64,000 nt of DNA from Gammaproteobacteria bacterium (lineage in GTDB: Bacteria; Pseudomonadota; Gammaproteobacteria; Enterobacterales; Psychrobiaceae), in NCBI GenBank assembly GCA_013214965.1, contig JABSRU010000009.1, positions 1 through 64,000 on the forward strand. Reading direction: 5' to 3'. Position 1 is the stretch's first letter. Every line of letters begins with the position of its first letter. Below are positions 1 through 64,000 of this stretch, in pieces. The notes under the pieces were generated by a model. It was not told the DNA's origin and did no database searches. It saw nothing but the letters and a program-made list of their open reading frames with translations. The position numbers and the translations under genes were made by a program.

Positions 1-31
1 TTTAGACATCAATATTAAGAAAGGAATCGTT

Positions 32-271
32 TTAAGCGGCTTTAAGCATGGTAAATAATTCATCTTTTAAATGGAGACGACGTAGCTTTAACTCTTCAAG
101 ATGTTCATTGGTAGCTACTTCCACTTCATTTTCATAATTACGAACTACACGGTCAACGTCATGATAGGCGTCGAACAATTTATGAAAGTGACGATTACTG
201 ATTTTTAAATCATGAATTTGCTGATTGAACTCTGGAAATTCATGATGAAGGCTATGGTTTTCAATACTCAT
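32..271 (-). CDS. YdcH/DUF465 family small protein
   Basis: A 79-residue, highly charged, helical protein with no signal peptide or membrane segment. Length and composition (His-rich N-terminus, central Glu/Arg helix, C-terminal KLRRLHLKDEL-type stretch) fit the DUF465/YdcH family of small soluble proteins, whose function is not established. The start at 271 has an AAGGAT ribosome site seven to eight bases upstream. It lies downstream of potI in the same direction with about 115 bases between, so it may be read by read-through or from its own promoter. The family call is by pattern recognition only. Confidence 0.75.
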   Translation of the reverse strand: MSIENHSLHHEFPEFNQQIHDLKISNRHFHKLFDAYHDVDRVVRNYENEVEVATNEHLEELKLRRLHLKDELFTMLKAA

Positions 272-385
272 TTTATGATCCTTGTATGACAGAGATAAAT
301 AACTTTTCTATCTCCAGAGTACCCCTAATCATTAAAAACATACGGATCTAAATCAAATCAATTTAGAACAGTATTACCGACTCTT

Positions 386-1192
386 TTACTGCTGAGACAG
401 TCGATCTTTTCGCCGGGCAATCAACCATGTTACAAAGGCAATCAATGAGACAATCAATATAATAACGGTCGCTAATGCATTGATTTTTGGTGAAACACCC
501 AAGCGAACAGAGGAGAATACTACCATCGGTAAAGTGGTTGATCCAGGACCTGAAACAAAGCTAGCTATCACTAAGTCATCAAGGGACAAACTAAACGACA
601 AAAACCAACCGGCGACTAATGACGGTGTAATCATCGGTACGGTTATCAACATAAAGGTTTTAAAAGGGGAAGCCCCTAAATCGAGCGCTGCTTCTTCGAT
701 TGACCGGTCCAATTCACGAAATCTGGTTGAAACCACCACCGCAACATAGGCGGCACAGAACGTCGAATGCGCAATCCATACGGTAATCATACCTCGCTCT
801 TTCGGCCAACCCAATAAATCAGACATCGCGACAAACAATAGCATTAATGACAACCCAGTAATCACTTCTGGCATCACTAACGGTGCTGTTATCATGTTTG
901 ATAGGGTAAGTTTGGCCCATGAATGACGATAACGAGTCATCACAAATGCCGCCATAGTACCGAGTACGACCGCGGTAGTGGCGCTAAAAAAAGCCAAGGT
1001 TAAACTGGTGCCAACCGCGTCTAATAATTGCTGGTCACGAAATAATTCACCATACCATTTAGTGGAAAATCCCCCCCACACAGTAACTAATTTCGAGGCA
1101 TTAAAAGAATAGAACACCAAGATAGCCATCGGAAGATAAAGGAAAAGTAGACCCGCCCATAGCATCACCGATGAAAATTTTATATTCTTCAT
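386..1192 (-). CDS. potI: putrescine/spermidine ABC transporter permease PotI
   Basis: Inner-membrane permease of the PotFGHI-type polyamine importer; with PotH it forms the translocation pore. Multiple membrane segments are visible, starting with the hydrophobic stretch right after the initiator. The cytoplasmic EAA loop that docks on the ATPase is present (EEAALDLGASPFKTF). The reading frame stays open upstream to 1294. I place the start at 1192 (MKNIKFSSV...), because a good AAGGA site precedes it and it begins 5 bases after the potH stop, as expected in this operon. About 268 residues, normal for the family. Substrate (putrescine rather than spermidine) is inferred from the four-gene order potF-G-H-I. 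Confidence 0.9.
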   Translation of the reverse strand: MKNIKFSSVMLWAGLLFLYLPMAILVFYSFNASKLVTVWGGFSTKWYGELFRDQQLLDAVGTSLTLAFFSATTAVVLGTMAAFVMTRYRHSWAKLTLSNMITAPLVMPEVITGLSLMLLFVAMSDLLGWPKERGMITVWIAHSTFCAAYVAVVVSTRFRELDRSIEEAALDLGASPFKTFMLITVPMITPSLVAGWFLSFSLSLDDLVIASFVSGPGSTTLPMVVFSSVRLGVSPKINALATVIILIVSLIAFVTWLIARRKDRLSQQ

Positions 1193-1197
1193 AATCC

Positions 1198-2094
1198 TTA
1201 CTCCATTTCTTTTGATTGGTAGCGGTGAAATAAGGTGATGGGAACAATTAATAATACCAACATCACGATCGCAAGTGCCGAGGCTACTGGCCAATCTCGG
1301 TTATTGAAGAACTCTTGCCACAATATTTTACCAATCATTAATGAGTCTGGGCCACCGAGCAATTCAGGAATAACAAACTCCCCGACCACGGGAATAAAGA
1401 CCAGCATAGAGCCAGCAATCACGCCACCTTTAGATAGCGGCAGTGTTATCCGCCAAAAAGTATTAATACTACGAGAGCCAAGATCTGAGGCCGCTTCAAG
1501 CAAACTGATGTCTAATTTCGATAAGGTTGCATACAACGGCAGGATCATAAAAGGTAAATAGGTATAAATTATTCCTATATAAACCGCAAAGTTAGTATTA
1601 AGCATCTGTAACGGTTCAGAAATAATCCCTAGGGACAGCAACAAGTTATTTAATAAGCCGTTATTACTTAATATCCCCATCCACGCATACACGCGAATTA
1701 AAAAAGAAGTCCATGAGGGCAACATAATTAACAGCAGTAACACTGCTTGGGTTGAACTTGGTGCTCTGGCAATAGCATAAGCCATTGGATAACCAATCAA
1801 TAAGCAACCGATGGTTGAGAAAAAAGCCATCTTTAACGAGCCCAAGTAGGCGTCGACGTAAAGAGAGTCTTCCAGTAGCAATAAATAATTACCGAGATTG
1901 AGGATCAATTGAAATGATTCATCGGCATATTGAACAATCGATTCATAGGGCGGAATAGCAATCGCGGCTGAGGAAAAACTAATTTTCAATACAATCAAAA
2001 ATGGCATCGCAAAAAACAATATTAGCCAAAGATACGGGATCCCTAGCGTCCAAGTTCGTCCTTTGGTTAAGCTGATCAGCATCGATTTTATCAT
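1198..2094 (-). CDS. potH: putrescine/spermidine ABC transporter permease PotH
   Basis: Inner-membrane permease partner of PotI. Several hydrophobic segments are visible, with the EAA-type loop LLEAASDLGSRSINTF toward the C-terminal half. The open frame extends to 2151. The start chosen at 2094 (MIKSMLISL) overlaps the potG stop as ATGA, a typical translational-coupling junction. That gives about 298 residues, in line with PotH. Its long periplasmic loop between the first two membrane segments (residues ~35-95) is also usual for PotH/PotB proteins. The following potI starts 5 bases after this stop, so all four pot genes look like one transcript. Confidence 0.9.
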   Translation of the reverse strand: MIKSMLISLTKGRTWTLGIPYLWLILFFAMPFLIVLKISFSSAAIAIPPYESIVQYADESFQLILNLGNYLLLLEDSLYVDAYLGSLKMAFFSTIGCLLIGYPMAYAIARAPSSTQAVLLLLIMLPSWTSFLIRVYAWMGILSNNGLLNNLLLSLGIISEPLQMLNTNFAVYIGIIYTYLPFMILPLYATLSKLDISLLEAASDLGSRSINTFWRITLPLSKGGVIAGSMLVFIPVVGEFVIPELLGGPDSLMIGKILWQEFFNNRDWPVASALAIVMLVLLIVPITLFHRYQSKEME

Positions 2095-3245
2095 GTTCTT
2101 AATACCACACCACTGGTAGCCTCCCAGCTGATGTACACCTGCTCTTGCCACGTCGGATGTTCAGAGCGGCGTTCACGATTGTGCATGGTACATTGCACCA
2201 CTTGGCCATTTTCCAGTTTAATGTAATACACCGACAAACCGCCAAGATACGCAATATCTTCAACAATGCCCTTAGCCCAATTGTACTTTTCCAGTGGTTG
2301 CTCTCGAGTGATAATGGTTTTTTCAGGACGAATCGCCAGCCACACCCGTTTATCTTGGGCATTACTCGTCACCCCATGACCAATTAAAAATGGCTGACTT
2401 AACTTTGGCGCTTGAAGAATCATGTGATCAAATTCGTCTTCGACAATGTCAGATTCAAACATATTAACCGATCCAATAAACTGCGCAATAAAGCGAGTTT
2501 TAGGGCTTTCATAAATATCGATCGGAGAACCGGTTTGAATAATTCGACCATCGCTCATGATTGATATCCGTGCCGACATCGTCATCGCTTCTTCTTGATC
2601 ATGAGTTACCATCACACAAGTCACCCCGACCCGCTCAAGAATATCGACCACCTCCAATCGCATTTCAGTACGCAATTTTTTGTCTAAAGCCCCCATCGGT
2701 TCATCGAGTAATAATAACTTGGGTCGTTTTGCCAAAGAACGGGCCAATGCAACTCGTTGCCGTTGGCCACCCGATAACTGATCCGGTTTACGTTTAGCAT
2801 ATTGTTCCATATGCACCAGTTTGAGCATTTCACTGACACTGTCCCTAATCTGTTGCGCAGGCATTTTGTCTTGTTTTAATCCAAAGGCAATGTTCTGTTC
2901 CACGGTCATATGGGGAAATAATGCGTAAGACTGAAACATCATATTAATAGGACGCTCGTAAGGCGGTAGATCGGTAATATCTTGACCATCAAGAAAAATT
3001 CGCCCTTGGCTTGGTTTTTCAAAACCCGCTAACATTCTTAACAAGGTTGACTTACCAGAGCCAGAGCCACCAAGTAATGAGAAAATTTCACCTTTAGTAA
3101 TGGTCAATGACACATCATCGACGGCTTTAACATCGCCAAACATTTTACTAACTCGATCTACTTTTAGTAGCACAGCAGCTGATTTTTCAAGGGTGATTTG
3201 ATGACTTGTAGCGCAGGTTTCCCCACTGGCGGATTCAATAGACAT
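2091..3245 (-). CDS. potG: putrescine ABC transporter ATP-binding protein PotG
   Basis: ATPase of the polyamine importer. Walker A (GGSGSGKST), Q-loop, the ABC signature LSGGQRQRVALARSLA, Walker B (LLLLDEP) and the switch His (VMVTHDQEEAMT) are all intact, so it should be active. Residues ~270-384 form the TOBE-type regulatory domain seen in PotG/PotA. 384 residues is normal. A GGAG site precedes the ATG at 3245. The stop overlaps the potH start by four bases (ATGA). The gene follows potF after a ~60-base gap. Confidence 0.93.
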   Translation of the reverse strand: MSIESASGETCATSHQITLEKSAAVLLKVDRVSKMFGDVKAVDDVSLTITKGEIFSLLGGSGSGKSTLLRMLAGFEKPSQGRIFLDGQDITDLPPYERPINMMFQSYALFPHMTVEQNIAFGLKQDKMPAQQIRDSVSEMLKLVHMEQYAKRKPDQLSGGQRQRVALARSLAKRPKLLLLDEPMGALDKKLRTEMRLEVVDILERVGVTCVMVTHDQEEAMTMSARISIMSDGRIIQTGSPIDIYESPKTRFIAQFIGSVNMFESDIVEDEFDHMILQAPKLSQPFLIGHGVTSNAQDKRVWLAIRPEKTIITREQPLEKYNWAKGIVEDIAYLGGLSVYYIKLENGQVVQCTMHNRERRSEHPTWQEQVYISWEATSGVVLRT

Positions 3246-3307
3246 AACGTCTCCAGTTTAAAAGAACAAAGGAAGGAAGAGGGCCAATGCAACAGTATTT
3301 AGTGGGA

Positions 3308-4408
3308 CTAACGCCCAGATTTCACCCTATTCCAGACACGAGTCATCACCCGCTGTGCCTTTAATGGACGATTTTTTTTCATATATAAACTTGCCATGAT
3401 ATCCGCTGGCGGATAAATAGAATGGTTGTTAATAACGGCTTTATCAACAAAGGGGGTGGCTGCTTGATTAGGATTTGCGTAAGCAACATAGTTAGTAATT
3501 GACGCAATAACCTGAGGCTTAAGTAAATAATCAATGAATTTATGCGCATTGGCTTTATTCGTCGCATCTTTTGGAATCGCTAACATATCAAACCATAGAA
3601 CAGCTCCTTCCTTAGGGATAGAATAATCAATGACATGACCATTCTTTGCTTCAACAGCGCGAGCGGCTGCTTGAAATATATCGCCAGAGAAACCATAGGC
3701 AACACAAACGTCACCATTAGCTAAATCACTAATATATCTAGAAGAGTTGAAATAAGTTATGTGTGGACGGATCTTCGCAAGCATTTTACCAGCAGCTTTT
3801 AAATCTGCTTTTTTATGGCTATTAGGATCGAGTCCTAAATAAAGCATCGCTTGTGGCACAATCTCGTCGGGTGAATCAAGCATCACCACGCCACACTTGG
3901 CTAATTTCGAGACATATTGAGGATTAAAAATTAACTCTAGTGAATCAACAGGAGCATCTTCACCTAATATTTCTTTTACTTTATCAACATTATAACCGAT
4001 GCCAGTCGTCCCCCAAAGATAAGGAACCGCATGGGCATTTTTAGGATCGGCAGATAATAATTTGTGCATTAAATCAGGGTTCAAATTACCATAATTTTCT
4101 AGCACCTCTCGAGTCAGCGTACTAAAAGCACCGGCTTGAATTTGCTTACTTAAAAAGTTATTGGAAGGGACAACAAGGTCATACCCTGATCGACCAGAGA
4201 GTAACTTAGCTTCGAGTACCTCATTACTATCAAATACATCATAAATAACACGAATTCCCGTTTCTTTTTCGAAGTTTTTAAGGGTGTCGGTCGCAATATA
4301 ATCAGACCAATTATACATCCTCAACACTTCCTGGGCGTGACTAAGACCACTGGCAACAATGGTTGAACTTAATAATGCTACTGTGATTGCTTTTTTAAAC
4401 ATTTTCAT
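3308..4408 (-). CDS. potF: putrescine-binding periplasmic protein PotF
   Basis: Periplasmic substrate-binding protein that delivers polyamine to PotHI. An N-terminal signal peptide (cleavage expected after SGLSHA, residue ~25) is followed by the family's LRMYNWSDYI start of the mature protein. 366 residues matches PotF/PotD. An AGGAG site lies just upstream of the ATG at 4408 (a second ATG is two codons in). First gene of the potFGHI operon. The 297-base region upstream carries only an AT-rich palindrome and no convincing operator. The exact polyamine bound cannot be told from the sequence. Confidence 0.92.
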   Translation of the reverse strand: MKMFKKAITVALLSSTIVASGLSHAQEVLRMYNWSDYIATDTLKNFEKETGIRVIYDVFDSNEVLEAKLLSGRSGYDLVVPSNNFLSKQIQAGAFSTLTREVLENYGNLNPDLMHKLLSADPKNAHAVPYLWGTTGIGYNVDKVKEILGEDAPVDSLELIFNPQYVSKLAKCGVVMLDSPDEIVPQAMLYLGLDPNSHKKADLKAAGKMLAKIRPHITYFNSSRYISDLANGDVCVAYGFSGDIFQAAARAVEAKNGHVIDYSIPKEGAVLWFDMLAIPKDATNKANAHKFIDYLLKPQVIASITNYVAYANPNQAATPFVDKAVINNHSIYPPADIMASLYMKKNRPLKAQRVMTRVWNRVKSGR

Positions 4409-4656
4409 CGTATCTCCTCATTGGCAGCAGCTTAACCAACCTACCACGTCATTAATATCAAACGCCAAAACTTAGTGTTTGTTTTTTAACACAGTACACG
4501 GATTAATAAACGGTGGCAACATTTTAGTCACCACTCGATAACAAAAAAGCCGAAATACCAATAAAAACACATAAAAATCAACGCAATATAAAGTTAAAAT
4601 TTTATATTTACGATATATAAACATGAAAAAACTTAGTGATGGCAATATTTTATGAT

Positions 4657-4689
4657 AAAAATAATTTACACTAGATGTAAATTATTTTT
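4657..4689. repeat. perfect AT-rich palindrome between nasA and potF
   Basis: Two perfect 14-base arms (AAAAATAATTTACA and its complement) flank the 5-base loop CTAGA. The palindrome lies 16 bases past the nasA stop and about 250 bases before potF, both on the minus strand. It could act as the nasA terminator hairpin (a T-rich arm ends the stem) or as an operator for potF. I cannot tell which. Nothing else is apparent in the 4409-4705 intergenic region, which contains no gene. Confidence 0.6.
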
Positions 4690-4705
4690 AACACTAACAA
4701 TCCTA

Positions 4706-7399
4706 TTAGCTGATAACTAATTTACGATGACTAATCGCCAATGAAATATCACCAATACAACTACCGCAACCACCACCGGCACCCGTTTTAGCTCGAATCT
4801 CAGCAATATTTAATTCCCCAGATTCAAGGGCATCTTCAATATCTTTAAGCGGAATATTTAAACATTGGCAAAAGGTTTTCTGTTGTTTTAACGCTTTAAT
4901 GTTATTTGAAATAAAATAACGTTTAGCATCATCAAGGCAATAAAACTGACTAATCCAACCATCGGGTAATTGCGCCTTGTTTCTGGCAACACATAAACCG
5001 GAAACTAATTCCCCTGCTTTTAAATAGCTTTGACGAAACAATTGTTGATTAGGATCACTAGCACTAAAGCTTTCGATCTCTGTTTCACTATTATCTTTAA
5101 GCCATTGGTTAATCCGCTCAAATAGTTGTTCTGGCTGCTCTGGACTTGCTAAGTAATAACAATAACCACCAGCAATAGGCTGCTTGATTTGATAAGGGCA
5201 TAAACTGAGATCCAATGGAGCTTTTAATACCAACATAGCTTCGCTATGGCTAACCCATGAATGAATAGTAACGGTTGAATGTTTAAATGCCGGCTGACCA
5301 GAAATAGGATCAAAGTTTGGCATCACAAGTTTACTGACACACCCTTGATTACTGTTACTACTCGACCAATGAATTGGCATAAATAGTTCACGGCGGCGTT
5401 GTAATCGGCTGAGCTTTACCCGCACCAATAATTCACCTTTAACCTTAAGATCATGACTGCTCAGCTTCACAATTTGACCATCAACGATCCCCAAGGGCTT
5501 GCTATCGCAAGGATGTAACTCAACCAACGGTTCGGGGTGATGGTTAGTGAGCGTGCTTGATTTATCCGTGCGGGTTTGCGTATGCCACTGATCTCGATTC
5601 CGTCCAGTGTTGAGGGTAAACTGTTTCTCCCGCTTGATCCGATTTTTAGCAGAAACAGCGATTAAACTAGGCTGATGATTGGGGTGATAGTATTTTTTAT
5701 CGACAAAAAATTGCTGATCGCTAAGGATCACAGATCGCTCTTTTGGTTGTGGCCATTGAGTCGGCAACCATTGCTGATATTTTTCACCACTAATATCACT
5801 AAAAGCTGAGATATCAAATGCCCTAGTTCCTTGGTTGTTAAGCCCTGACAACTGAGCATGTTCGACAAAAATATCCCGTGGCGATTGATAATTAAATTGC
5901 GCAGCAAACCCCATTCGCTTGGCAACTTGTGACACGATCCACCAATCAGGTTTCGCCTCACCGAAAGGAGTCAAAAATCCTCGTTGCCTCGATATTCTGC
6001 GTTCAGAATTGGTGACAGTGCCCGATTTTTCTCCCCAACTTTGCGCAGGTAAGACAATATTGGCATAATTAATGGTATCGTTAGTCGCGACACAATCACT
6101 GACAATAACCGTAGGGCAGCGGGATAATGCTTGTTGTATTTTTGCATGATCCGGTAGACTCACTAGTGGATTAGTGGCCATAATCCATAGCACTTTAATT
6201 TTTCCATCATTGACCGCATTAAACAAATCAACCGCTTTAAGCCCTGGACTAGTTGCCAAATTTTTGGTCTGCCAAAAGTCACTGAGTGGCTGAAGTAATT
6301 CATGATCTTCGAACTCGATATGACTGGCTAAGGTATTGGCCAACGCCCCAACTTCTCGCCCTCCCATGGCATTAGGTTGTCCGGTAATTGAAAATGGACC
6401 GCACCCAACACGACCAATTTTACCACTGGCTAAATGGCAATTAAGAATGGCATTCCCCTGATCAGTACCTTGACTAGACTGATTAATCCCTTGCGAAAAT
6501 AAAGTCACGACTTTATCGCTGTTTAAAAACAACTGATAGAATTTCTGGATTATTTGCTCAGATAAACCAATTTCACTTAAGCGCTTACTATCAATCGCTG
6601 CTGACGACAGCGCGTCATCAAGGCCATTCATTGTCACATCCAAGACCTGATGCTGACTGAGGTAATTTAGCAAACCATTAAAAAGTAACAGATCGCCTCC
6701 GGACTTAATCGCTAAATGCAAATCAGCTAACTCAACGGAAGCAGTAACGCGCGGATCGATAACCACTAATTTAAGTTCGGGACGGCGCTCTTTCTCCTCC
6801 CTAATTCGCTGATAAATAACCGGATGACACCAAGCTAAATTAGAACCGGCCAAAATAATTAAATCAGCCTTAGTAATATCAGAATAGCTCATCGGCACAA
6901 TATCTTCACCAAACGCGCGCTTATGAGCAGCTACTGCCGATGACATACATAACCGTGAATTAGTATCAATATTAGCGCTACCAATAAAACCTTTCATCAG
7001 TTTATTCGCAACGTAGTAATCTTCAGTGAGCAACTGACCTGACACATAAAAAGCGACCGAATCTTTACCGTAGCGGACAATACTGTCATTGATTTTACTA
7101 GCAATGAGATCTAATGCCCTTGGCCATGAGGTTGATTGATTATTCACTTGCGGTAATTTCAAACGATTACGATTATCTAATGTTTCACCGAGATTTTTAC
7201 CTTTTATACATAACTTGCCATAGTTGGCTGGATGTGAAGAATCACCACTCACAAGCACTTGGTTCGTTGGGCCAACCGATACTTTAACCCCACATCCAAC
7301 GCCACAATATGGACACGTTGTTTTAACACCGTGCTCACTGGTTGTGATTAAATCGTTAAGAATAAACTCTGTTGAATCGGCTAGCTGAATGCTGTTCAC
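4706..7399 (-). CDS. nasA: assimilatory nitrate reductase catalytic subunit with C-terminal BFD [2Fe-2S] domain
   Basis: Cytoplasmic molybdopterin enzyme reducing nitrate to nitrite for nitrogen assimilation. The N-terminal [4Fe-4S] ligands are C29, C32, C36 and C64 (CPYCGVGC...KLCIKGKNL), followed by the Mo-bis-MGD oxidoreductase core and a molydopterin dinucleotide-binding domain (~600-720). The last ~55 residues form a bacterioferritin-ferredoxin-like [2Fe-2S] domain with C844, C846, C878 and C881, as in Klebsiella-type NasA. At 897 residues it is full length. It starts with GTG at 7399, preceded by AGGAG. No nitrite reductase, NasB reductase or nitrate transporter lies in this window. Upstream are a likely sigma-54 promoter and an NtrC-type site. 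Confidence 0.95.
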   Translation of the reverse strand: MNSIQLADSTEFILNDLITTSEHGVKTTCPYCGVGCGVKVSVGPTNQVLVSGDSSHPANYGKLCIKGKNLGETLDNRNRLKLPQVNNQSTSWPRALDLIASKINDSIVRYGKDSVAFYVSGQLLTEDYYVANKLMKGFIGSANIDTNSRLCMSSAVAAHKRAFGEDIVPMSYSDITKADLIILAGSNLAWCHPVIYQRIREEKERRPELKLVVIDPRVTASVELADLHLAIKSGGDLLLFNGLLNYLSQHQVLDVTMNGLDDALSSAAIDSKRLSEIGLSEQIIQKFYQLFLNSDKVVTLFSQGINQSSQGTDQGNAILNCHLASGKIGRVGCGPFSITGQPNAMGGREVGALANTLASHIEFEDHELLQPLSDFWQTKNLATSPGLKAVDLFNAVNDGKIKVLWIMATNPLVSLPDHAKIQQALSRCPTVIVSDCVATNDTINYANIVLPAQSWGEKSGTVTNSERRISRQRGFLTPFGEAKPDWWIVSQVAKRMGFAAQFNYQSPRDIFVEHAQLSGLNNQGTRAFDISAFSDISGEKYQQWLPTQWPQPKERSVILSDQQFFVDKKYYHPNHQPSLIAVSAKNRIKREKQFTLNTGRNRDQWHTQTRTDKSSTLTNHHPEPLVELHPCDSKPLGIVDGQIVKLSSHDLKVKGELLVRVKLSRLQRRRELFMPIHWSSSNSNQGCVSKLVMPNFDPISGQPAFKHSTVTIHSWVSHSEAMLVLKAPLDLSLCPYQIKQPIAGGYCYYLASPEQPEQLFERINQWLKDNSETEIESFSASDPNQQLFRQSYLKAGELVSGLCVARNKAQLPDGWISQFYCLDDAKRYFISNNIKALKQQKTFCQCLNIPLKDIEDALESGELNIAEIRAKTGAGGGCGSCIGDISLAISHRKLVIS

Positions 7400-7438
7400 G
7401 ATGGGCTCCTAGACTATTTTTATAAATATAAAATAGTG

Positions 7439-7456
7439 TTGCAACGCTTAAGCCAA
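7439..7456 (-). promoter_or_regulatory. candidate sigma-54 (RpoN) promoter of nasA
   Basis: On the minus strand the sequence reads TTGGCTTAAGCGTTGCAA. It has the diagnostic GG and GC dinucleotides separated by exactly 10 bases, and TTGG/TTGC contexts close to the TGGCAC-N5-TTGC consensus. Transcription would begin near 7428, leaving a ~30-base leader before the nasA GTG with its AGGAG site. An NtrC-like site lies about 70-90 bases upstream, the normal enhancer distance. Confidence 0.6.
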
Positions 7457-7527
7457 CCTTAGTAAACAAAATAACCAATTGAATATACTAAATAAATAAC
7501 TAAATCACTGATATAGACAGCTCGAAA

Positions 7528-7544
7528 TGCACAAAACAAGTGCA
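7528..7544. promoter_or_regulatory. candidate NtrC enhancer site for nasA
   Basis: TGCACAAAACAAGTGCA has the two half-sites TGCAC and GTGCA with the 7-base spacing of the enteric NtrC consensus (TGCAC-N7-GTGCA). It sits upstream of the sigma-54-like nasA promoter and in the divergent region shared with the small gene at 7612. One copy is clear. A second site, often present at NtrC-controlled promoters, is not. Confidence 0.5.
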
Positions 7545-7611
7545 ATGCAATAATGATTATTGTGCAAAGATTGCGGTATAGTGATATTTTATTTTGTGAT
7601 CAAGATTATCA

Positions 7612-7818
7612 ATGACTAAACTAGATTTTTCAGCCCTCAACAAAAACGCTGCAGATTCATATCATCAGCAGCGTAATTTAATCAAAAAAGTATGTAAAGG
7701 TGAGCAAATAAACTGTCAGCATTGTCAGCTTATCATTAGCCTTATTCCTGCACAGGATGGCATTGCTTTTATACGTTGTAACAAAGGCTGTACCAACATT
7801 GAGTTGGAGCTGGGTTAA
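7612..7818 (+). CDS. small cysteine-rich protein, putative zinc ribbon
   Basis: A 68-residue protein with five cysteines (C28, C35, C38, C56, C60). The CxxC at 35-38 and Cx3C at 56-60 could make one zinc-binding ribbon. It has no signal peptide or membrane segment. It is transcribed divergently from nasA and ends 8 bases from the convergent chemoreceptor gene. I recognise it only as a conserved-looking hypothetical protein of Alteromonadales; the function is unknown. Its ribosome site is weak. The intergenic region it shares with nasA carries the NtrC-like site, so co-regulation is possible but unproven. Confidence 0.7.
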   Translation: MTKLDFSALNKNAADSYHQQRNLIKKVCKGEQINCQHCQLIISLIPAQDGIAFIRCNKGCTNIELELG

Positions 7819-7826
7819 CTCATCAG

Positions 7827-9506
7827 TTAAACCGAAAAGCTGCTTACCAAGCCTTTGAGGTCTGAAGCCATGCCAGCTAAATTCTGGCTGGCAACAGATG
7901 TTTGCTCTGCTCCAGTGGCTGATTGCGCAGACATATCATTAATTTTTACAATATTACGATTAATTTCTTCACTAACTTGCCCTTGCTCCTCAGCAGCATC
8001 CGAGATTTGTTGACACATATCATTAATTTCTTGAACTGAGCTAGCAATAATCTCAAAGGCTGACCCTGATTTTTGCGTGCTGCTCACCGCAGTCTCAGTT
8101 TGCTGGCGGCTTTGCTCCATGATTTCGACCGCACTACGGGTCCCTACCTGAAGTTTTTCGATCATTTGATTGATTTCTTTAGTCGATGTTTGTGTTCGAA
8201 CTGCCAGTGTTCTGACTTCATCAGCAACAACCGCGAAACCTCGACCTTGTTCCCCTGCTCGCGCCGCTTCAATCGCTGCATTAAGGGCGAGTAAATTAGT
8301 TTGCTCCGCAATACTTTTGATCACATCCATTACCGAATTGATATTATGACTATGCTGCTCTAACTCATTAACCGTCACAGCCGCTTGGCTGATTTGATCC
8401 GATAACTTATTAATTTCGAACACAGCAGTTTCAACAATTTTCCCACCATCAACGGTATGTTGAATCACTTCACGAGCATAACTAGCAGTTTTGGCAATAT
8501 TGTCCGAGACATCATGCACAGTTGAAGTCATTTCATTCATCGCTGTTGCAACAAGCTCCGTTTCTCCTTGTTGCTCATTAATAATCATACTTGTTTGCTC
8601 GGTCACTACCGACATTTCTTCAGAGGCAGTTGACAACGTATCGGTTACTCCAGTAATGTCTCGGATCATTAACACTAGCCTGCCTTTCATGCCGTTCATC
8701 GCATGCAGTAATTCACCAATTTCATCTTTACTAGTGACCTCAATTTCCTTAGTTAAGTCACCTGAAGCGGTCACAATCGCCGTTCGAATACCACTGAGAA
8801 TAAAATTACTCAGCACCATACTAAACGCCACACCAATAATCATGCTAACTAACGTAATGACGGTTAGTGTTTCGATGACTGACTGCTCATGCTGCTGCGC
8901 TAAGATCGCACTTTGTTGGGTAAATAGCTGAATGTTTGCCAATAACTCCTCAGCTTCTTGGTCCAGTGCTTGCTCTTCTAACTCGACTTTACCAGCCATT
9001 AGTTCAGCTAAATGAGGTTTATTATCAATGAATAGATTAAAGGTTTGGTGGGCGTGATCGATAAAATTTTCATGTGCTTGCTGAATATGTTTTAATGACT
9101 TTTTAACACTCGTAAGTTTTTGCAATAGTTTAACATTACCATGCTCATTACCATGCTCTAAGAGAGTGTAAGCTTGGGTAATAACTTGGTTGATTTCGGC
9201 AGTGCCATGATCGAAGTCTTCTATTGTTTGTTGAAAGCGACCTAATGCTGAATCTTCTCGGGTTAATATTGCGCCATAGTGTAAAGCACGCTCAAAAGAA
9301 ATGGCTTGTTCAAGCTGAAGAATCGTCATCCGTGATAATTTTTGAGTTAACGGAATATCCTCTTCAACAATAGTCGTCAGCTCCTTGCCAATATTATTTA
9401 GTGAATAATAGGAATAAGAAAAACTGATCATTATGAATGTCAGCATCACTCCTGCGTAACTAAATAATTTGCCACGTAATGGCATGTCCCTTAAGAAGCT
9501 TTTCAT
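7827..9506 (-). CDS. methyl-accepting chemotaxis protein
   Basis: Transmembrane chemoreceptor. A first membrane segment near the N-terminus (residues ~15-35) is followed by a ~170-residue periplasmic sensing region predicted to be an all-helical four-helix bundle. The second membrane segment ([18 protein letters not shown]) comes next, then a short HAMP-like linker with the DEIGEL motif. The cytoplasmic coiled coil carries the invariant hairpin tip [20 protein letters not shown] and [15 protein letters not shown], which contacts CheA and CheW. The frame is open to 9539. I prefer the ATG at 9506, which has an AAAGGA site. The ligand is not predictable. No other chemotaxis gene is nearby. Confidence 0.92.
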
Positions 9507-9641
9507 TATCATTCCTTTGATATGATTCGTTATTGTCATAAACCGTCACTATGGAAGGCTAAAAATACAGAAATAAATTTTCTATTAACACTTACATCTG
9601 GTGTATAAAAGCTATACTAACAAATAAACTAAGTCAATGAA

Positions 9642-10640
9642 TTATACTAATTTCAATTTAACCACAATCACTAATATCACCACTAAAATAGCCCAAGTGA
9701 TTGCGGCATTACGACTGGCTTTTTTCGCCTTACTCTTTTCCCACCACGATAATGGCCGAACCCCTTGCCACACAAAGGTTGCTACACCCGCCAAGTTAAC
9801 GCAAATAACATTAGCTGCCGTCAACAATAAAGCATTCATAGCTAGATTCGGATAGCCCGCTCCCCACAACATGCCTGTTGTCACCAATGGCGGCATCAAT
9901 GCTACGGCGACCATCACGCCAATCAATGTCGAAGATGCACCAGCGGTTAACGCCAGTGCTCCAGCAATACCTGATGACAAAGCTAATACTAAGTCTGACA
10001 ATCCCAAACTAGTCCTCGCTGCAATCGCCGGCACCCCAGGATCAACCTTAACAAAATAACCAATCACAAAAGAAATTACTAACGCGAGTACCACCCCTAT
10101 AGCGCCCATCTTTGAGGCTTCTTTTGCGAGATCTTTATCCGCTAAAGTTGTCGCCAATGCTAATGCCATATTGGGCCCTAATAATGGCGCAATCACCATC
10201 GCGGCAATAATAATCGCAATGTCATCTCGAATTAAACCAATCGCAGCAACGACGCAGGCAATCACCACCATCGTAATATAATACTGTAAGTTGTTTATCC
10301 CTGAGTTTATACTCGCGTATAGCTCTTCCCTTGAAACCCGATTAAAGATTTTTACCTCAGGGTTTTTAGCGGGTTCGCTTTTTGTATTTTCATCATCGGG
10401 TAAGCGGGGTAGCGTCGCGTTTAGAGGTAATAACATCATATTAAACCCTTCCGCACTACTAAGCCGCCGTTCGACCTTATCCATCAAGGGTTCAGCCCCT
10501 GAGGCTTTAACAATAATTTGCACCAATACGGTTTTTTCTGTTTTAATCACAGGGAGTAAACGCTCTGGCTCTATCTCTTCAAGAATGTCGAACAAATGAT
10601 CATAACTTGACCGTTCTAAGGTAATTTGCAGTAATCTCAC
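9642..10640 (-). CDS. DUF389 (TIGR00341) membrane protein
   Basis: Integral membrane protein of the DUF389 / TIGR00341 family, function not established. An N-terminal soluble part (residues 1-~115) resembles the family's ferredoxin-fold-like region. It is followed by about six hydrophobic segments, with the family's conserved core IAAMVIAPLLGPNMALALAT and the Gly/Ala-rich GIAGALALTAGASSTLIGVM. 332 residues is normal. Monocistronic, between the chemoreceptor and the divergent MipA-like gene. The start at 10640 is the only good one. Confidence 0.85.
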   Translation of the reverse strand: MRLLQITLERSSYDHLFDILEEIEPERLLPVIKTEKTVLVQIIVKASGAEPLMDKVERRLSSAEGFNMMLLPLNATLPRLPDDENTKSEPAKNPEVKIFNRVSREELYASINSGINNLQYYITMVVIACVVAAIGLIRDDIAIIIAAMVIAPLLGPNMALALATTLADKDLAKEASKMGAIGVVLALVISFVIGYFVKVDPGVPAIAARTSLGLSDLVLALSSGIAGALALTAGASSTLIGVMVAVALMPPLVTTGMLWGAGYPNLAMNALLLTAANVICVNLAGVATFVWQGVRPLSWWEKSKAKKASRNAAITWAILVVILVIVVKLKLV

Positions 10641-10782
10641 TAACCTCTCCCGATATAAAAATCTTTAAAACTAATATTAGTTCAATTTCTTACAATTTTT
10701 ATACAATTTAAACTATTGGTTGCCCTGACTAAATTATAAGATATTTGTTAGCATAGCTATTCCTCAATTAATATTAACAATT

Positions 10783-11601
10783 ATGCGAAACAAACTACTT
10801 ATTTTATTATTGATATTATTCTCAACTTATAGCGTCGCCGAAAACGCTGAAGAAGACCAATTCCAGTGGGAAATTATGATTGGCTCCGGCTTAATTTATA
10901 ACCCGAGTCTTTTTAAAGATATAAAAATAGAAAGTGTGTTCGATATTATTGAATTTTCGCTATTAATTGATATCTCCTATCACAATTTTTTTATTCACAC
11001 AGATCGACGACGTGCCAAAGACCTCGGGGTCATTGGTTATCAATTGATTGAAGAAGATGATTGGGCATTAGACTTCATTTATAAAAATTATGTCCTTGGC
11101 TATGATCCTGCCTCAATAGAGCGCTATCAAGACCACCCATTAACTGCGCTTAAGGACCTCGATGAACGTAATCATGGTGCAGGTACCGCCATTCGATATA
11201 CTAAGTACGATGATAATGTATTATTCACCCTAGATTTAGCCAAATTATTTTTAGATAACAACAATAATAATATCTTGCTTGAAAGTTATTACAGTTATCG
11301 TCAACCTTACCGTAATTGGGATATTTATTTTGGCGGTGGTATCACCTACTACTCCGCTGATATTATTAGCTATTATTATGGAGTTGCCGAACATGAAGCG
11401 AATAATGATCGTCAAGTCTATCGACCAGGTGCAGGCTTTAAACTGGAATTCGAAGTATTTGCTCAATATCCACTATCACAAAGTTGGTACTTAAATACCG
11501 GTATCACTCAAATCATTTTTTCGAAAAACATCAGTGACAGCCCCTTGGTTAGAACCAATAATTTAACTCAAGTTCGGCTTGGTTTACGTTATGTATTCTA
11601 G
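10783..11601 (+). CDS. MipA/OmpV family outer-membrane protein
   Basis: A signal peptide (residues 1-19, ending SVAE) is followed by a ~250-residue beta-barrel with alternating aromatic strands and a C-terminal ...RLGLRYVF, the Phe-ended signature recognised by the Bam machinery. The spacing of conserved motifs (GSGLIYNPSL near the start, DFIYKNYVLGYDP, the Gly-rich YFGGGITYYSAD) fits the MipA/OmpV family of outer-membrane proteins implicated in scaffolding or permeability. It is followed with overlap by DUF3019, a response regulator and a histidine kinase, so it is probably controlled by, or a sensor accessory of, that two-component system. Confidence 0.8.
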   Translation: MRNKLLILLLILFSTYSVAENAEEDQFQWEIMIGSGLIYNPSLFKDIKIESVFDIIEFSLLIDISYHNFFIHTDRRRAKDLGVIGYQLIEEDDWALDFIYKNYVLGYDPASIERYQDHPLTALKDLDERNHGAGTAIRYTKYDDNVLFTLDLAKLFLDNNNNNILLESYYSYRQPYRNWDIYFGGGITYYSADIISYYYGVAEHEANNDRQVYRPGAGFKLEFEVFAQYPLSQSWYLNTGITQIIFSKNISDSPLVRTNNLTQVRLGLRYVF

Positions 11602-11986
11602 TCAAAACAAAATATTATTATGGCTCTCATTAGTGATATTTTTTAGTTCGGCAATAATGGCGAAGCCACTTAAGCAGGGTCCAACATTACTTGCGGCTAT
11701 ACCAACCCAATGTATCGCTTTGCACCAAGGTCGCAAATGCTTTGCTAAAATAAAAATCAATTGGCAAACTAAAATACCCGATAATTATTGCCTATATCAA
11801 CAAGGTATTATTATCAAATGCTGGAAAAAAAGCCAGCAAGCCCAATTAACATTAGATTTCGAGTCAAATGAAAGCATATCGTTTGTGCTTAAGGATCAAG
11901 CGAATCATGTCATGGCCCAAACAACCGTTATCGTTGGATGGCTCCATAAAACCAAAGCAAAAAAGCGACGCTGGCGATTATTTTAG
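11591..11986 (+). CDS. DUF3019 family exported protein
   Basis: A 131-residue protein with a signal peptide (cleavage near AIMA, residue ~23) and the family's cysteine motif TQCIALHQGRKCFAKIKINW, plus CLYQQG and IIKCW cysteines that could form two disulfides. This is DUF3019, function unknown, commonly encoded beside MipA-like proteins and two-component systems in Shewanella and relatives. The ATG at 11591 overlaps the mipA-like gene by 11 bases (an upstream in-frame TTG at 11579 is less likely). The stop is followed within 2 bases by the regulator frame, indicating one operon. Confidence 0.8.
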   Translation: MYSSQNKILLWLSLVIFFSSAIMAKPLKQGPTLLAAIPTQCIALHQGRKCFAKIKINWQTKIPDNYCLYQQGIIIKCWKKSQQAQLTLDFESNESISFVLKDQANHVMAQTTVIVGWLHKTKAKKRRWRLF

Positions 11987-11997
11987 GAATGAAAAAA

Positions 11998-12690
11998 ATG
12001 ATGCAAAAAATATTATTGGTTGAAGATGACATCACCTTAGCTAACTGGGTCAGTGAATACTTAACTCAGCAAAATTTTATCGTTGAGCACGTTGAGCGTG
12101 GCGATTTAGTGATGTCGGCTATAGCGAAATCAAATCCAGATTTAATCTTGCTCGATGTGATGTTGCCAGGATTAAATGGGGTTGAAGTTTGTCGATTAGT
12201 GCGCCAACAATCTGCGGTGCCTATTATTATGCTAACCGCACGAGCTGATGAATTCGATGAGATTATTGGTCTTGAGGCCGGCGCAAATGATTATGTGATA
12301 AAACCCGTTCGACCACGAATTTTACTCGCCAGAATTCAGAGTGCTTTACGTAATAAAATCTCAGCCCCGCTCAATCAGTACTTGGAGTTCGGGCTACTTT
12401 CAATGGACCAAAATTCAAAACGGGTTATTTATCAAAATAAAGAAATCGATTTATCGACCAATCTCTATGCTTTTTTATGGTATCTCGCCAGTCATGCTGG
12501 TGAAGTTGTCGATCGTGATAGTGTGTTTAAGGCCTTAAAAAGTCGCGAATATGATGGTATTGATCGTCGATTCGATGTCATGCTGTCGACCCTACGTAAA
12601 TTGTTTAACGATGATCCGCAAAGCCCTAAAAAATTCAAAACTATTTGGGGCAAAGGCTATCTATTTGTCGCTGATGCTTGGCAGGAATAG
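11998..12690 (+). CDS. OmpR/RstA-type response regulator
   Basis: Receiver domain at residues ~3-118 with the acidic pair (VEDD), the phospho-acceptor Asp in LLDVMLPG, Thr in LTAR and Lys in IKPV. It is followed by an OmpR-type winged-helix DNA-binding domain. Closest in general look to RstA. Three ATGs lie close together (11989, 11998, 12001). The AGGA site at 11985 is too near the first, so 11998 is preferred. The gene is followed after 10 bases by its cognate kinase and preceded by the mipA-like and DUF3019 genes, which are the natural first guesses for its regulon. Confidence 0.9.
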   Translation: MMQKILLVEDDITLANWVSEYLTQQNFIVEHVERGDLVMSAIAKSNPDLILLDVMLPGLNGVEVCRLVRQQSAVPIIMLTARADEFDEIIGLEAGANDYVIKPVRPRILLARIQSALRNKISAPLNQYLEFGLLSMDQNSKRVIYQNKEIDLSTNLYAFLWYLASHAGEVVDRDSVFKALKSREYDGIDRRFDVMLSTLRKLFNDDPQSPKKFKTIWGKGYLFVADAWQE

Positions 12691-12700
12691 TCCCTTTAAT

Positions 12701-13987
12701 ATGCGCAGTTTATATTTAAGTATCGTTATCACCGTATTAACCGCTATACTAGCTCTGGGTTGGGGGCTCGATTCTTTAGTGGCAGAGCAGACACCTAAAG
12801 AACGTAGTGATATTACGATTTATAAAACCTTAATTGACGGTTTAGCTACCCAATTAACCCCGAATAATCAAAGCGAATTAAATCATCAGTTTAACCTAGT
12901 CAGTAATAGCTTTAAGTTCGAACTCTCTTTACTAAAGATGGAAGATATCGCACTGCCACCCTCGTTACTCAAGCAATTGGATTCACCGGGCGGCGTTCTG
13001 CTAGCCTCTCAAAAAGGTTCCTATTTATTGCAACGTATTACTGGCTCAAATCAATTAATCCAATTAAATATTCCGCTAGCGCCGCAACATAATAAACTCG
13101 ACTTAATTTTAACCTTAGCGTTATATTCTGGCATTAGTATTATTCTCATTCTTTGGTCTTTACCCTTAACTCGGCGTTTATATTTACTCAACAATGCCGC
13201 CGCAAAATTTGGTGCGGGTCAATTAGAAACGAGGATCCCAGCTAGTCGATTTTCATACATCACAATGTTAGAACGCAGTTTTAATTTGATGGCCAATCAA
13301 ATTGAAAAGCTGATGGCTGATAATAAAATGCTAGCTCGCAGCTTATCCCATGACATTAGAACTCCCTTAGCATGCTTGCGTTTTGGGGTTGAAGCAGCTT
13401 TAGACAGTCATGACATCGAACAAAAAAACCATTATTTAACCCGGATGGATAACGAGCTGACTCGGATGGAGGAGATGACCGCGGCGTTTCTTGAGTATGC
13501 GGGATTAGAACGCCATGGTTTAGATTTAAAATTTAGTGATATTGACGTTAATCAGCTAATAAAATCGACCGCCGAAAGCTATGATATTTTAGCGCAACAA
13601 CATCAAGTAAAGCTAAGTTACCAAGTACCAGACAGCAGTAGTGACTGTAGAATAGATTGCCATTGGATAGCTCGAGCAATCCAAAACCTTTTAGTCAATG
13701 GCATGAGATTCGCCACCACTCAAGTTTTACTGACTGTTGTTCAAACTAAAAATCATATTACAATCACCATCGAAGATGATGGTCAGGGAATTGCTCCTGA
13801 GGATTTTAACACCATTTTTGAACCCTTCGTACGCCTTATCGACCACCAAACCAGAGAAAATGGCCATTTCGGATTAGGCTTAGCCATTACCGCTAAGATC
13901 ATCCAATGGCACCATGGTAAGATCACTGTCAGCCAATCAGCATTACTTGGCGGTGCCTGTTTTAGCTTAGTTATTCCTAAAAGTTAA
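12701..13987 (+). CDS. sensor histidine kinase (RstB-like)
   Basis: Membrane sensor kinase of the preceding regulator. A membrane segment at residues ~3-22, a ~110-residue periplasmic region, and a second membrane segment at ~133-152 are followed by HAMP. The H-box SHDIRTP has the phospho-accepting His217. N-box (QNLLVNGMRFA) and G-boxes (EDDGQGI, HFGLGLAI) are intact. 428 residues from the ATG at 12701. The open frame reaches back to 12551, but that part overlaps the regulator gene and encodes no sensible signal anchor. The stimulus is unknown; the linked MipA and DUF3019 proteins hint at an envelope signal. Confidence 0.88.
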   Translation: MRSLYLSIVITVLTAILALGWGLDSLVAEQTPKERSDITIYKTLIDGLATQLTPNNQSELNHQFNLVSNSFKFELSLLKMEDIALPPSLLKQLDSPGGVLLASQKGSYLLQRITGSNQLIQLNIPLAPQHNKLDLILTLALYSGISIILILWSLPLTRRLYLLNNAAAKFGAGQLETRIPASRFSYITMLERSFNLMANQIEKLMADNKMLARSLSHDIRTPLACLRFGVEAALDSHDIEQKNHYLTRMDNELTRMEEMTAAFLEYAGLERHGLDLKFSDIDVNQLIKSTAESYDILAQQHQVKLSYQVPDSSSDCRIDCHWIARAIQNLLVNGMRFATTQVLLTVVQTKNHITITIEDDGQGIAPEDFNTIFEPFVRLIDHQTRENGHFGLGLAITAKIIQWHHGKITVSQSALLGGACFSLVIPKS

Positions 13988-14084
13988 AATCTTACACTTT
14001 CAAACATTTATTAGACAACTTCCTACAAATCTTTTTCCTTAATTCCTCTACAATAATTACCTTAAATAAATAAAGGAAATTAAG

Positions 14085-14678
14085 ATGAAATCATTAATAA
14101 CCCTGCTCGTTGCAATCACTGCTTTTAACGCTAGTGCCGCCCAAAACCCAATTGATAAGCAACACCGAATCGGCGTCGAAATAGCAGGGGCTAACGTTGA
14201 ATTAAAAGGCTCTAGTAGTGACGCCAATGATATGATTCAACTCTACACATACTATAATTATTCACTGGATCAATATTTATCAATTGAAGCGGGGATCAAT
14301 AGTGCAGTAGATGTTGATGAATGGAAATGTCGCGATATCAATGATGACAAATGGACCTGTGACAAACAAAAAAAATCTTACTTTAATATTGGTGCGGATG
14401 AAATTAAATACAGTAACTTAGTGGTGGCCGCTAAAGGTGCCTATCCTTTAAGTCAACGTAATAGTGTTTATGGCAAGATTGGTGCCCAGTATTACGATTA
14501 CAACATCAAGCAAAGTGGCAAAAGCCTTAACAAAGATTCAGGACTGGGCTTATTTGTTGGCGCCGGTTGGCAATACCAATGGGATATGGGCTTAGCGATT
14601 AACGCTGGGGTCAAATATTACGACATGGGAGATATAAAGTCGGTTGGCTCAACAGTTGGCATCAGTTACCAGTTTTAA
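14085..14678 (+). CDS. small outer-membrane beta-barrel protein
   Basis: 197 residues: a signal peptide (ends NASAA, residue ~19), then an eight-strand-like barrel with alternating polar/aromatic strands and a C-terminal Phe (VGSTVGISYQF), resembling the porin/OmpA-like barrel superfamily. A central Cys pair (WKCRDINDDKWTCDKQ) could form a disulfide in an extracellular loop. An AAGGAA site precedes the ATG. It sits alone, ~100 bases after the kinase gene, and may be a target of that two-component system. The specific function is unknown. Confidence 0.75.
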   Translation: MKSLITLLVAITAFNASAAQNPIDKQHRIGVEIAGANVELKGSSSDANDMIQLYTYYNYSLDQYLSIEAGINSAVDVDEWKCRDINDDKWTCDKQKKSYFNIGADEIKYSNLVVAAKGAYPLSQRNSVYGKIGAQYYDYNIKQSGKSLNKDSGLGLFVGAGWQYQWDMGLAINAGVKYYDMGDIKSVGSTVGISYQF

Positions 14679-14717
14679 TTCAAAAAAGAGCACTATAAAG
14701 CGCTCGATAATACTGGG

Positions 14718-14815
14718 GATATCGATACATGTGGAGCAAACCTTATTTTTCATGGATGAAAAATTGAGCCTACAGAATGTATTTACGGCGTGTTTGCGTA
14801 ATATGTATCGATATC
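14718..14815. repeat. dispersed structured repeat, copy 1
   Basis: A 98-base element bounded by perfect 13-base inverted arms (GATATCGATACAT at 14718-14730, complement at 14803-14815). An internal hairpin has 9-base arms (ATTTTTCAT / ATGAAAAAT). The arms extend imperfectly outward to GCTC at 14702 and GAGC at 14830. A second copy lies at 57370-57468. It carries no gene and sits between the barrel gene and the convergent nagP end. The type is consistent with a REP/MITE-like palindromic element. Confidence 0.8.
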
Positions 14816-14847
14816 AGCTAGTACCTGAGCATATCTCTATATAATTT

Positions 14848-16164
14848 CTACTTCCAAGATCTCATTTTATGCCCCTTCAGTGCATAAAATAGAATAAACA
14901 TATAACAAGGTAAACCCACTACATAGGCTAGCTGAGTATCATTTAAGATATGAGCTAATTTACCAAAAATTAACGGTAAAATTGCACCACCTGAAATACC
15001 CATAATTAGTAATGCCGAACCCTGAGCAACAAATTTCCCCAAACCATCTAACGCTAATGGCCAAATGGACGGCCACACTAAAGCATGTGCTAATCCCATC
15101 AATGCCACAAAAGTGACCGAGTTTGGTATCACTGCGATGCCACTCCAGCCCCATAAAACATCGGCAATCGACGTACTAGTGGTTGAAGAAAACATCACGC
15201 CGACAATCGCCAATGAACCAGCAATCGCACTGCCTAGTAACGCTTGTTGCTGCGTAATAAAACGTGGAATACAAGTCACACCAATGATGTAGCCCAATAC
15301 CATAAATGCCATCGTGTATGAGGTTAACGATGCAAAATTAGCCACCCCTAATCCAGAACCATAAAGTCCAATGGTATCACCGGCGATCACTTCAACACCA
15401 ACGTAGGCAAACAGGGCTAATGCCCCTAACACGACCTGAGGAAAATGCATCACGCTCGATTTTCCCTCTTGGTCCTCATCTTCATCATTGTCTATTTCCG
15501 GTAACGAAGAAAACTTTACTAAACCAATGAGTGCCACCAATGCGATCGCCATATAAATATAAGGCATCACTAACTTATCAGATAACGCGGTTACTGTTGC
15601 CACGCGTTCATCACTCGATAGAGCCGCTAATGATTGCTCTGACACATTGCCCATATCAGACAATATTACCGCCGTAAAAGCTAACGGTACAATAACACCG
15701 GCTGATTTATTAATAAGCCCCATGATCGAAATTCTCATCGCCGCACTTTCAGCAGGACCAATTTTAACAACATAGGGATTGGACGCAGTTTGTAAAATGG
15801 TTAGTCCGGTTCCCAAGACAAATAGTGCGAGTAAAAATAAGGGATAAGTGGCGCTTTTAGCCGCGGGGATAAACAATAATGATCCCACCACCATAATAGC
15901 CAAGCCAATTGCCATGCCATCTTTGTAACCAGTACGGTTTAACAGGTGCGACATCGGTAAAGCCATCACCGTATAAGCAATATAGAAAGCAAAGGTCACA
16001 AATAGCGCTTCAAATTCATTTAATTCACAAATTATCTTTAAAAATGGGATTAACGAACCATTAAGCCAAGTAACAAAGCCAAACACGAAAAACAAAATAC
16101 CAATAATCACCATCGGCATCACACTTGATTGCGTTGACGTTCTCGATTCAGTAGCAGAACTCAT
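14848..16164 (-). CDS. nagP: N-acetylglucosamine MFS transporter NagP
   Basis: Inner-membrane GlcNAc importer of the FucP-type sugar MFS family. About 12 hydrophobic segments are seen, with the family's FFVFGFVTWLNGSLIPFLK opening and PYVVKIGPAES after the fourth to fifth segments. 438 residues is normal. Last gene of the nagK-nagB-nagA-nagP transcription unit, 27 bases after nagA, with a GAGAGG ribosome site. Assignment to GlcNAc rests on its place in the nag operon and on the Shewanella precedent. The window has no PTS GlcNAc transporter, which fits a pathway that needs the separate kinase NagK. Confidence 0.93.
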   Translation of the reverse strand: MSSATESRTSTQSSVMPMVIIGILFFVFGFVTWLNGSLIPFLKIICELNEFEALFVTFAFYIAYTVMALPMSHLLNRTGYKDGMAIGLAIMVVGSLLFIPAAKSATYPLFLLALFVLGTGLTILQTASNPYVVKIGPAESAAMRISIMGLINKSAGVIVPLAFTAVILSDMGNVSEQSLAALSSDERVATVTALSDKLVMPYIYMAIALVALIGLVKFSSLPEIDNDEDEDQEGKSSVMHFPQVVLGALALFAYVGVEVIAGDTIGLYGSGLGVANFASLTSYTMAFMVLGYIIGVTCIPRFITQQQALLGSAIAGSLAIVGVMFSSTTSTSIADVLWGWSGIAVIPNSVTFVALMGLAHALVWPSIWPLALDGLGKFVAQGSALLIMGISGGAILPLIFGKLAHILNDTQLAYVVGLPCYMFILFYALKGHKMRSWK

Positions 16165-16191
16165 AAAACCTCTCTTATTATTTTATGTAAA

Positions 16192-17310
16192 CTAACAGCC
16201 AGCAACCCAAGTTCGAGTTACCTTCAAATTATCATCTAACACCACAAAATCAGCTTGAGCCCCTGGCGTTAGCTGACCTAATTGGTGCTCTAATCCTAAA
16301 TATTGTGCCGGATACAAGCTTGCCATGTTAAGGGCTCGCTCTAAAGGCTGTCCTAAATGACGGTAAGTATTTCGCACCGCACTCGCCATATCTAATGCCG
16401 AACCCGCTAATTCGCCAGTGGTGGAATTTAATTTATCACCACGGCGAATAATTTCCCGATCAAAAAAATCAAATCGCTTAATATCAGTGCCAACCACCGA
16501 CATCGCATCAGTAACAAGTAATAACTTGCCGACGGGTTTGGTTTTTAATGCTAACTGACAACTGGCGTAATCCACATGATGACCATCAACAATTAAACCA
16601 CAGACTGCATCGTCAGCTAACAATGCCGCGCCGACCATACCCGGCTCGCGTGAGGTAAACGGTGACATTGCATTAAATAAATGGGTAAAGCCACTGGCTC
16701 CAGCGTCTAGTGCTGCCTTGGCAACTTCATAAGTGGCATTGGAGTGGCCCAAAAAGACTTTAATCCCTAATGAGACCATTCGTTTTATGTCGTCAACCGA
16801 GACATTCTCAGGGGCAATAGTAACTTTGACTAGGCCGATGTCTTGTCGTGAAATAACCGCCCATTCAGGCTCAGAGATTTCTCGAATATACTGCTCACTA
16901 TGGGCGCCTTTTTTAGCGACACTTAAATGAGGCCCTTCAAAGTGAATCCCCAATACTCCAGCAACGTTGTTTTTTCGCGCTTCGGCGATAGCATACGCCG
17001 CTTGGGACATTACCTCGACCGTATCAGTAATTAAGGTCGGTAACATCGCCGTGGTGCCAAACTCAAGATGCGCGGCGACGATGGTTTTAATCCCCGCTAC
17101 TGTTGGTGTGCTATTGAGTAAAACACCACCACCGCCATTGACTTGTAAGTCGATAAATCCTGGAACAATCATACCCTCGATATGCTCATTAGCTCTCGCG
17201 CTTAGCGGCTCAATGGCAATGATTTTTCCAGCATCGATCACAATTTGGCTATCAGTATGAAAATGATAACCATCAAAAATTTTCGTCGCACTAATGATTT
17301 GTCGAGTCAT
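16192..17310 (-). CDS. nagA: N-acetylglucosamine-6-phosphate deacetylase
   Basis: Cytoplasmic amidohydrolase converting GlcNAc-6-phosphate to glucosamine-6-phosphate and acetate. Recognisable motifs: PGFIDLQVNGGGG, the metal Glu in GIHFEGPHLS, His in FLGHSNATY, His in HLFNAMSPF, and the catalytic Asp in LLVTDAMS. 372 residues is typical. It starts one base after the nagB-II stop, so it is strongly coupled. The nagP gene follows. Confidence 0.95.
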   Translation of the reverse strand: MTRQIISATKIFDGYHFHTDSQIVIDAGKIIAIEPLSARANEHIEGMIVPGFIDLQVNGGGGVLLNSTPTVAGIKTIVAAHLEFGTTAMLPTLITDTVEVMSQAAYAIAEARKNNVAGVLGIHFEGPHLSVAKKGAHSEQYIREISEPEWAVISRQDIGLVKVTIAPENVSVDDIKRMVSLGIKVFLGHSNATYEVAKAALDAGASGFTHLFNAMSPFTSREPGMVGAALLADDAVCGLIVDGHHVDYASCQLALKTKPVGKLLLVTDAMSVVGTDIKRFDFFDREIIRRGDKLNSTTGELAGSALDMASAVRNTYRHLGQPLERALNMASLYPAQYLGLEHQLGQLTPGAQADFVVLDDNLKVTRTWVAGC

Positions 17311-17311
17311 A

Positions 17312-18310
17312 TTATAAAGTCCGTGTTACTTTTTTCAGCCCAAGTGGCTGATCCGGATTAAAACCACGACCGACAGCTACTTTGGCAACATCAAGATAAA
17401 AACGTTGTAGCACCAATAACGGCGCTAAACGAGGATGAGCATCTTTAGCTACTTGATTTAAACTAATAACATCAGCTCCTCGACTAATCACTTCGCTAAT
17501 TTGCTGGTGATGGGAATTAGCACTTTCATCATCGACATGGCAATCGATGATCGTTAATTTTTGTTCAACCAAGGTCACTGGACCATGAAGAAACTCTGCA
17601 CTACTAAAGGCTTCCGCATGAATACTTGAAACTTCTTTAAGTTTCAACGCAATCTCTTTAGTAATGCCGTAACCTAAACCACGACCTAACACCACTAAAT
17701 TTTTAGCGCCGTTGAGGTTTTCATTACTTAGCTGAGTAGGTGCTTGCGCCGCCATTGCTAACAGGCCAGGTAAGGTATCAAGCGCACTAACCAACTCATC
17801 ATTTTGAGTCCAGTATGCCGTCATTTGCAATAAAGCTGACAGAGTCGCTAAATAACTTTTAGTCGCGGCAACAGATACTTCTTCACCCGCAGATAATGGC
17901 AAAACGACATCCACTAATGCTGCTAATGGTGATGATTGATCATTAACCAAAGCCACGGTAAATGCACCAGCAGTCTTCGCCATCTCAGCCTGAGCTAAAA
18001 TATCAGGACTACGACCCGATTGAGAAATAATAATCACCAACGCTTGGTCTAGCTTTAATGTTTTACCATAAACACTAGCCACTGATGGCGCGGCAGCACA
18101 TACCGGAATACCGGCTTCAATCTCGATTAAATACTTAGCAAACACGCCAGCATGATCCGATGATCCACGACCGATGATCATCACCATGGACGGCGCAATA
18201 GTACGTAGTTTTTCACCTAAATTTTTAGCAATCTCAACATTATTAATCAACTGATGCTTAATCACCGCTGATGCTTGCAATGCTTCTTTTTCCATTATCG
18301 TTTGAGTCAT
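17312..18310 (-). CDS. nagB-II: glucosamine-6-phosphate deaminase, NagB-II type
   Basis: Two SIS domains (residues ~30-165 and ~195-320) homologous to the isomerase half of GlmS, with no glutaminase domain. Sugar-phosphate-binding serine motifs are visible: IGRGSSDHA, IISQSGRSPD and AAEFLHGP-like SSAEFLHGPVTL. 332 residues. In Shewanella-type nag operons this protein replaces the unrelated classical NagB, deaminating GlcN-6-phosphate to fructose-6-phosphate and ammonia. Start at 18310 with AAGGT upstream. It lies 16 bases after nagK and abuts nagA. Confidence 0.92.
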   Translation of the reverse strand: MTQTIMEKEALQASAVIKHQLINNVEIAKNLGEKLRTIAPSMVMIIGRGSSDHAGVFAKYLIEIEAGIPVCAAAPSVASVYGKTLKLDQALVIIISQSGRSPDILAQAEMAKTAGAFTVALVNDQSSPLAALVDVVLPLSAGEEVSVAATKSYLATLSALLQMTAYWTQNDELVSALDTLPGLLAMAAQAPTQLSNENLNGAKNLVVLGRGLGYGITKEIALKLKEVSSIHAEAFSSAEFLHGPVTLVEQKLTIIDCHVDDESANSHHQQISEVISRGADVISLNQVAKDAHPRLAPLLVLQRFYLDVAKVAVGRGFNPDQPLGLKKVTRTL

Positions 18311-18326
18311 AGCTATACCTTAAGTT

Positions 18327-19220
18327 TCACGTTTCAATTTGTTGTTTCGCATAAATAACGGCACCCATCTCTGGCGGGCTAATTGGTGGTTCCAACCAAC
18401 CTTGAACCTCAGGCGCTAGCCAAGGCAACACTTTAGGGGTTAAACCACCAATTAATGACATTCTAATAGTCGGTGTTAACTGGAGGCTCCGCGCGATATT
18501 CGCAAGATAAGTGATGCCAACATGAAGAATATTAATCGCCGTTTGATCTTGCTTATCCGCCGCATCGAAGACAATAAAGGCTAATTGAGCGAAAAATCCA
18601 GCTGGCTTGTTGGCGATTAACTCGACCAACGCTAAATCATTGTCACAGTTTAAATGCTTAAGCATCATCTGATTCATCAACGACGGCTGGCCAATACCAT
18701 CAAGTGACATCAAAACTTTAGACACCGCTTGTAAACCAAACCAAGCACCACTGCCCTTGTCACCATGAGGAAACCCATGAGCGCCCACCATTTTAGCCTC
18801 ACCATTAACACTGCGATAACCACAAGAACCAGTACCAGTGATCATAATCGCACCATCGTTTCCTTGATGGGCACCTAAACAAGCAATGTGTAAATCGGTG
18901 GTTAGAAATAGTTTTTTGAATGGATGTTGCCACTGCTCCATCTGCTGAAACAAGCTTGGCAAATTAACACCTGCCAATCCCATGCCAACCACTAATTCCG
19001 ATAGATTATCTACAGGAAAATTTGCATCGGCTAAAGCTAACAACGCCGATTCAACAATTGATGTGGTTGCTTGTTCAACCCCATGAAACGGATTGGCAGG
19101 ACCACCAACACCGGTCCCTAAAATAACCCCAGTCTGATCAACAATTATTGCCTTACATTTACTACCGCCGCCATCAATACCTAAAAATAACTGCTGGTTA
19201 TCGACTGAATTAGTGACCAT
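18327..19220 (-). CDS. nagK: N-acetylglucosamine kinase, BadF/BcrAD family
   Basis: Actin-fold sugar kinase phosphorylating GlcNAc to GlcNAc-6-phosphate. The phosphate-1 motif FLGIDGGGSKCKA is at residues ~12-24, the phosphate-2/Gly-rich region is ITGTGSCGY, and an adenosine motif is SLIGGL near the C-terminus. 297 residues. This is the BadF/BadG/BcrA-type kinase, not the ROK kinase of E. coli. First gene of the operon; a GAGGTAA ribosome site precedes the ATG. A NagR-type palindrome lies about 125-145 bases upstream. Confidence 0.92.
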   Translation of the reverse strand: MVTNSVDNQQLFLGIDGGGSKCKAIIVDQTGVILGTGVGGPANPFHGVEQATTSIVESALLALADANFPVDNLSELVVGMGLAGVNLPSLFQQMEQWQHPFKKLFLTTDLHIACLGAHQGNDGAIMITGTGSCGYRSVNGEAKMVGAHGFPHGDKGSGAWFGLQAVSKVLMSLDGIGQPSLMNQMMLKHLNCDNDLALVELIANKPAGFFAQLAFIVFDAADKQDQTAINILHVGITYLANIARSLQLTPTIRMSLIGGLTPKVLPWLAPEVQGWLEPPISPPEMGAVIYAKQQIET

Positions 19221-19345
19221 TGCTTACCTCAAAAATATATAAAACGTGAACTTTACTCGCGAGCACTAATTTTGATTAATCTGCTGCCAGCATCGCTATT
19301 TTATTCCAGTTCACCGGTATATTGAATACATAAATCCTACACCTT

Positions 19346-19363
19346 AATGACAGCGCTGTCATT
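19346..19363. promoter_or_regulatory. NagR operator upstream of nagK-nagB-nagA-nagP
   Basis: AATGACAGCGCTGTCATT is a perfect 18-base palindrome in the gap between the hexosaminidase stop and nagK. Two near-identical sites occur upstream of the TonB receptor and pgi/nagR. On the minus strand the distal half contributes CTGTCA, a possible -35 box, 17 bases before TGTATT (19325-19330), a possible -10. Repressor binding would then block the promoter. Confidence 0.85.
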
Positions 19364-19391
19364 TGTTATTTAAGTGTTTACCTAATTTATT

Positions 19392-22019
19392 TTAATTAGA
19401 TGATTTAACTGATAAAGTTCTTCCTTTCCTTGCTCCGTTAGCCGTTTTCCCACGCACATCAACGTCACCAAACACTGCAATTGGCTGTTTATATTCCAAC
19501 CAATCGCTGCCGTTAACACGGTATTCAATCGCCGTTTGTGGAAAAATACTGTTCGCATGGAGCATGCCATTATGCATTTTAGCGCCAATGGTCGCGATCC
19601 GATAATTAACATCAGCCAAGGCTAATTTAGGCATTTCCTTAAGCGCGATGGTCTTAGCAAATTGTTGCCATTGACGATTCTGTTGTGCCCGTTGTTTAAC
19701 GGAGAAATACCCGGAGTTAGGGCTATATGTTTGTCCCTGCTGTTGATAGGGCACTGCCCAATTAGCTTGATGCCAAGCACGCTCTGCCAGTGCTAATAAG
19801 CGGGGATAAATTTTATATTCTGCCATTGATTCTGAACGGGTACTCTCGGTCCACAATTGGCCCTGAATACCCGTTAATAAATTACCGGGAGCTAACGCAG
19901 TTTTGGCATCATCAACGGAGGTAAACGGCACTTCCATCCGATCGTGCCAAAACTCAGCATGGGCAGGTAAATTATCGGGCATTAACTCAAATACTTTACG
20001 AGTATTGGTGTGGCGTGACGCCCAATAATAACCATGTTCTTTAGGATCTGCCTCGTAAGGAAAGTCAAAGTACAACACTTCAGGTGATGAAAATACCACT
20101 TCCCAGCCTTGATTTAACATTTTATGAACTGAGGCATGTCCACCCCAAAACAAATTATCCCACGCATTGGCTTGAACGAGTTTCGGCATATTAACGACAT
20201 TGGTGTGCATGAGGCCATCATTCCAGCCAGCGGTTTCAATACCTTTACTGGAAAGTATTTTAGCCACCCGTTCAATAAAATACGGACCTAATTGCGCGGC
20301 ATTAGTAATACCATGACTATTATTAGCGATAAAATTCCGACAAATAGGTGACTTAACCCAAGCCCCTGCGGTTTCATCGGCACCAATGTGATAACGGGTT
20401 AATGGATGTTGCGCCGCGTGATGGATCTCTTTCACTTCGTCCATCACTTTATCAATAAAGGCATAAGACGACTCCATACACACATTAATGGTATTGTCGT
20501 TATAGAACTGCACCGATGAATATTGCGTTACATCATCAAAATCATCGAGTAAGAACTCCTTGGCTTTTTGCTCATCGCCCAACGCCATGTAATGATGATA
20601 ACGTGCGGTCATTGCCTTAACCGATGAACGAGAATGCCCAGGCATATCCAAAGATGGGATAACTTGAATATGGCGAGCACTAGCCGCCCGTAATATTTCT
20701 TGGTAATCAGCAACACTATAATAACCATTCACAGCGCTATTTTTATCAATACCAGCACCTAATTGCGGCAATAAACACCGTTGCTCGGTGAAGTCTAAAC
20801 AGCGAGTGCCACCAATATCCGTTAACTCAGGTAGCCCGGGTATTTGTAAGCGCCAGCCTTCATCGTCACCGAGGTGAAGATGTAATTTATTAAGCTTATA
20901 AGCCGCCATTTGATCCAACAGCTTAATGACAAACTCTTTACTTAAAAAATTGCGGGCGACATCAATATGCATCCCTCTAAATTGATAATGAGGCTGATCA
21001 ACTATACTTACAATGGGTAAGCTGCTATTACCGACCGTGATTAACGCTGCTAATGATTGTAATCCATAATAAACACCACTGATGTCCGCGCCTTTAATCT
21101 TAATTTCTTGCTGATTTACCACCAACGAGTAACCACCAGCAACCCTCAATTTAGGGTCGAGAGTTAAATCAACCGTTACTCCAGCAGTCGTTTGCGATAG
21201 CCCCAATAATTTGAGGCGTGTCATCACACTCGCTAACGGCTCAAGTGCTAAATCATGGTAATTCACCTTGATACCCGTAGCAATATTAAGCACGCCAGCA
21301 ATTCTAGGTATAATGACCTGCTGTGGTGTTGGAATAATAGCCGCAGTAACAGATTGCCGACTTACCCCTAACTTGGCGTTATTCTCAAATAATACCTCGC
21401 TAGTCGCCCACGGGGTTTTTTCGCCAGCAATTCGTCTAAACTGGGTGACTTCATCGGTGTATTGCTCGACAAAGGGTAATATTTCTAAGCCAGTTTCAGG
21501 ATCATTAATCGCTTTAGTACTGATTATAACCTGAGATTCAACCCCTAACTTGGTTAAGATATAATTTGGCATTTGATCAAATTCAGACACGGACCAAAAA
21601 ATAGCATTAAACTCAATACTTTTCGTTTCACCCGCTTTAAAACCACTGCTACCTTTAACCAAGCTTAATTTATGTAAATCACCATTAAGATGTTCAATAA
21701 CCAAACTATCACTGGTAAATGATTGCACTGGTGCAATATGACTAAAATAAATAACCCAATCATCACCGCCGATATCAAGCGGTGATGTCAAACTGATTCT
21801 AGCTTGAAAACACGCACCATCCCCTAATGTTTTATCACAGTGCTGACCGACTACATTGGTCATATGTTGGTAAGTAACTTGTAAGTTATTAGCGAGCAAC
21901 GTAAGTTCGATCTCGGGCGCTAACCTTTTAATTTCTTTGCTCAAACTATTATCATTGGTGCATGCAGCGGTCATTGTCATCAACAATAATACGAATAGAG
22001 TTACTCTCAAATACATCAT
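19392..22019 (-). CDS. beta-N-acetylhexosaminidase (GH20), exported
   Basis: Releases GlcNAc from chitooligosaccharides. An N-terminal hydrophobic signal ends in MTAAC, an imperfect lipobox, so it may be a periplasmic or outer-membrane lipoprotein. Domains in order: CHB_HEX carbohydrate-binding (~35-190), GH20 N-terminal (~225-345), GH20 catalytic barrel (~350-770) and a C-terminal CHB_HEX_C domain. The catalytic Asp-Glu pair is in HIGADETAGAW (Glu near residue 548); the substrate-contact DDEGWRLQI is also intact. 875 residues. Two ATGs (22019, 22016) follow an AAAGGA site. It lies 12 bases after the SapC gene, apparently the last gene of the receptor operon. Confidence 0.93.
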   Translation of the reverse strand: MMYLRVTLFVLLLMTMTAACTNDNSLSKEIKRLAPEIELTLLANNLQVTYQHMTNVVGQHCDKTLGDGACFQARISLTSPLDIGGDDWVIYFSHIAPVQSFTSDSLVIEHLNGDLHKLSLVKGSSGFKAGETKSIEFNAIFWSVSEFDQMPNYILTKLGVESQVIISTKAINDPETGLEILPFVEQYTDEVTQFRRIAGEKTPWATSEVLFENNAKLGVSRQSVTAAIIPTPQQVIIPRIAGVLNIATGIKVNYHDLALEPLASVMTRLKLLGLSQTTAGVTVDLTLDPKLRVAGGYSLVVNQQEIKIKGADISGVYYGLQSLAALITVGNSSLPIVSIVDQPHYQFRGMHIDVARNFLSKEFVIKLLDQMAAYKLNKLHLHLGDDEGWRLQIPGLPELTDIGGTRCLDFTEQRCLLPQLGAGIDKNSAVNGYYSVADYQEILRAASARHIQVIPSLDMPGHSRSSVKAMTARYHHYMALGDEQKAKEFLLDDFDDVTQYSSVQFYNDNTINVCMESSYAFIDKVMDEVKEIHHAAQHPLTRYHIGADETAGAWVKSPICRNFIANNSHGITNAAQLGPYFIERVAKILSSKGIETAGWNDGLMHTNVVNMPKLVQANAWDNLFWGGHASVHKMLNQGWEVVFSSPEVLYFDFPYEADPKEHGYYWASRHTNTRKVFELMPDNLPAHAEFWHDRMEVPFTSVDDAKTALAPGNLLTGIQGQLWTESTRSESMAEYKIYPRLLALAERAWHQANWAVPYQQQGQTYSPNSGYFSVKQRAQQNRQWQQFAKTIALKEMPKLALADVNYRIATIGAKMHNGMLHANSIFPQTAIEYRVNGSDWLEYKQPIAVFGDVDVRGKTANGARKGRTLSVKSSN

Positions 22020-22031
22020 TTATCCTTTAAA

Positions 22032-22730
22032 TCATTCTTGCATCGCAGCTAAAAATTTAACCCGCTGCATCGACATCAGTGATGCATAAATCGGGGCGAT
22101 AAAGCCCCGCTGCCGTAACACTGAATAAGACGGATCGTCCAATTGATCGAGTTGCTGTTGATCGATGACATATAAGCCGTTCAAGCTATAGTCTTTACCC
22201 TGCGGTGTTTGAATGGTTAAGGTTTGCGGTTTCAGCAAATCATTATCGGTTAATGCTTTGATAAACATCTCGGTCAGTTGATTCTTTTCAACTAATGACA
22301 CTAATTGCTCTCCTTTTTCAGCTAACCATGGCATTTGTTGCCCTTTCTCATCAAATAATGCTGCCCCTTCCTGCTCATTAACCAGTGAGCTGTCAGCATC
22401 GAGACATAACAACAGGCTATCGTTATTATTGGTATCGTTGGATAATACAAATGGATAAATCGTTAATGCCTCCGGGATATATTGTGCTTGCCACTCCCCG
22501 TTTTTAATAAACAAATTTTGATTAGGGTTAAGCCCTAATAAAGCAATTGCTCGAAATTGCCCAGTATCAGGATCCTTAATAAATACCACGGGAAATTCTT
22601 GAGCAGCGGTTGCAAATTCATGAATGATCACCGGTGTCATGTGACTGTTTTTACTCTGTAACAAATGCGGATTATTTTTAATTTTTATTGCTGCATGTGT
22701 AGTACTGGTAATTGGCTGAATGTTGGCCAT
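22032..22730 (-). CDS. SapC family protein
   Basis: 232 residues, soluble, with no signal peptide. The YPFVL, LCLDADSSLV and GxxLF-DEKG motifs plus a C-terminal half ending in LxPIYASLMSMQRV match the SapC family, named for a Campylobacter S-layer-linked protein but of unknown function. SapC genes repeatedly accompany TonB receptors and tryptophan-halogenase-like genes in sugar-uptake loci, as here. Start at 22730; 25 bases after the first halogenase-like gene in the same direction. The biochemical role cannot be read from sequence. Confidence 0.82.
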   Translation of the reverse strand: MANIQPITSTTHAAIKIKNNPHLLQSKNSHMTPVIIHEFATAAQEFPVVFIKDPDTGQFRAIALLGLNPNQNLFIKNGEWQAQYIPEALTIYPFVLSNDTNNNDSLLLCLDADSSLVNEQEGAALFDEKGQQMPWLAEKGEQLVSLVEKNQLTEMFIKALTDNDLLKPQTLTIQTPQGKDYSLNGLYVIDQQQLDQLDDPSYSVLRQRGFIAPIYASLMSMQRVKFLAAMQE

Positions 22731-22755
22731 GATTAATTCTCCTAAATGATGTTAA

Positions 22756-24309
22756 TCACACTGATTGGAATGGGTATTGCTCAACGTTATTGAGTAGCGC
22801 GCGATTCGTCGGTAACTTATCAACTAAGTATTGTGACATTTTTTGAGTTTTCTCAAAATACTGATCTGCTTGCGTCTGTTGATTAAACGACGATGCGTTA
22901 TAGCTAAGCTGCTGATCGAACCCCATACCATGTAACACGTACTGGTAACTTTCTTGGGGGAACGGTTCAAAAACATGACTAAAATCATATTTACTGACCG
23001 GGTGATATTGCCACTGTGCTAAGACTGTTAATAAGCTTTCAGGAACCGTGACTAATGCTTTATTAGCAAGCCAAAACGGTTCGGTTCGCTGTGATAAAAA
23101 GTAATGCATTTTGATGAAATCAATGGTTTTATTCCACCGAAAATTAAATGACTGATTAAATTTCTGCTCAACATAAGGCAACAAGCTACGTTGCCGTGGA
23201 AACAGCTCACACAGCATATTCGCTGACGCTTCAATTAGGAAAATAGCCGATGCCTCTAAGGGTTCAACAAAGGCTGCCGATAGCCCAATGGCGACACAGT
23301 TTTTTGACCAAAACTGTTCTCGATAACCACAATTCATCGGAATTAACCGCGCTGCTAAGCCCTCTGCCGCAGGCCCAATGTAATCACGCAATGTTTGTTC
23401 AGCCGTGGCATGATCAACATATTTAGCACAATAAACATAACCGGTACCGCGACGATTAGACAAACCAATATCCCAAATCCAGCCAGCTTCTTGCGCTGTT
23501 GAGGTGGTGTAACTGGCAATGTTTTGCTGCGGATCATCATAGGGAACTTGAATGGCCACCGCATGATCGGTTAAGAGGACATCTTGAATATTTTTAAACG
23601 GTACTTTAAGCGCATCGCCGAGCAACAGGCTTCGAAAGCCACTACAATCAACAAAAAGGTCAGCGTGTAAACTATCACCATGATCAATATCGACACTGGC
23701 GATATAACCTTGCGGATCAAGATGAACGGCGGTGACATTGGCCGACACAAATTTAACCCCTAGCTTTGCAATCGCAAATTGCTTTAATAATCCTGCAAAT
23801 TTTCCCGCGTCTAAATGATAAGCGTAATTCTGCATCCCCTCAAAGGGTTTATTCAGCATGTTTTTTGGTGCTAAGCCCAACTCGCACAATTGATATTGGG
23901 CGCTAATAGCTTGAGCATAACTACAAGATTTATCACCGAGTTGCCAATAGGGCGCAAGATTAAATTCCGCAGCATCGGAGACCGAACTAAATAAGTGATA
24001 GTAATGATGACTAATGCCCTGCTGTGGAGCCTCTTTCCAATTAACGAATTTGGTGCCTTGCTTTAATGAGGCGTTACAATGATTAATAAAATCAGCTTCT
24101 GCAATCCCCAACTCAGCTAAGGTTTTTCGCATCGTCGGCCAAGTTCCTTCACCGACGCCAATGGTTGGAATATCCGGTGATTCGACTAAAGTCACTTGCA
24201 CCGAGTTGGTGCCCTGACAATTTAAATGTTTCGCTAACTTAGCAGCGGTTAACCAACCCGCGGTACCACCACCAACAATAAGCACCTGATTAATCTGTTG
24301 CTGTGTCAT
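22756..24309 (-). CDS. tryptophan-halogenase-like flavoprotein (copy A)
   Basis: FAD-dependent halogenase family (PF04820-like), 517 residues. The dinucleotide-binding GGGTAGWLTA is at residues 13-22. Lys83 in the ASLKQGTKFVNW context corresponds to the lysine proposed to carry the haloamine in PrnA/RebH-type enzymes. The family WxWxIP motif appears as WIWDIG (~273-278), with Gly replacing Pro, so true halogenase activity is uncertain. No flavin reductase partner is nearby. An AGGA site precedes the ATG. It lies 11 bases after a paralogue, inside the TonB receptor / SapC / hexosaminidase operon. The role in GlcNAc use is unknown. Confidence 0.85.
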   Translation of the reverse strand: MTQQQINQVLIVGGGTAGWLTAAKLAKHLNCQGTNSVQVTLVESPDIPTIGVGEGTWPTMRKTLAELGIAEADFINHCNASLKQGTKFVNWKEAPQQGISHHYYHLFSSVSDAAEFNLAPYWQLGDKSCSYAQAISAQYQLCELGLAPKNMLNKPFEGMQNYAYHLDAGKFAGLLKQFAIAKLGVKFVSANVTAVHLDPQGYIASVDIDHGDSLHADLFVDCSGFRSLLLGDALKVPFKNIQDVLLTDHAVAIQVPYDDPQQNIASYTTSTAQEAGWIWDIGLSNRRGTGYVYCAKYVDHATAEQTLRDYIGPAAEGLAARLIPMNCGYREQFWSKNCVAIGLSAAFVEPLEASAIFLIEASANMLCELFPRQRSLLPYVEQKFNQSFNFRWNKTIDFIKMHYFLSQRTEPFWLANKALVTVPESLLTVLAQWQYHPVSKYDFSHVFEPFPQESYQYVLHGMGFDQQLSYNASSFNQQTQADQYFEKTQKMSQYLVDKLPTNRALLNNVEQYPFQSV

Positions 24310-24320
24310 AAAAATTCCTA

Positions 24321-25892
24321 TTAAACTTTACTAAAGCCGTGTTGATAGACTTTCTCGATCAATTCCCGTTGTTGCGGCAATATTTTACTCAAGACATCGG
24401 TTATTCGATCTACTTCGGCAAACATTTTTTGTGCCCTAGCTCCCTGAGCAAATGCCGAGTGATTACCAGATAAATCAGTTTGATAACGCATGCCATACAA
24501 CACATACAAATAGCTATCTAAATTGAAAGGTTCCCACGCATTATCGAAATCATACTTGGTTGGTGGATGAGTCTGCCAATGGTTTAATCGCCATTGCAGG
24601 CTGTCAGGAATCGATTTAGGATCGCAGTTATCACGCCAATATTGAGTATCACGACGCTGCGAGACGCAGTAATGCAGCTTAATAAAATCAATAGTCCGCT
24701 CCATCCGCATTTTAAAAGACTGATTAAACTTACGTTCGACATGAGGCAGCGCTGCCCGCGAGCGGGGAAATTGATCCGCGATCATGTTGGCGGCGGCATC
24801 AAACAAATAAATAGCCGAGGCTTCAAGGGGCTCAACAAAACTCGCTGACATTCCAATAGCGACACAGTTTTTATGCCAAAACTTATTGCGGTAACCTAAT
24901 CGAAGTTTGATTTTACGAGCGGTTATGCCATCCGATTCAGGACCGATGTATTGACGCAGTAGCTCTTCTGCCTGTTCGTCATCCATGTGTTTACTCGAGT
25001 AAACATGACCAACGCCACGGCGATTATGCAAGCCAATATCCCAAATCCAACCGGCGGGTTGTGCCGTCGCAATAGTATGGGTTGATATTGGATGATCAGG
25101 TGTTGGATATGGCACTTGCATCGCTAATGCCGTGTCATTGAAAATAATATCGTCGATATCATGCCAATCAATCCCCAAGGCTTTCTCGATTAATACCGCG
25201 TTATTACCGCTGCTATCAATAAAAAAATCCGCCTTAATCTGTGGCAGGCTAGCAACATCGGTATTAACCGATTCAATAAAACCGTCGTCGGTTAAATTAA
25301 CGTCGATGACATTGGCTTTAAGATGTTTTACCCCTAATTTTTCGACACAGTGCTTAGTCAAAAAGGCGGCAAATTTATTGGCATTAAGGTGATATGAATA
25401 CTCTTGCAATGCAGCATAGGCTGGGGTGGTGATTTTTTTCGGTGCCAAACCTAAATTACAAATTCTAGCCTGCGAGGCTACGGCTAAATCATAGGGTAAA
25501 TCGCTAGGTGCTTGTCCCATTAACCAATAGGCACTTAAATTGAAATCATAGGAAGAGTGGAACACGGTGTTTAACGGATGATAATAACTGTCGCGCTCGT
25601 CTGGCTGTGGAGTGTGCGCCCAGTTCACAAATTCAGCCCCTTGCTTAAAGGTCGCGTCACATTCGCGCATGAACTCACCTTCATCGACACCAATTTTTTG
25701 TAAGGTTGCTCTTAAATTAGGCCAAGTTCCCTCACCAACACCCAAAATGGGAATAGTGGGTGATTCCACCAAGGTAATATTAACGCCATCTGCTGATTTT
25801 GCATGTAATTGCTTGGCCAAAATAGCCGCAGTTAACCAACCAGCCGTGCCACCACCGACTATTAATATATCATCCATTCTATTAGCCATCAT
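24321..25892 (-). CDS. tryptophan-halogenase-like flavoprotein (copy B)
   Basis: Paralogue of the following gene. It shares GGGTAGWLTAAILAKQL near the N-terminus, the catalytic-type lysine in ATFKQGAEFVNW, the altered WIWDIG motif, and the C-terminal FEPF/WEPFNLDSYLYVLYGM region. The open frame extends to a GTG at 25904. The ATG pair at 25892/25889 and the ATG at 25877 are alternatives, and none has a strong ribosome site. A Rho-independent terminator separates it from the upstream TonB receptor gene. Like copy A it should bind FAD; the substrate is unknown. Confidence 0.82.
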   Translation of the reverse strand: MMANRMDDILIVGGGTAGWLTAAILAKQLHAKSADGVNITLVESPTIPILGVGEGTWPNLRATLQKIGVDEGEFMRECDATFKQGAEFVNWAHTPQPDERDSYYHPLNTVFHSSYDFNLSAYWLMGQAPSDLPYDLAVASQARICNLGLAPKKITTPAYAALQEYSYHLNANKFAAFLTKHCVEKLGVKHLKANVIDVNLTDDGFIESVNTDVASLPQIKADFFIDSSGNNAVLIEKALGIDWHDIDDIIFNDTALAMQVPYPTPDHPISTHTIATAQPAGWIWDIGLHNRRGVGHVYSSKHMDDEQAEELLRQYIGPESDGITARKIKLRLGYRNKFWHKNCVAIGMSASFVEPLEASAIYLFDAAANMIADQFPRSRAALPHVERKFNQSFKMRMERTIDFIKLHYCVSQRRDTQYWRDNCDPKSIPDSLQWRLNHWQTHPPTKYDFDNAWEPFNLDSYLYVLYGMRYQTDLSGNHSAFAQGARAQKMFAEVDRITDVLSKILPQQRELIEKVYQHGFSKV

Positions 25893-25964
25893 ACCAATAC
25901 CCACATTGTGACAAAAAACTTAATTAACCAAACGTGGTCATTTATTTAACTAAATTTTTTAGGT

Positions 25965-25992
25965 AAAAAGGAAGGGATTAACCTTCCTTTTT
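25965..25992 (-). terminator. Rho-independent terminator after the TonB receptor gene
   Basis: On the minus strand the hairpin has arms AAAAAGGAAGG and CCTTCCTTTTT around a 6-base loop and ends in a T-run, 22 bases after the receptor stop. It should terminate most transcripts. The halogenase/SapC/hexosaminidase genes would then be expressed by read-through or from a weak internal promoter. Confidence 0.8.
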
Positions 25993-26013
25993 CATTTAAC
26001 TACCTATCATCAA

Positions 26014-28617
26014 TTACAGACGGAATGAAGCGCGGATAAAGAAGTTCCGGCCGTTATCCTGACTTAAACGCATCGCATCATATGACGTATCAAGACGCTG
26101 CACTGTGACCTCACCTAACAGATTCGTCGCATCGAACGACAGATCAATATTTTCGGAAACATGCCATGTCACACTACCATCTAAGAAAGCATGCTCATCC
26201 CAGACCACGTTACCACCGATACCGGTACTTTGCCCTAAATAAGCATCACGGTAGGTATACGCTAGACGAGTCGCAATAAAATCATTCTCATAAAAACCAG
26301 TAATGTTATAGGTATTACGTGAATTACCCGGTAAATCGACATTCTCACTACCAAGCAACTTACCATCGGCATCTAAGATATTACGTTTGCCGAAACCGTC
26401 AGAATAGGTGTAGTTTACCATCACCCCAAAATCACCAAAGTTTTGCTGATACTGTAACTCAATCCCTTGAACCTTGCCGCCTAAGCCTTGGGCTGGAGAG
26501 CGAACCGTAATATCAACACCACTAACCTTTTGAATCGACTCTTGACCGTTAGCAACAATAAACGATTGAATATCTTTACTAAATAAAGTCGCAGACGCTA
26601 AACCTTCTTCGTTAAAGTACCACTCAAGTCCGAGATCCATTTGGGTCGCGCGATATGGATCCAGATCCACCGAGCCCCGTGACATTTCGTTACGAATAGG
26701 ATCAAAGGTAAATGAGGGTAATAGGAAGGTATAATTAGGACGACTCATCACGCGGGCAGCAGAGGCACGGAAAATAAGATCTTCGCTAACATCAATAGCT
26801 AAGTTAAAACTTGGCAAGAAGTCAGCGTATTTATTGGTTTCTTTAACGCGTTTGTCTGAATTTTCATCGGCATTGAGCGCGATCGGATCATAGAACTGCG
26901 CCGACGTATCCGTTTCAACATAACGTAAACCAACATTACCGCGGAAACCTTCCCCGTCAAAATTACCTTGTACATAAATCGCAGTGGTCTTCTCATTCAC
27001 TGAGCCCCATGATGATTTGTTTAAGTCTTTACTGGTGACTTTATCATCAATGTAATCCGCAAAAGCCACACCATTAATTCTTGCAATATTAGTCGGTGTT
27101 TCACCTAATAAACCAGCGCCGGAATGTTCAAAAGTACCGTTGGCGAAGTTTGCTTTGGTGACACCGCCATTTTTATCAAAATCGTAGGCATCAGGATTAA
27201 TGGTCCAATCGTTGGTGAAGTTCTTAAAATCATGATCCCGTACTTTAAGTCCTGTCTCAATCGAATTAAAGGCGCCAAGTTCAACGTCAAAGCTAAAGTC
27301 TACTTGAGCATAAAATTCTTCATCACTACGAATGTTTTCAGTAACACGGCCATCAACTAATCGTTGGTCACTGTGATCAGATGGATCAACACCATGGGGC
27401 ACTAACAGCATCGCTTCACGATGAGTGAAATCAAACTCAATCGACTGGTTTGGCTGCGGTGAGGTCCAAAAACCGTTGTAAGTACCGCCATTACCACCGG
27501 TCGATTCGGTTTTACCGATAGTGCCGGTTACCGAATAGTTATCACTTGAATATTCAACATCAAATGAAATCACTTGAGAGTCTACTTTAGCGCGACGAGT
27601 GTTCGTATCATCACTAGGACCTTGGGTTGCAGTGCCATTAAGGGCATTGCCATGTGTTGGTGAGTATTTAGTCGCACCGGTTACATTATCGTTGCGAATA
27701 TCTTTACCATCAGCATCTTTAGCTGGAGGAATATACAGATAATTTTGGTTTGTATTACCAGCATCTAATTCAATTTTAAGATAATGACCGGTAAAAAGTA
27801 AATTTTCTGACGGTGAAAATTGCGCGGTTAAATCAATAGTGTCCCGTTGACGATCTTGATTAAATTCAGAAATACCAGCACCGGCCCAACCATCATCAAG
27901 ATAATTTTCAGCTTTGTGGGCGCGACCAATGGTTTCAACCGTTGATATTAACCCTAAAAGACCAAACGTTTCTTCGTCATTTTTCCAGCTAGCGAGCCCA
28001 GTCATCGCTAAACCATTGTCTTTAGCAATGCTATTGCGTTGCATTTCAGCAGACACAAATACCGTGTTCGCGTCTAAATCTAATGGTTTACGGGTACGCA
28101 TCACGATAGTACCACCAATGCCGCCCTCATCGAGAGAAGCAGTTGGTGATTTGTAAACATCAACCCCTGCCACTAGCTCAGTTGGCATTAAATCCATATT
28201 AAAGGCACGAGACAATGGCTGTTGTGAGAACCAACCCGTCGACGCGACATAATTACCGTTTAACGTAACACTGGTTAGCTCTGGATTTGTACCACGGATG
28301 GAAACTGCACCACCTTCACCCGCAAAATTACGGGCAATCGCAACACCCGGGACACGTTGCAGTGACTCAGCAATATTTTTATCAGGGAATTTACCGATGT
28401 CTTCGGCTGAAATAGAATCCACCACGGCATTAGCAAAACGCTTAACGTTTAATGCTTGCTTTTGTGATGCTCGAATACCTGTAACTTGAATGACTTCAAC
28501 ATCACTAGCGACTTTGCCTGCTTTCTCAGCGGCTATTACTGGTATGGCAGTAAGGCTGCCCATACCAATCGCAACACTGGTTGCTAGCAAATGTTTTTTA
28601 AAATTAATTTTTGACAT
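26014..28617 (-). CDS. TonB-dependent receptor, chitooligosaccharide/GlcNAc type
   Basis: Outer-membrane energy-coupled importer, 867 residues. Signal peptide to VIAA (~residue 30), then a TonB-box-like segment DVEVIQVTGIR, a plug domain (SISAEDIGKFPDKNIAESLQ...RVPGVAI, SIRGTNPELTSVTLNG) and a 22-strand barrel ending in FFIRASFRL. The QRVPGV and DxGIGGTIVMRTRKP features match the TonB-Xanth-Caul receptor subfamily. An AAAGGAA site precedes the ATG at 28617. A NagR-type operator lies 50 bases upstream. The substrate is inferred from that operator and the linked hexosaminidase. Confidence 0.93.
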   Translation of the reverse strand: MSKINFKKHLLATSVAIGMGSLTAIPVIAAEKAGKVASDVEVIQVTGIRASQKQALNVKRFANAVVDSISAEDIGKFPDKNIAESLQRVPGVAIARNFAGEGGAVSIRGTNPELTSVTLNGNYVASTGWFSQQPLSRAFNMDLMPTELVAGVDVYKSPTASLDEGGIGGTIVMRTRKPLDLDANTVFVSAEMQRNSIAKDNGLAMTGLASWKNDEETFGLLGLISTVETIGRAHKAENYLDDGWAGAGISEFNQDRQRDTIDLTAQFSPSENLLFTGHYLKIELDAGNTNQNYLYIPPAKDADGKDIRNDNVTGATKYSPTHGNALNGTATQGPSDDTNTRRAKVDSQVISFDVEYSSDNYSVTGTIGKTESTGGNGGTYNGFWTSPQPNQSIEFDFTHREAMLLVPHGVDPSDHSDQRLVDGRVTENIRSDEEFYAQVDFSFDVELGAFNSIETGLKVRDHDFKNFTNDWTINPDAYDFDKNGGVTKANFANGTFEHSGAGLLGETPTNIARINGVAFADYIDDKVTSKDLNKSSWGSVNEKTTAIYVQGNFDGEGFRGNVGLRYVETDTSAQFYDPIALNADENSDKRVKETNKYADFLPSFNLAIDVSEDLIFRASAARVMSRPNYTFLLPSFTFDPIRNEMSRGSVDLDPYRATQMDLGLEWYFNEEGLASATLFSKDIQSFIVANGQESIQKVSGVDITVRSPAQGLGGKVQGIELQYQQNFGDFGVMVNYTYSDGFGKRNILDADGKLLGSENVDLPGNSRNTYNITGFYENDFIATRLAYTYRDAYLGQSTGIGGNVVWDEHAFLDGSVTWHVSENIDLSFDATNLLGEVTVQRLDTSYDAMRLSQDNGRNFFIRASFRL

Positions 28618-28666
28618 TGGCTTTCCTTTGATCCGGTTTATTTAATTATTATATTTGTTTACTACT

Positions 28667-28684
28667 AATGACAACGCTGTCATG
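28667..28684. promoter_or_regulatory. NagR operator upstream of the TonB receptor
   Basis: AATGACAACGCTGTCATG, 17 of 18 bases like the other sites and nearly palindromic. Reading the minus strand, its distal half supplies TTGTCA, a possible -35 box, with TATAAT or TAATAA 15-17 bases downstream (28646-28653). This lies 50 bases before the receptor start. Confidence 0.82.
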
Positions 28685-28766
28685 ACGTTGTATAAAAACC
28701 ATACACTTTATTTAATCTATTTGCTACAAAAAAATAACAACTCAATTATTATTTTGTAAGAAAGCA

Positions 28767-29864
28767 TTATACTTTTATTATTATTTTATTTTTATACAAT
28801 AGGTTAGAAACAAACCAAAACAATATTACATGCAATAATGCAAATATTAACGAAGCCAAATTATCCGTAAAAATAACATTGAGCCGCTCAAATAAATAAT
28901 CATTAAGGTTGATCAACTGATCATTTTCAGTAACGGAAATCAAATAATAAGTACTGACCCATAACCATGACAACACATAAATAAACATCGGATTGGTACC
29001 ATAAACTAATAATGGCTCAACCAGTCGAGTATGACCCTTTAAATCCACTAACCAGATAAAAAATGACAGTACCAATAGTGCGCAAGCAGATGAAAATAAT
29101 ACATAAGAGCTGGTCCACAATGATTTGTTTAACGGAAAAACAAAATGCCAACATAGTGCAATAATTAACATAATCACTGCCGCCAGTAATAAATTTAACA
29201 TCCCTTGTTTTTTATTTTTGGCACGATTAAGCCATTTGGTGGCCTCAAAACCAATCAAGACATTAACAATGGCAGGCAAGGTACTTAATAAACCTTCGGG
29301 CTCAAATGCTAATCCTTTACCTTGATATAAATGGTCGGCGCCTAATACGATTAAATCAACCGTTCTAACCATGTTATTTGCCAGGGAAAAAGCATCTGTC
29401 GTTCCAGCTAACGTTAATAACCACCAATAGCCTAACAAAATAGCAATACTGGTCGCAATCAGTGCTTGCGGTTTCAGCGTTAACACTAAGATAGCAGCGA
29501 CACCATAAGCAATACCTAGCCGTTGTAATACCCCCATCACTCTTAAATCACCCAAGCCACTCGTGTGACTATAAGCATTGAGTAATAAACCCAACAAAAA
29601 AATTAGCACACTGCGTTTAATAATTTTGAAAATGGCAGCAGTATCACAGTTAAAGTTCGACTTCAAAAATGAAAAATATAACGCCGAACCAATAATAAAT
29701 AAAAAGAATGGAAAAATGAGATCGGTCGGCGTTACCCCATGCCAATCAGCGTGTAGCAGCGGAGTATAAATCGCCGCCCAGGAGCCTGGCGTGTTGACCA
29801 AGATCATTAAAGCAATGGTCAATCCCCTAAAAGCATCTAGTGCTACATACCGTACATTACTCAT
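28767..29864 (-). CDS. nagX: NagX, GlcNAc-linked membrane protein (HGSNAT-like)
   Basis: 365-residue integral membrane protein with about ten hydrophobic segments. The conserved opening LDAFRGLTIALMILVNTPGSW and DLIFPFFLFIIG are typical of the DUF5009/DUF1624 family related to heparan-alpha-glucosaminide N-acetyltransferase. In Shewanella-type pathways this gene is called nagX. The activity is unproven: it may acetylate or transport an amino sugar at the inner membrane. It begins 13 bases after pgi with a GAGGTAG site, so the two form one transcript behind the NagR operator at 31572. Confidence 0.85.
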   Translation of the reverse strand: MSNVRYVALDAFRGLTIALMILVNTPGSWAAIYTPLLHADWHGVTPTDLIFPFFLFIIGSALYFSFLKSNFNCDTAAIFKIIKRSVLIFLLGLLLNAYSHTSGLGDLRVMGVLQRLGIAYGVAAILVLTLKPQALIATSIAILLGYWWLLTLAGTTDAFSLANNMVRTVDLIVLGADHLYQGKGLAFEPEGLLSTLPAIVNVLIGFEATKWLNRAKNKKQGMLNLLLAAVIMLIIALCWHFVFPLNKSLWTSSYVLFSSACALLVLSFFIWLVDLKGHTRLVEPLLVYGTNPMFIYVLSWLWVSTYYLISVTENDQLINLNDYLFERLNVIFTDNLASLIFALLHVILFWFVSNLLYKNKIIIKV

Positions 29865-29877
29865 AGATCCACTACCT

Positions 29878-31515
29878 CTATTTATTTTGATGATAATAAG
29901 CGATTAATCGACTCGTTGAACAGTCATGCTCAGCATTATCTTCTTGAGCACTTAGTTCTTGTTGAATGCTGGCCGCCAGTCCCTTCCCTAATTCAACGCC
30001 CCATTGATCAAATGAGCAAATCTCAAGCACTATCCCTTGCACAAAAATTTTGTGTTCATATAACGCAATAAGACTGCCTAATGTTTTTGGATCAATACGT
30101 TGTAACAATAAGGTATTAGTGGGACGATTGCCGGCATGAACTTTATGAGGGGCTAATTTATCAATGTATTCCTGTGAGCGACCTTTGGCCGTCAAATCAG
30201 CGCGTACTTGCTCTTCATTGACACCGGTCATTAATGCCTGAGTTTGAGCAAAGAAGTTCGACATTAAGGTTTCATGATGTCCTTTCACTGGTGTCACGGA
30301 CTCGATCGAACCAATAAAGTCAGCAGGCACGACATTATTACTTTGATGCAAATACTGATAAAAGGCATGCTGACCATTGATCCCCAATCCACCCCAAATG
30401 GATGGTACCGTCGGATAATCGACCGGGGTACCATTCCAGGTGACTGACTTACCATTAGATTCCATTTCCGCTTGCTGTAAATAAGCAGCGAGCATATGCA
30501 ACGTTTGATCGTAGGGTAATATAGCTTGAGATTTACACCCTAAAAATGTGGTATTCCAAACACTTAACAATGCCATAATCACTGGCATATTTTTCTCTAG
30601 TGGCGTTTGTTTAAAGTGAATGTCCATTTCATAAGCCCCTAATAATAGCTGCTCAAATTTGTCAAAACCCAAATCAAGGGCCACAGGCAAACCAATGGCT
30701 GACCATAATGAAAAACGTCCACCGACCCAGTCCCACATTTTAAAAATATTTTCTTTAGCAATCCCAAACGCCAAGGCATTTTTTTGATTAACCGTTACCG
30801 CGACAAAATGTTTCTCGATCGCTTTCGGATCAAATGATGAAGCCGTCAGCCAATTGAGAGCGGTCTGAGCGTTGGTCATGGTTTCCGTAGTCGTAAATGT
30901 TTTTGATGACACCACAAACAACACTTTTCGTGGATCGAGCGGCCGTAAAATTTCAACAATCTGCGCACCATCAACATTAGAGACATAATGAACATTAACC
31001 GTATTATCACTGTAATGTTTGAGTGCTTCGGTGACCATTTGCGGACCTAGATTAGAACCACCGACTCCAATATTAACAATATCGGTGATCCGCTTTCCTG
31101 AATACCCCAGCCAATGCCCTTGCCTAAAATTAGTCACAAAGGTCTTCATTTTTGCTAATTGCTGTTGGATTTGTTGCGCGATATCTTTATCATCAATGGT
31201 AATTTTTTGTTGACTAAAATCACGTAAGGCGGTGTGTAATACCGCCCGTTCCTCGGTGAGGTTAATCGCTTCACCAGCAAACATCTTGTCGCGCCATTGT
31301 TCGACATGAGTCGCTTGGGCTAACGCATTTAATACCAACATTGTTTCACTATCAATCAGGTTTTTTGAGTAATCGAGCAACATATTGGGCAATTCAATCG
31401 AGAATTTATCGAAACGATCTGGATCATCATCAAACAGTTGATTCATATGTTGGGTTTGCTTCTTTTGTGCTAAAAACTCTAATTGCTGCCAACTTGACAA
31501 CTGACGACGAGACAT
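29878..31515 (-). CDS. pgi: glucose-6-phosphate isomerase
   Basis: Interconverts glucose-6-phosphate and fructose-6-phosphate in the cytoplasm. Typical motifs are NIGVGGSNLGPQMV, VSSKTFTTTET, the catalytic Glu region VWNTTFLG...QQAEMESNGKS, the His in GQHAFYQYLHQ, and FDQWGVELGKGLA near the C-terminus. The frame is open to 31530. The ATG at 31515 with a GGAG site is preferred, giving 545 residues, normal for Pgi. Its promoter carries a NagR-type palindrome and nagX follows, so this copy appears dedicated to GlcNAc catabolism. Confidence 0.96.
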   Translation of the reverse strand: MSRRQLSSWQQLEFLAQKKQTQHMNQLFDDDPDRFDKFSIELPNMLLDYSKNLIDSETMLVLNALAQATHVEQWRDKMFAGEAINLTEERAVLHTALRDFSQQKITIDDKDIAQQIQQQLAKMKTFVTNFRQGHWLGYSGKRITDIVNIGVGGSNLGPQMVTEALKHYSDNTVNVHYVSNVDGAQIVEILRPLDPRKVLFVVSSKTFTTTETMTNAQTALNWLTASSFDPKAIEKHFVAVTVNQKNALAFGIAKENIFKMWDWVGGRFSLWSAIGLPVALDLGFDKFEQLLLGAYEMDIHFKQTPLEKNMPVIMALLSVWNTTFLGCKSQAILPYDQTLHMLAAYLQQAEMESNGKSVTWNGTPVDYPTVPSIWGGLGINGQHAFYQYLHQSNNVVPADFIGSIESVTPVKGHHETLMSNFFAQTQALMTGVNEEQVRADLTAKGRSQEYIDKLAPHKVHAGNRPTNTLLLQRIDPKTLGSLIALYEHKIFVQGIVLEICSFDQWGVELGKGLAASIQQELSAQEDNAEHDCSTSRLIAYYHQNK

Positions 31516-31571
31516 AAAAACTCCGATCATTGACGCTAAAATAACAATGACAGTACCATAAAAAAAAACAC

Positions 31572-31589
31572 AATGACAACGCTGTCATT
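31572..31589. promoter_or_regulatory. NagR operator between pgi-nagX and nagR
   Basis: AATGACAACGCTGTCATT in the divergent promoter region, 57 bases before pgi and 94 before nagR. It could control both directions, giving NagR autoregulation. An additional half-site-like CTGTCATTG occurs on the minus strand around 31546-31554. Confidence 0.83.
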
Positions 31590-31682
31590 TATTGTGAATT
31601 AATAAAAACAAAAATAATGATTGAGATAATATACAAAACTAAATAATCTTAAGGGTTCATTAGCAATTATCTTGGTCAAAAA

Positions 31683-32702
31683 ATGAAAAGTACCATTATT
31701 GATGTCGCAAAACATGCGGGCGTTTCAATGAAAACAGTATCGCGAGTGACCAATAATGAGTCCTCCGTGCGCCAAGCGACCCGCGATAAAGTCATGGCCT
31801 CAATAAAAGCATTAAAATATCAGCCTAATTTAGCAGCCCGTAACCTCGCGACCACCAAATCTTATTCCATTGCTTATATTTATGATAACCCCAATGCTTA
31901 TTATATTATCGATATGCAAAATGGTATTTTAGAGCAATGTAAAAGCCAAGGTTATGAGTTACTTATCCACCCTTGTAATGCTAATAGCGAAGGAATTGTT
32001 GATCAGTTAATTACGATGATTAAACAGGCTCAAATTGCAGGTATAGTGTTAACCCCGCCTTTTTCTGAAATGCCCGAATTTATCGACCGTTTAACCGAGG
32101 CTAAAATCGCTTTTGTCAGGATTTTATCCGGTAGTAAACTTCCAGACCACCTATCACCTTGCGTGCTCGTTAATGATCAACAAGCCGCTTTTGATATTAC
32201 AGAGCATTTAATTAGTTTAGGACATAGTGATATAGCATTTATCAGTGGTGGCAAAGAGCATCAATCCACTTTCGAGCGACTCAATGGCTATAAAGCCGCG
32301 TTAAAAGCTCATAAAATATCGCTTAACCCCAATTTTATTATCGATGGCGAATATTCATTTGAATCCGGTGTGCAAGGCGCTCAAACATTAATGAAGTTGC
32401 CTAATAAGCCCAGTGCAATCTTTTCTTGTAACGATGAAATTGCAGCAGGAGCCTTATTTGCTTCACGTTTAATCAACATCGATATACCTAAACAGTTATC
32501 CATCGTTGGGTTCGAGAATAGTCCTTTTTCACGCCAAACATGGCCAACGTTAACCACCGCAGACCAACCTAATGTAACAATAGCAAAACAAGCTACAGCC
32601 ATGTTGATCAACTCAATTAAACAGCCACCCTTAGGCCATCATTACGAAATTTTTACCCCCAAATTAATTAAGCGCGATTCCAGTTCAAAAGTAATAACTT
32701 GA
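31683..32702 (+). CDS. nagR: LacI family transcriptional regulator NagR
   Basis: 339-residue repressor. The N-terminal helix-turn-helix STIIDVAKHAGVSMKTVSRV and hinge helix (YQPNLAARNLAT) are of LacI type. They are followed by a periplasmic-binding-like effector domain (SIAYIYDN..., FISGGKE, AIFSCNDEIAAGA, SIVGFENSP). It is divergent from pgi-nagX across one of three identical palindromes, the classical layout for a local repressor. The inducer is expected to be GlcNAc-6-phosphate or a related metabolite from the Shewanella precedent. The ribosome site is weak. Confidence 0.9.
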   Translation: MKSTIIDVAKHAGVSMKTVSRVTNNESSVRQATRDKVMASIKALKYQPNLAARNLATTKSYSIAYIYDNPNAYYIIDMQNGILEQCKSQGYELLIHPCNANSEGIVDQLITMIKQAQIAGIVLTPPFSEMPEFIDRLTEAKIAFVRILSGSKLPDHLSPCVLVNDQQAAFDITEHLISLGHSDIAFISGGKEHQSTFERLNGYKAALKAHKISLNPNFIIDGEYSFESGVQGAQTLMKLPNKPSAIFSCNDEIAAGALFASRLINIDIPKQLSIVGFENSPFSRQTWPTLTTADQPNVTIAKQATAMLINSIKQPPLGHHYEIFTPKLIKRDSSSKVIT

Positions 32703-32744
32703 GTTATACTTATCCCCGTGAGTCTTTAAATTCCCGCTGAAGTC

Positions 32745-33395
32745 ATGCATTTCCATTGGTCACGGGTATATATGTATAAATTTTTATTTATACTCAACAT
32801 TAACGATAATTGTCTTGTTTTGGATTTGTTCTTGAAAAATTTTACTTCAATAGCCTTGCTGATCAGTAAAACTATTATCCTTTATTTTTTAGGGGGAATG
32901 CTGCTGCTTTCAATAAGTAGTCAGGCAGCATCACCTCGAGACCGAGAATATCAAATAAAAGCAGCCTTCATCTCCAATTTTATCAAATATGCTCACTGGC
33001 GTAATATTCCGGCCAATACCTTTAGTTTTTGCACCACCAGCGAACGTGTTAACACCATTGTCGAATTAGGGCTAGATAAGGAACGCTGGCATAATAAAAT
33101 GCCTCGCTTTTATGTGGTGACTCCGGGTAAGGAAAGTCGTTGCCAACTACTATTCATTGACCGAGAACACCATCAGGAATGGCAAGATTACCTGACGAAA
33201 AAACGCTTGAAAAACATTTTAATGATTGGAGAAAAACAAGGGTTTGCTCGTCATATCGGTCATATTAATTTCTTTTTAGCCGACAACAAATTACGTTTTG
33301 AAATTAATAGCCAACGCTTAGCCAGCGATCAACTTAATTTAAGCTCAAGTTTATTAAGACTTGCCAGGATTGTTCATTCTGAGGGCGTTGAATAA
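32745..33395 (+). CDS. YfiR family periplasmic protein
   Basis: The C-terminal ~160 residues match the YfiR/DUF4154 family: EYQIKAAFISNFIKYAHWR at the mature N-terminus, CTTSE, CQLLFID, ILMIGEKQGFARHIGHINFF. In Pseudomonas, YfiR is a periplasmic repressor of the diguanylate cyclase YfiN. Here the next gene, overlapping by one base (TAATG), is such a cyclase, so the same pairing is likely. The start is uncertain: the ATG at 32745 gives a long N-tail. An in-frame TTG at 32832 or ATG at 32772 gives a more normal signal peptide ending SSQAA. Confidence 0.82.
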   Translation: MHFHWSRVYMYKFLFILNINDNCLVLDLFLKNFTSIALLISKTIILYFLGGMLLLSISSQAASPRDREYQIKAAFISNFIKYAHWRNIPANTFSFCTTSERVNTIVELGLDKERWHNKMPRFYVVTPGKESRCQLLFIDREHHQEWQDYLTKKRLKNILMIGEKQGFARHIGHINFFLADNKLRFEINSQRLASDQLNLSSSLLRLARIVHSEGVE

Positions 33396-34630
33396 TGATA
33401 TCAAAAATGATTCTACAATTATCTATTGCCCAAAAAACCGTTTGCCTGATTGTCTTGGTCAGCATGCTTTCGATTATGATTACCATCGCAGGGCTCAGTA
33501 TTAATCAGTTTCAATCGAGCCAAATAGACATGAAACGAGAAGTCATTACCTTAAGTAATGTCATTGCTAAAAATATGACTGCGGCCATTGTGTTTAAAGA
33601 TAGTTTTGCGGCCCAAGAGCTACTCGACGCCCTAAAATATCAACCAATGATTGAATACGCTAAAGTGGAAAATTCCGAGCATTCTTTAGTGGTCACCTAT
33701 GGCACAGCTCATACCTTAGCATCCATTGAAAAAGAGGGATTGCTACAGTTTAATGTTCCTTTAATGTTCGACGATAAAAAAATTGGTCACATGATGATTT
33801 TGGCTAATAACATCGAATATGATAAAAAAATCAAAGTCTACTTATCGGTAGTAATGTCGGTCATTTTCATCTCTTTGGTCTTTTCAGTTCTTTTGTCGAT
33901 ATGGGTCCAACGGCGTTTTGCAACCCCGATTATCCACCTTGCGAAAATAGCAAATGAAATAGCCGAGTCGGGAAATTATCACTTGCGAGCGCAATCAAAA
34001 TTTAAAGGAGAAATCGGTCAGCTCATTTCAGTATTCAATGGTATGCTCAATAAAATTGATGGTCGTGAACAAGAGCTAGAAGCACTAGTGCTTCATCGAA
34101 CTCAGGAACTAGAGCTACTTAACCAACAATTAGCAAATCAAGCTTATCATGACTCTTTAACAAAATTACCCAATCGATCATTATTTGAAGACCGGTTAAA
34201 GCAATCGATCGCCCATGCTGCCAGAGAAGGCACTCAAGTTGCTCTGATGTTTATTGACCTAGACAATTTTAAAGAAGTTAATGACACTTGGGGCCACGCC
34301 GCTGGTGACGCTTTATTATGTCAAGTCGCTCGACGGCTAGAATCACAATGCCGTAAGATGGATTCGGTCGCACGGATCGGCGGCGACGAGTTTACCCTAT
34401 TGTTAATATTAGAAGAGGATGACGATATTTCCGAAATATCTCGTCGGATCATCGACATTTTTCAAGTGCCTTTCGATATTTTAGATAAACCTTTGTTGAT
34501 CACCATGAGTATAGGGGTAGCGATTTACCCAATCCACGGTTATGATTATGATGTCCTTAAAACAAAATCAGATGAAGCAATGTATCAAGCTAAACGCTTA
34601 GGTCGAAATCAATTTTGTATTCACCAATAA
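33395..34630 (+). CDS. membrane diguanylate cyclase, YfiN-like (CHASE8-HAMP-GGDEF)
   Basis: Makes cyclic di-GMP. Membrane helix at ~15-38, a periplasmic CHASE8-like sensor (~40-145), a second membrane helix (~150-172), HAMP (~175-225) and a GGDEF domain (~250-411). The active-site GGDEF motif is intact near residue 329. The inhibitory I-site RKMD sits five residues before it, so product inhibition is expected. There is no EAL domain. The domain order equals YfiN/TpbB, and the preceding overlapping gene is a YfiR homologue. An outer-membrane TonB receptor follows 22 bases later. Confidence 0.9.
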   Translation: MISKMILQLSIAQKTVCLIVLVSMLSIMITIAGLSINQFQSSQIDMKREVITLSNVIAKNMTAAIVFKDSFAAQELLDALKYQPMIEYAKVENSEHSLVVTYGTAHTLASIEKEGLLQFNVPLMFDDKKIGHMMILANNIEYDKKIKVYLSVVMSVIFISLVFSVLLSIWVQRRFATPIIHLAKIANEIAESGNYHLRAQSKFKGEIGQLISVFNGMLNKIDGREQELEALVLHRTQELELLNQQLANQAYHDSLTKLPNRSLFEDRLKQSIAHAAREGTQVALMFIDLDNFKEVNDTWGHAAGDALLCQVARRLESQCRKMDSVARIGGDEFTLLLILEEDDDISEISRRIIDIFQVPFDILDKPLLITMSIGVAIYPIHGYDYDVLKTKSDEAMYQAKRLGRNQFCIHQ

Positions 34631-34652
34631 CGTATAAGGCTTTACCTGCTCA

Positions 34653-36614
34653 ATGAATAGATTATTACTCGTTATTATCTTTAGCACTGTCTGCTGCCAT
34701 GCCTTCGCACAGTCACCGATAACAAACACCGATTTAGATGCGCTCATGTCGATGGAGGTAGAGGTAACATCAGCAATGAAGCGCGCCCAACCGATTAAAG
34801 ACACACCGGCTTCGATCTTCGTCCTAACAAGAAAAGATATTGCGATGTCTGGTTATAGCACGATAACGGAACTGATGAAATTGTTACCGGGACTCGATGT
34901 ACGCCGGATTAACAATCACTTTTGGGCGGTATCAGTGCGCAGTGCTTCAGGGTTTTTAAACAGTAATATTCTGGTCTTGCTTGATGGCAAGAATCTTTCT
35001 GAACCGGGATTTAATGGCGTCTATTGGGGCTTAATTAACTACCCAGTTGCTGACATTGAGCGGATTGAATTTATCAAAGGAAACAGTGGCGGGATTTGGG
35101 GCAATGTCTCAAGTAATGGCTTAGTGAATATTATCACCCGCCACACCGCCGATACCAATGGTGCATCATTAACCATCGGCTTTGGTAATGAAATGCATCA
35201 AACTCGTCGCGCCAGTTACAGTGATTACTTGAGTGAGCAATTGAGTTACCGCCTCTATTACAACAGCTCTAAAACAGGTACTTCTAACGACATTACTTTC
35301 AATGAGCAAGTGTTTTTAGCCTTTGATCGTCAAAACCAAAGTTCTTTAGGCGCCCAATTTAATTATCACTATTCTGATGATTTAGCGCTCAAAGCTCATT
35401 ACTATCATAACAAAACAACATTAAGACAACTCGCTGTCGGCATCGAGCTATTTTCGTTCGCTAAGACTTATTTTCCTGATTATACCGATATTACCAGTAA
35501 TTCATTTGATGTTCGCCTCGATCATCACATCTCTGATGATTTAAAATACTACATTCAAACCTATTATTCTGATTTTGAGCAAATTTCCAATTTTCGTAGT
35601 GAGGATTATAAGAAGTTCAGCATCAACACGGCGGCAAATTATTTATCCAAACAGCATTTATTTTCTTGGGGCTTTGATTATTCCTATAACCATCGGAAAG
35701 TAAATTATGCTCAAATTATTCATAAATTTTTCGCCCCAGCGACAACTTATGGAGGTTTTTTGCAAGATCAGTACAACATCAACGACTCTTTAAAGGTCAT
35801 CGCTGGCATTCGCTTTGATCATTACTTTCAGCATGGCTGGTTAACCTCGCCAAACTTAAGATTTTTATATCATTGGTCGCCACAATCAACTCTGTGGCTA
35901 TCTTTAGCGAAAGGAACTAGAGTTGCCACTCATTACAATAAAGAGCAAGCCGATAGTTTTGAGATGCCGACTATCATCCCCAACAAACGTATAGTGATTC
36001 ATTGGGATGCCAAGGATTTATTCGATAAGCAGCGCTCAATTGAGTTGGGTTATCGTTATCATAAAAACGATTTCAATTTTGATTTAACCGCGTTCAGCAT
36101 TGAACACTTAAAAAGATTCAATCTTGAACTCAACCTCCTAAGCATTGTTTCTTCCGGTGATTTAATCGTCGATATAAAAAATAGTGGATCTGGTGACTCT
36201 AGTGGCGTTGAAGCGACCGCGAATTGGCAGTTAAATCAAGAGTATCATCTATTATTAGGTTATAGCTATGTTGACTATAATGTTGACCCTCACACATGGT
36301 ACCAGCTACCAGCGGGTGGTACGGCCTATCATAGCGCCCAAATTTACTCTCGATTACAGTATCAAATCAACGAACAAGTTAGCCTGCAATTGCTCGCCAA
36401 GCGCATTAGCAAAAACAGATCCTACGGTAGCGATTTTTATAGCAAAGTGGATCTCAGTTTACATTGGCAACCCACTGCCAATTTTAAACTCTCATTAATC
36501 GGTGAAAATTTAACCAATAGCAATTTAATTGAAATACCAAATGACACCGAACTAACTATTGCCGCAACAGGCCACGGTCAACGGGTGATGTTAAAAGCGA
36601 ATTATAATTTTTAA
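34653..36614 (+). CDS. TonB-dependent receptor linked to YfiR/cyclase
   Basis: 653 residues with a signal peptide (ends CHAFA, ~residue 19), a plug domain (VEVTSAMKRAQPIKDTPASI, SVRSASGFLNSNILVLLDGKNL, IEFIKGNSGGIWG) and a C-terminal barrel ending in HGQRVMLKANYNF. It is smaller than the siderophore/oligosaccharide receptors. It forms an apparent operon with yfiR-like and cyclase genes, taking the place that the lipoprotein YfiB holds in Pseudomonas. The ligand is unknown. Whether it transports or merely senses cannot be decided from the sequence. Confidence 0.88.
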   Translation: MNRLLLVIIFSTVCCHAFAQSPITNTDLDALMSMEVEVTSAMKRAQPIKDTPASIFVLTRKDIAMSGYSTITELMKLLPGLDVRRINNHFWAVSVRSASGFLNSNILVLLDGKNLSEPGFNGVYWGLINYPVADIERIEFIKGNSGGIWGNVSSNGLVNIITRHTADTNGASLTIGFGNEMHQTRRASYSDYLSEQLSYRLYYNSSKTGTSNDITFNEQVFLAFDRQNQSSLGAQFNYHYSDDLALKAHYYHNKTTLRQLAVGIELFSFAKTYFPDYTDITSNSFDVRLDHHISDDLKYYIQTYYSDFEQISNFRSEDYKKFSINTAANYLSKQHLFSWGFDYSYNHRKVNYAQIIHKFFAPATTYGGFLQDQYNINDSLKVIAGIRFDHYFQHGWLTSPNLRFLYHWSPQSTLWLSLAKGTRVATHYNKEQADSFEMPTIIPNKRIVIHWDAKDLFDKQRSIELGYRYHKNDFNFDLTAFSIEHLKRFNLELNLLSIVSSGDLIVDIKNSGSGDSSGVEATANWQLNQEYHLLLGYSYVDYNVDPHTWYQLPAGGTAYHSAQIYSRLQYQINEQVSLQLLAKRISKNRSYGSDFYSKVDLSLHWQPTANFKLSLIGENLTNSNLIEIPNDTELTIAATGHGQRVMLKANYNF

Positions 36615-36644
36615 TCCACACAATCCATTTTAACTATCAGCTTA

Positions 36645-36669
36645 GCGCGAAATATGCTAAATTTCGCGC
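36645..36669 (+). terminator. hairpin after the TonB receptor gene
   Basis: Nine-base perfect arms GCGCGAAAT and ATTTCGCGC around a 7-base loop, 31 bases after the stop. The following AATTTC is only a weak T-tract, so it may terminate or stabilise the 3' end. Confidence 0.5.
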
Positions 36670-36702
36670 AATTTCATCCCTACTACGAGCAGTAACATCT
36701 TC

Positions 36703-38115
36703 ATGTTAGAAACCCTAGTTAATCTGATCAATGCCCTACTGTGGCAAACTATCCTTATTTATGGCTTAGTCGGCGCTGGTATTTTCTTCACCCTCCGTTT
36801 AGGGTTTATCCAAATCACCCACTTAGGTCATGCCACGCAATTAATGCGGATTAGCCGCCAAGGTAGTAAAGACGGTCTGTCATCATTTCAGGTGTTTTGT
36901 ACCAGCATGGCAGCGCGAGTTGGTGCTGGTAATATGGCTGGCGTTGCAGTTGCGATTACCACAGGCGGTCCCGGCGCGATATTCTGGATGTGGCTGATTG
37001 CTTTTTTAGGCATGGCCACTTCAATGATCGAGTCAACACTGGCGCAAGTGTTTAAAGTGCGAGATCAAGACGGTCAATTCCGTGGTGGACCATCCTATTA
37101 TATGACCGTGGGTTTAGGTCAAAAGTGGATGGGTGTGCTTTTTGCCATCTTCTTAATCATTGCCTTTGGCTTGGTCTTTAATGCGGTGCAGGCCAATACG
37201 ATTACCGGAGCAATGAACGCTGTATTTTCCTTTGATCCTAATATTGTGGGTGTTGTTATTGCACTATCAAGTGGCTTAGTGATTGCTGGAGGATTAAAAA
37301 AAGTAGCTAAGGTATCTGAAATCATTGTGCCAATCATGGCATTGGCTTATTTAACTATTGCTTTTTATGTCGTCGCAATCAATATTGAAAAGTTACCCGA
37401 TGTCTTTATGTTGATTATCAATAGTGCGTTTGGCTGGCACGAAGCCGCCAGTGGTGGCGTTGCTTATGCCATAGCTCAAGCGATGAAAGCAGGGATTGCC
37501 CGTGGCTTATTTTCCAATGAAGCAGGCATGGGTAGTGCGGCTAATGTCGCGGCGAGTGCGACACCTAATCCAAATCATCCTGCATCACAGGGCTTTATCC
37601 AAATGTTTGGTGTCTTTGTTGATACTATTGTTATTTGTACCGCCACCGCCGCTATTATTTTATTAGCAGGTGATAATGCGGTTTCAGGTGATGGCATTGG
37701 GCTAACTATTACCGCATTGGAATCTCATGTCGGCAGTTGGGGCGGCGCGTTTATTGCTGGCTCTATTGTGCTATTTTGCTTTACCTCAATTATTGCCAAT
37801 TATAGCTATGCTGAAACCAACATCTTATTTTTATCAAATAATAACAAGCGGGTGTTAACCCCATTTCGTTTATGCGTGGTAGCAATGGTGATGTTTGGCG
37901 CTATCGCTAAAATCGATATCGTTTGGAATCTTGCCGATGCATCAATGGGCTTGATGGCCTTAGTTAACTTAGTGGCGTTACTTTTGTTGTCAAACCTCGC
38001 GATTAAAGTCATTAAAGATTACCAGCAACAAAAGAAAGCCGGAAAAATACCGACCTTTATCGCCAAAGATTTCCCCGAACTTGATGGTAAAATTGAGAAA
38101 GGTATTTGGGAGTAA
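36703..38115 (+). CDS. sodium:alanine/glycine symporter (AGCS family)
   Basis: Inner-membrane Na+-coupled amino-acid importer, 470 residues, about 11 hydrophobic segments. Family signatures seen: FQVFCTSMAARVGAGNMAGVA near residues 65-90, GGPGAIFWMW, and AMKAGIARGLFSNEAGMGSA. Alanine or glycine is the usual substrate of AGCS proteins. It stands alone with its own short upstream region, too short for a glycine riboswitch, and ends at a bidirectional terminator shared with lysS. Confidence 0.93.
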   Translation: MLETLVNLINALLWQTILIYGLVGAGIFFTLRLGFIQITHLGHATQLMRISRQGSKDGLSSFQVFCTSMAARVGAGNMAGVAVAITTGGPGAIFWMWLIAFLGMATSMIESTLAQVFKVRDQDGQFRGGPSYYMTVGLGQKWMGVLFAIFLIIAFGLVFNAVQANTITGAMNAVFSFDPNIVGVVIALSSGLVIAGGLKKVAKVSEIIVPIMALAYLTIAFYVVAINIEKLPDVFMLIINSAFGWHEAASGGVAYAIAQAMKAGIARGLFSNEAGMGSAANVAASATPNPNHPASQGFIQMFGVFVDTIVICTATAAIILLAGDNAVSGDGIGLTITALESHVGSWGGAFIAGSIVLFCFTSIIANYSYAETNILFLSNNNKRVLTPFRLCVVAMVMFGAIAKIDIVWNLADASMGLMALVNLVALLLLSNLAIKVIKDYQQQKKAGKIPTFIAKDFPELDGKIEKGIWE

Positions 38116-38135
38116 TCCTCTTAAAATTCTCGAAA

Positions 38136-38171
38136 AAAAAGCCCCTGCAACGAATATTGCAGGGGCTTTTT
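38136..38171. terminator. bidirectional Rho-independent terminator
   Basis: Fifteen-base perfect arms (AAAAAGCCCCTGCAA and its complement) around the 6-base loop cgaata, with A-run before and T-run after. It separates the convergent symporter gene and lysS and can serve both. Confidence 0.95.
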
Positions 38172-38184
38172 AGTACGCTAAAAT

Positions 38185-39702
38185 TTATTCAGCAACTGGA
38201 CGCATGTGTGGGAACAATAATACGTCTCGAATCGACGGTGAGTCGGTATATAGCATCACTAAACGATCGATGCCAATACCTTCGCCTGCTGTCGGTGGCA
38301 AGCCGTATTCCAAGGCGGTGATGTAATCAGCATCGTAGAACATTGCTTCGTCATCGCCAGCGTCTTTTTGTGCGACTTGTTCTAAGAAACGTTGATCTTG
38401 ATCTTCAGAATCATTTAATTCAGAGAAACCATTAGCAATTTCACGACCACCAACGAAGAACTCAAAACGGTCGGTAATAAACGGATTGTTATCATTACGA
38501 CGGGCTAACGGTGACACTTCCGCTGGATATTCAGTAATGAATGTTGGTTGCATTAGCTGATGTTCGCCAGTCTCTTCGAATATTTCGATTTGGATTTTAC
38601 CTAAGCCCCAGTTACCTTTAACTTCAATGCCCAAACCTTTAGCAATCGCAGTGGCTTGCTCAAGATCGTTAACCTGTTCAACCGTGGTGCCAGGCGTATA
38701 TTTTAGAATCGCTTCAACAACAGTTAAACGATCAAATGGTTGACCAAAATCGAAGGCATTGCCTTGATAATTAATAGCCGTAGTGCCTTTAACACTCAGC
38801 GCTAACTCACGTAACATATCTTCGGTTAAATCCATCAACATGTTGTAATCGGCATAACCCCAATAAAACTCTAGCATCGTAAATTCAGGATTATGACGAG
38901 TCGATAAACCTTCATTACGGAAACTGCGGTTAATTTCAAACACATTTTCAAAACCACCAACCACTAGACGTTTTAAGTTAAGTTCTGGTGCTATGCGCAA
39001 ATACATGTCCATGTCTAACGCATTGTGAAAGGTTTTAAATGGACGAGCCGTTGCGCCACCAGGGATAACTTGCATCATTGGTGTTTCAACTTCCATAAAG
39101 TTCTTTTGAGTTAGATAATTACGGATAAACGCAACCACTTTAGAACGAATTTTAAACACTTCACGAGATTTTTCGTTAGCAATCAAATCTAAATAGCGCT
39201 GACGGTAACAAGTTTCTTGATCTGACAAACCGTGGAACTTATCAGGCAATGGACGTAACGCTTTAGTTAATATACGTATATCATTACAACGAATCGACAA
39301 CTCACCCGTTTTTGTTTTAAACAGCGTACCAGTCGCCGCAATAATATCGCCTAAATCCCACTTTTTAAATTCGGTGTTATAAAAGCCTTCCGCCAATAAG
39401 TCACGTGCAACATACACTTGAATCTGAGTACCCATATCTTGGATAGTGGCAAAAGCCGCCTTACCCATGATCCGACGGGTCATCATACGACCAGCAACCG
39501 CAACTTCGATGTTTAATTCTTCAAGCTCTTCTTTGTCTTTATCGCCATAAGCAAGATGTAACTCGTCAGAAATATGTTTTCGACGAAAATCATTAGGGAA
39601 TGCTTGACCCTTTTCACGCATCGCGTTTAATTTTTCACGACGTTGCGCCACTAATTCGTTAACGTCTACTACTTCATTTTCTGGACTATTTTGTTCGCTC
39701 AT
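38185..39702 (-). CDS. lysS: lysyl-tRNA synthetase, class II
   Basis: Charges tRNA-Lys in the cytoplasm. N-terminal OB-fold anticodon-binding domain (~residues 55-150), then the class II catalytic core with motif 2 ([21 protein letters not shown]) and motif 3 ([10 protein letters not shown]). The start at 39702 ([11 protein letters not shown]) mirrors the E. coli protein's N-terminus. The open frame to 39732 adds ten residues with no ribosome site. About 505 residues. It follows prfB directly, the usual gammaproteobacterial pair. Confidence 0.97.
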
Positions 39703-39743
39703 GGGATTTGAGATCCTGTTTTCAATGGTCATTTAATTAGTAA

Positions 39744-40842
39744 TTACAAGCCTGATTTCAGGCTGGCAATAATAAATTTGTCTAAATCGCCGTCTAATAC
39801 GGCGCCAGTATTGGAACTTTCGATTCCAGTACGTAAATCTTTTATGCGTGAAGCATCAAGTACGTAAGAGCGAATCTGACTGCCCCAACCGATGTCGGCT
39901 TTGCCATCTTCTAACTCTTGCTTGTCTTCATTTTGTTTATCAATTTCTAACTCGTATAACTTACCCTTTAACTGCTTCATTGCAGCGGCACGGTTTTTAT
40001 GTTGCGAACGATCACTTTGGCATTGCACCACGGTATTCGTTGGCAAGTGAGTGATTCGAATCGCTGAATCAGTTTTATTAACGTGCTGTCCACCGGCACC
40101 TGATGCCCGGTAAGTATCAATGCGCAAATCAGCTGGGTTAATATCTATCTCGATATCATCATCAATCTCAGGATAAACAAAGGCCGAGCAAAATGAGGTA
40201 TGACGACGCGAGCCCGAATCAAAAGGAGACTTTCGCACTAAGCGATGAACACCACTTTCAGTGCGTAACCAGCCGTGGGCATACTCACCACTAAACTTAA
40301 TGGTTGCGCCTTTAATCCCAGCAACTTCACCATCGGAAACTTCCATCAACTCAACTTTAAAGCCTTTCGCTTCGCCCCAACGTAAGTACATCCGTAACAC
40401 CATGTTAGCCCAATCCTGTGCCTCGGTGCCCCCTGACCCTGATTGAATATCTAAATAACAATTATTGATATCATTTTTGCCACTGAACATCCGGCGAAAT
40501 TCAAGTTTTTCTAGTTGTTGTTCAAGATCCGCTAATTCTGATTTCGCTTCATCGAAGGTTTCCTCATCATCGGCTTCGATCGCCAACTCCATTAAGCCTT
40601 CAACGTCCTCGAGCCCAGTTTCCATATTATCAATGGTATTAACAATGGCTTCTAGATTTGCGCGCTCTTTACCCAGCGCTTGCGCTCGCTCAGGATTGTT
40701 CCAAACCGCGGAGTCTTCTAATTCTTTAGTGACTTCAATCAGTTTTTCGTTATTATGATCATAGTCAAAGATACCCCCGAAGCACGTCACTACGTTGACG
40801 TAAATCTTCGATTTTAAATTTTACTGGATTAACTTCGAACAT
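39744..40842 (-). CDS. prfB: peptide chain release factor 2 with programmed +1 frameshift
   Basis: Recognises UGA and UAA stops. The first 25 codons run from ATG at 40842 (MFEVNPVKF...RGYL) to CTT followed by in-frame TGA at 40765-40767. A +1 slip reads GAC and continues in the frame ending at 39744, for 365 residues, the E. coli length. A GGGGG internal Shine-Dalgarno-like run lies just before the CTT. The GGQ motif ([14 protein letters not shown]) and the SPF stop-recognition tripeptide (RKSPFDSG) are intact. It precedes lysS. Annotation pipelines tend to call only the 3' part. Confidence 0.97.
40764..40780 (-). other. programmed +1 frameshift site of prfB
   Basis: On the minus strand: GGGGGTATCTTTGAC. 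A purine-rich Shine-Dalgarno mimic, spacing of three bases, the slippery CTT, the UGA stop and a following C (the weakest stop context). This is the classical autoregulatory signal: low RF2 slows termination and allows the shift. Confidence 0.95.
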
Positions 40843-40970
40843 GAATATGACACCACTGTTTAAGCGCTAAAAAGCCGTCTATTCTAACCAAAAAACCAGC
40901 AAAGTTATAGTTTCAAAGCCCAGAAAAAGATAAAAAATACGTTATACTAGCTTCAAAGGAGGACCCTAGG

Positions 40971-41702
40971 ATGGCAATGATTGCTCAATATCAAATCTTA
41001 TTTTTAATACTCGCGTTAACTAGCCCAATAGTACTGGCAAAAGAAGCGGAGCAACAACTTATTTTAGGTCAAGTCGGCCAAGGAAAAGTGCAGCAACAAG
41101 CTTTCAGTATTTTACAGCAGGCTTATCAGCAATTGGGCATATCCATTACTACCCAAAGCTATCCATCGAAGCGCTCATTAGCCATGAGTAACCGTGGCGA
41201 TATTGATGGCGAATTGCTCCGTATTAATAATATTACAACTCAATATCCAAACTTGATTGCCGTTCCTGTCACGTTGTATCAAGTAAAAAATGCTGCTTTT
41301 ACTATCAATGGCATCGCTGAATTTAAGAATATTAAAGACATCTTACAGTACCCTGTTGCCATTAGGCGTGGCATATTATGGCAAGAAAGGTTTATTCATG
41401 GTCACACCAGTCATGTCATAAAAGCTCAAGAAACCAACCAGCAAGTTGAATTATTAAATATCGGGCGAGTGAAATATATCATTGCCAGTGTTATAGATAT
41501 CAGCCAATTTCAAAGCAGAAATTCAAGCGTTCAGAATATTAGACAAGTATCGCCCATCATCAAAAAGACCGAGTTTATCCATTACCTACATCAAAAACAC
41601 CGCCATTTAATTCCACAACTAACTATTGAAATTAAAAAGATTATAGCGGCGATAAATGTTCAACCATTAACTGTACCGACTGTTTATTGCGAAACTCATT
41701 AA
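40971..41702 (+). CDS. periplasmic substrate-binding-like protein
   Basis: 243 residues: a signal peptide (ends PIVLA, ~residue 23) followed by a fold resembling the type-II periplasmic-binding domain of SBP_bac_3-like proteins (LILGQVGQGKVQQQAFSILQ, YPSKRSLAMSNRGDIDGELLR). Such stand-alone exported proteins are common in Alteromonadales; ligand and function are unknown. A strong AAGGAGG site precedes the ATG. No transporter permease or ATPase is adjacent. Its last 62 bases overlap the convergent recJ tail. Confidence 0.75.
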   Translation: MAMIAQYQILFLILALTSPIVLAKEAEQQLILGQVGQGKVQQQAFSILQQAYQQLGISITTQSYPSKRSLAMSNRGDIDGELLRINNITTQYPNLIAVPVTLYQVKNAAFTINGIAEFKNIKDILQYPVAIRRGILWQERFIHGHTSHVIKAQETNQQVELLNIGRVKYIIASVIDISQFQSRNSSVQNIRQVSPIIKKTEFIHYLHQKHRHLIPQLTIEIKKIIAAINVQPLTVPTVYCETH

Positions 41703-43374
41703 TGTCGAGACGATAAGCCACTTCTGCCCATTGAATATTTGGATTAGGCCACACGCTAAGATCAACATTAAAGGCAATCGCATCAATCACGACATGGCTG
41801 CCTTCAGGTTCAAGCACCAGTTTTAAATGTTTTTGACCCACTATCCGTTGTTGCACCACCCGAAACTTGCCATCGAAGCAGGGCTCAGGAAATCCTTGGC
41901 CCCAAGGTCCGGCATCTCGTAGTTGCTGGGCAATATCGAGATTAAAGTCAGCACCATCGAGTACACCATCGGAATGAATTTTGCCACTAAGTTGCTCTGG
42001 AGATAATGTTTCTTGCGCTAGATTTTCAAATAGCTCGGCGAATTTTTGATAGTCATCTTGTTTAATTGACAAGCCAGCCGCCATTGCATGACCACCAAAC
42101 TTCAGAATTAAACCTGGAGCTAATGAATTGACCCGCTCGAGTAAATCACGTAAATGCAACCCTTCAATCGAACGACCAGATCCTTTTAGCTCACCATCTC
42201 CGGCATCTGCAAACACTATCACTGGTCGGTGAAATTTTTCTTTGATACGTGACGCAACAATTCCACTGACACCTTGATGCCATTGCGGATGAAACAGCGC
42301 AAAAGCAAACGGGATTTCACCATCATTCTCACTAAAGGGTAATGTCGCAATAATATCCAGTGCTTCTTGCTGCATACCGGCCTCAATCGAACGGCGATCC
42401 TTATTAAAGTCATCAAGTTCAATCGCAATGCGCTGCGCCTCACTATAATCATCGGTCACCAAACATTGAATGCCGAGCGCCATATCATCGAGTCGGCCTG
42501 CTGCATTAAGCCGCGGTCCAATCGCAAAGCCCATATCACTGGCGACGCAGCGGGCGATATTACGGTTAGCTATTTCCAATAACGCCTTAATCCCAGGACG
42601 ACAACGCCCTGCTTTAATCCGGGCAATCCCTTGATCAACTAGAATACGATTATTGTTATCAAGCGGCACAACGTCGGCAACGGTTCCCAACGCCACAATA
42701 TCGAGGTATTGCGCCATGTTAGGCTCGGTCAAGCCAGCTTTATTAAAATAATCATGTTGGCGCATCACCCCACGCAATGCCAACATCACATAAAATGCGA
42801 CCCCAACACCGGCTAAATTTTTACTGGCAAAATCACACCCCGGTTGATTAGGATTCACAATAACATCGGCGTCTGGTATTTGTTTGCCGGCTAAATGATG
42901 GTCGGTAACCACGACGATCATCCCGAGTTCTTTTGCCCGCGCGACTCCCTCGACTGATGAAATTCCGTTATCGACCGTCATGATCAGTTTTGCCCCCCGC
43001 TGGTGAGCAATATCAACAATTGGGGTTGATAAACCGTAACCAAAATCAAAACGATTAGGCACAATAAAATCAACATCATGGGCACCAAAACGGCGTAGGG
43101 TTAATAATGACAATGCGGTTGATGTCGCGCCATCGGCATCAAAATCACCGACAATGATAATTTTTTGCTTATTTGTGATTGCTTCAAACAATAATTCAGC
43201 GGCTTTCGTGCTGCCGGTTAATGTCGTGGGGTTCAGCAGATTTTTTAATTGGTATTCAAGATCTTTAGCATCACTAATACCACGACTGGCATAAATACGC
43301 TGCAATAAAGGCTGCTTAATAAAACTAAGATGAGAGCAATCATTTTGCGGACGACGAACAATAGAAAGAGCCAA
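41641..43374 (-). CDS. recJ: single-stranded-DNA exonuclease RecJ
   Basis: 5'-3' ssDNA exonuclease for recombination and mismatch repair. DHH-family motifs: GDFDADGATSTAL (motif I), VDNGIS, VVTDHHLAG (motif III) and the DHHA1-domain GHAMAAG. The GPRLNAAGRLDD signature is intact. 577 residues. The start appears to be a TTG at 43374 (MALSIVRRPQ...), with AAGG about 8 bases upstream; no better ATG exists before the conserved RIYASRGI. The 3' end overlaps the convergent periplasmic-binding-like gene. Confidence 0.95.
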   Translation of the reverse strand: MALSIVRRPQNDCSHLSFIKQPLLQRIYASRGISDAKDLEYQLKNLLNPTTLTGSTKAAELLFEAITNKQKIIIVGDFDADGATSTALSLLTLRRFGAHDVDFIVPNRFDFGYGLSTPIVDIAHQRGAKLIMTVDNGISSVEGVARAKELGMIVVVTDHHLAGKQIPDADVIVNPNQPGCDFASKNLAGVGVAFYVMLALRGVMRQHDYFNKAGLTEPNMAQYLDIVALGTVADVVPLDNNNRILVDQGIARIKAGRCRPGIKALLEIANRNIARCVASDMGFAIGPRLNAAGRLDDMALGIQCLVTDDYSEAQRIAIELDDFNKDRRSIEAGMQQEALDIIATLPFSENDGEIPFAFALFHPQWHQGVSGIVASRIKEKFHRPVIVFADAGDGELKGSGRSIEGLHLRDLLERVNSLAPGLILKFGGHAMAAGLSIKQDDYQKFAELFENLAQETLSPEQLSGKIHSDGVLDGADFNLDIAQQLRDAGPWGQGFPEPCFDGKFRVVQQRIVGQKHLKLVLEPEGSHVVIDAIAFNVDLSVWPNPNIQWAEVAYRLDINEFRNKQSVQLMVEHLSPL

Positions 43375-43463
43375 AATAAGACCTTAAAACCAGAAAACAC
43401 AAGAAGTGACAGGATAACACGCAGCCTCATTTTTGTAAGGTATAATAAGCCCATTGCACAACT

Positions 43464-44264
43464 ATGAGTTTACCAATGTACATTAATCCATCGTGGCGTA
43501 TTTTAACCATTGGTGATGGCGATTTATCTTTTTCGCTGGCGCTAAAAAAAAACCATCAACCTACCCTGCTAACCGCGACAATCTTTGACTCACTGGCAAC
43601 GTTAACTACCAAATATGGCGCTGAAAACTATCAACAACTGTGCGATCTACATTGCCAAGTCTTAACTGAGTTTGATGTGACTGATCCGCTAACTTGGGGA
43701 GATTTAAACCACCAGCAATTTGATTTGATTATTTTTCAATTTCCACTGATCCCAGCTTTTGGGTCGCAACAACAATTTCAGCAGCAACAAGTAGGGGTTA
43801 ACACGTTAAACCGCCGTTTATTACGTCAATTTTTACTTAATAGCCATAACCATTTTCTTGATCCTAACGGCCAACAGTTATGTGTGATCACTTCCAAAGA
43901 TGTTAAGCCTTATCGCGAATGGAATGTTGAAAATAGCCTTGCCCTTAATAGCGAGCTCAATTATCTCGGTTCTATGCCATTTGACGCGGCGAATTTTCCC
44001 GGTTATCAAGTGCGTAATGTCGACCGTGATAAATTTGTCAAAGACACTCAAGGGATTAGTTATTTTTGGAGTACCAAGCCAACGATCGAAAACCCACTAA
44101 CGTCACAACTGACGCCGCCACAATATATTGGCGACCACTATTGCGCGATGTGTCGAGTCGGCCCTTTTGGCACAGCGCAAGACCAACTCATTCATCAATC
44201 ATCAAAGCGCCACCGGCGCATGGCTGGTTTTGAGCAATTATGGCTAAATGACCTTAATCCATAG
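43464..44264 (+). CDS. BMT5-like (DUF2431) methyltransferase with C-terminal zinc finger
   Basis: Rossmann-fold methyltransferase of the type found in the eukaryotic 25S rRNA uridine-N3 methyltransferase BMT5. The SAM-binding motif ILTIGDGDLSFSLAL is at residues 13-27, followed by the family's LLTATIFDS and IIFQFPLIP motifs. The C-terminal ~40 residues add a putative zinc finger, C227-x2-C230-x13-H244-x5-H250, followed by a basic stretch. 266 residues; an alternative ATG lies four codons in. Divergent from recJ. The target RNA or other substrate is unknown in bacteria. Confidence 0.8.
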   Translation: MSLPMYINPSWRILTIGDGDLSFSLALKKNHQPTLLTATIFDSLATLTTKYGAENYQQLCDLHCQVLTEFDVTDPLTWGDLNHQQFDLIIFQFPLIPAFGSQQQFQQQQVGVNTLNRRLLRQFLLNSHNHFLDPNGQQLCVITSKDVKPYREWNVENSLALNSELNYLGSMPFDAANFPGYQVRNVDRDKFVKDTQGISYFWSTKPTIENPLTSQLTPPQYIGDHYCAMCRVGPFGTAQDQLIHQSSKRHRRMAGFEQLWLNDLNP

Positions 44265-44266
44265 AA

Positions 44267-44527
44267 TTAAATACTCTGAGATTTTCTCTTAGGGAACTCT
44301 TTACCGCTGATGGCCCAAGCCATCAAAGCTAACCACGCAAACCATGATAAACCTGCAGGAATATTGGCCAGCGTGATCAGTTTGAGCTGACTGCGATTTC
44401 GAAAAATAGAGATAATACTCGGTAAAAAATACACCACTAAAATTAATGGAATGAAAGGGATGAGAGGTGTGAACTGTGTGACATCGACCTGACTTATTTT
44501 TTCAACAAACTTATCGTAAATTTCCAT
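44267..44527 (-). CDS. small membrane protein, superinfection-immunity (PF14373) family
   Basis: 86 residues from the ATG at 44527, which has an AGAGGAG site (the open frame to 44575 lacks one). Two hydrophobic segments: FTPLIPFIPLILVVYFLPSI and the C-terminal NIPAGLSWFAWLALMAWAI. The linking YFLPSIISIFRNRSQLKLITL and LSWFAWLALMAWA pattern matches the superinfection-immunity family named after phage T4 Imm. Most bacterial members have no demonstrated phage role. It ends 3 bases from the convergent methyltransferase gene. Confidence 0.7.
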   Translation of the reverse strand: MEIYDKFVEKISQVDVTQFTPLIPFIPLILVVYFLPSIISIFRNRSQLKLITLANIPAGLSWFAWLALMAWAISGKEFPKRKSQSI

Positions 44528-44636
44528 TTTGTGACTCCTCTGATTCAATGAAGTCATCATAAAATAGATTATCACCCGCTATGATAAAAAAGTGATAAGC
44601 GGATGATATTGACCATTTAAGGTAAAATACTTTTAG

Positions 44637-45587
44637 TTAAGCATTAAAAGTGGTTGCTATTAATGATAGTAAACGTTCGCTATCTACCCCAACACAAACA
44701 TTAGTCACTGGCTTATCTTGCCAGAAGTTAACCGCGTAATGCTTACCCGGAGTCGCTACAATGGTTTGACCAATTGCAACGCCTTCTGTCGCAACTCGCA
44801 CCACGCCAGGTGTCGTGGTAAAAATATCAGGTGCGATAGCATAGACAATAGTTGAGGCATCATGAACATAGCAACCTTCAATATCAAAAGTTTGCTGGTA
44901 AAAGTTAAAATAAAATTGGGTCGCTTGATATAAAAACTCACCACATTGCTTGTCTGTGTCCGCTTGACGAATATTATCTAAGAATTTATCGTTGATCATC
45001 ACTCGATGAGTCACATCGAGCCCAACCATGGTGACCTGCCAGCTTGCCGTAAATACAATATCAGCAGCGTGAGGATCATTAATAATATTAGCTTCAGCCA
45101 CTGGTGATACATTGCCCGGCTCTTTATCTGCACCGCCCATTAGGATTACTTCATCAACTAATTCAGCAATACTTGGATCAAGCGCTAACGCTTTTGCTAA
45201 ATTGCCTAACGGACCCAATGCGACAATAGTGACCTGATTAGGGTATTGATGGACTAAATCGACGATCATTTGCGCTGCACTTCGCTCATCAGCCTGACCT
45301 TTAGGAGCGGGCCAATTAATATTACCAAAACCATCGCTGCCATGAACAAAGTCTGGTGGTGGTAACGGCGCAGCAACTAAGGGCACAGCGACACCTTGCG
45401 CGACAGGAACATTCACTCCAGCGACCTCAGATAAAATTAAGGCATTCTTAGTCGCTAATTCGACCGCAACATTACCAAAGGTAGTCGTTAACGCTAGCAC
45501 ATCTAATTGCGGCGCATTAAAGGCTAAAAATATTGCCATTGCATCGTCAATCCCCGGATCGGTATCAATAATTATTTTACGTGTCAT
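44637..45587 (-). CDS. inosine-uridine-type nucleoside hydrolase
   Basis: Hydrolyses ribonucleosides to base plus ribose. The N-terminal calcium-binding DTDPGIDDA motif is at residues ~8-16. Other family motifs: VTIVALGPLGNLAKAL, VILMGGA, AEANIINDPHAADIVF and HDASTIVYAI. 316 residues from the ATG at 45587 with a GGAG site. The frame is open further upstream into rbsK, but the ATG overlapping the rbsK stop by 11 bases is the natural coupled start. Pairs with ribokinase to salvage the released ribose. Confidence 0.93.
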   Translation of the reverse strand: MTRKIIIDTDPGIDDAMAIFLAFNAPQLDVLALTTTFGNVAVELATKNALILSEVAGVNVPVAQGVAVPLVAAPLPPPDFVHGSDGFGNINWPAPKGQADERSAAQMIVDLVHQYPNQVTIVALGPLGNLAKALALDPSIAELVDEVILMGGADKEPGNVSPVAEANIINDPHAADIVFTASWQVTMVGLDVTHRVMINDKFLDNIRQADTDKQCGEFLYQATQFYFNFYQQTFDIEGCYVHDASTIVYAIAPDIFTTTPGVVRVATEGVAIGQTIVATPGKHYAVNFWQDKPVTNVCVGVDSERLLSLIATTFNA

Positions 45588-46473
45588 TTTGTGCTCCAAA
45601 AGTAACAACTTGCTCAAATGTCGGAATCGCAGTGCTGGCACCATGACGGGTAACGCACAGTGCAGAGGCAGCACAGGCTTGCTTTAAGACAGTTTTGATC
45701 TCAAATTTTGCCATTAGTCCGGCCAAACAAAATCCGATAAAGGTGTCACCTGCCGCAGTAGTATCAACAGCATCAACTTGATAGGCCGAGACTTCAATGA
45801 CCACGCCAGCATTCAAATAGCGGACACCCTGCGCTCCTAGGGTCATGATAACCGTGAGATCTGGATATTCTTGTTGCAATCGCTGCTGTGCTAACTCAAC
45901 ACTCGCTACAGCAAACAAATCCATCGCTTCCACTTCATTAACAATTAAGATATCAATATTAGCTATTTGACGTTCAACCAATGCTTTGTCCATGGGTGCC
46001 GGATTATAAACCACGGTTAAACCACGGGTTTTAGCCGCGTTAATTATCGTATCAATGTGATTGGTTTCATTTTGCAATAACACCCAGTCATCATCCTTGG
46101 CTTGAGAAATAACTTGCTCAATTTGAATTGGGGTCAAACAATGATTAGCACCAGCAAAGAGTACAATCGCATTTTCAGCTTGCTGGTTAACTTGGATAAT
46201 CGCATGGCCCGTTGGCTGTTCGATTAGCGCAACTTGACTAACATTAACGCCATCGTCAGACATTTGGGTTAATAAATCGCGATCTTGAGTCGAGATAGCA
46301 CCAACATGCACCACATCGCAGTTAGCCTTCGCTAAAGCAATCGATTGATTGGCACCTTTGCCACCGAGAATCTTTTGGTAATGGTTGGAAGTTAATGTCT
46401 CACCAGGTCGCACAAAATGCGCTACTTGATAAACATGATCGATGTTGATCGATCCAAAATTGAATATTGTCAT
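45577..46473 (-). CDS. rbsK: ribokinase
   Basis: PfkB-family kinase converting ribose to ribose-5-phosphate. N-terminal GSINIDHVYQV and GGKGANQSIALAK (first PfkB signature), and the C-terminal DTTAAGDTFIGFCLAGLM with the catalytic Asp. 298 residues from the ATG at 46473 (the open frame reaches 46509). Its 3' end overlaps the nucleoside hydrolase gene by 11 bases. The pair is a nucleoside-ribose salvage unit; no ribose transporter or RbsR is adjacent. Confidence 0.92.
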   Translation of the reverse strand: MTIFNFGSINIDHVYQVAHFVRPGETLTSNHYQKILGGKGANQSIALAKANCDVVHVGAISTQDRDLLTQMSDDGVNVSQVALIEQPTGHAIIQVNQQAENAIVLFAGANHCLTPIQIEQVISQAKDDDWVLLQNETNHIDTIINAAKTRGLTVVYNPAPMDKALVERQIANIDILIVNEVEAMDLFAVASVELAQQRLQQEYPDLTVIMTLGAQGVRYLNAGVVIEVSAYQVDAVDTTAAGDTFIGFCLAGLMAKFEIKTVLKQACAASALCVTRHGASTAIPTFEQVVTFGAQNDT

Positions 46474-46538
46474 AATCAGCCCTGTCTTTATTATTCTTTT
46501 GTACAGCATAACAGGACAAAGGCCACAGGACTGTGACG

Positions 46539-46567
46539 ATCGGGGAAATTTTTAACATTTCCCCGAT
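46539..46567. terminator. hairpin between dsbC and rbsK
   Basis: Perfect 11-base arms ATCGGGGAAAT and ATTTCCCCGAT around a 7-base loop, 11 bases past the dsbC stop. No T-run follows on either strand, so it may be a weak terminator or a 3'-end stabiliser of dsbC mRNA. Confidence 0.6.
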
Positions 46568-46577
46568 AAGCAGACGA

Positions 46578-47297
46578 TTAAGCTTTATTGTTTAAAATCT
46601 TAATTAATTGTTCCGGCGGTTGATAACCAGGGATCATCGAACCATCATCAAGCACAATGGCTGGAGTGCCATTAACACCAAACTCAATCCCAAGCTGATA
46701 GTGCTCAGGTACCTTGTTATCACAACTCGCTTTAGCAATGGTGCTACCCACTTTTAGGTCATCCATTGCTTTGTGTTGGTCGCTACTACACCATAACGAT
46801 TGCATTTTTCCCCAAGCTGGAGAACGCGGACCGCCCCGTGGAAACGCTAAATAACGTACAGTAATACCCAGATCATTATATTCGGCCATTTTTGAGTGCA
46901 AACGCTGACAATAACCACAATCGACATCAGTAAATACCGTAATGGTATGTTTTGGTTTTTTCGCCTTAAAGACAATCATTGAATCGATATAGTTAGCCAT
47001 TTTATCTTTACGAACTTTAGCCATGGTTTGTTCTGTAATGTTTTTTAAACCATTTTCTAAATCATAAATAGTACCCTGCATAATATAGCGACCATCACTT
47101 GACGCATAAAATAAACCACGGGGAGTCATCACTTCATAAAAACCATTAACTTCTGAAGCAATCACACTACTCACTTCATCACCTAACACGGCTTCGAGTT
47201 TAGTTTTTAATTGTGTCGCTATTTTTTGATCTGCAAATGCACCAAACGACAAACTAACTATCAGTGTCGATGCTATTAATAATTTAAGTTTTTTCAT
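46578..47297 (-). CDS. dsbC: thiol:disulfide interchange protein DsbC
   Basis: Periplasmic disulfide isomerase. Signal peptide to GAFA (residue ~22), an N-terminal dimerisation domain, and a thioredoxin-fold domain with active site C127-G-Y-C130. A second Cys pair (LWCSSDQ... and ASCDNK) is as in E. coli DsbC, and the cis-Pro loop is GTPAIVLDDG. 239 residues, normal. Monocistronic, with a hairpin downstream. In many gammaproteobacteria dsbC lies next to recJ; here about 3 kb of other genes separates them. Confidence 0.93.
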   Translation of the reverse strand: MKKLKLLIASTLIVSLSFGAFADQKIATQLKTKLEAVLGDEVSSVIASEVNGFYEVMTPRGLFYASSDGRYIMQGTIYDLENGLKNITEQTMAKVRKDKMANYIDSMIVFKAKKPKHTITVFTDVDCGYCQRLHSKMAEYNDLGITVRYLAFPRGGPRSPAWGKMQSLWCSSDQHKAMDDLKVGSTIAKASCDNKVPEHYQLGIEFGVNGTPAIVLDDGSMIPGYQPPEQLIKILNNKA

Positions 47298-47372
47298 TGT
47301 CTATCTCATTTTCCATAACTAACTATAAAGACCGCATCAACGAATAAAAATTTCATTGATACTTAAATTTTA

Positions 47373-48461
47373 TTATTCAAAAATAATACTAACCCGTGAT
47401 GTTAATTGTAATAGTAATTCATAACTGATGGTATCAGCATATTGGGCGATTTCTTCTACCGGTAAATCCTTGCCCCATAGAATTACTTGATCACCACAGT
47501 TTATTTGATGGTCTAGCCCCAGATCGACAGTGATCATGTCCATCGATACCCGGCCAACAATGGGATAACGAATACCATTAATTAATACAGGAGTCCCTGA
47601 TTTAGCATGACGGGGATAACCGTCGCCATAACCGATAGCAATCACTGCTAAATTCGTATCTTGACTGGCTTGCCAAGTAGCGCCATACCCAACTGTTTGA
47701 CCTTGTGCTAATTTTTTAATTGCAATAACACTGGTACTTAACGTCATAGCCGCTGTTAAGCCACATTGTTTGGCGCTGCGATTAGCAATCGCGCTACAGC
47801 CATACAGTAATAATCCAGGCCTAATCCAATCGACATGGGTATCTGGCAAGGTTAAAATGGCAGCCGAATTAGCCAAGGATTTTTGTCCTGGATAATTAGC
47901 AACTAATTGGTTAAAAATATCAGCTTGCGTCTGAGTGAAAGGGTTATCTATTTCATCAGCACATGAAAAATGACTCATCAAATTTATCGGCTGAGCAACA
48001 TAATCTATTTTTTGGAGTCGTTGATAAAAATGCTCAAACTGGTCAACGCTTATCCCGAGCCTATTCATTCCGGTATCAATTTTTAGCCAGACCACTAATT
48101 GGCCAACTAACGAATTTTTAACCAGCTGGCTTTGCTCCAACATATCTAATTGATAGGTACTGTGAATCACTGTTTGCAGATTATTAGCAAGCAATATTTC
48201 AATATCGGATTGTTCAAAAAAACCTTCCAATAATAAAATCGGTTTAACAATACCACCAGCTCGCAGCTCTAATGCTTCTTCGATTCGAGCAACACCAAAA
48301 GCATCGGTATCACCTAATGTCCGCGCCATTTCAAGTAATCCATGGCCGTAAGCGTTGGCCTTTAGCACCGCAATAACCTTACTGTGAGGGGCTAGAACTT
48401 TAACCTGTTGATAGTTATGTTTAATCGCGTTGCGGCTGATAACCGCTTTAACAACGTTCAT
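47373..48461 (-). CDS. alr: alanine racemase
   Basis: PLP enzyme making D-alanine for peptidoglycan. The PLP lysine is K34 in VLKANAYGHG. The second catalytic Tyr is in VGYGATW, and the metal-free substrate pocket motifs LKIDTGMNRLG and VSMDMITVDL are intact. 362 residues. It starts 6 bases after dnaB in the same direction, the usual dnaB-alr pair of gammaproteobacteria. Confidence 0.96.
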   Translation of the reverse strand: MNVVKAVISRNAIKHNYQQVKVLAPHSKVIAVLKANAYGHGLLEMARTLGDTDAFGVARIEEALELRAGGIVKPILLLEGFFEQSDIEILLANNLQTVIHSTYQLDMLEQSQLVKNSLVGQLVVWLKIDTGMNRLGISVDQFEHFYQRLQKIDYVAQPINLMSHFSCADEIDNPFTQTQADIFNQLVANYPGQKSLANSAAILTLPDTHVDWIRPGLLLYGCSAIANRSAKQCGLTAAMTLSTSVIAIKKLAQGQTVGYGATWQASQDTNLAVIAIGYGDGYPRHAKSGTPVLINGIRYPIVGRVSMDMITVDLGLDHQINCGDQVILWGKDLPVEEIAQYADTISYELLLQLTSRVSIIFE

Positions 48462-48467
48462 TAACGT

Positions 48468-49883
48468 TTAATACTCATCGTCATAGGCAGGACCCGCATA
48501 ATTATCGAACCGTGAATAATGCCCTTGGAATGTCAGACGACATTTACCAATCGGGCCATTACGCTGCTTACCAATAATAATTTCTGCGCTGCCTTTGTCA
48601 GGACTGTCATCATTATAAACTTCATCACGATAAATAAACATGATTAAATCGGCATCCTGCTCAATCGCACCTGATTCACGTAAATCAGAGTTAATTGGTC
48701 GTTTATCAGCACGTTGCTCCAAACCACGATTAAGCTGTGATAGCGCAATCACTGGACATTTTAATTCTTTAGCTAAGGATTTTAACGAACGTGATATTTC
48801 GGAAATTTCTTGGGTTCTATTTTCTGACAAGGCTGGTACTTGCATCAATTGCAAGTAATCAATCACAATCATCGCAATACCATCATGCTCACGAGCTATG
48901 CGTCGTGAACGTGAGCGCACTTCGGTTGGCGTTAAACCTGACGAATCATCAATGTACATTTTACCTTGTTCAAGTAATAAGCCCATGGTCGATGAAACTC
49001 GTGCCCAATCATCATCTTCTAATTGACCGGTTCTGATTTTAGTTTGATCAACCCGGCCTAATGAAGCCAGCATTCTCATCATGATTGATTCGGCGGGCAT
49101 CTCGAGCGAGAATATAACCACAGGCTTGTCTTCATTCATTGCCGCATATTCGGCAATATTCATTGCAAAGGTGGTTTTACCCATCGATGGTCTGGCGGCA
49201 ATAATAATTAAATCAGAATCTTGAAAACCGGCGGTCATTTTATCTAAATCGCCATAGCCACTAGAAATACCAGTAATACCATCATGGGGGTTATTATAAA
49301 GCTCTTCGATTTTATCAACGGTTGAGGCTAAAATATGCTTAATATCTTGGGGGCCTTCCGAAGCATTAGTACGCTTTTCTGCAATTTTAAATACTTTGCT
49401 TTCCGCTAAATCCAGCAGCTGGGCACTATCACGCCCTTCCGGTTCAAAGCCTGCTTCCGCAATTTCATTAGCAACGCTAATCATATCGCGGACTACCGCA
49501 CGTTCACGTACAATAGTCGCATAGGCTGAGATGTTCGCCGCACTTGGCGTGTTTTTGGCCATTTCGCCGATGTAAGCAAAGCCACCAACAGCATCCAGTT
49601 CATTTTCACGTTCCAGTGCTTCAGACAAGGTCACCAGATCGATCGGGTTACCACGTTCAATTAAGTTAGCCATGAATTTAAAAATAGTGCGGTGATCTTT
49701 ACGATAAAAATCTTCACTAACCACCAATTCAGAAACGCGATCCCATGCCTCGTTATCGAGCATTAAGCCACCGAGTACCGACTGCTCAGCTTCCAACGAA
49801 TGAGGAGGAACCTTAAGTGCCTCCACTTGCGCGTCATGTTTCTCAAATTTTTTGTTACGCGGTTTAAACTCTTGCTGTGCCAT
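48468..49883 (-). CDS. dnaB: replicative DNA helicase DnaB
   Basis: Hexameric 5'-3' fork helicase. The N-terminal domain (PHSLEAEQSVLGGLMLD) is followed by the RecA-fold domain with Walker A in IIAARPSMGKTTFAMNIAE, Walker B in AMIVIDYLQLM, and the arginine finger and ring contacts in KQRNGPIG. 471 residues, no intein. It is followed by alr. No strong ribosome site; the start at 49883 (MAQQEFKPRNKK) fits the family's short N-tail. Confidence 0.97.
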   Translation of the reverse strand: MAQQEFKPRNKKFEKHDAQVEALKVPPHSLEAEQSVLGGLMLDNEAWDRVSELVVSEDFYRKDHRTIFKFMANLIERGNPIDLVTLSEALERENELDAVGGFAYIGEMAKNTPSAANISAYATIVRERAVVRDMISVANEIAEAGFEPEGRDSAQLLDLAESKVFKIAEKRTNASEGPQDIKHILASTVDKIEELYNNPHDGITGISSGYGDLDKMTAGFQDSDLIIIAARPSMGKTTFAMNIAEYAAMNEDKPVVIFSLEMPAESIMMRMLASLGRVDQTKIRTGQLEDDDWARVSSTMGLLLEQGKMYIDDSSGLTPTEVRSRSRRIAREHDGIAMIVIDYLQLMQVPALSENRTQEISEISRSLKSLAKELKCPVIALSQLNRGLEQRADKRPINSDLRESGAIEQDADLIMFIYRDEVYNDDSPDKGSAEIIIGKQRNGPIGKCRLTFQGHYSRFDNYAGPAYDDEY

Positions 49884-50041
49884 ATTGAACCATGATTAAA
49901 AATGTATAACCGTATTATCTAATACTGACCAATTTAAGCAAATTATTCTTGCTACAATCACAAAACAATACTAGGGCCTGTTGAATGAGAACTAATTAAT
50001 ATGATAGATTGCTATAAAATCATTCAACTTTTGGTCTTAAA

Positions 50042-50689
50042 ATGAAAAAAACAGCTTTATTATTAGCACTTTCTATCGCTAGCGCCCCACTTTTAGCAAC
50101 CACAACTAAAGCTTTCGACCCCTTTTGGCAGATTAATGCTGGCGTCGCTTCGATTAATATGAGTAATTTTAATTATCAGCATGTTGAACTTGATTCTTCT
50201 TCGGATATTTTTGATACGTTAGTGTCCGCATCAGTGGCTTATCAATTTACCCCAACATGGTCAGTTGCTTTGCAAGTTTCGCCAAAGCTGGGTTCCTGCT
50301 CGCTATTCTGTGATAGCCAAGGGATTGATAACAATAATCAACTACTAGATGTTGATTACAGTGTCACGTTTTATAACATAGAAGCACAATACCGTATTCC
50401 ATTATCGCAACGTTGGTCGTTTATGCTTAATGGCGGCGTTACTGTCGGTCACGAGAGAATAGAAACCCAAAGCTGTAGCGATTATTCAAGTAATGGTTGG
50501 TTTAGCCGCTATCATTGCCGCGATGCCTCCACTCAAGAAAAAAGTTCACAACGAAAAACAGCTGCCATTGCAGGTCTTGCTTTTGATTTTCAATTTGCTA
50601 AACATTGGGGCTTAAGATTTGATGCGAAAGCCAGTAACTATCGCTCGGGTTATACGATGATTGGTTTTTCGATGTCAGCACGTTTTTAA
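50042..50689 (+). CDS. OmpW/porin-like outer-membrane protein
   Basis: 215 residues: a signal peptide (ends ~LLATTTKA, residue 24) followed by an eight-strand-type barrel with the C-terminal Phe (MIGFSMSARF). Four cysteines lie in two predicted extracellular loops (CSLFC and SCSDYSS...YHC), suggesting disulfides. It has no close functional assignment. Upstream are a weak ribosome site and a 9-base inverted repeat (49980-49988 with 50020-50028). It converges on the SMC/nuclease operon. Confidence 0.72.
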   Translation: MKKTALLLALSIASAPLLATTTKAFDPFWQINAGVASINMSNFNYQHVELDSSSDIFDTLVSASVAYQFTPTWSVALQVSPKLGSCSLFCDSQGIDNNNQLLDVDYSVTFYNIEAQYRIPLSQRWSFMLNGGVTVGHERIETQSCSDYSSNGWFSRYHCRDASTQEKSSQRKTAAIAGLAFDFQFAKHWGLRFDAKASNYRSGYTMIGFSMSARF

Positions 50690-50706
50690 GCGAGATTAAT
50701 AATCCG

Positions 50707-51612
50707 TTAACCTTTAACCTTTACCAAGGTTAAAGGTATCTGATGGCTGATCATATGTTCCTGCTGCCAAGTTCGTCGATAGTGACCCATTCTCGTGAAA
50801 CCAGCAACCAATACTGGTGATATCAGTTGCTTATTACACAGTGTTTGTACCGCCTTTTTTGGGTTTTTTTTCCACCAATTTTCTTCAACATCCTTTAACT
50901 CAACCGTAAAAATATAATCCCAACTCGATGTCGATGGTATTAAACAATCCAGAGCTGATGAACCGTTGCTAATAACAATCCCCGCGGGATCAAAATCACT
51001 AAAACAAATCAATTGATGGGAGCCCGACCATTGGCGAAAAAATTGATAGGCGCTACTGGTATTTTGTTCTGGCTTAATATCACCACGATAGACAAACAAT
51101 GGGTCACACACATCAGCGGGTAATTTAAGTTGTGCCAAAGCGGCCATCACCGCGAGATTTTCCACCAGCACAATTTGCTGATGTTCAATCGATAGCACAT
51201 CACTGGCGTTAATATAAATCCCTAAACTATTAATCGCTGGTAAGCGCTGTGATTGTTGATTTATTTTCAGTGTCGCTAAGCAATTTACCAACACAAAACC
51301 TTGGGTGACCGCTGAGGTATGTTTTTTAGTACTGAAATTATCTTTAGAGTTTTCGATTCGGCTTTTGTCGGCCGCTTTAGCCGGTAAAAAGGCTGGGTTA
51401 CATCCGGTACTCTTTTCAATACTGGCATTAAGCCGAATTAAATCAAGCGCTGTGAAACTTAATCCTCGCTGCGGGTCATAATCACCAAAATGATATTCTT
51501 GGGCAATAAAACAGGCAATCGCCGATGCGGATGCCGTCAGGATATTATCTTTGGTAAAGCGTTGGTAAATTCGCTGTGCGAACTCGATTACCTGTTGATC
51601 ATCAATCGCCAT
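50707..51612 (-). CDS. JetD/MksG-like Toprim nuclease of a condensin defence-type operon
   Basis: 301 residues. The N-terminal ~75 residues look like a winged helix. The C-terminal half is a Toprim domain with the acidic triad visible: Glu151 in IVLVENLAVMAAL, and Asp206 and Asp208 in ICFSDFDPAGIV, as in topoisomerase VI-A and Wadjet JetD nucleases. JetD proteins cut plasmid DNA bent by the SMC complex. The ATG at 51612 overlaps the kleisin stop by 11 bases (an upstream TTG at 51621 is also possible). Last gene of the four-gene operon. Shorter than typical JetD (~390 residues). A hairpin with perfect 11-base arms spans its last codons (50711-50736). Confidence 0.78.
   Translation of the reverse strand: MAIDDQQVIEFAQRIYQRFTKDNILTASASAIACFIAQEYHFGDYDPQRGLSFTALDLIRLNASIEKSTGCNPAFLPAKAADKSRIENSKDNFSTKKHTSAVTQGFVLVNCLATLKINQQSQRLPAINSLGIYINASDVLSIEHQQIVLVENLAVMAALAQLKLPADVCDPLFVYRGDIKPEQNTSSAYQFFRQWSGSHQLICFSDFDPAGIVISNGSSALDCLIPSTSSWDYIFTVELKDVEENWWKKNPKKAVQTLCNKQLISPVLVAGFTRMGHYRRTWQQEHMISHQIPLTLVKVKG
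50711..50736. terminator. hairpin at the 3' end of the SMC/nuclease operon
   Basis: Perfect arms CCTTTAACCTT and AAGGTTAAAGG around the loop TACC, overlapping the last codons of the nuclease gene. It lies between two convergent genes. There is no long T-run, so it may be a weak bidirectional terminator. Confidence 0.45.
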
Positions 51613-52849
51613 TGGGTTCAATCACGACATCGGTAAAGGTAAAGTTATTGTTAGTGCCGTCAACAACCCGCCCTTTCATGTGAATGGTTAATCCTTGTTG
51701 TTGATCGTTAGTTAACTTGCAGTAACAACTAAAGACCAACTCAATCCACGATTTTGGCGCCATATCTTGTGCTTGTTGTTGCCATAATGGCTGATGTTGT
51801 TGCCAATATTCAAGGGCTGAACAGCCAACATTATTAATGATGCTATGTTCAAACAGTAATTCAACTTGTTGCTCGAAAAAGTCATAGTCATAGGCAATTT
51901 CTTCAATCGCTTCGACGCTTATTTCACAACTGTCACGCTCCTTAACCAAAGCGGTCACCGAAGCTTTACGTAATGACTGCACAATCTCAATTAAATCAGA
52001 TTCAAGACCGGTATTACGGACATCGACATAACTGCGCAAAGGTAATGGCGGTGAAAACTTAAGCTGCTGCGGTAAATGTTCAGCATCATACAATTGCGGA
52101 TCAATCTCAAACTCAGGATGGGCCCGTAAATAACGTGCCATCCCGCGTAATTGATTGGCTTGCTTTTCATCTTGGCGTAATCGAAATAAACTGACCCGCA
52201 TTTTATCAATGATATGGGCCAACCGATCTAACACCCGATGGAACCATTCAATAAAACCAGTGACTTTACGCGCTAATTCACTGGGACAGGCCCAATCAAT
52301 CCATTGGTAACAAACGTTGGGATCAATTTGCTTCAGTTCTAGTAATAATTTCTGGGCATAGTTCAGCGCTTTTTCATTTTCACGAACCTTGGCACTCAAG
52401 GTCGAGACAAAACCAAATTGGCTGGTAATGGCATAGTGCATGTTATCGAGACTACCGGAAAAGCTATCTTTTGTGTCGTAGAGTAAATCGTCTAACTGCT
52501 CGAGATAATAATCAGCATCATCAAGTTGTTGTTGCTCAATTGCATCGCGATAATCGGTAACGCTGTCACTTAAGGCATTAATAACCTTCCCCATATCGCT
52601 CATTTGGCGATAACCACGCTGTTGGCGCATCAGGCGATTAAGCATCTGCTTAATATCAGCTGAGGTACGATAATCACCGGCGTCTTCGTCGGGACGTAAA
52701 ATACCCGATTTATGTAAGCTACTTAACTGATTAACATTACTATCATCGCTACTGATATAGCCTTGGACATAAGCCTGTGCGATCAGCTGATCATGCTGAC
52801 CGAGTTGACGCAATAGACTGGCGACATGTTCACTATCAAATCCACTCAT
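51602..52849 (-). CDS. kleisin-like condensin subunit (JetA/MksF/MukF-like)
   Basis: 415 residues. The N-terminal ~85 residues look like a winged helix. A long helical middle (~90-240, QMSDMGKVINALSDSVTDYRDAIEQQ onward) and a C-terminal winged-helix-like segment follow, the layout of MukF/MksF/JetA kleisins that bridge the two SMC heads. No catalytic motif. It starts in TAATG overlap with the MksE-like gene and is followed, with 11-base overlap, by the Toprim nuclease. The family assignment rests on length, architecture and neighbours rather than a diagnostic motif. Confidence 0.7.
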   Translation of the reverse strand: MSGFDSEHVASLLRQLGQHDQLIAQAYVQGYISSDDSNVNQLSSLHKSGILRPDEDAGDYRTSADIKQMLNRLMRQQRGYRQMSDMGKVINALSDSVTDYRDAIEQQQLDDADYYLEQLDDLLYDTKDSFSGSLDNMHYAITSQFGFVSTLSAKVRENEKALNYAQKLLLELKQIDPNVCYQWIDWACPSELARKVTGFIEWFHRVLDRLAHIIDKMRVSLFRLRQDEKQANQLRGMARYLRAHPEFEIDPQLYDAEHLPQQLKFSPPLPLRSYVDVRNTGLESDLIEIVQSLRKASVTALVKERDSCEISVEAIEEIAYDYDFFEQQVELLFEHSIINNVGCSALEYWQQHQPLWQQQAQDMAPKSWIELVFSCYCKLTNDQQQGLTIHMKGRVVDGTNNNFTFTDVVIEPNGD

Positions 52850-53475
52850 TAAAGCAACAACTCCTCTTGGCTGCTTTGATGCTCTTCGGGCAATTGCAGT
52901 TTTTCGCTATCGTTTAGAAACTCAATCAGCAGATAAATTAAATCAAAACGGGCCGTCGCATAATAACGACTACTACCAGCAGATTTTCGAACAAAGTAGC
53001 CTAGTTCTTCAAGCTTAGAAAAAATAGTCACTAACTGCTCTCGCGGCTCAATTTTACTAGTTTTAAACGGCCGCATCGTGGTTAATCGGCGCAATTGTTC
53101 CGTCAGTGTTTGGTCATGTTCAAACGCTTCAAATAACTCATTAATATTGACGATATCTTTGGCTCGCAGCGGCGTATCACTGCCGGTGGCCACTAAGTGA
53201 ATATCGAGCCATTCGACTAACGGACGAAAATAACTACGAACTTCGCCAAACAAGCTACTAATGTCGGATTTATTGCTACTATCGACACTATTGTAGGTGC
53301 AATAGTATGCTTGGGCGCTATCCAAATAACTAAGCTGACGATCGAGGTTAGATAAAAAATCACTCACCCGCTCTTTATTGCTATCGGCCTCCAAATATTG
53401 GAATAAGTCGTTATCTGCAGTTTCACAAATAACCATCCCTGTCAGCAACGCTTCAATGGTTTGTTTAAATATCAT
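52849..53475 (-). CDS. MukE/MksE/JetB-like condensin subunit
   Basis: 208 residues. It is predicted as a tandem winged-helix protein: a helical N-terminal half, then LRRLTTMRPFKTSKIEPREQLVTIFSKLEELGYFVRK, a wing-like motif typical of the MksE/JetB C-terminal domain. Its start overlaps the SMC gene stop as ATGA and its stop overlaps the kleisin start as TAATG. A small acidic protein between SMC and kleisin fits the kite (KITE) subunit of MukBEF-type complexes. Not identifiable by motif alone. Confidence 0.7.
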   Translation of the reverse strand: MIFKQTIEALLTGMVICETADNDLFQYLEADSNKERVSDFLSNLDRQLSYLDSAQAYYCTYNSVDSSNKSDISSLFGEVRSYFRPLVEWLDIHLVATGSDTPLRAKDIVNINELFEAFEHDQTLTEQLRRLTTMRPFKTSKIEPREQLVTIFSKLEELGYFVRKSAGSSRYYATARFDLIYLLIEFLNDSEKLQLPEEHQSSQEELLL

Positions 53476-56400
53476 AATGATGACTCCTGCGATACTGTTC
53501 CCTGGAATTCTGACTGCGCTTGACTTAAATCTTGTTTACGCTGAGCTAATAACTGATCGAGACGAGATTGTGGGATGTGGGCATGATATAGCTTACTGTC
53601 TTTAATTTTATAATGACGTTGATAGAGCGATAAAATATGACGATCGGTCGAGGGTGAAGCCGACAACATCACAATCGAGTTTTGAGCGAACATTTTCAGT
53701 AATAAATCGATGTTTTCCGCCGCTAACTCCCCTAATTCATCAACCGGTAGAATGACGCTAGTTGGATGCTCATTACTACCTCGCAGCATTGATAAAATAC
53801 CGGCAAATAATGACAACATCGCTAAATAAGACAGTCCAGTTGAACTGATTTTTTTCAACTGCCGGGCATTACGAGCACGTTTAACTTCACCTTTTTCGGT
53901 GATCACAAATTCAATATCAAATAACTCATGATGTTCCAGCGATACACCTTCGGCAGGTAGAACCCGAGATAATTCACGCATCGAGTTAATCAATTCTTCC
54001 GGCACTTCGCGATTAGGATCATTAAGATCATCGCGTAACATGTCGTAACTTTCAGAAAAGTTCTTTAATTGACTCCAATAATCGAGCATTTCGATTTTAG
54101 AGATAGTATTAATATTAATTTCAGCTAACGCCTCAAACTGCGCTAACGCCGTGACATTATCCGACAACTTGCGACCGACTCGATTGATCTCTTTTTTGAA
54201 GTGAGTTAAATGCTTATAAAATTCATCAATCTTAATCGCGTTTACATCAATCAGCTGACCCGTAGATTGCTGTAATTGCTCGGCGGTCGAGAGTAAATCA
54301 CCAATGGCATTTTTGTATTTAAACACCGTTTCACTGCCCTGATACTGATCATTGTCAGCGACTAAGGTCACCCAATTAACATAGAGCTGACTACCCGCAT
54401 GGTTACGACGGAATTTTTCACTAAAACCATTAATGTCTTTATTGAGTCGATCCTTGTGACTGCGGTAGTTGCTGGTATCTTGCTCAATAAAACGCGGCAC
54501 CATATCAGGCTGAAATGTATTAGCTTGCGGATCAATGGCGGCGACAATTTCTAAGCCATCACATTGGTTTTTACCCTGAGCCAAGCACACTAACAAATCG
54601 TCATTTTTAGCAATCGACTCTTTAATTCGCTTAATACTATCTTTGGTACGACGCAACTCAAGGTTTAGCTGCTGACTGTCGGTGACTAACTTATCGTTTA
54701 ATTGATTTAACGCTAATTGACGTTGATTGTTTTTAATCACTAGCGGTTCACGTTGACTAAAACTCATCTCAATAAAGTTTTGATAAGTACGTGCCTTGTT
54801 AGCAAAAACATCACATTGTTCAACCGATTTATTGAGGCTTAGTTGCTCTTGAATACATTTATCTATTTCACCGTCAGGATCACGCTCATTAATCGCTTTT
54901 TTACGTTGCTGCAAATATCCTTTTCGTAATTCTTTTTGCTGCTGGTTATAGCTGGTTAGTTGGTCATTAATGGTGTCTAATTGGCTTGAGCAATCACTTT
55001 CAATCACCATTTTATTTTCGAGTAATTGATTATTGAGCTGATGGAGATCCTCAGACTTTTGTTGGTTAAAATCCTGTTGCTGTTGCTTATTTTTATTAAG
55101 TTGCCCGATCAATTGTTCGATCACTTGCTCAAACTGCTGCTGTTCCTTGATCAACGCTTGACGACACTCAATTTCATTACGTTCTGATTGTTGCTGCAAT
55201 TGTTCGATGTCTTTATTTAAGCGTAACGTTTGTTGTTTAGTGCTTAAAATCAGTGTTTCTTGCTCTATAATCGACTGATTTTGTTCGCCAATTAGCTGTT
55301 CTTGCTGGCTAACCTGGTCCATTTGAGCCATTAATTTTTGGTTAATTTTTTCAGCTTGATCCCGTAGTTCACTTTCACTGAGTGACAGGGCGTTATCGTC
55401 GGCCAGTTGTGCTAAATCGATGCTTAAACCAAAAATAGATGACGAGGCTTGCTCTAACTCATGCTTGAACTCAGGGCTTAAATCATGGCGAGATAATAAT
55501 TGTGGCGATAAAACTCGCCCAATATTGTCATGCCACAGCTGCTCGCTAGCATGCTCATCGAGATAGTGATGCAGTGAGCCAACTTGTGGATTAATTTGCT
55601 CAGAAATTAGGTGATAATCTTTTGCTAACTCATCTTGCTGGCGTTTATCAGCGGTTAACTGATGTAACGCTTGTTCACGTTGAGCGCTCAATTTAGCTAA
55701 GTGAAGCTCTTGGCTACTTTGCTGCTGTAATTGTTCGCTGTAAGTTTGTTGCGCGTACTGTAAGGCGGCATCACATTGTTGACGTTTTTCGCTGAGTTCA
55801 TTGGGTAAATGAACCGATTTAACCAATTGCTGGTTATTTTTGAGGGTCACCTCAAGCTCAGTCTGATGATTACTTAGATTGACAAACTGCTGTTGTTGCT
55901 GTGCCATTAATTGATCTTTCTGGCTTTGATATTGTTGTTCAAATTCACTAGCTTTAGCATTCGCTTGCTGAGTAATGTCGGCAATCAGCTCCTGCTGTTT
56001 AGCATTGTGTTTTGAACTATCAAGATCTAACTTTGCAATTAACCCTTCGAATTTAGCCCCAATATTGGCTATTTCACCTTCAAAGGTGGCAATAATCTGA
56101 TTAACATCGGCTAACCGGGTCAAATACTGGCTTTTATTGTCCGCTCTTAATTGGTAACTGGGCGCGTCATCGTCATCAAAGTCTTGTTTGTCTTGATCCA
56201 GTTTATCAATAAAAGATTGATCACTCTCAATCTCACGGCTTAACTGTTTAATTTCACTTTGTAATGTCGCTTGTAATTGATCGAGCTGCGCTTGGTATTT
56301 ATCACGAGCACCTAAGGCTTGTTTACGCTGTTCAATGAATTTTTTCGCTTCTTCTGCAGCGCTAGCACTGTATTGGTCAGTCAAAGCCGCCAAATGTTTT

Positions 56401-57227
56401 AGCTTAGTTAACAAGTTTTCCAATACAATAAAATCTTCTTTCCATAGCGCGATTTTGCTAGCGACTTTCTGGACGCTGCGACTCGCTTGAATATCATTTA
56501 GCCACTGAGATATTTCATCCTTGTTAAGCTGCATGTATTCTTTCGAACCCGTAATATCACTGCGGGCAATATAATCCTCAACAATAGAAACCAACATTCG
56601 CTTAACCGCATCAAAATCTAAATTCTTTTCAATGGTACCGTTAACCACTTTGTCAATGTGGGGACAAGGCGTATGGCTAAGGCTATAGCGGTTTTGTAAT
56701 TGTTTAATTTCTTTGTTTTTTTGGCCACTACGAAGTTTTTGAATCACTTGGCGGTATTGATCAACCCGTAAAAAATTAGAACTATGAACATTACTTAACT
56801 GAGTTTGATACTTATTAACGATCTCTTTGATCCGCAGCGGCTTGCTATCCTCACCAATAAAAAACTCACTATGATAAGGAGCATCAATCAACTTAAATTG
56901 AACACCGCGGCCATCACTCGATGCGATCATTTGACAAATTTGTGCCGTCGCAGAACCAACACTAGGACGCTGATATTCATAAACCAGCATGCTCGACTCT
57001 CGCGGTAGGTAATAGTCGATGAAATTTTTCGATTGATCAACTTTACTGACAATATCGCTCGGACGCATGCCATAAAACAAAGGTAACAGTCGCATTAATG
57101 AGGTTTTACCCGCGCCGTTAGTGCCCTCCAGCTGGGTGTGGCCACTAAAATCAAGTTCGTTAATTTTACCACGCCAAAAGCTGTCGATAATAATAATTCG
57201 GAGCAACTGAAAAGAACCGCTGTGCAT
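53472..57227 (-). CDS. SMC-like ATPase (JetC/MksB/MukB-like)
   Basis: About 1251 residues, large and dominated by Gln/Glu/Lys-rich coiled coil (~residues 260-1000). Head motifs: Walker A LEGTNGAGKTSL (~33-44), ABC signature SSTGLSYLAML (~1128), Walker B ILPVDELGEL (catalytic Asp-Glu at ~1163-1164) and a switch segment IVMLSASPS. It is therefore a complete, probably active SMC-type DNA motor. The start at 57227 follows an ACAGG site and a TATAAT promoter (57271-57276). Upstream in-frame starts (57272, TTG 57302) lie on or before that promoter. First gene of the operon. Confidence 0.82.
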   Translation of the reverse strand: MHSGSFQLLRIIIIDSFWRGKINELDFSGHTQLEGTNGAGKTSLMRLLPLFYGMRPSDIVSKVDQSKNFIDYYLPRESSMLVYEYQRPSVGSATAQICQMIASSDGRGVQFKLIDAPYHSEFFIGEDSKPLRIKEIVNKYQTQLSNVHSSNFLRVDQYRQVIQKLRSGQKNKEIKQLQNRYSLSHTPCPHIDKVVNGTIEKNLDFDAVKRMLVSIVEDYIARSDITGSKEYMQLNKDEISQWLNDIQASRSVQKVASKIALWKEDFIVLENLLTKLKHLAALTDQYSASAAEEAKKFIEQRKQALGARDKYQAQLDQLQATLQSEIKQLSREIESDQSFIDKLDQDKQDFDDDDAPSYQLRADNKSQYLTRLADVNQIIATFEGEIANIGAKFEGLIAKLDLDSSKHNAKQQELIADITQQANAKASEFEQQYQSQKDQLMAQQQQQFVNLSNHQTELEVTLKNNQQLVKSVHLPNELSEKRQQCDAALQYAQQTYSEQLQQQSSQELHLAKLSAQREQALHQLTADKRQQDELAKDYHLISEQINPQVGSLHHYLDEHASEQLWHDNIGRVLSPQLLSRHDLSPEFKHELEQASSSIFGLSIDLAQLADDNALSLSESELRDQAEKINQKLMAQMDQVSQQEQLIGEQNQSIIEQETLILSTKQQTLRLNKDIEQLQQQSERNEIECRQALIKEQQQFEQVIEQLIGQLNKNKQQQQDFNQQKSEDLHQLNNQLLENKMVIESDCSSQLDTINDQLTSYNQQQKELRKGYLQQRKKAINERDPDGEIDKCIQEQLSLNKSVEQCDVFANKARTYQNFIEMSFSQREPLVIKNNQRQLALNQLNDKLVTDSQQLNLELRRTKDSIKRIKESIAKNDDLLVCLAQGKNQCDGLEIVAAIDPQANTFQPDMVPRFIEQDTSNYRSHKDRLNKDINGFSEKFRRNHAGSQLYVNWVTLVADNDQYQGSETVFKYKNAIGDLLSTAEQLQQSTGQLIDVNAIKIDEFYKHLTHFKKEINRVGRKLSDNVTALAQFEALAEININTISKIEMLDYWSQLKNFSESYDMLRDDLNDPNREVPEELINSMRELSRVLPAEGVSLEHHELFDIEFVITEKGEVKRARNARQLKKISSTGLSYLAMLSLFAGILSMLRGSNEHPTSVILPVDELGELAAENIDLLLKMFAQNSIVMLSASPSTDRHILSLYQRHYKIKDSKLYHAHIPQSRLDQLLAQRKQDLSQAQSEFQGTVSQESSL

Positions 57228-57270
57228 TGGCAATACCTGTAATGATTGATGATTAGAAAGACAATCTGAC

Positions 57271-57298
57271 ATTATAGCCAGCTGATATTGAACAGCAA
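57271..57298 (-). promoter_or_regulatory. candidate sigma-70 promoter of the SMC/nuclease operon
   Basis: On the minus strand TTGCTG (57293-57298), a 16-base spacer and a perfect TATAAT (57271-57276). Transcription would begin near 57264, giving a ~37-base leader with an AGG site before the ATG at 57227. This supports the shorter start for the SMC gene. Confidence 0.55.
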
Positions 57299-57369
57299 GC
57301 AACTAATGTTATAGTTTAAACACTAACTCACGCCAAGAGCGTTTAAATAAAATACTCGATACTGCTAGA

Positions 57370-57468
57370 GATATCGGTACATGTGGAGCAAACATTATTT
57401 TTCAGGGATGAAAAATCGAGCCTACATGGACGTATTCACGGCGTGTGTGCGTAATATGTGCCGATATC
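57370..57468. repeat. dispersed structured repeat, copy 2
   Basis: A 99-base element closely matching copy 1 at 14718-14815. Arms GATATCGGTACAT (57370-57382) and ATGTGCCGATATC (57456-57468). The internal hairpin is ATTTTTCA / TGAAAAAT. Relative to copy 1 one arm pair changes A-T to G-C on both sides and another T-A to T-G, so pairing is kept. It sits between the SMC operon promoter and the amidohydrolase gene. Confidence 0.8.
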
Positions 57469-57524
57469 TAGATTATAATGCGGTTGCCGTGATCACTAAC
57501 TAAATTATCTCAGGGAGTCGTTTG

Positions 57525-58865
57525 ATGAAAAAAAGATTAGCCATGGTATTACTAACCGCGACATTAACCAACGTTAGCTATGCTAACAGCGAAATGATGT
57601 TAATTAATCCAGAGCTGGTCAATACCTTAGCCCAAGCGATTGAACCACAAGTTATTAAATGGCGTCATCATTTTCATCAGCACCCTGAATTATCGAATCG
57701 TGAATTTAAAACTGCTAAATATATTGCTCGTTATCTTAAAAGATTAGGACTTAAAGTCACTACAGGTGTGGCTCACACTGGCGTAGTCGCAATTTTAGAT
57801 ACCGGACGATCAGGTCCTGTGGTCGCGCTACGCGCCGATATTGACGCCCTACCGATTACTGAAATCACCAACCTACCTTTTGCTTCAACAGTCACCACAC
57901 AATACAACGGAAACCAAGTGGGTGTGATGCACGCCTGTGGTCATGATACTCATGCCGCCATGCTAATGGGCGCCGCTCAAGTCTTAGTCAAAATGAAAGA
58001 CCAGCTTAAAGGCAAGGTCAAATTCATTTTTCAACCCGCCGAAGAAGGTGCGCCCAAAGGGGAAAAAGGTGGGGCTGAGTTAATGGTTAAAGAAGGAGTT
58101 TTAAATTCACCCAAGGTGGATGTAATCTTTGGAATTCATATTAATTCTCAAACTGATGTCGGTACAATCAAATACCGCAAAGGTGGTATTATGGCCGCCG
58201 CCGATCCCTTTAAAATTATCGTTAAAGGTAAACAGTCCCATGGCGCTTACCCTTGGTTAAGTGTTGATCCGGTAGTCACTTCAGCGCAAATAATTATGGG
58301 CTTACAAACAATTATTAGTCGTGAACTTAAATTAATTGACGATGCAGCGGTCATTACCATAGGTAGTATTCATGGGGGTAATCGTTCTAACATCATTCCT
58401 AATCAAGTTGAACTGGTCGGCACCATTCGTACCCTAAACGATCAAGCGCGGGAGCTTATTTTAGCCGCGGTTCGTCGTAAAGCGACTTATATTGCAAAAA
58501 GCATGAATGCCACTGTTGAGATTTTCTTACCCAATGGCTTTAATTATCCAGTGACCTTTAATAATCATCAATTGATGGCTCAAATGCTGCCAACCTTGCA
58601 AGCCACGGCTGGCCTTGATAATGTGATAGAAACCAAGGCAGTATTAGGCGCTGAAGACTTCTCGTTTTTTCAACAAAAAGTGCCTGGGCTCTATCTTTTT
58701 GTCGGGGGGAAAAACCCCAAGACTCCCCTTGCACAAACGGCAGGTCATCACACACCTAATTTTGTCATCGACGACAACGCATTAAGCTTAGGCGTTAAAG
58801 TACTCAGTAATTTAACCATTGATTATATGAACAACTATCAAGAGGAAATCAGCGTTAGTGAATAA
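57525..58865 (+). CDS. exported M20 family amidohydrolase/peptidase
   Basis: 446 residues. Signal peptide to VSYA (~residue 20), then the M20 (peptidase/aminoacylase/hippurate hydrolase) fold. Motifs: WRHHFHQHPELSNREF, VALRADIDALP (metal Asp), HACGHDTHAAML (metal Cys/His), FQPAEEGAPKGEKGGA (Glu), a dimerisation domain near KGKQSHGAYPW, and C-terminal GAEDFSFF and HHTPNF (His). The ATG at 57525 with GGGAG upstream is preferred to the TTG one codon earlier. It probably cleaves N-acyl amino acids or peptides in the periplasm. It overlaps the following membrane-protein gene by 8 bases. Confidence 0.92.
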   Translation: MKKRLAMVLLTATLTNVSYANSEMMLINPELVNTLAQAIEPQVIKWRHHFHQHPELSNREFKTAKYIARYLKRLGLKVTTGVAHTGVVAILDTGRSGPVVALRADIDALPITEITNLPFASTVTTQYNGNQVGVMHACGHDTHAAMLMGAAQVLVKMKDQLKGKVKFIFQPAEEGAPKGEKGGAELMVKEGVLNSPKVDVIFGIHINSQTDVGTIKYRKGGIMAAADPFKIIVKGKQSHGAYPWLSVDPVVTSAQIIMGLQTIISRELKLIDDAAVITIGSIHGGNRSNIIPNQVELVGTIRTLNDQARELILAAVRRKATYIAKSMNATVEIFLPNGFNYPVTFNNHQLMAQMLPTLQATAGLDNVIETKAVLGAEDFSFFQQKVPGLYLFVGGKNPKTPLAQTAGHHTPNFVIDDNALSLGVKVLSNLTIDYMNNYQEEISVSE

Positions 58866-60240
58866 CATATCTTTAGAGCAAGACGAAAATTTATCAATAA
58901 TTATTAGCCATCAAATGTTGCCGCAAGACTACCAGCGGCTTGATTTATATTTTTCGCTGCCCGTTGAAATGGGTATAAGCTCGACGACACTCAATGAAGA
59001 AAGTTATTTCCACTCCAGCATTAAGAGTCGTTGTGCCTATTATTCGGCGCAACTGCATTTACCTTTGGTCCAAAGCCGCTTTATCAGTCAGCAAAAAGGT
59101 CAACAGGATGACTATCGGGTTAACCTTAATCTGTACTCTTTCCAAATCAGGATTGCGTTAGACGTCGATATTAAGGCAACTTTAAAAATTAAAGAGGCCG
59201 ATCAGTTTTTTACTCAAACTATCGAGATTTCGGAACAAATAGGCGGCTTATTAAAAAAATTACGCCGTTATACTCCTAAAGATAAAAAACTTAGTCCATT
59301 TTTTGAAAATGCCGATAATTACTTGAGTTGGCATGTCGAACAATCGTTTTTAATGTTATTAACCAAAGGGCCAAAAAGTAGCGAATATTCAGATCAACGA
59401 GAATTAATTATTGAATTTTGCCGTCGCGAAAATGACTATCGCGACCAAAAGCAATATAACTCACAAGTCACACTCAATGATCCGAATCGAATCACTAATA
59501 AAATGCGCCTATTACAGCGTTTAATTGAATATGGCGTGGTATTCCAAAAAGAAACTCGTCATCTTAACACTAACTTAAAACGCATGGTACGCGGCACCGT
59601 GACTGCCATTATCATGGCTTTTGTGATGACACTAGTACTAAACGCCCGCTCTAGTTTCACTGAAATAACCATGGTATTAATTGCCATATTAGGCGTAATT
59701 TATGGTTTACGTGAAATATTTAAAGATGAAATCACCGGATTAATTTGGCGTCGTATTCAACGCGGTCTCCCGAAATGGCAGAATGTGTTCATGAATAATG
59801 CCACCAAAAATCGTATTGCCAGTCAAACCCTGTGGCTTGAATATATTAACCATAAAAGACTGCCTAATTATGTCAGTAGCTTATTTAATAAACGCCGCCA
59901 GCAAAATAGACAAGCCGCCCAACTCTTGCATTTTAGAAGTGATACCAAAGTTATCGCAAAAAAGTTTTTACCGGGTTATGGTGAAATTAAACAGCAAATG
60001 CTCTTTAACTTAACCCCTTTTGTCCGTTTCTTGAAAAAAGGCGAAGGACGTTTATATAGTTTAGACAACAACAAAATTAGCCAACAAGCGGTCGAACGAC
60101 GTTATCAAATTAATTTAGTGCTGGTGCAAAGCAATAAAAAAGGGCCACAGCAACTGCAACGGTTTAAAGTGACCCTTAATCGCTCTGGTATTATCAATAT
60201 TGAAGCGATGAAATTAATTGATCAGCCATTAAAGGCCTAA
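58858..60240 (+). CDS. unknown two-helix membrane protein
   Basis: 460 residues starting with GTG at 58858, overlapping the M20 gene by 8 bases. There is no signal peptide. Two adjacent hydrophobic segments (TVTAIIMAFVMTLVLNA and ITMVLIAILGVIYGL, ~residues 248-290) divide a large basic N-terminal domain (~1-240) from a C-terminal domain (~295-460), both probably cytoplasmic. I do not recognise a named family. The strict coupling to the exported amidohydrolase suggests a shared job but gives no mechanism. The stop overlaps convergent rsmI by 12 bases. Confidence 0.7.
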   Translation: MNNISLEQDENLSIIISHQMLPQDYQRLDLYFSLPVEMGISSTTLNEESYFHSSIKSRCAYYSAQLHLPLVQSRFISQQKGQQDDYRVNLNLYSFQIRIALDVDIKATLKIKEADQFFTQTIEISEQIGGLLKKLRRYTPKDKKLSPFFENADNYLSWHVEQSFLMLLTKGPKSSEYSDQRELIIEFCRRENDYRDQKQYNSQVTLNDPNRITNKMRLLQRLIEYGVVFQKETRHLNTNLKRMVRGTVTAIIMAFVMTLVLNARSSFTEITMVLIAILGVIYGLREIFKDEITGLIWRRIQRGLPKWQNVFMNNATKNRIASQTLWLEYINHKRLPNYVSSLFNKRRQQNRQAAQLLHFRSDTKVIAKKFLPGYGEIKQQMLFNLTPFVRFLKKGEGRLYSLDNNKISQQAVERRYQINLVLVQSNKKGPQQLQRFKVTLNRSGIINIEAMKLIDQPLKA

Positions 60241-61071
60241 TTCTAGTCCGAGTTTGTAGAGAGAATTTTTCTTCTGATCATAAAGTTTAGCCACTAGCCC
60301 AGCGGCTTTTTTCAAAGGTAGTTCAGTCACAAGCAGCCTTAAAGCCTCGATGACTTCAGGTGCAATTTCGTCATCTTGTGCTTTATAGCCAGCAACCATC
60401 ACCACCATTTCGCCGCGCTGATTATTGTCATCGGACTTGAGCCAAACTAATAAATCACTGGCATTATCACCGTGAATCGTTTCAAAGGTCTTAGTCACTT
60501 CTCGCGCAATCACAATATGACGATCACCACCAAACACTGCAATCATCTCTTCGATGGTGTAACAGATCCGTCGTGGCGATTCATAAAATACCATAGTGCG
60601 AGGCTCAGCCTGCAATCGCATTAATTGGGTGGTACGCGCGGCAGATTTTGAGGCTAAAAAACCTTCAAAACAAAATCTATCGGTCGGTAGACCCGCGGCA
60701 CTGAGCGCCGTAATTGCCGCACACGGTCCCGGTAATGGCACGACATCAAAACCTGCGGCACGAACGCCATTAACTAAGTGATAACCAGGATCACTTATCA
60801 GTGGCGTCCCAGCGTCAGAAATCAACGCAATAGACTCACCATTGGCTAACTTAGCCACTAATGTGTCGACGCGAGCTCGTTCATTATGATCATGAACCGA
60901 CATCGTCTTATTTTTGATCTCATAATGACTGAGTAATTTACCGCTATGTCTGGTGTCTTCGGCACAAATGATATCAACTTGCTTTAACACCTCAAGGGCT
61001 CGTAGTGTGATATCACCAAGATTTCCAATGGGCGTTGGCACGATATATAACTTTGCTGATATTGATTCCAT
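60229..61071 (-). CDS. rsmI: 16S rRNA (cytidine-2'-O)-methyltransferase RsmI
   Basis: Methylates the ribose of C1402 in 16S rRNA. Tetrapyrrole-methylase fold with LYIVPTPIGNLGDITLRAL at the N-terminus, AEDTRHSGKLL, LISDAGTPLISDPGYHLV and PLPGPCAAITALSAAGL, the characteristic motif series. 280 residues, normal. An AGGA site precedes the ATG. It is divergent from lpoA, a layout conserved in gammaproteobacteria. Confidence 0.96.
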   Translation of the reverse strand: MESISAKLYIVPTPIGNLGDITLRALEVLKQVDIICAEDTRHSGKLLSHYEIKNKTMSVHDHNERARVDTLVAKLANGESIALISDAGTPLISDPGYHLVNGVRAAGFDVVPLPGPCAAITALSAAGLPTDRFCFEGFLASKSAARTTQLMRLQAEPRTMVFYESPRRICYTIEEMIAVFGGDRHIVIAREVTKTFETIHGDNASDLLVWLKSDDNNQRGEMVVMVAGYKAQDDEIAPEVIEALRLLVTELPLKKAAGLVAKLYDQKKNSLYKLGLELGL

Positions 61072-61183
61072 CGAAATTCCTAAATGAATAATTGTATAAT
61101 TTTATAGCTAGTATAAATTAAAGCATACAAGCTAGAATGTGATTGCTATTATATAGCGGTATATTATATCAGAGGGAGTAAAC

Positions 61184-63028
61184 GTGTTTAAACTTATCCG
61201 AGTAAAATGGCTTGAGAAATATGTTATCGCTTTAGCGCTTGTGGTGGCGATTGGCGGTTGTGGTAGTACCAATAAACCAACAAAACAAAACAAAGTGAAC
61301 ATCGAACTCGGTACCGTTACCCATAATGCGCAACATTATTTAGGATTAGCCTCTGTTGCTAACAAGCCACATAAATCGAGCTACCTATTGTTAGCGGCTC
61401 GTGCCTATATCAAGCAAAATAATCTCATGGCCGCCCAGCAAATTCTCAAGCGTTTAATACCTCTGGGTGATGACCAAACTTTAGAGCATCAATTGCTCAC
61501 CAGTGAACTATATCTATTAACAGCGGACTACCAACAGGCACTGACTAGCTTAACAGAAAATAGCAGCTGGCAGCTTCCTGCCGAGCGTTGGCAACAATTT
61601 TATCGCCAAAAATCAATATTACAGCAGCATTTAGAGCAACCATTAGCCGCTGCAATCAGCCAAATTTCCCTTAGTAATTACTTAGTTGATTATCAAATAA
61701 TTACTCTTAACCATCAACAGGTTTGGCAACTACTTTCGTCTTTACCACAGGATGAATTAGCTGATGCTCAATCTAATATCAATCATTTTAATGGCTGGCA
61801 AGCTTTAGTCATTAACGCTAAAAGTGCCGCAATGTCACCTAACGAACTCAGCCAAGTCTTAGATCAGTGGCGACTCAATTATCCGAGTCATCCAGCGGTG
61901 AACAATTTGCCAAAAAGCTTAAACCAAGCCTTAAACATTACGCCATACTCACCACAGAAAATTGCCATATTATTGCCACTAACCGGTCGTTATCAGCGCT
62001 TAGGTAAGGTTATTCAAAATGGCATTATTAGTAATTTGTTAAGCCATGAATTAGCCCCTGAATTAATTATCATTGACACCGAAAAGGGGGCTCAATCAGC
62101 CTTTGAACAAGCTCAAGCTGCAGGTGCCCAATTTATTATTGGACCATTGCTGAAAAAAAATGTCGCCATTGTTAGTCAGATTCAATCAGAGACCCCAATT
62201 TTATTTCTAAACCAAGCACCCGATTTAACCCTTGATAGCATGCCCCAGAATGGCCACTATTACTTTTCTTTAGACAAGGAAAGCGAAGCGATTCAAGGCA
62301 GTGAATATATTTTTAATTCAGGGAAGAAAAGCCCAGCAATTATTGCCCCTAATAATGCCAACGGTCATAAAATTGCCAAACTTTTCAATCAACGATGGCA
62401 GCAATTAAATCAAAACAACGAGCAGAAAACAACCGTTGAAACATTCTTTTTTAATAACGATAAAGAGCTAAAGTTAACAGTTGAACGATTATTTGAAACT
62501 AACAAGTCACAAGTCAGAATCAATCAATTACGGTTAATGGTCGGCAGTAAAATGAAAAGTAAAACTCGCTCACGCCGTGACATTGATGCTATTTATTTAG
62601 TCGCAAACCCTAGACAAACTAGTATGCTTAAGCCATCTATCGATGTCACGGTCAGTGAGTTTGCTGACCAAGTCGCGACCTATGTCGGTTCAACTGGTAA
62701 CGAACATCTAAAAAGAAAACGCTCGACCAATGACCTTAATTTATTGCACGTTAGTGAGTTACCTTGGTTATTACAATTACGGGATAACAAATTGAATCCG
62801 CAATCAATAAAGAAATTGTGGCCTAAATTAAAGCAAAATCAACTGCGATTATTCGCCATGGGCTATGATGCTTATCAACTGGTTAATTACTTAGCACAAA
62901 TGGAGTATTTTCCGCAGTTTAAATTGGAAGGTTTTAGTGGCTTACTGAGTTTGGCACCCAACCATAAAATCATTCGCCAATTAAGCTGGGCACAATATCA
63001 ACGAGGGCGTTTAGTTCCTCAAGGGTAA
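61184..63028 (+). CDS. lpoA: penicillin-binding protein activator LpoA (LppC)
   Basis: Outer-membrane lipoprotein that activates PBP1A during peptidoglycan synthesis. Lipobox AIGGC with Cys26 as the lipidated residue. An N-terminal TPR-like helical region (~45-250) is followed by a C-terminal periplasmic-binding-like domain beginning KIAILLPLTGRYQRLGKVIQNGI, with YLVANPRQ and YAQLVNYL-like motifs. 614 residues. It starts with GTG at 61184 preceded by GAGGGAG. Followed 8 bases later by yraN, as in E. coli. Confidence 0.94.
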   Translation: MFKLIRVKWLEKYVIALALVVAIGGCGSTNKPTKQNKVNIELGTVTHNAQHYLGLASVANKPHKSSYLLLAARAYIKQNNLMAAQQILKRLIPLGDDQTLEHQLLTSELYLLTADYQQALTSLTENSSWQLPAERWQQFYRQKSILQQHLEQPLAAAISQISLSNYLVDYQIITLNHQQVWQLLSSLPQDELADAQSNINHFNGWQALVINAKSAAMSPNELSQVLDQWRLNYPSHPAVNNLPKSLNQALNITPYSPQKIAILLPLTGRYQRLGKVIQNGIISNLLSHELAPELIIIDTEKGAQSAFEQAQAAGAQFIIGPLLKKNVAIVSQIQSETPILFLNQAPDLTLDSMPQNGHYYFSLDKESEAIQGSEYIFNSGKKSPAIIAPNNANGHKIAKLFNQRWQQLNQNNEQKTTVETFFFNNDKELKLTVERLFETNKSQVRINQLRLMVGSKMKSKTRSRRDIDAIYLVANPRQTSMLKPSIDVTVSEFADQVATYVGSTGNEHLKRKRSTNDLNLLHVSELPWLLQLRDNKLNPQSIKKLWPKLKQNQLRLFAMGYDAYQLVNYLAQMEYFPQFKLEGFSGLLSLAPNHKIIRQLSWAQYQRGRLVPQG

Positions 63029-63036
63029 TATCAATC

Positions 63037-63393
63037 ATGCGAGCACAGGGGCAAAAATTTGAACAAATGGCTAAAACTCACCTCCAAAAGCGTGGGTTAG
63101 TACCAGTTTGTGATAATTTTAATGCTAGAGTCGGTGAAATTGATCTCATAATGTCAGATAATGAGACTTTGGTTTTTGTCGAAGTAAAATACCGAGCCAG
63201 CACGAAGTTCGGTGGTGCCATCGCCAGTGTTAGTGCCACTAAACAGAAAAAAATTATAAAAACCGCGATGTATTATTGTTTGGTTAATGATTTGAATTTT
63301 GAACACGTTGCGAGCCGCTTTGATGTGGTCGCTATTACAGGTGCAATAGCCCCTTTTGAACTACAATGGGTCAAGAATGCTTTTCCCAATTAA
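63037..63393 (+). CDS. yraN: UPF0102 family protein YraN
   Basis: 118 residues, an endonuclease-like fold. Motifs: G-x2-FE-x-MAKTHLQKRGL at the N-terminus, NFNARVGEIDLIM with the restriction-enzyme-like Glu/Asp, and LVFVEVKYR (E-x-K). The biochemical role is not firmly established. It lies between lpoA and diaA in the conserved cluster. An AGGG site precedes the ATG. Confidence 0.94.
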   Translation: MRAQGQKFEQMAKTHLQKRGLVPVCDNFNARVGEIDLIMSDNETLVFVEVKYRASTKFGGAIASVSATKQKKIIKTAMYYCLVNDLNFEHVASRFDVVAITGAIAPFELQWVKNAFPN

Positions 63394-63406
63394 AAATAAC
63401 CACTAA

Positions 63407-64000
<594 letters not shown>

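Follow-up and report, generated by a model that had tools for sequence, protein, structure and literature searches.

Does an SMC-type ATPase that is encoded together with a nuclease represent a distinct Wadjet subtype, or a condensin that organises the chromosome and has a nuclease of its own? These two alternatives, left side by side in an earlier note, are raised by a locus in the window, the whole stretch of 64,000 nucleotides of DNA that was analysed. Here, the genes of an SMC, a KITE, a kleisin-like and a nuclease subunit overlap to form a single operon in that order, on the minus strand. The four-gene SMC-nuclease operon proposed from the first reading is real, as indicated by matches to PF12128, PF21980 and PF23947 in the overlapping genes, with the kleisin-like gene between the latter two. 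The locus is flanked on one side by dnaB (48468..49883, minus strand; open reading frame and neighbourhood survey), which is conserved there in the genus. On the other side lies a gene encoding 460 aa (58858..60240, plus strand), which in 9/9 same-genus genomes shared a contig with the SMC gene and adjoined it.

The SMC gene (53472..57302, minus strand), with a likely start at the ATG at 57227 according to the list of open reading frames, encodes an MksB/JetC-like ATPase of the DUF3584 branch (PF12128, 822 bits). Its best profile match is MksB, with an hhalign probability of 98.3% (P 2.5e-14) across the N-terminal head region, while the MukB N-terminal domain PF04310 had no match in the window genome and a positive E. 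coli control. The ATPase motifs had been read as intact, which is corroborated by the residues that are invariant in 34 sequences: G60, N62, G65 and K66 in the Walker A region (residues 58-67 of the 1276-aa open reading frame; 57102..57131), S1154 and G1156 in the ABC signature region (residues 1153-1156; 53835..53846) and the Walker B Asp-Glu (residues 1188-1189; 53736..53741), all on the minus strand. The KITE subunit (52849..53475, minus strand) is of the MksE type, with 39 bits for PF21980 against a cut-off of 27, and is colinear with JetB; PF21980 was matched by 27 of 33 aligned relatives. The third subunit (51602..52849, minus strand) is weakly identified as kleisin-like, from its position in the operon, a colinear but weak profile match to MksF (9.7%; none to the Wadjet subunit JetA, 0.2%) and a low-confidence model (pLDDT 60) with a predicted N-terminal winged helix, helical middle and C-terminal winged-helix-like end. 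The last gene (50707..51621, minus strand) encodes a Toprim nuclease of 304 aa resembling MksG, JetD and Topo VI-A (PF23947, 126 bits). Its profile matches both MksG and JetD, and a Toprim fold like theirs is present according to the fold comparison. The Glu/Asp-x-Asp triad recognized earlier consists of E154 (51160..51162) and D209-x-D211 (50989..50997; both minus strand), and is invariant in 29 sequences.

A known class that already contains this operon was sought with the Wadjet type I-III models of PADLOC-DB 2.0.0, which gave only a weak JetB1 match (E 0.0067), while comparators were claimed strongly (JetA1 of a type I operon, 471 bits; JetA3 for a type III JetA, 938 bits). We therefore regard the branch as distinct and unclassified by the PADLOC library. 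Among its relatives, 9 of 34 SMCs matched one JetC1 model (best 3.3e-5; 1.2e-7 for any JetC model); of the 29 nucleases, no more than 7 matched any single JetD model (best for any model 6.8e-9). The Toprim nuclease subunit with the JetD/MksG fold is shared with JetABCD of types I-III. Their genes run kleisin-KITE-SMC-nuclease, and the JetD of the type I comparators is approximately 80-120 aa longer than the window nuclease. The order SMC-KITE-kleisin-nuclease, previously noted as unusual, indeed differs from jetABCD and mksFEBG, but it is not unique to this locus: in the gene-order survey it was the fixed order of the whole DUF3584 branch. Similarly, the nuclease is compact as claimed, but this is not special, as nucleases of 287-293 aa are also found in L057 and L179, two MksBEFG-like operons with a DUF7281-type nuclease and the canonical order kleisin-KITE-SMC-nuclease. 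These operons provide the best profile matches of the window operon (SMC, 98% probability; nuclease, 95%, full length), including the MksF match of the kleisin-like protein given above, and the L057 KITE also matches MksE PF21980. They differ in their SMC of 917-923 aa, versus 1251-1276 aa in the window, and in a KITE that is barely matched by the window KITE profile (0.9%).

MukBEF shares the general MukB/KITE/kleisin plan, but the similarity of the window SMC profile to MukB is weak (11%), and the two occur in different families with one genome in common: strong MukB matches (69 genomes) and strong PF12128 matches (75 genomes) coincided in 1/197. MksBEF of Pseudomonas aeruginosa consists of three genes and is nuclease-free, thus resembling the nuclease-free cores found here. 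Its KITE is also of the MksE type, by Pfam name, and both it and the cores are usually accompanied by Smc-ScpAB in the genome. Its gene order is mksFEB, unlike the order here, and its SMC is shorter. Sporadic occurrence is described for the MksBEF family, whereas the core studied here is universal within five families. A role of P. aeruginosa MksBEF in chromosome organisation and segregation is given in PMC7485682, and loss of JetD has already been proposed as the origin of MksBEF (PMC10586767).

The SMC was present in 58/58 sampled genomes of families f1 (9), f2 (11), f6 (13), f10 (12) and f12 (13), which were singled out after the data were seen and whose denominators are inferred from the sampling order. 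It is mostly found at a family-specific locus, and all three core genes were found in 57/58 genomes, the remaining one being cut by a contig end. Flanks were common to both sides in 11/11 f2 loci, and a common downstream gene was found in 12/13 f6 and 10/12 f10 loci, in each case with and without the nuclease. The nuclease-free cores are under purifying selection (dN/dS 0.007-0.13 in 5 of 6 pairs, those with finite dS). Such a combination of family-wide presence, fixed locus and purifying selection was found in these five families and not in f7, f16 and f20, where the SMC is patchy (6, 2 and 3 genomes with it, and at least 6, 3 and 3 without it, respectively).

The nuclease is optional. It was present in 37 of the 58 genomes of the five families, including 12/13 of f12, and its presence or absence changed at least 14 times on the core tree. 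Sister cores that are 97-100% identical differ in it (L047/L094, L051/L096 and L049/L097). A decayed 3' piece of the nuclease gene remains in L096, but no remnant was found in 8 of the 9 pairs in which it was sought, so that most absences are not proven losses. The nuclease evolves faster than the core, and its tree is congruent with the core tree (Mantel rho 0.67; 0/2000 permutations). In G110 and Psychromonas L033, a Toprim gene that is still conserved lies approximately 4.9-5.4 kb from the kleisin gene. Scoring of the nuclease state left out L084, L103, L104 and L034, which are at contig ends. The core tree omits L042 (the longer L164 was used instead), L112 and L115 (both with a fragmented SMC), and L032 (apparently the same contig as L104); L102, with a split SMC open reading frame, is represented by its longest piece only, and G017, whose SMC is truncated at the end of its contig, was left out of all trees. 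Profile comparisons omit L042, L043, L081, L102, L112 and L115, and the AU tests took 31 of 86 rows.

With respect to the initial question, the survey favours the condensin with its own nuclease over the distinct Wadjet subtype, as the core occurs throughout five families at fixed loci, with or without the nuclease. The operon encodes an SMC machine of the MksBEFG/Wadjet superfamily in a distinct DUF3584 branch, probably a chromosomal, MksBEF-like condensin with a dispensable, putatively plasmid-restricting nuclease. Its core would dimerise and extrude DNA loops driven by ATP, and would have a standing chromosomal job in nucleoid organisation or segregation, like P. aeruginosa MksBEF. By analogy with the proposal for JetABCD, the nuclease may dock on the core and cut when extrusion self-collides on small circular DNA, and would therefore add plasmid restriction. 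The core would be kept after nuclease loss because it has a function of its own. Many such losses may have occurred, each leaving a plain condensin where there had been a plasmid-cutting one. This hints that a single machine can serve both in chromosome care and in plasmid defence.

If the operon were instead simply a Wadjet-type defence against plasmids with a permuted gene order, and its three-gene copies inactivated relics en route to loss, this would account for the nuclease fold, the conserved Toprim residues, the faster evolution of the nuclease and the patchy SMC in f7, f16 and f20. Plasmid-borne copies also fit: the nuclease was kept in 6/6 of those examined, from 38 records with SMC matches, and one copy adjoins WYL, Tn7-like and SAVED genes, as expected of a defence system. 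Moreover, two operon types share one site within two families, and those in the genus of the window, at the same site, are approximately 26% identical, which resembles an exchange of defence alleles. Relics should decay, however, yet the nuclease-free cores are intact and under purifying selection, and a core that occurs throughout five families, at fixed loci, does not resemble a patchy defence system; we consider this explanation unlikely.

Still less probable is that the core is a sensor with varying effectors, where another nuclease, linked or unlinked, replaces the missing Toprim gene. Candidates are the gene of a small HNH endonuclease, which lies 54 bases downstream of the core in L079 (f20), and an NYN-LOTUS gene approximately 340 bases downstream of that in L105 (f7), both without a Toprim nuclease, and the distant Toprim genes of G110 and L033 could be read in the same way. 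In f2, f6 and f10, however, the downstream flanking genes are identical in kind with or without the nuclease, so that no nearby substitute is seen. We attach a similarly low probability to a Topo VI-A-like maintenance activity of the condensin, e.g. decatenation or break processing, rather than defence: the frequent absence and fast evolution of the nuclease are odd for a maintenance enzyme, and, according to PMC10123090, the related proteins MksG and JetD are nucleases that belong to anti-plasmid systems.

Returning to the condensin with a dispensable nuclease, most hosts outside f12, including that of the window, also carry Smc and/or ScpA, so that the main condensin there may be another one. 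In f12, a Psychromonas-like family, this complex was the only SMC condensin detected by the Smc, ScpA and MukB models in 13 genomes: ScpA was found in 0/13, Smc (TIGR02168) scored at most 33 bits in 13/13, versus more than 900 bits in 8 of 9 other genomes compared, and no MukB match exceeded 24 bits. A further Mks-type complex invisible to these models may exist in f12. Tentatively, and with somewhat less than an even chance, the Wadjet-type complex of f12 is the sole chromosomal condensin and has replaced Smc-ScpAB and MukBEF, and the branch more widely spans an ongoing series from immune machine to condensin, in which a conserved chromosomal motor acquires and loses a nuclease.

The occurrence of nuclease-bearing and nuclease-free forms among near-identical operons at one locus makes the step between the two forms testable in sister strains. 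A further question is how cells keep their own chromosome uncut while using on it a loop extruder that bears a nuclease; this is sharpest in the family without another detected SMC condensin. Our literature search did not find DUF7281 and found DUF3584 only under titles on other subjects; earlier notice in subscription journals is possible. Petrushenko and co-workers reportedly divided MksBEF into subfamilies in 2011, where prior notice of this branch is possible. Six examined plasmid records annotate the branch only as ATP-binding or hypothetical protein. The PADLOC models used here also miss it, so that surveys with these tools would undercount it.

The operon lies on the reverse strand and encodes an SMC protein of the DUF3584 branch (PF12128; 53472-57302), a KITE protein (52849-53475), a kleisin-like protein (51602-52849) and a DUF7281 Toprim nuclease (PF23947; 50707-51621). 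Its profiles were compared in a matrix with type I JetA-D, a second Jet set (L176 and L058, whose JetA is typed III by PADLOC), MksFEBG, MukFEB and four unrelated controls, which reached at most 1.0%. The MksFEBG comparators were closest for the SMC (MksB 98%, JetC 80%), the nuclease (MksG 95%, second-set JetD 94%, type I JetD 90%) and, weakly, the kleisin (MksF 9.7%, colinear), whereas the KITE protein was nearer to JetB (55%) than to two MksE comparators (just 0.9%). PADLOC strongly claimed the comparator type I operon and the type III JetA, and its type I-III models gave the window operon just a weak JetB1 match; a minority of its relatives cross-matched JetC and JetD models weakly. From these profile comparisons, we conclude that the operon is of the Wadjet/MksBEFG kind, yet belongs to none of the classified types I, II or III, which bears out the family assignment made in the earlier note.

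The gene order, which that note called unusual, was seen as described (SMC, KITE, kleisin, nuclease), but it recurs throughout the DUF3584 loci examined, with the nuclease last where present. Five forward genes separate kleisin and nuclease in G110 and in the Psychromonas locus L033; four of the five in L033 have Pfam matches (L,D-transpeptidase, DUF3087, aminotransferase, alcohol dehydrogenase) and the fifth has none. Since the DUF7281 nuclease also occurs in operons with the canonical order kleisin-KITE-SMC-nuclease (L057, L179), the two traits, gene order and type of nuclease, are not coupled across the superfamily. L060 shows another arrangement, in the order JetD-like nuclease, SMC (978 aa, matching DUF3584 weakly) and genes of 478 and 184 aa. 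Just upstream of the SMC gene of genome G020 lies a second, divergent nuclease-like gene of 277 aa (L041:3643-4476), scoring 102 bits against the nuclease profile built here and lacking a Pfam match.

PF12128 was present in 76 of the 197 genomes of the order, 75 strongly (>400 bits), and DUF7281 in 47. The MksBEF family, according to PMC7485682, is sporadic and as a rule accompanies other condensins, whereas the DUF3584 SMC occurred in 58/58 sampled genomes of five families (f1 9; f2 11; f6 13; f10 12; f12, Psychromonas-like, 13), denominators that, except for f1, were inferred from the round-robin order of genome handles. KITE and kleisin accompanied it in 57/58 (a contig end truncates the locus in the other genome), and the nuclease in 37/58 (f1 8, f2 5, f6 8, f10 4, f12 12). 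Elsewhere the SMC was patchy, with six genomes carrying and at least six lacking it in f7, two and at least three in f16, and three and at least three in f20; none of the six f7 operons included a nuclease. In the phylum sample, DUF7281 was found in 13 of 398 genomes, all within the window's class. A distant SMC relative was encoded in a Dolichospermum phage record (PP438435.1:86940-90527; 27% identity over 35% of the query, E 7e-17).

Loci were syntenic within families: all 11 f2 loci shared both flanks, and a downstream gene was common to 12/13 f6, 10/12 f10 and 10/13 f12 loci, whether or not the nuclease was present. On a tree of 86 concatenated cores (SMC, KITE and kleisin), in which four contig-end rows were left unscored for nuclease state, nuclease presence changed at least 14 times, and sister cores 97-100% identical differed in it (L047/L094, L051/L096, L049/L097). 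A degraded 3' piece (residues about 250-300) persists in L096, so this case is a loss; no clear remnant was found in the other eight of nine pairs checked. The nuclease tree tracks the core tree (Mantel rho 0.67, 0/2000 permutations, 53 rows; nearest neighbour identical for 33/53). This speaks for an ancient nuclease with many losses rather than for repeated gain, although counts on an unrooted tree are neutral between the two. Nuclease-free cores are constrained (dN/dS 0.007-0.13 in five pairs, the sixth being saturated), and nucleases evolve faster than cores (0.07-0.30 in pairs with finite dS). In two Ferrimonas genomes (L035, L036), cores 96-100% identical carry nucleases sharing just 44% identity, a contrast suggesting either that nuclease alleles have been swapped or that this gene alone has evolved very fast. 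Four other Ferrimonas genomes (L037-L040) have nucleases of 220-224 aa starting right at the kleisin gene end and thus apparently without the N-terminal domain. An HNH endonuclease gene (L079:7437-7883), a possible substitute effector, lies 54 bases downstream of a core that lacks the Toprim nuclease.

In the type I JetABCD model, total loop extrusion precedes JetD cutting, and MksBEF is thought to have derived through JetD loss (both PMC10586767); the Pseudomonas aeruginosa MksBEF is described as acting in chromosome organisation and segregation (PMC7485682). By analogy, the window complex would combine the same loop-extruding motor and cutter and could restrict plasmids, and its core may be retained for a role on the chromosome; what the analysis establishes directly is anatomy, fold, distribution, selection and where the nuclease is present or absent. 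MukB scored strongly in 69 genomes and PF12128 in 75, with a single genome, G114, in both sets; lineage history alone may account for so small an overlap. ScpA accompanied PF12128 in 42/45 genomes of f1, f2, f6 and f10, and a TIGR02168 search found full Smc (>900 bits) in eight of the nine non-f12 genomes searched, the ninth (G021) being a MukB genome; the window genome has Smc, ScpA and one copy of the DUF3584 complex. Because f12 yielded ScpA in 0/13 genomes, TIGR02168 scores of at most 33 bits across 13 genomes and a sole MukB match of 23.8 bits (G125), no SMC condensin other than the DUF3584 complex was detected there; a further Mks-type complex might still be present. In the core tree, L033 (Psychromonas sp. 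MB-3u-54) falls with the f12 genome G110, and the two have their flanking genes in common.

Within the window's genus, a 460-aa gene stands beside the operon in 9/9 genomes (in the window, beyond an M20 peptidase gene), and dnaB on the other side in the window, G079, G041, G061, G152 and G016; contigs of G111 and G139 end before its position, and it was not found in the stretch fetched for G096. This site holds two operon types, one in the window, G079 and G111 (SMC 76-78% identical) and one in G016, G041, G061, G096, G139 and G152, 25-28% identical to the first; dnaB is 88-95% identical among four genomes compared. Constraining the genus or f6 to one group on the core tree was rejected (AU p 8.8e-9 and 9.4e-125, respectively; 31 of the 86 rows used), and G181 of f6 carries a window-like operon at the f6 locus. 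We infer homologous exchange at a fixed site. The interval between dnaB and the 460-aa gene varies (window 48468-60240, L045, L052, L053, L054, L071), containing an M20 peptidase and an OMP-like gene in the window, a TonB-dependent receptor in L053 and a gene of the same family in L054; L052-L054 share a reverse gene of 173-184 aa. In L102 (G096), one stop codon splits the SMC frame and the other three ORFs are intact.

Plasmid relatives comprised 38 records with SMC matches and 10 with KITE matches. Six were examined; all encode the nuclease, and their core and nuclease genes are annotated as ATP-binding or hypothetical proteins. One copy, on an IncC-type plasmid (L112), adjoins WYL, Tn7-like transposition and SAVED genes, which together with the consistent presence of the nuclease makes a defence use of plasmid copies plausible. 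The L112 SMC gene is split in two, with an IS256-like transposase gene between the pieces.
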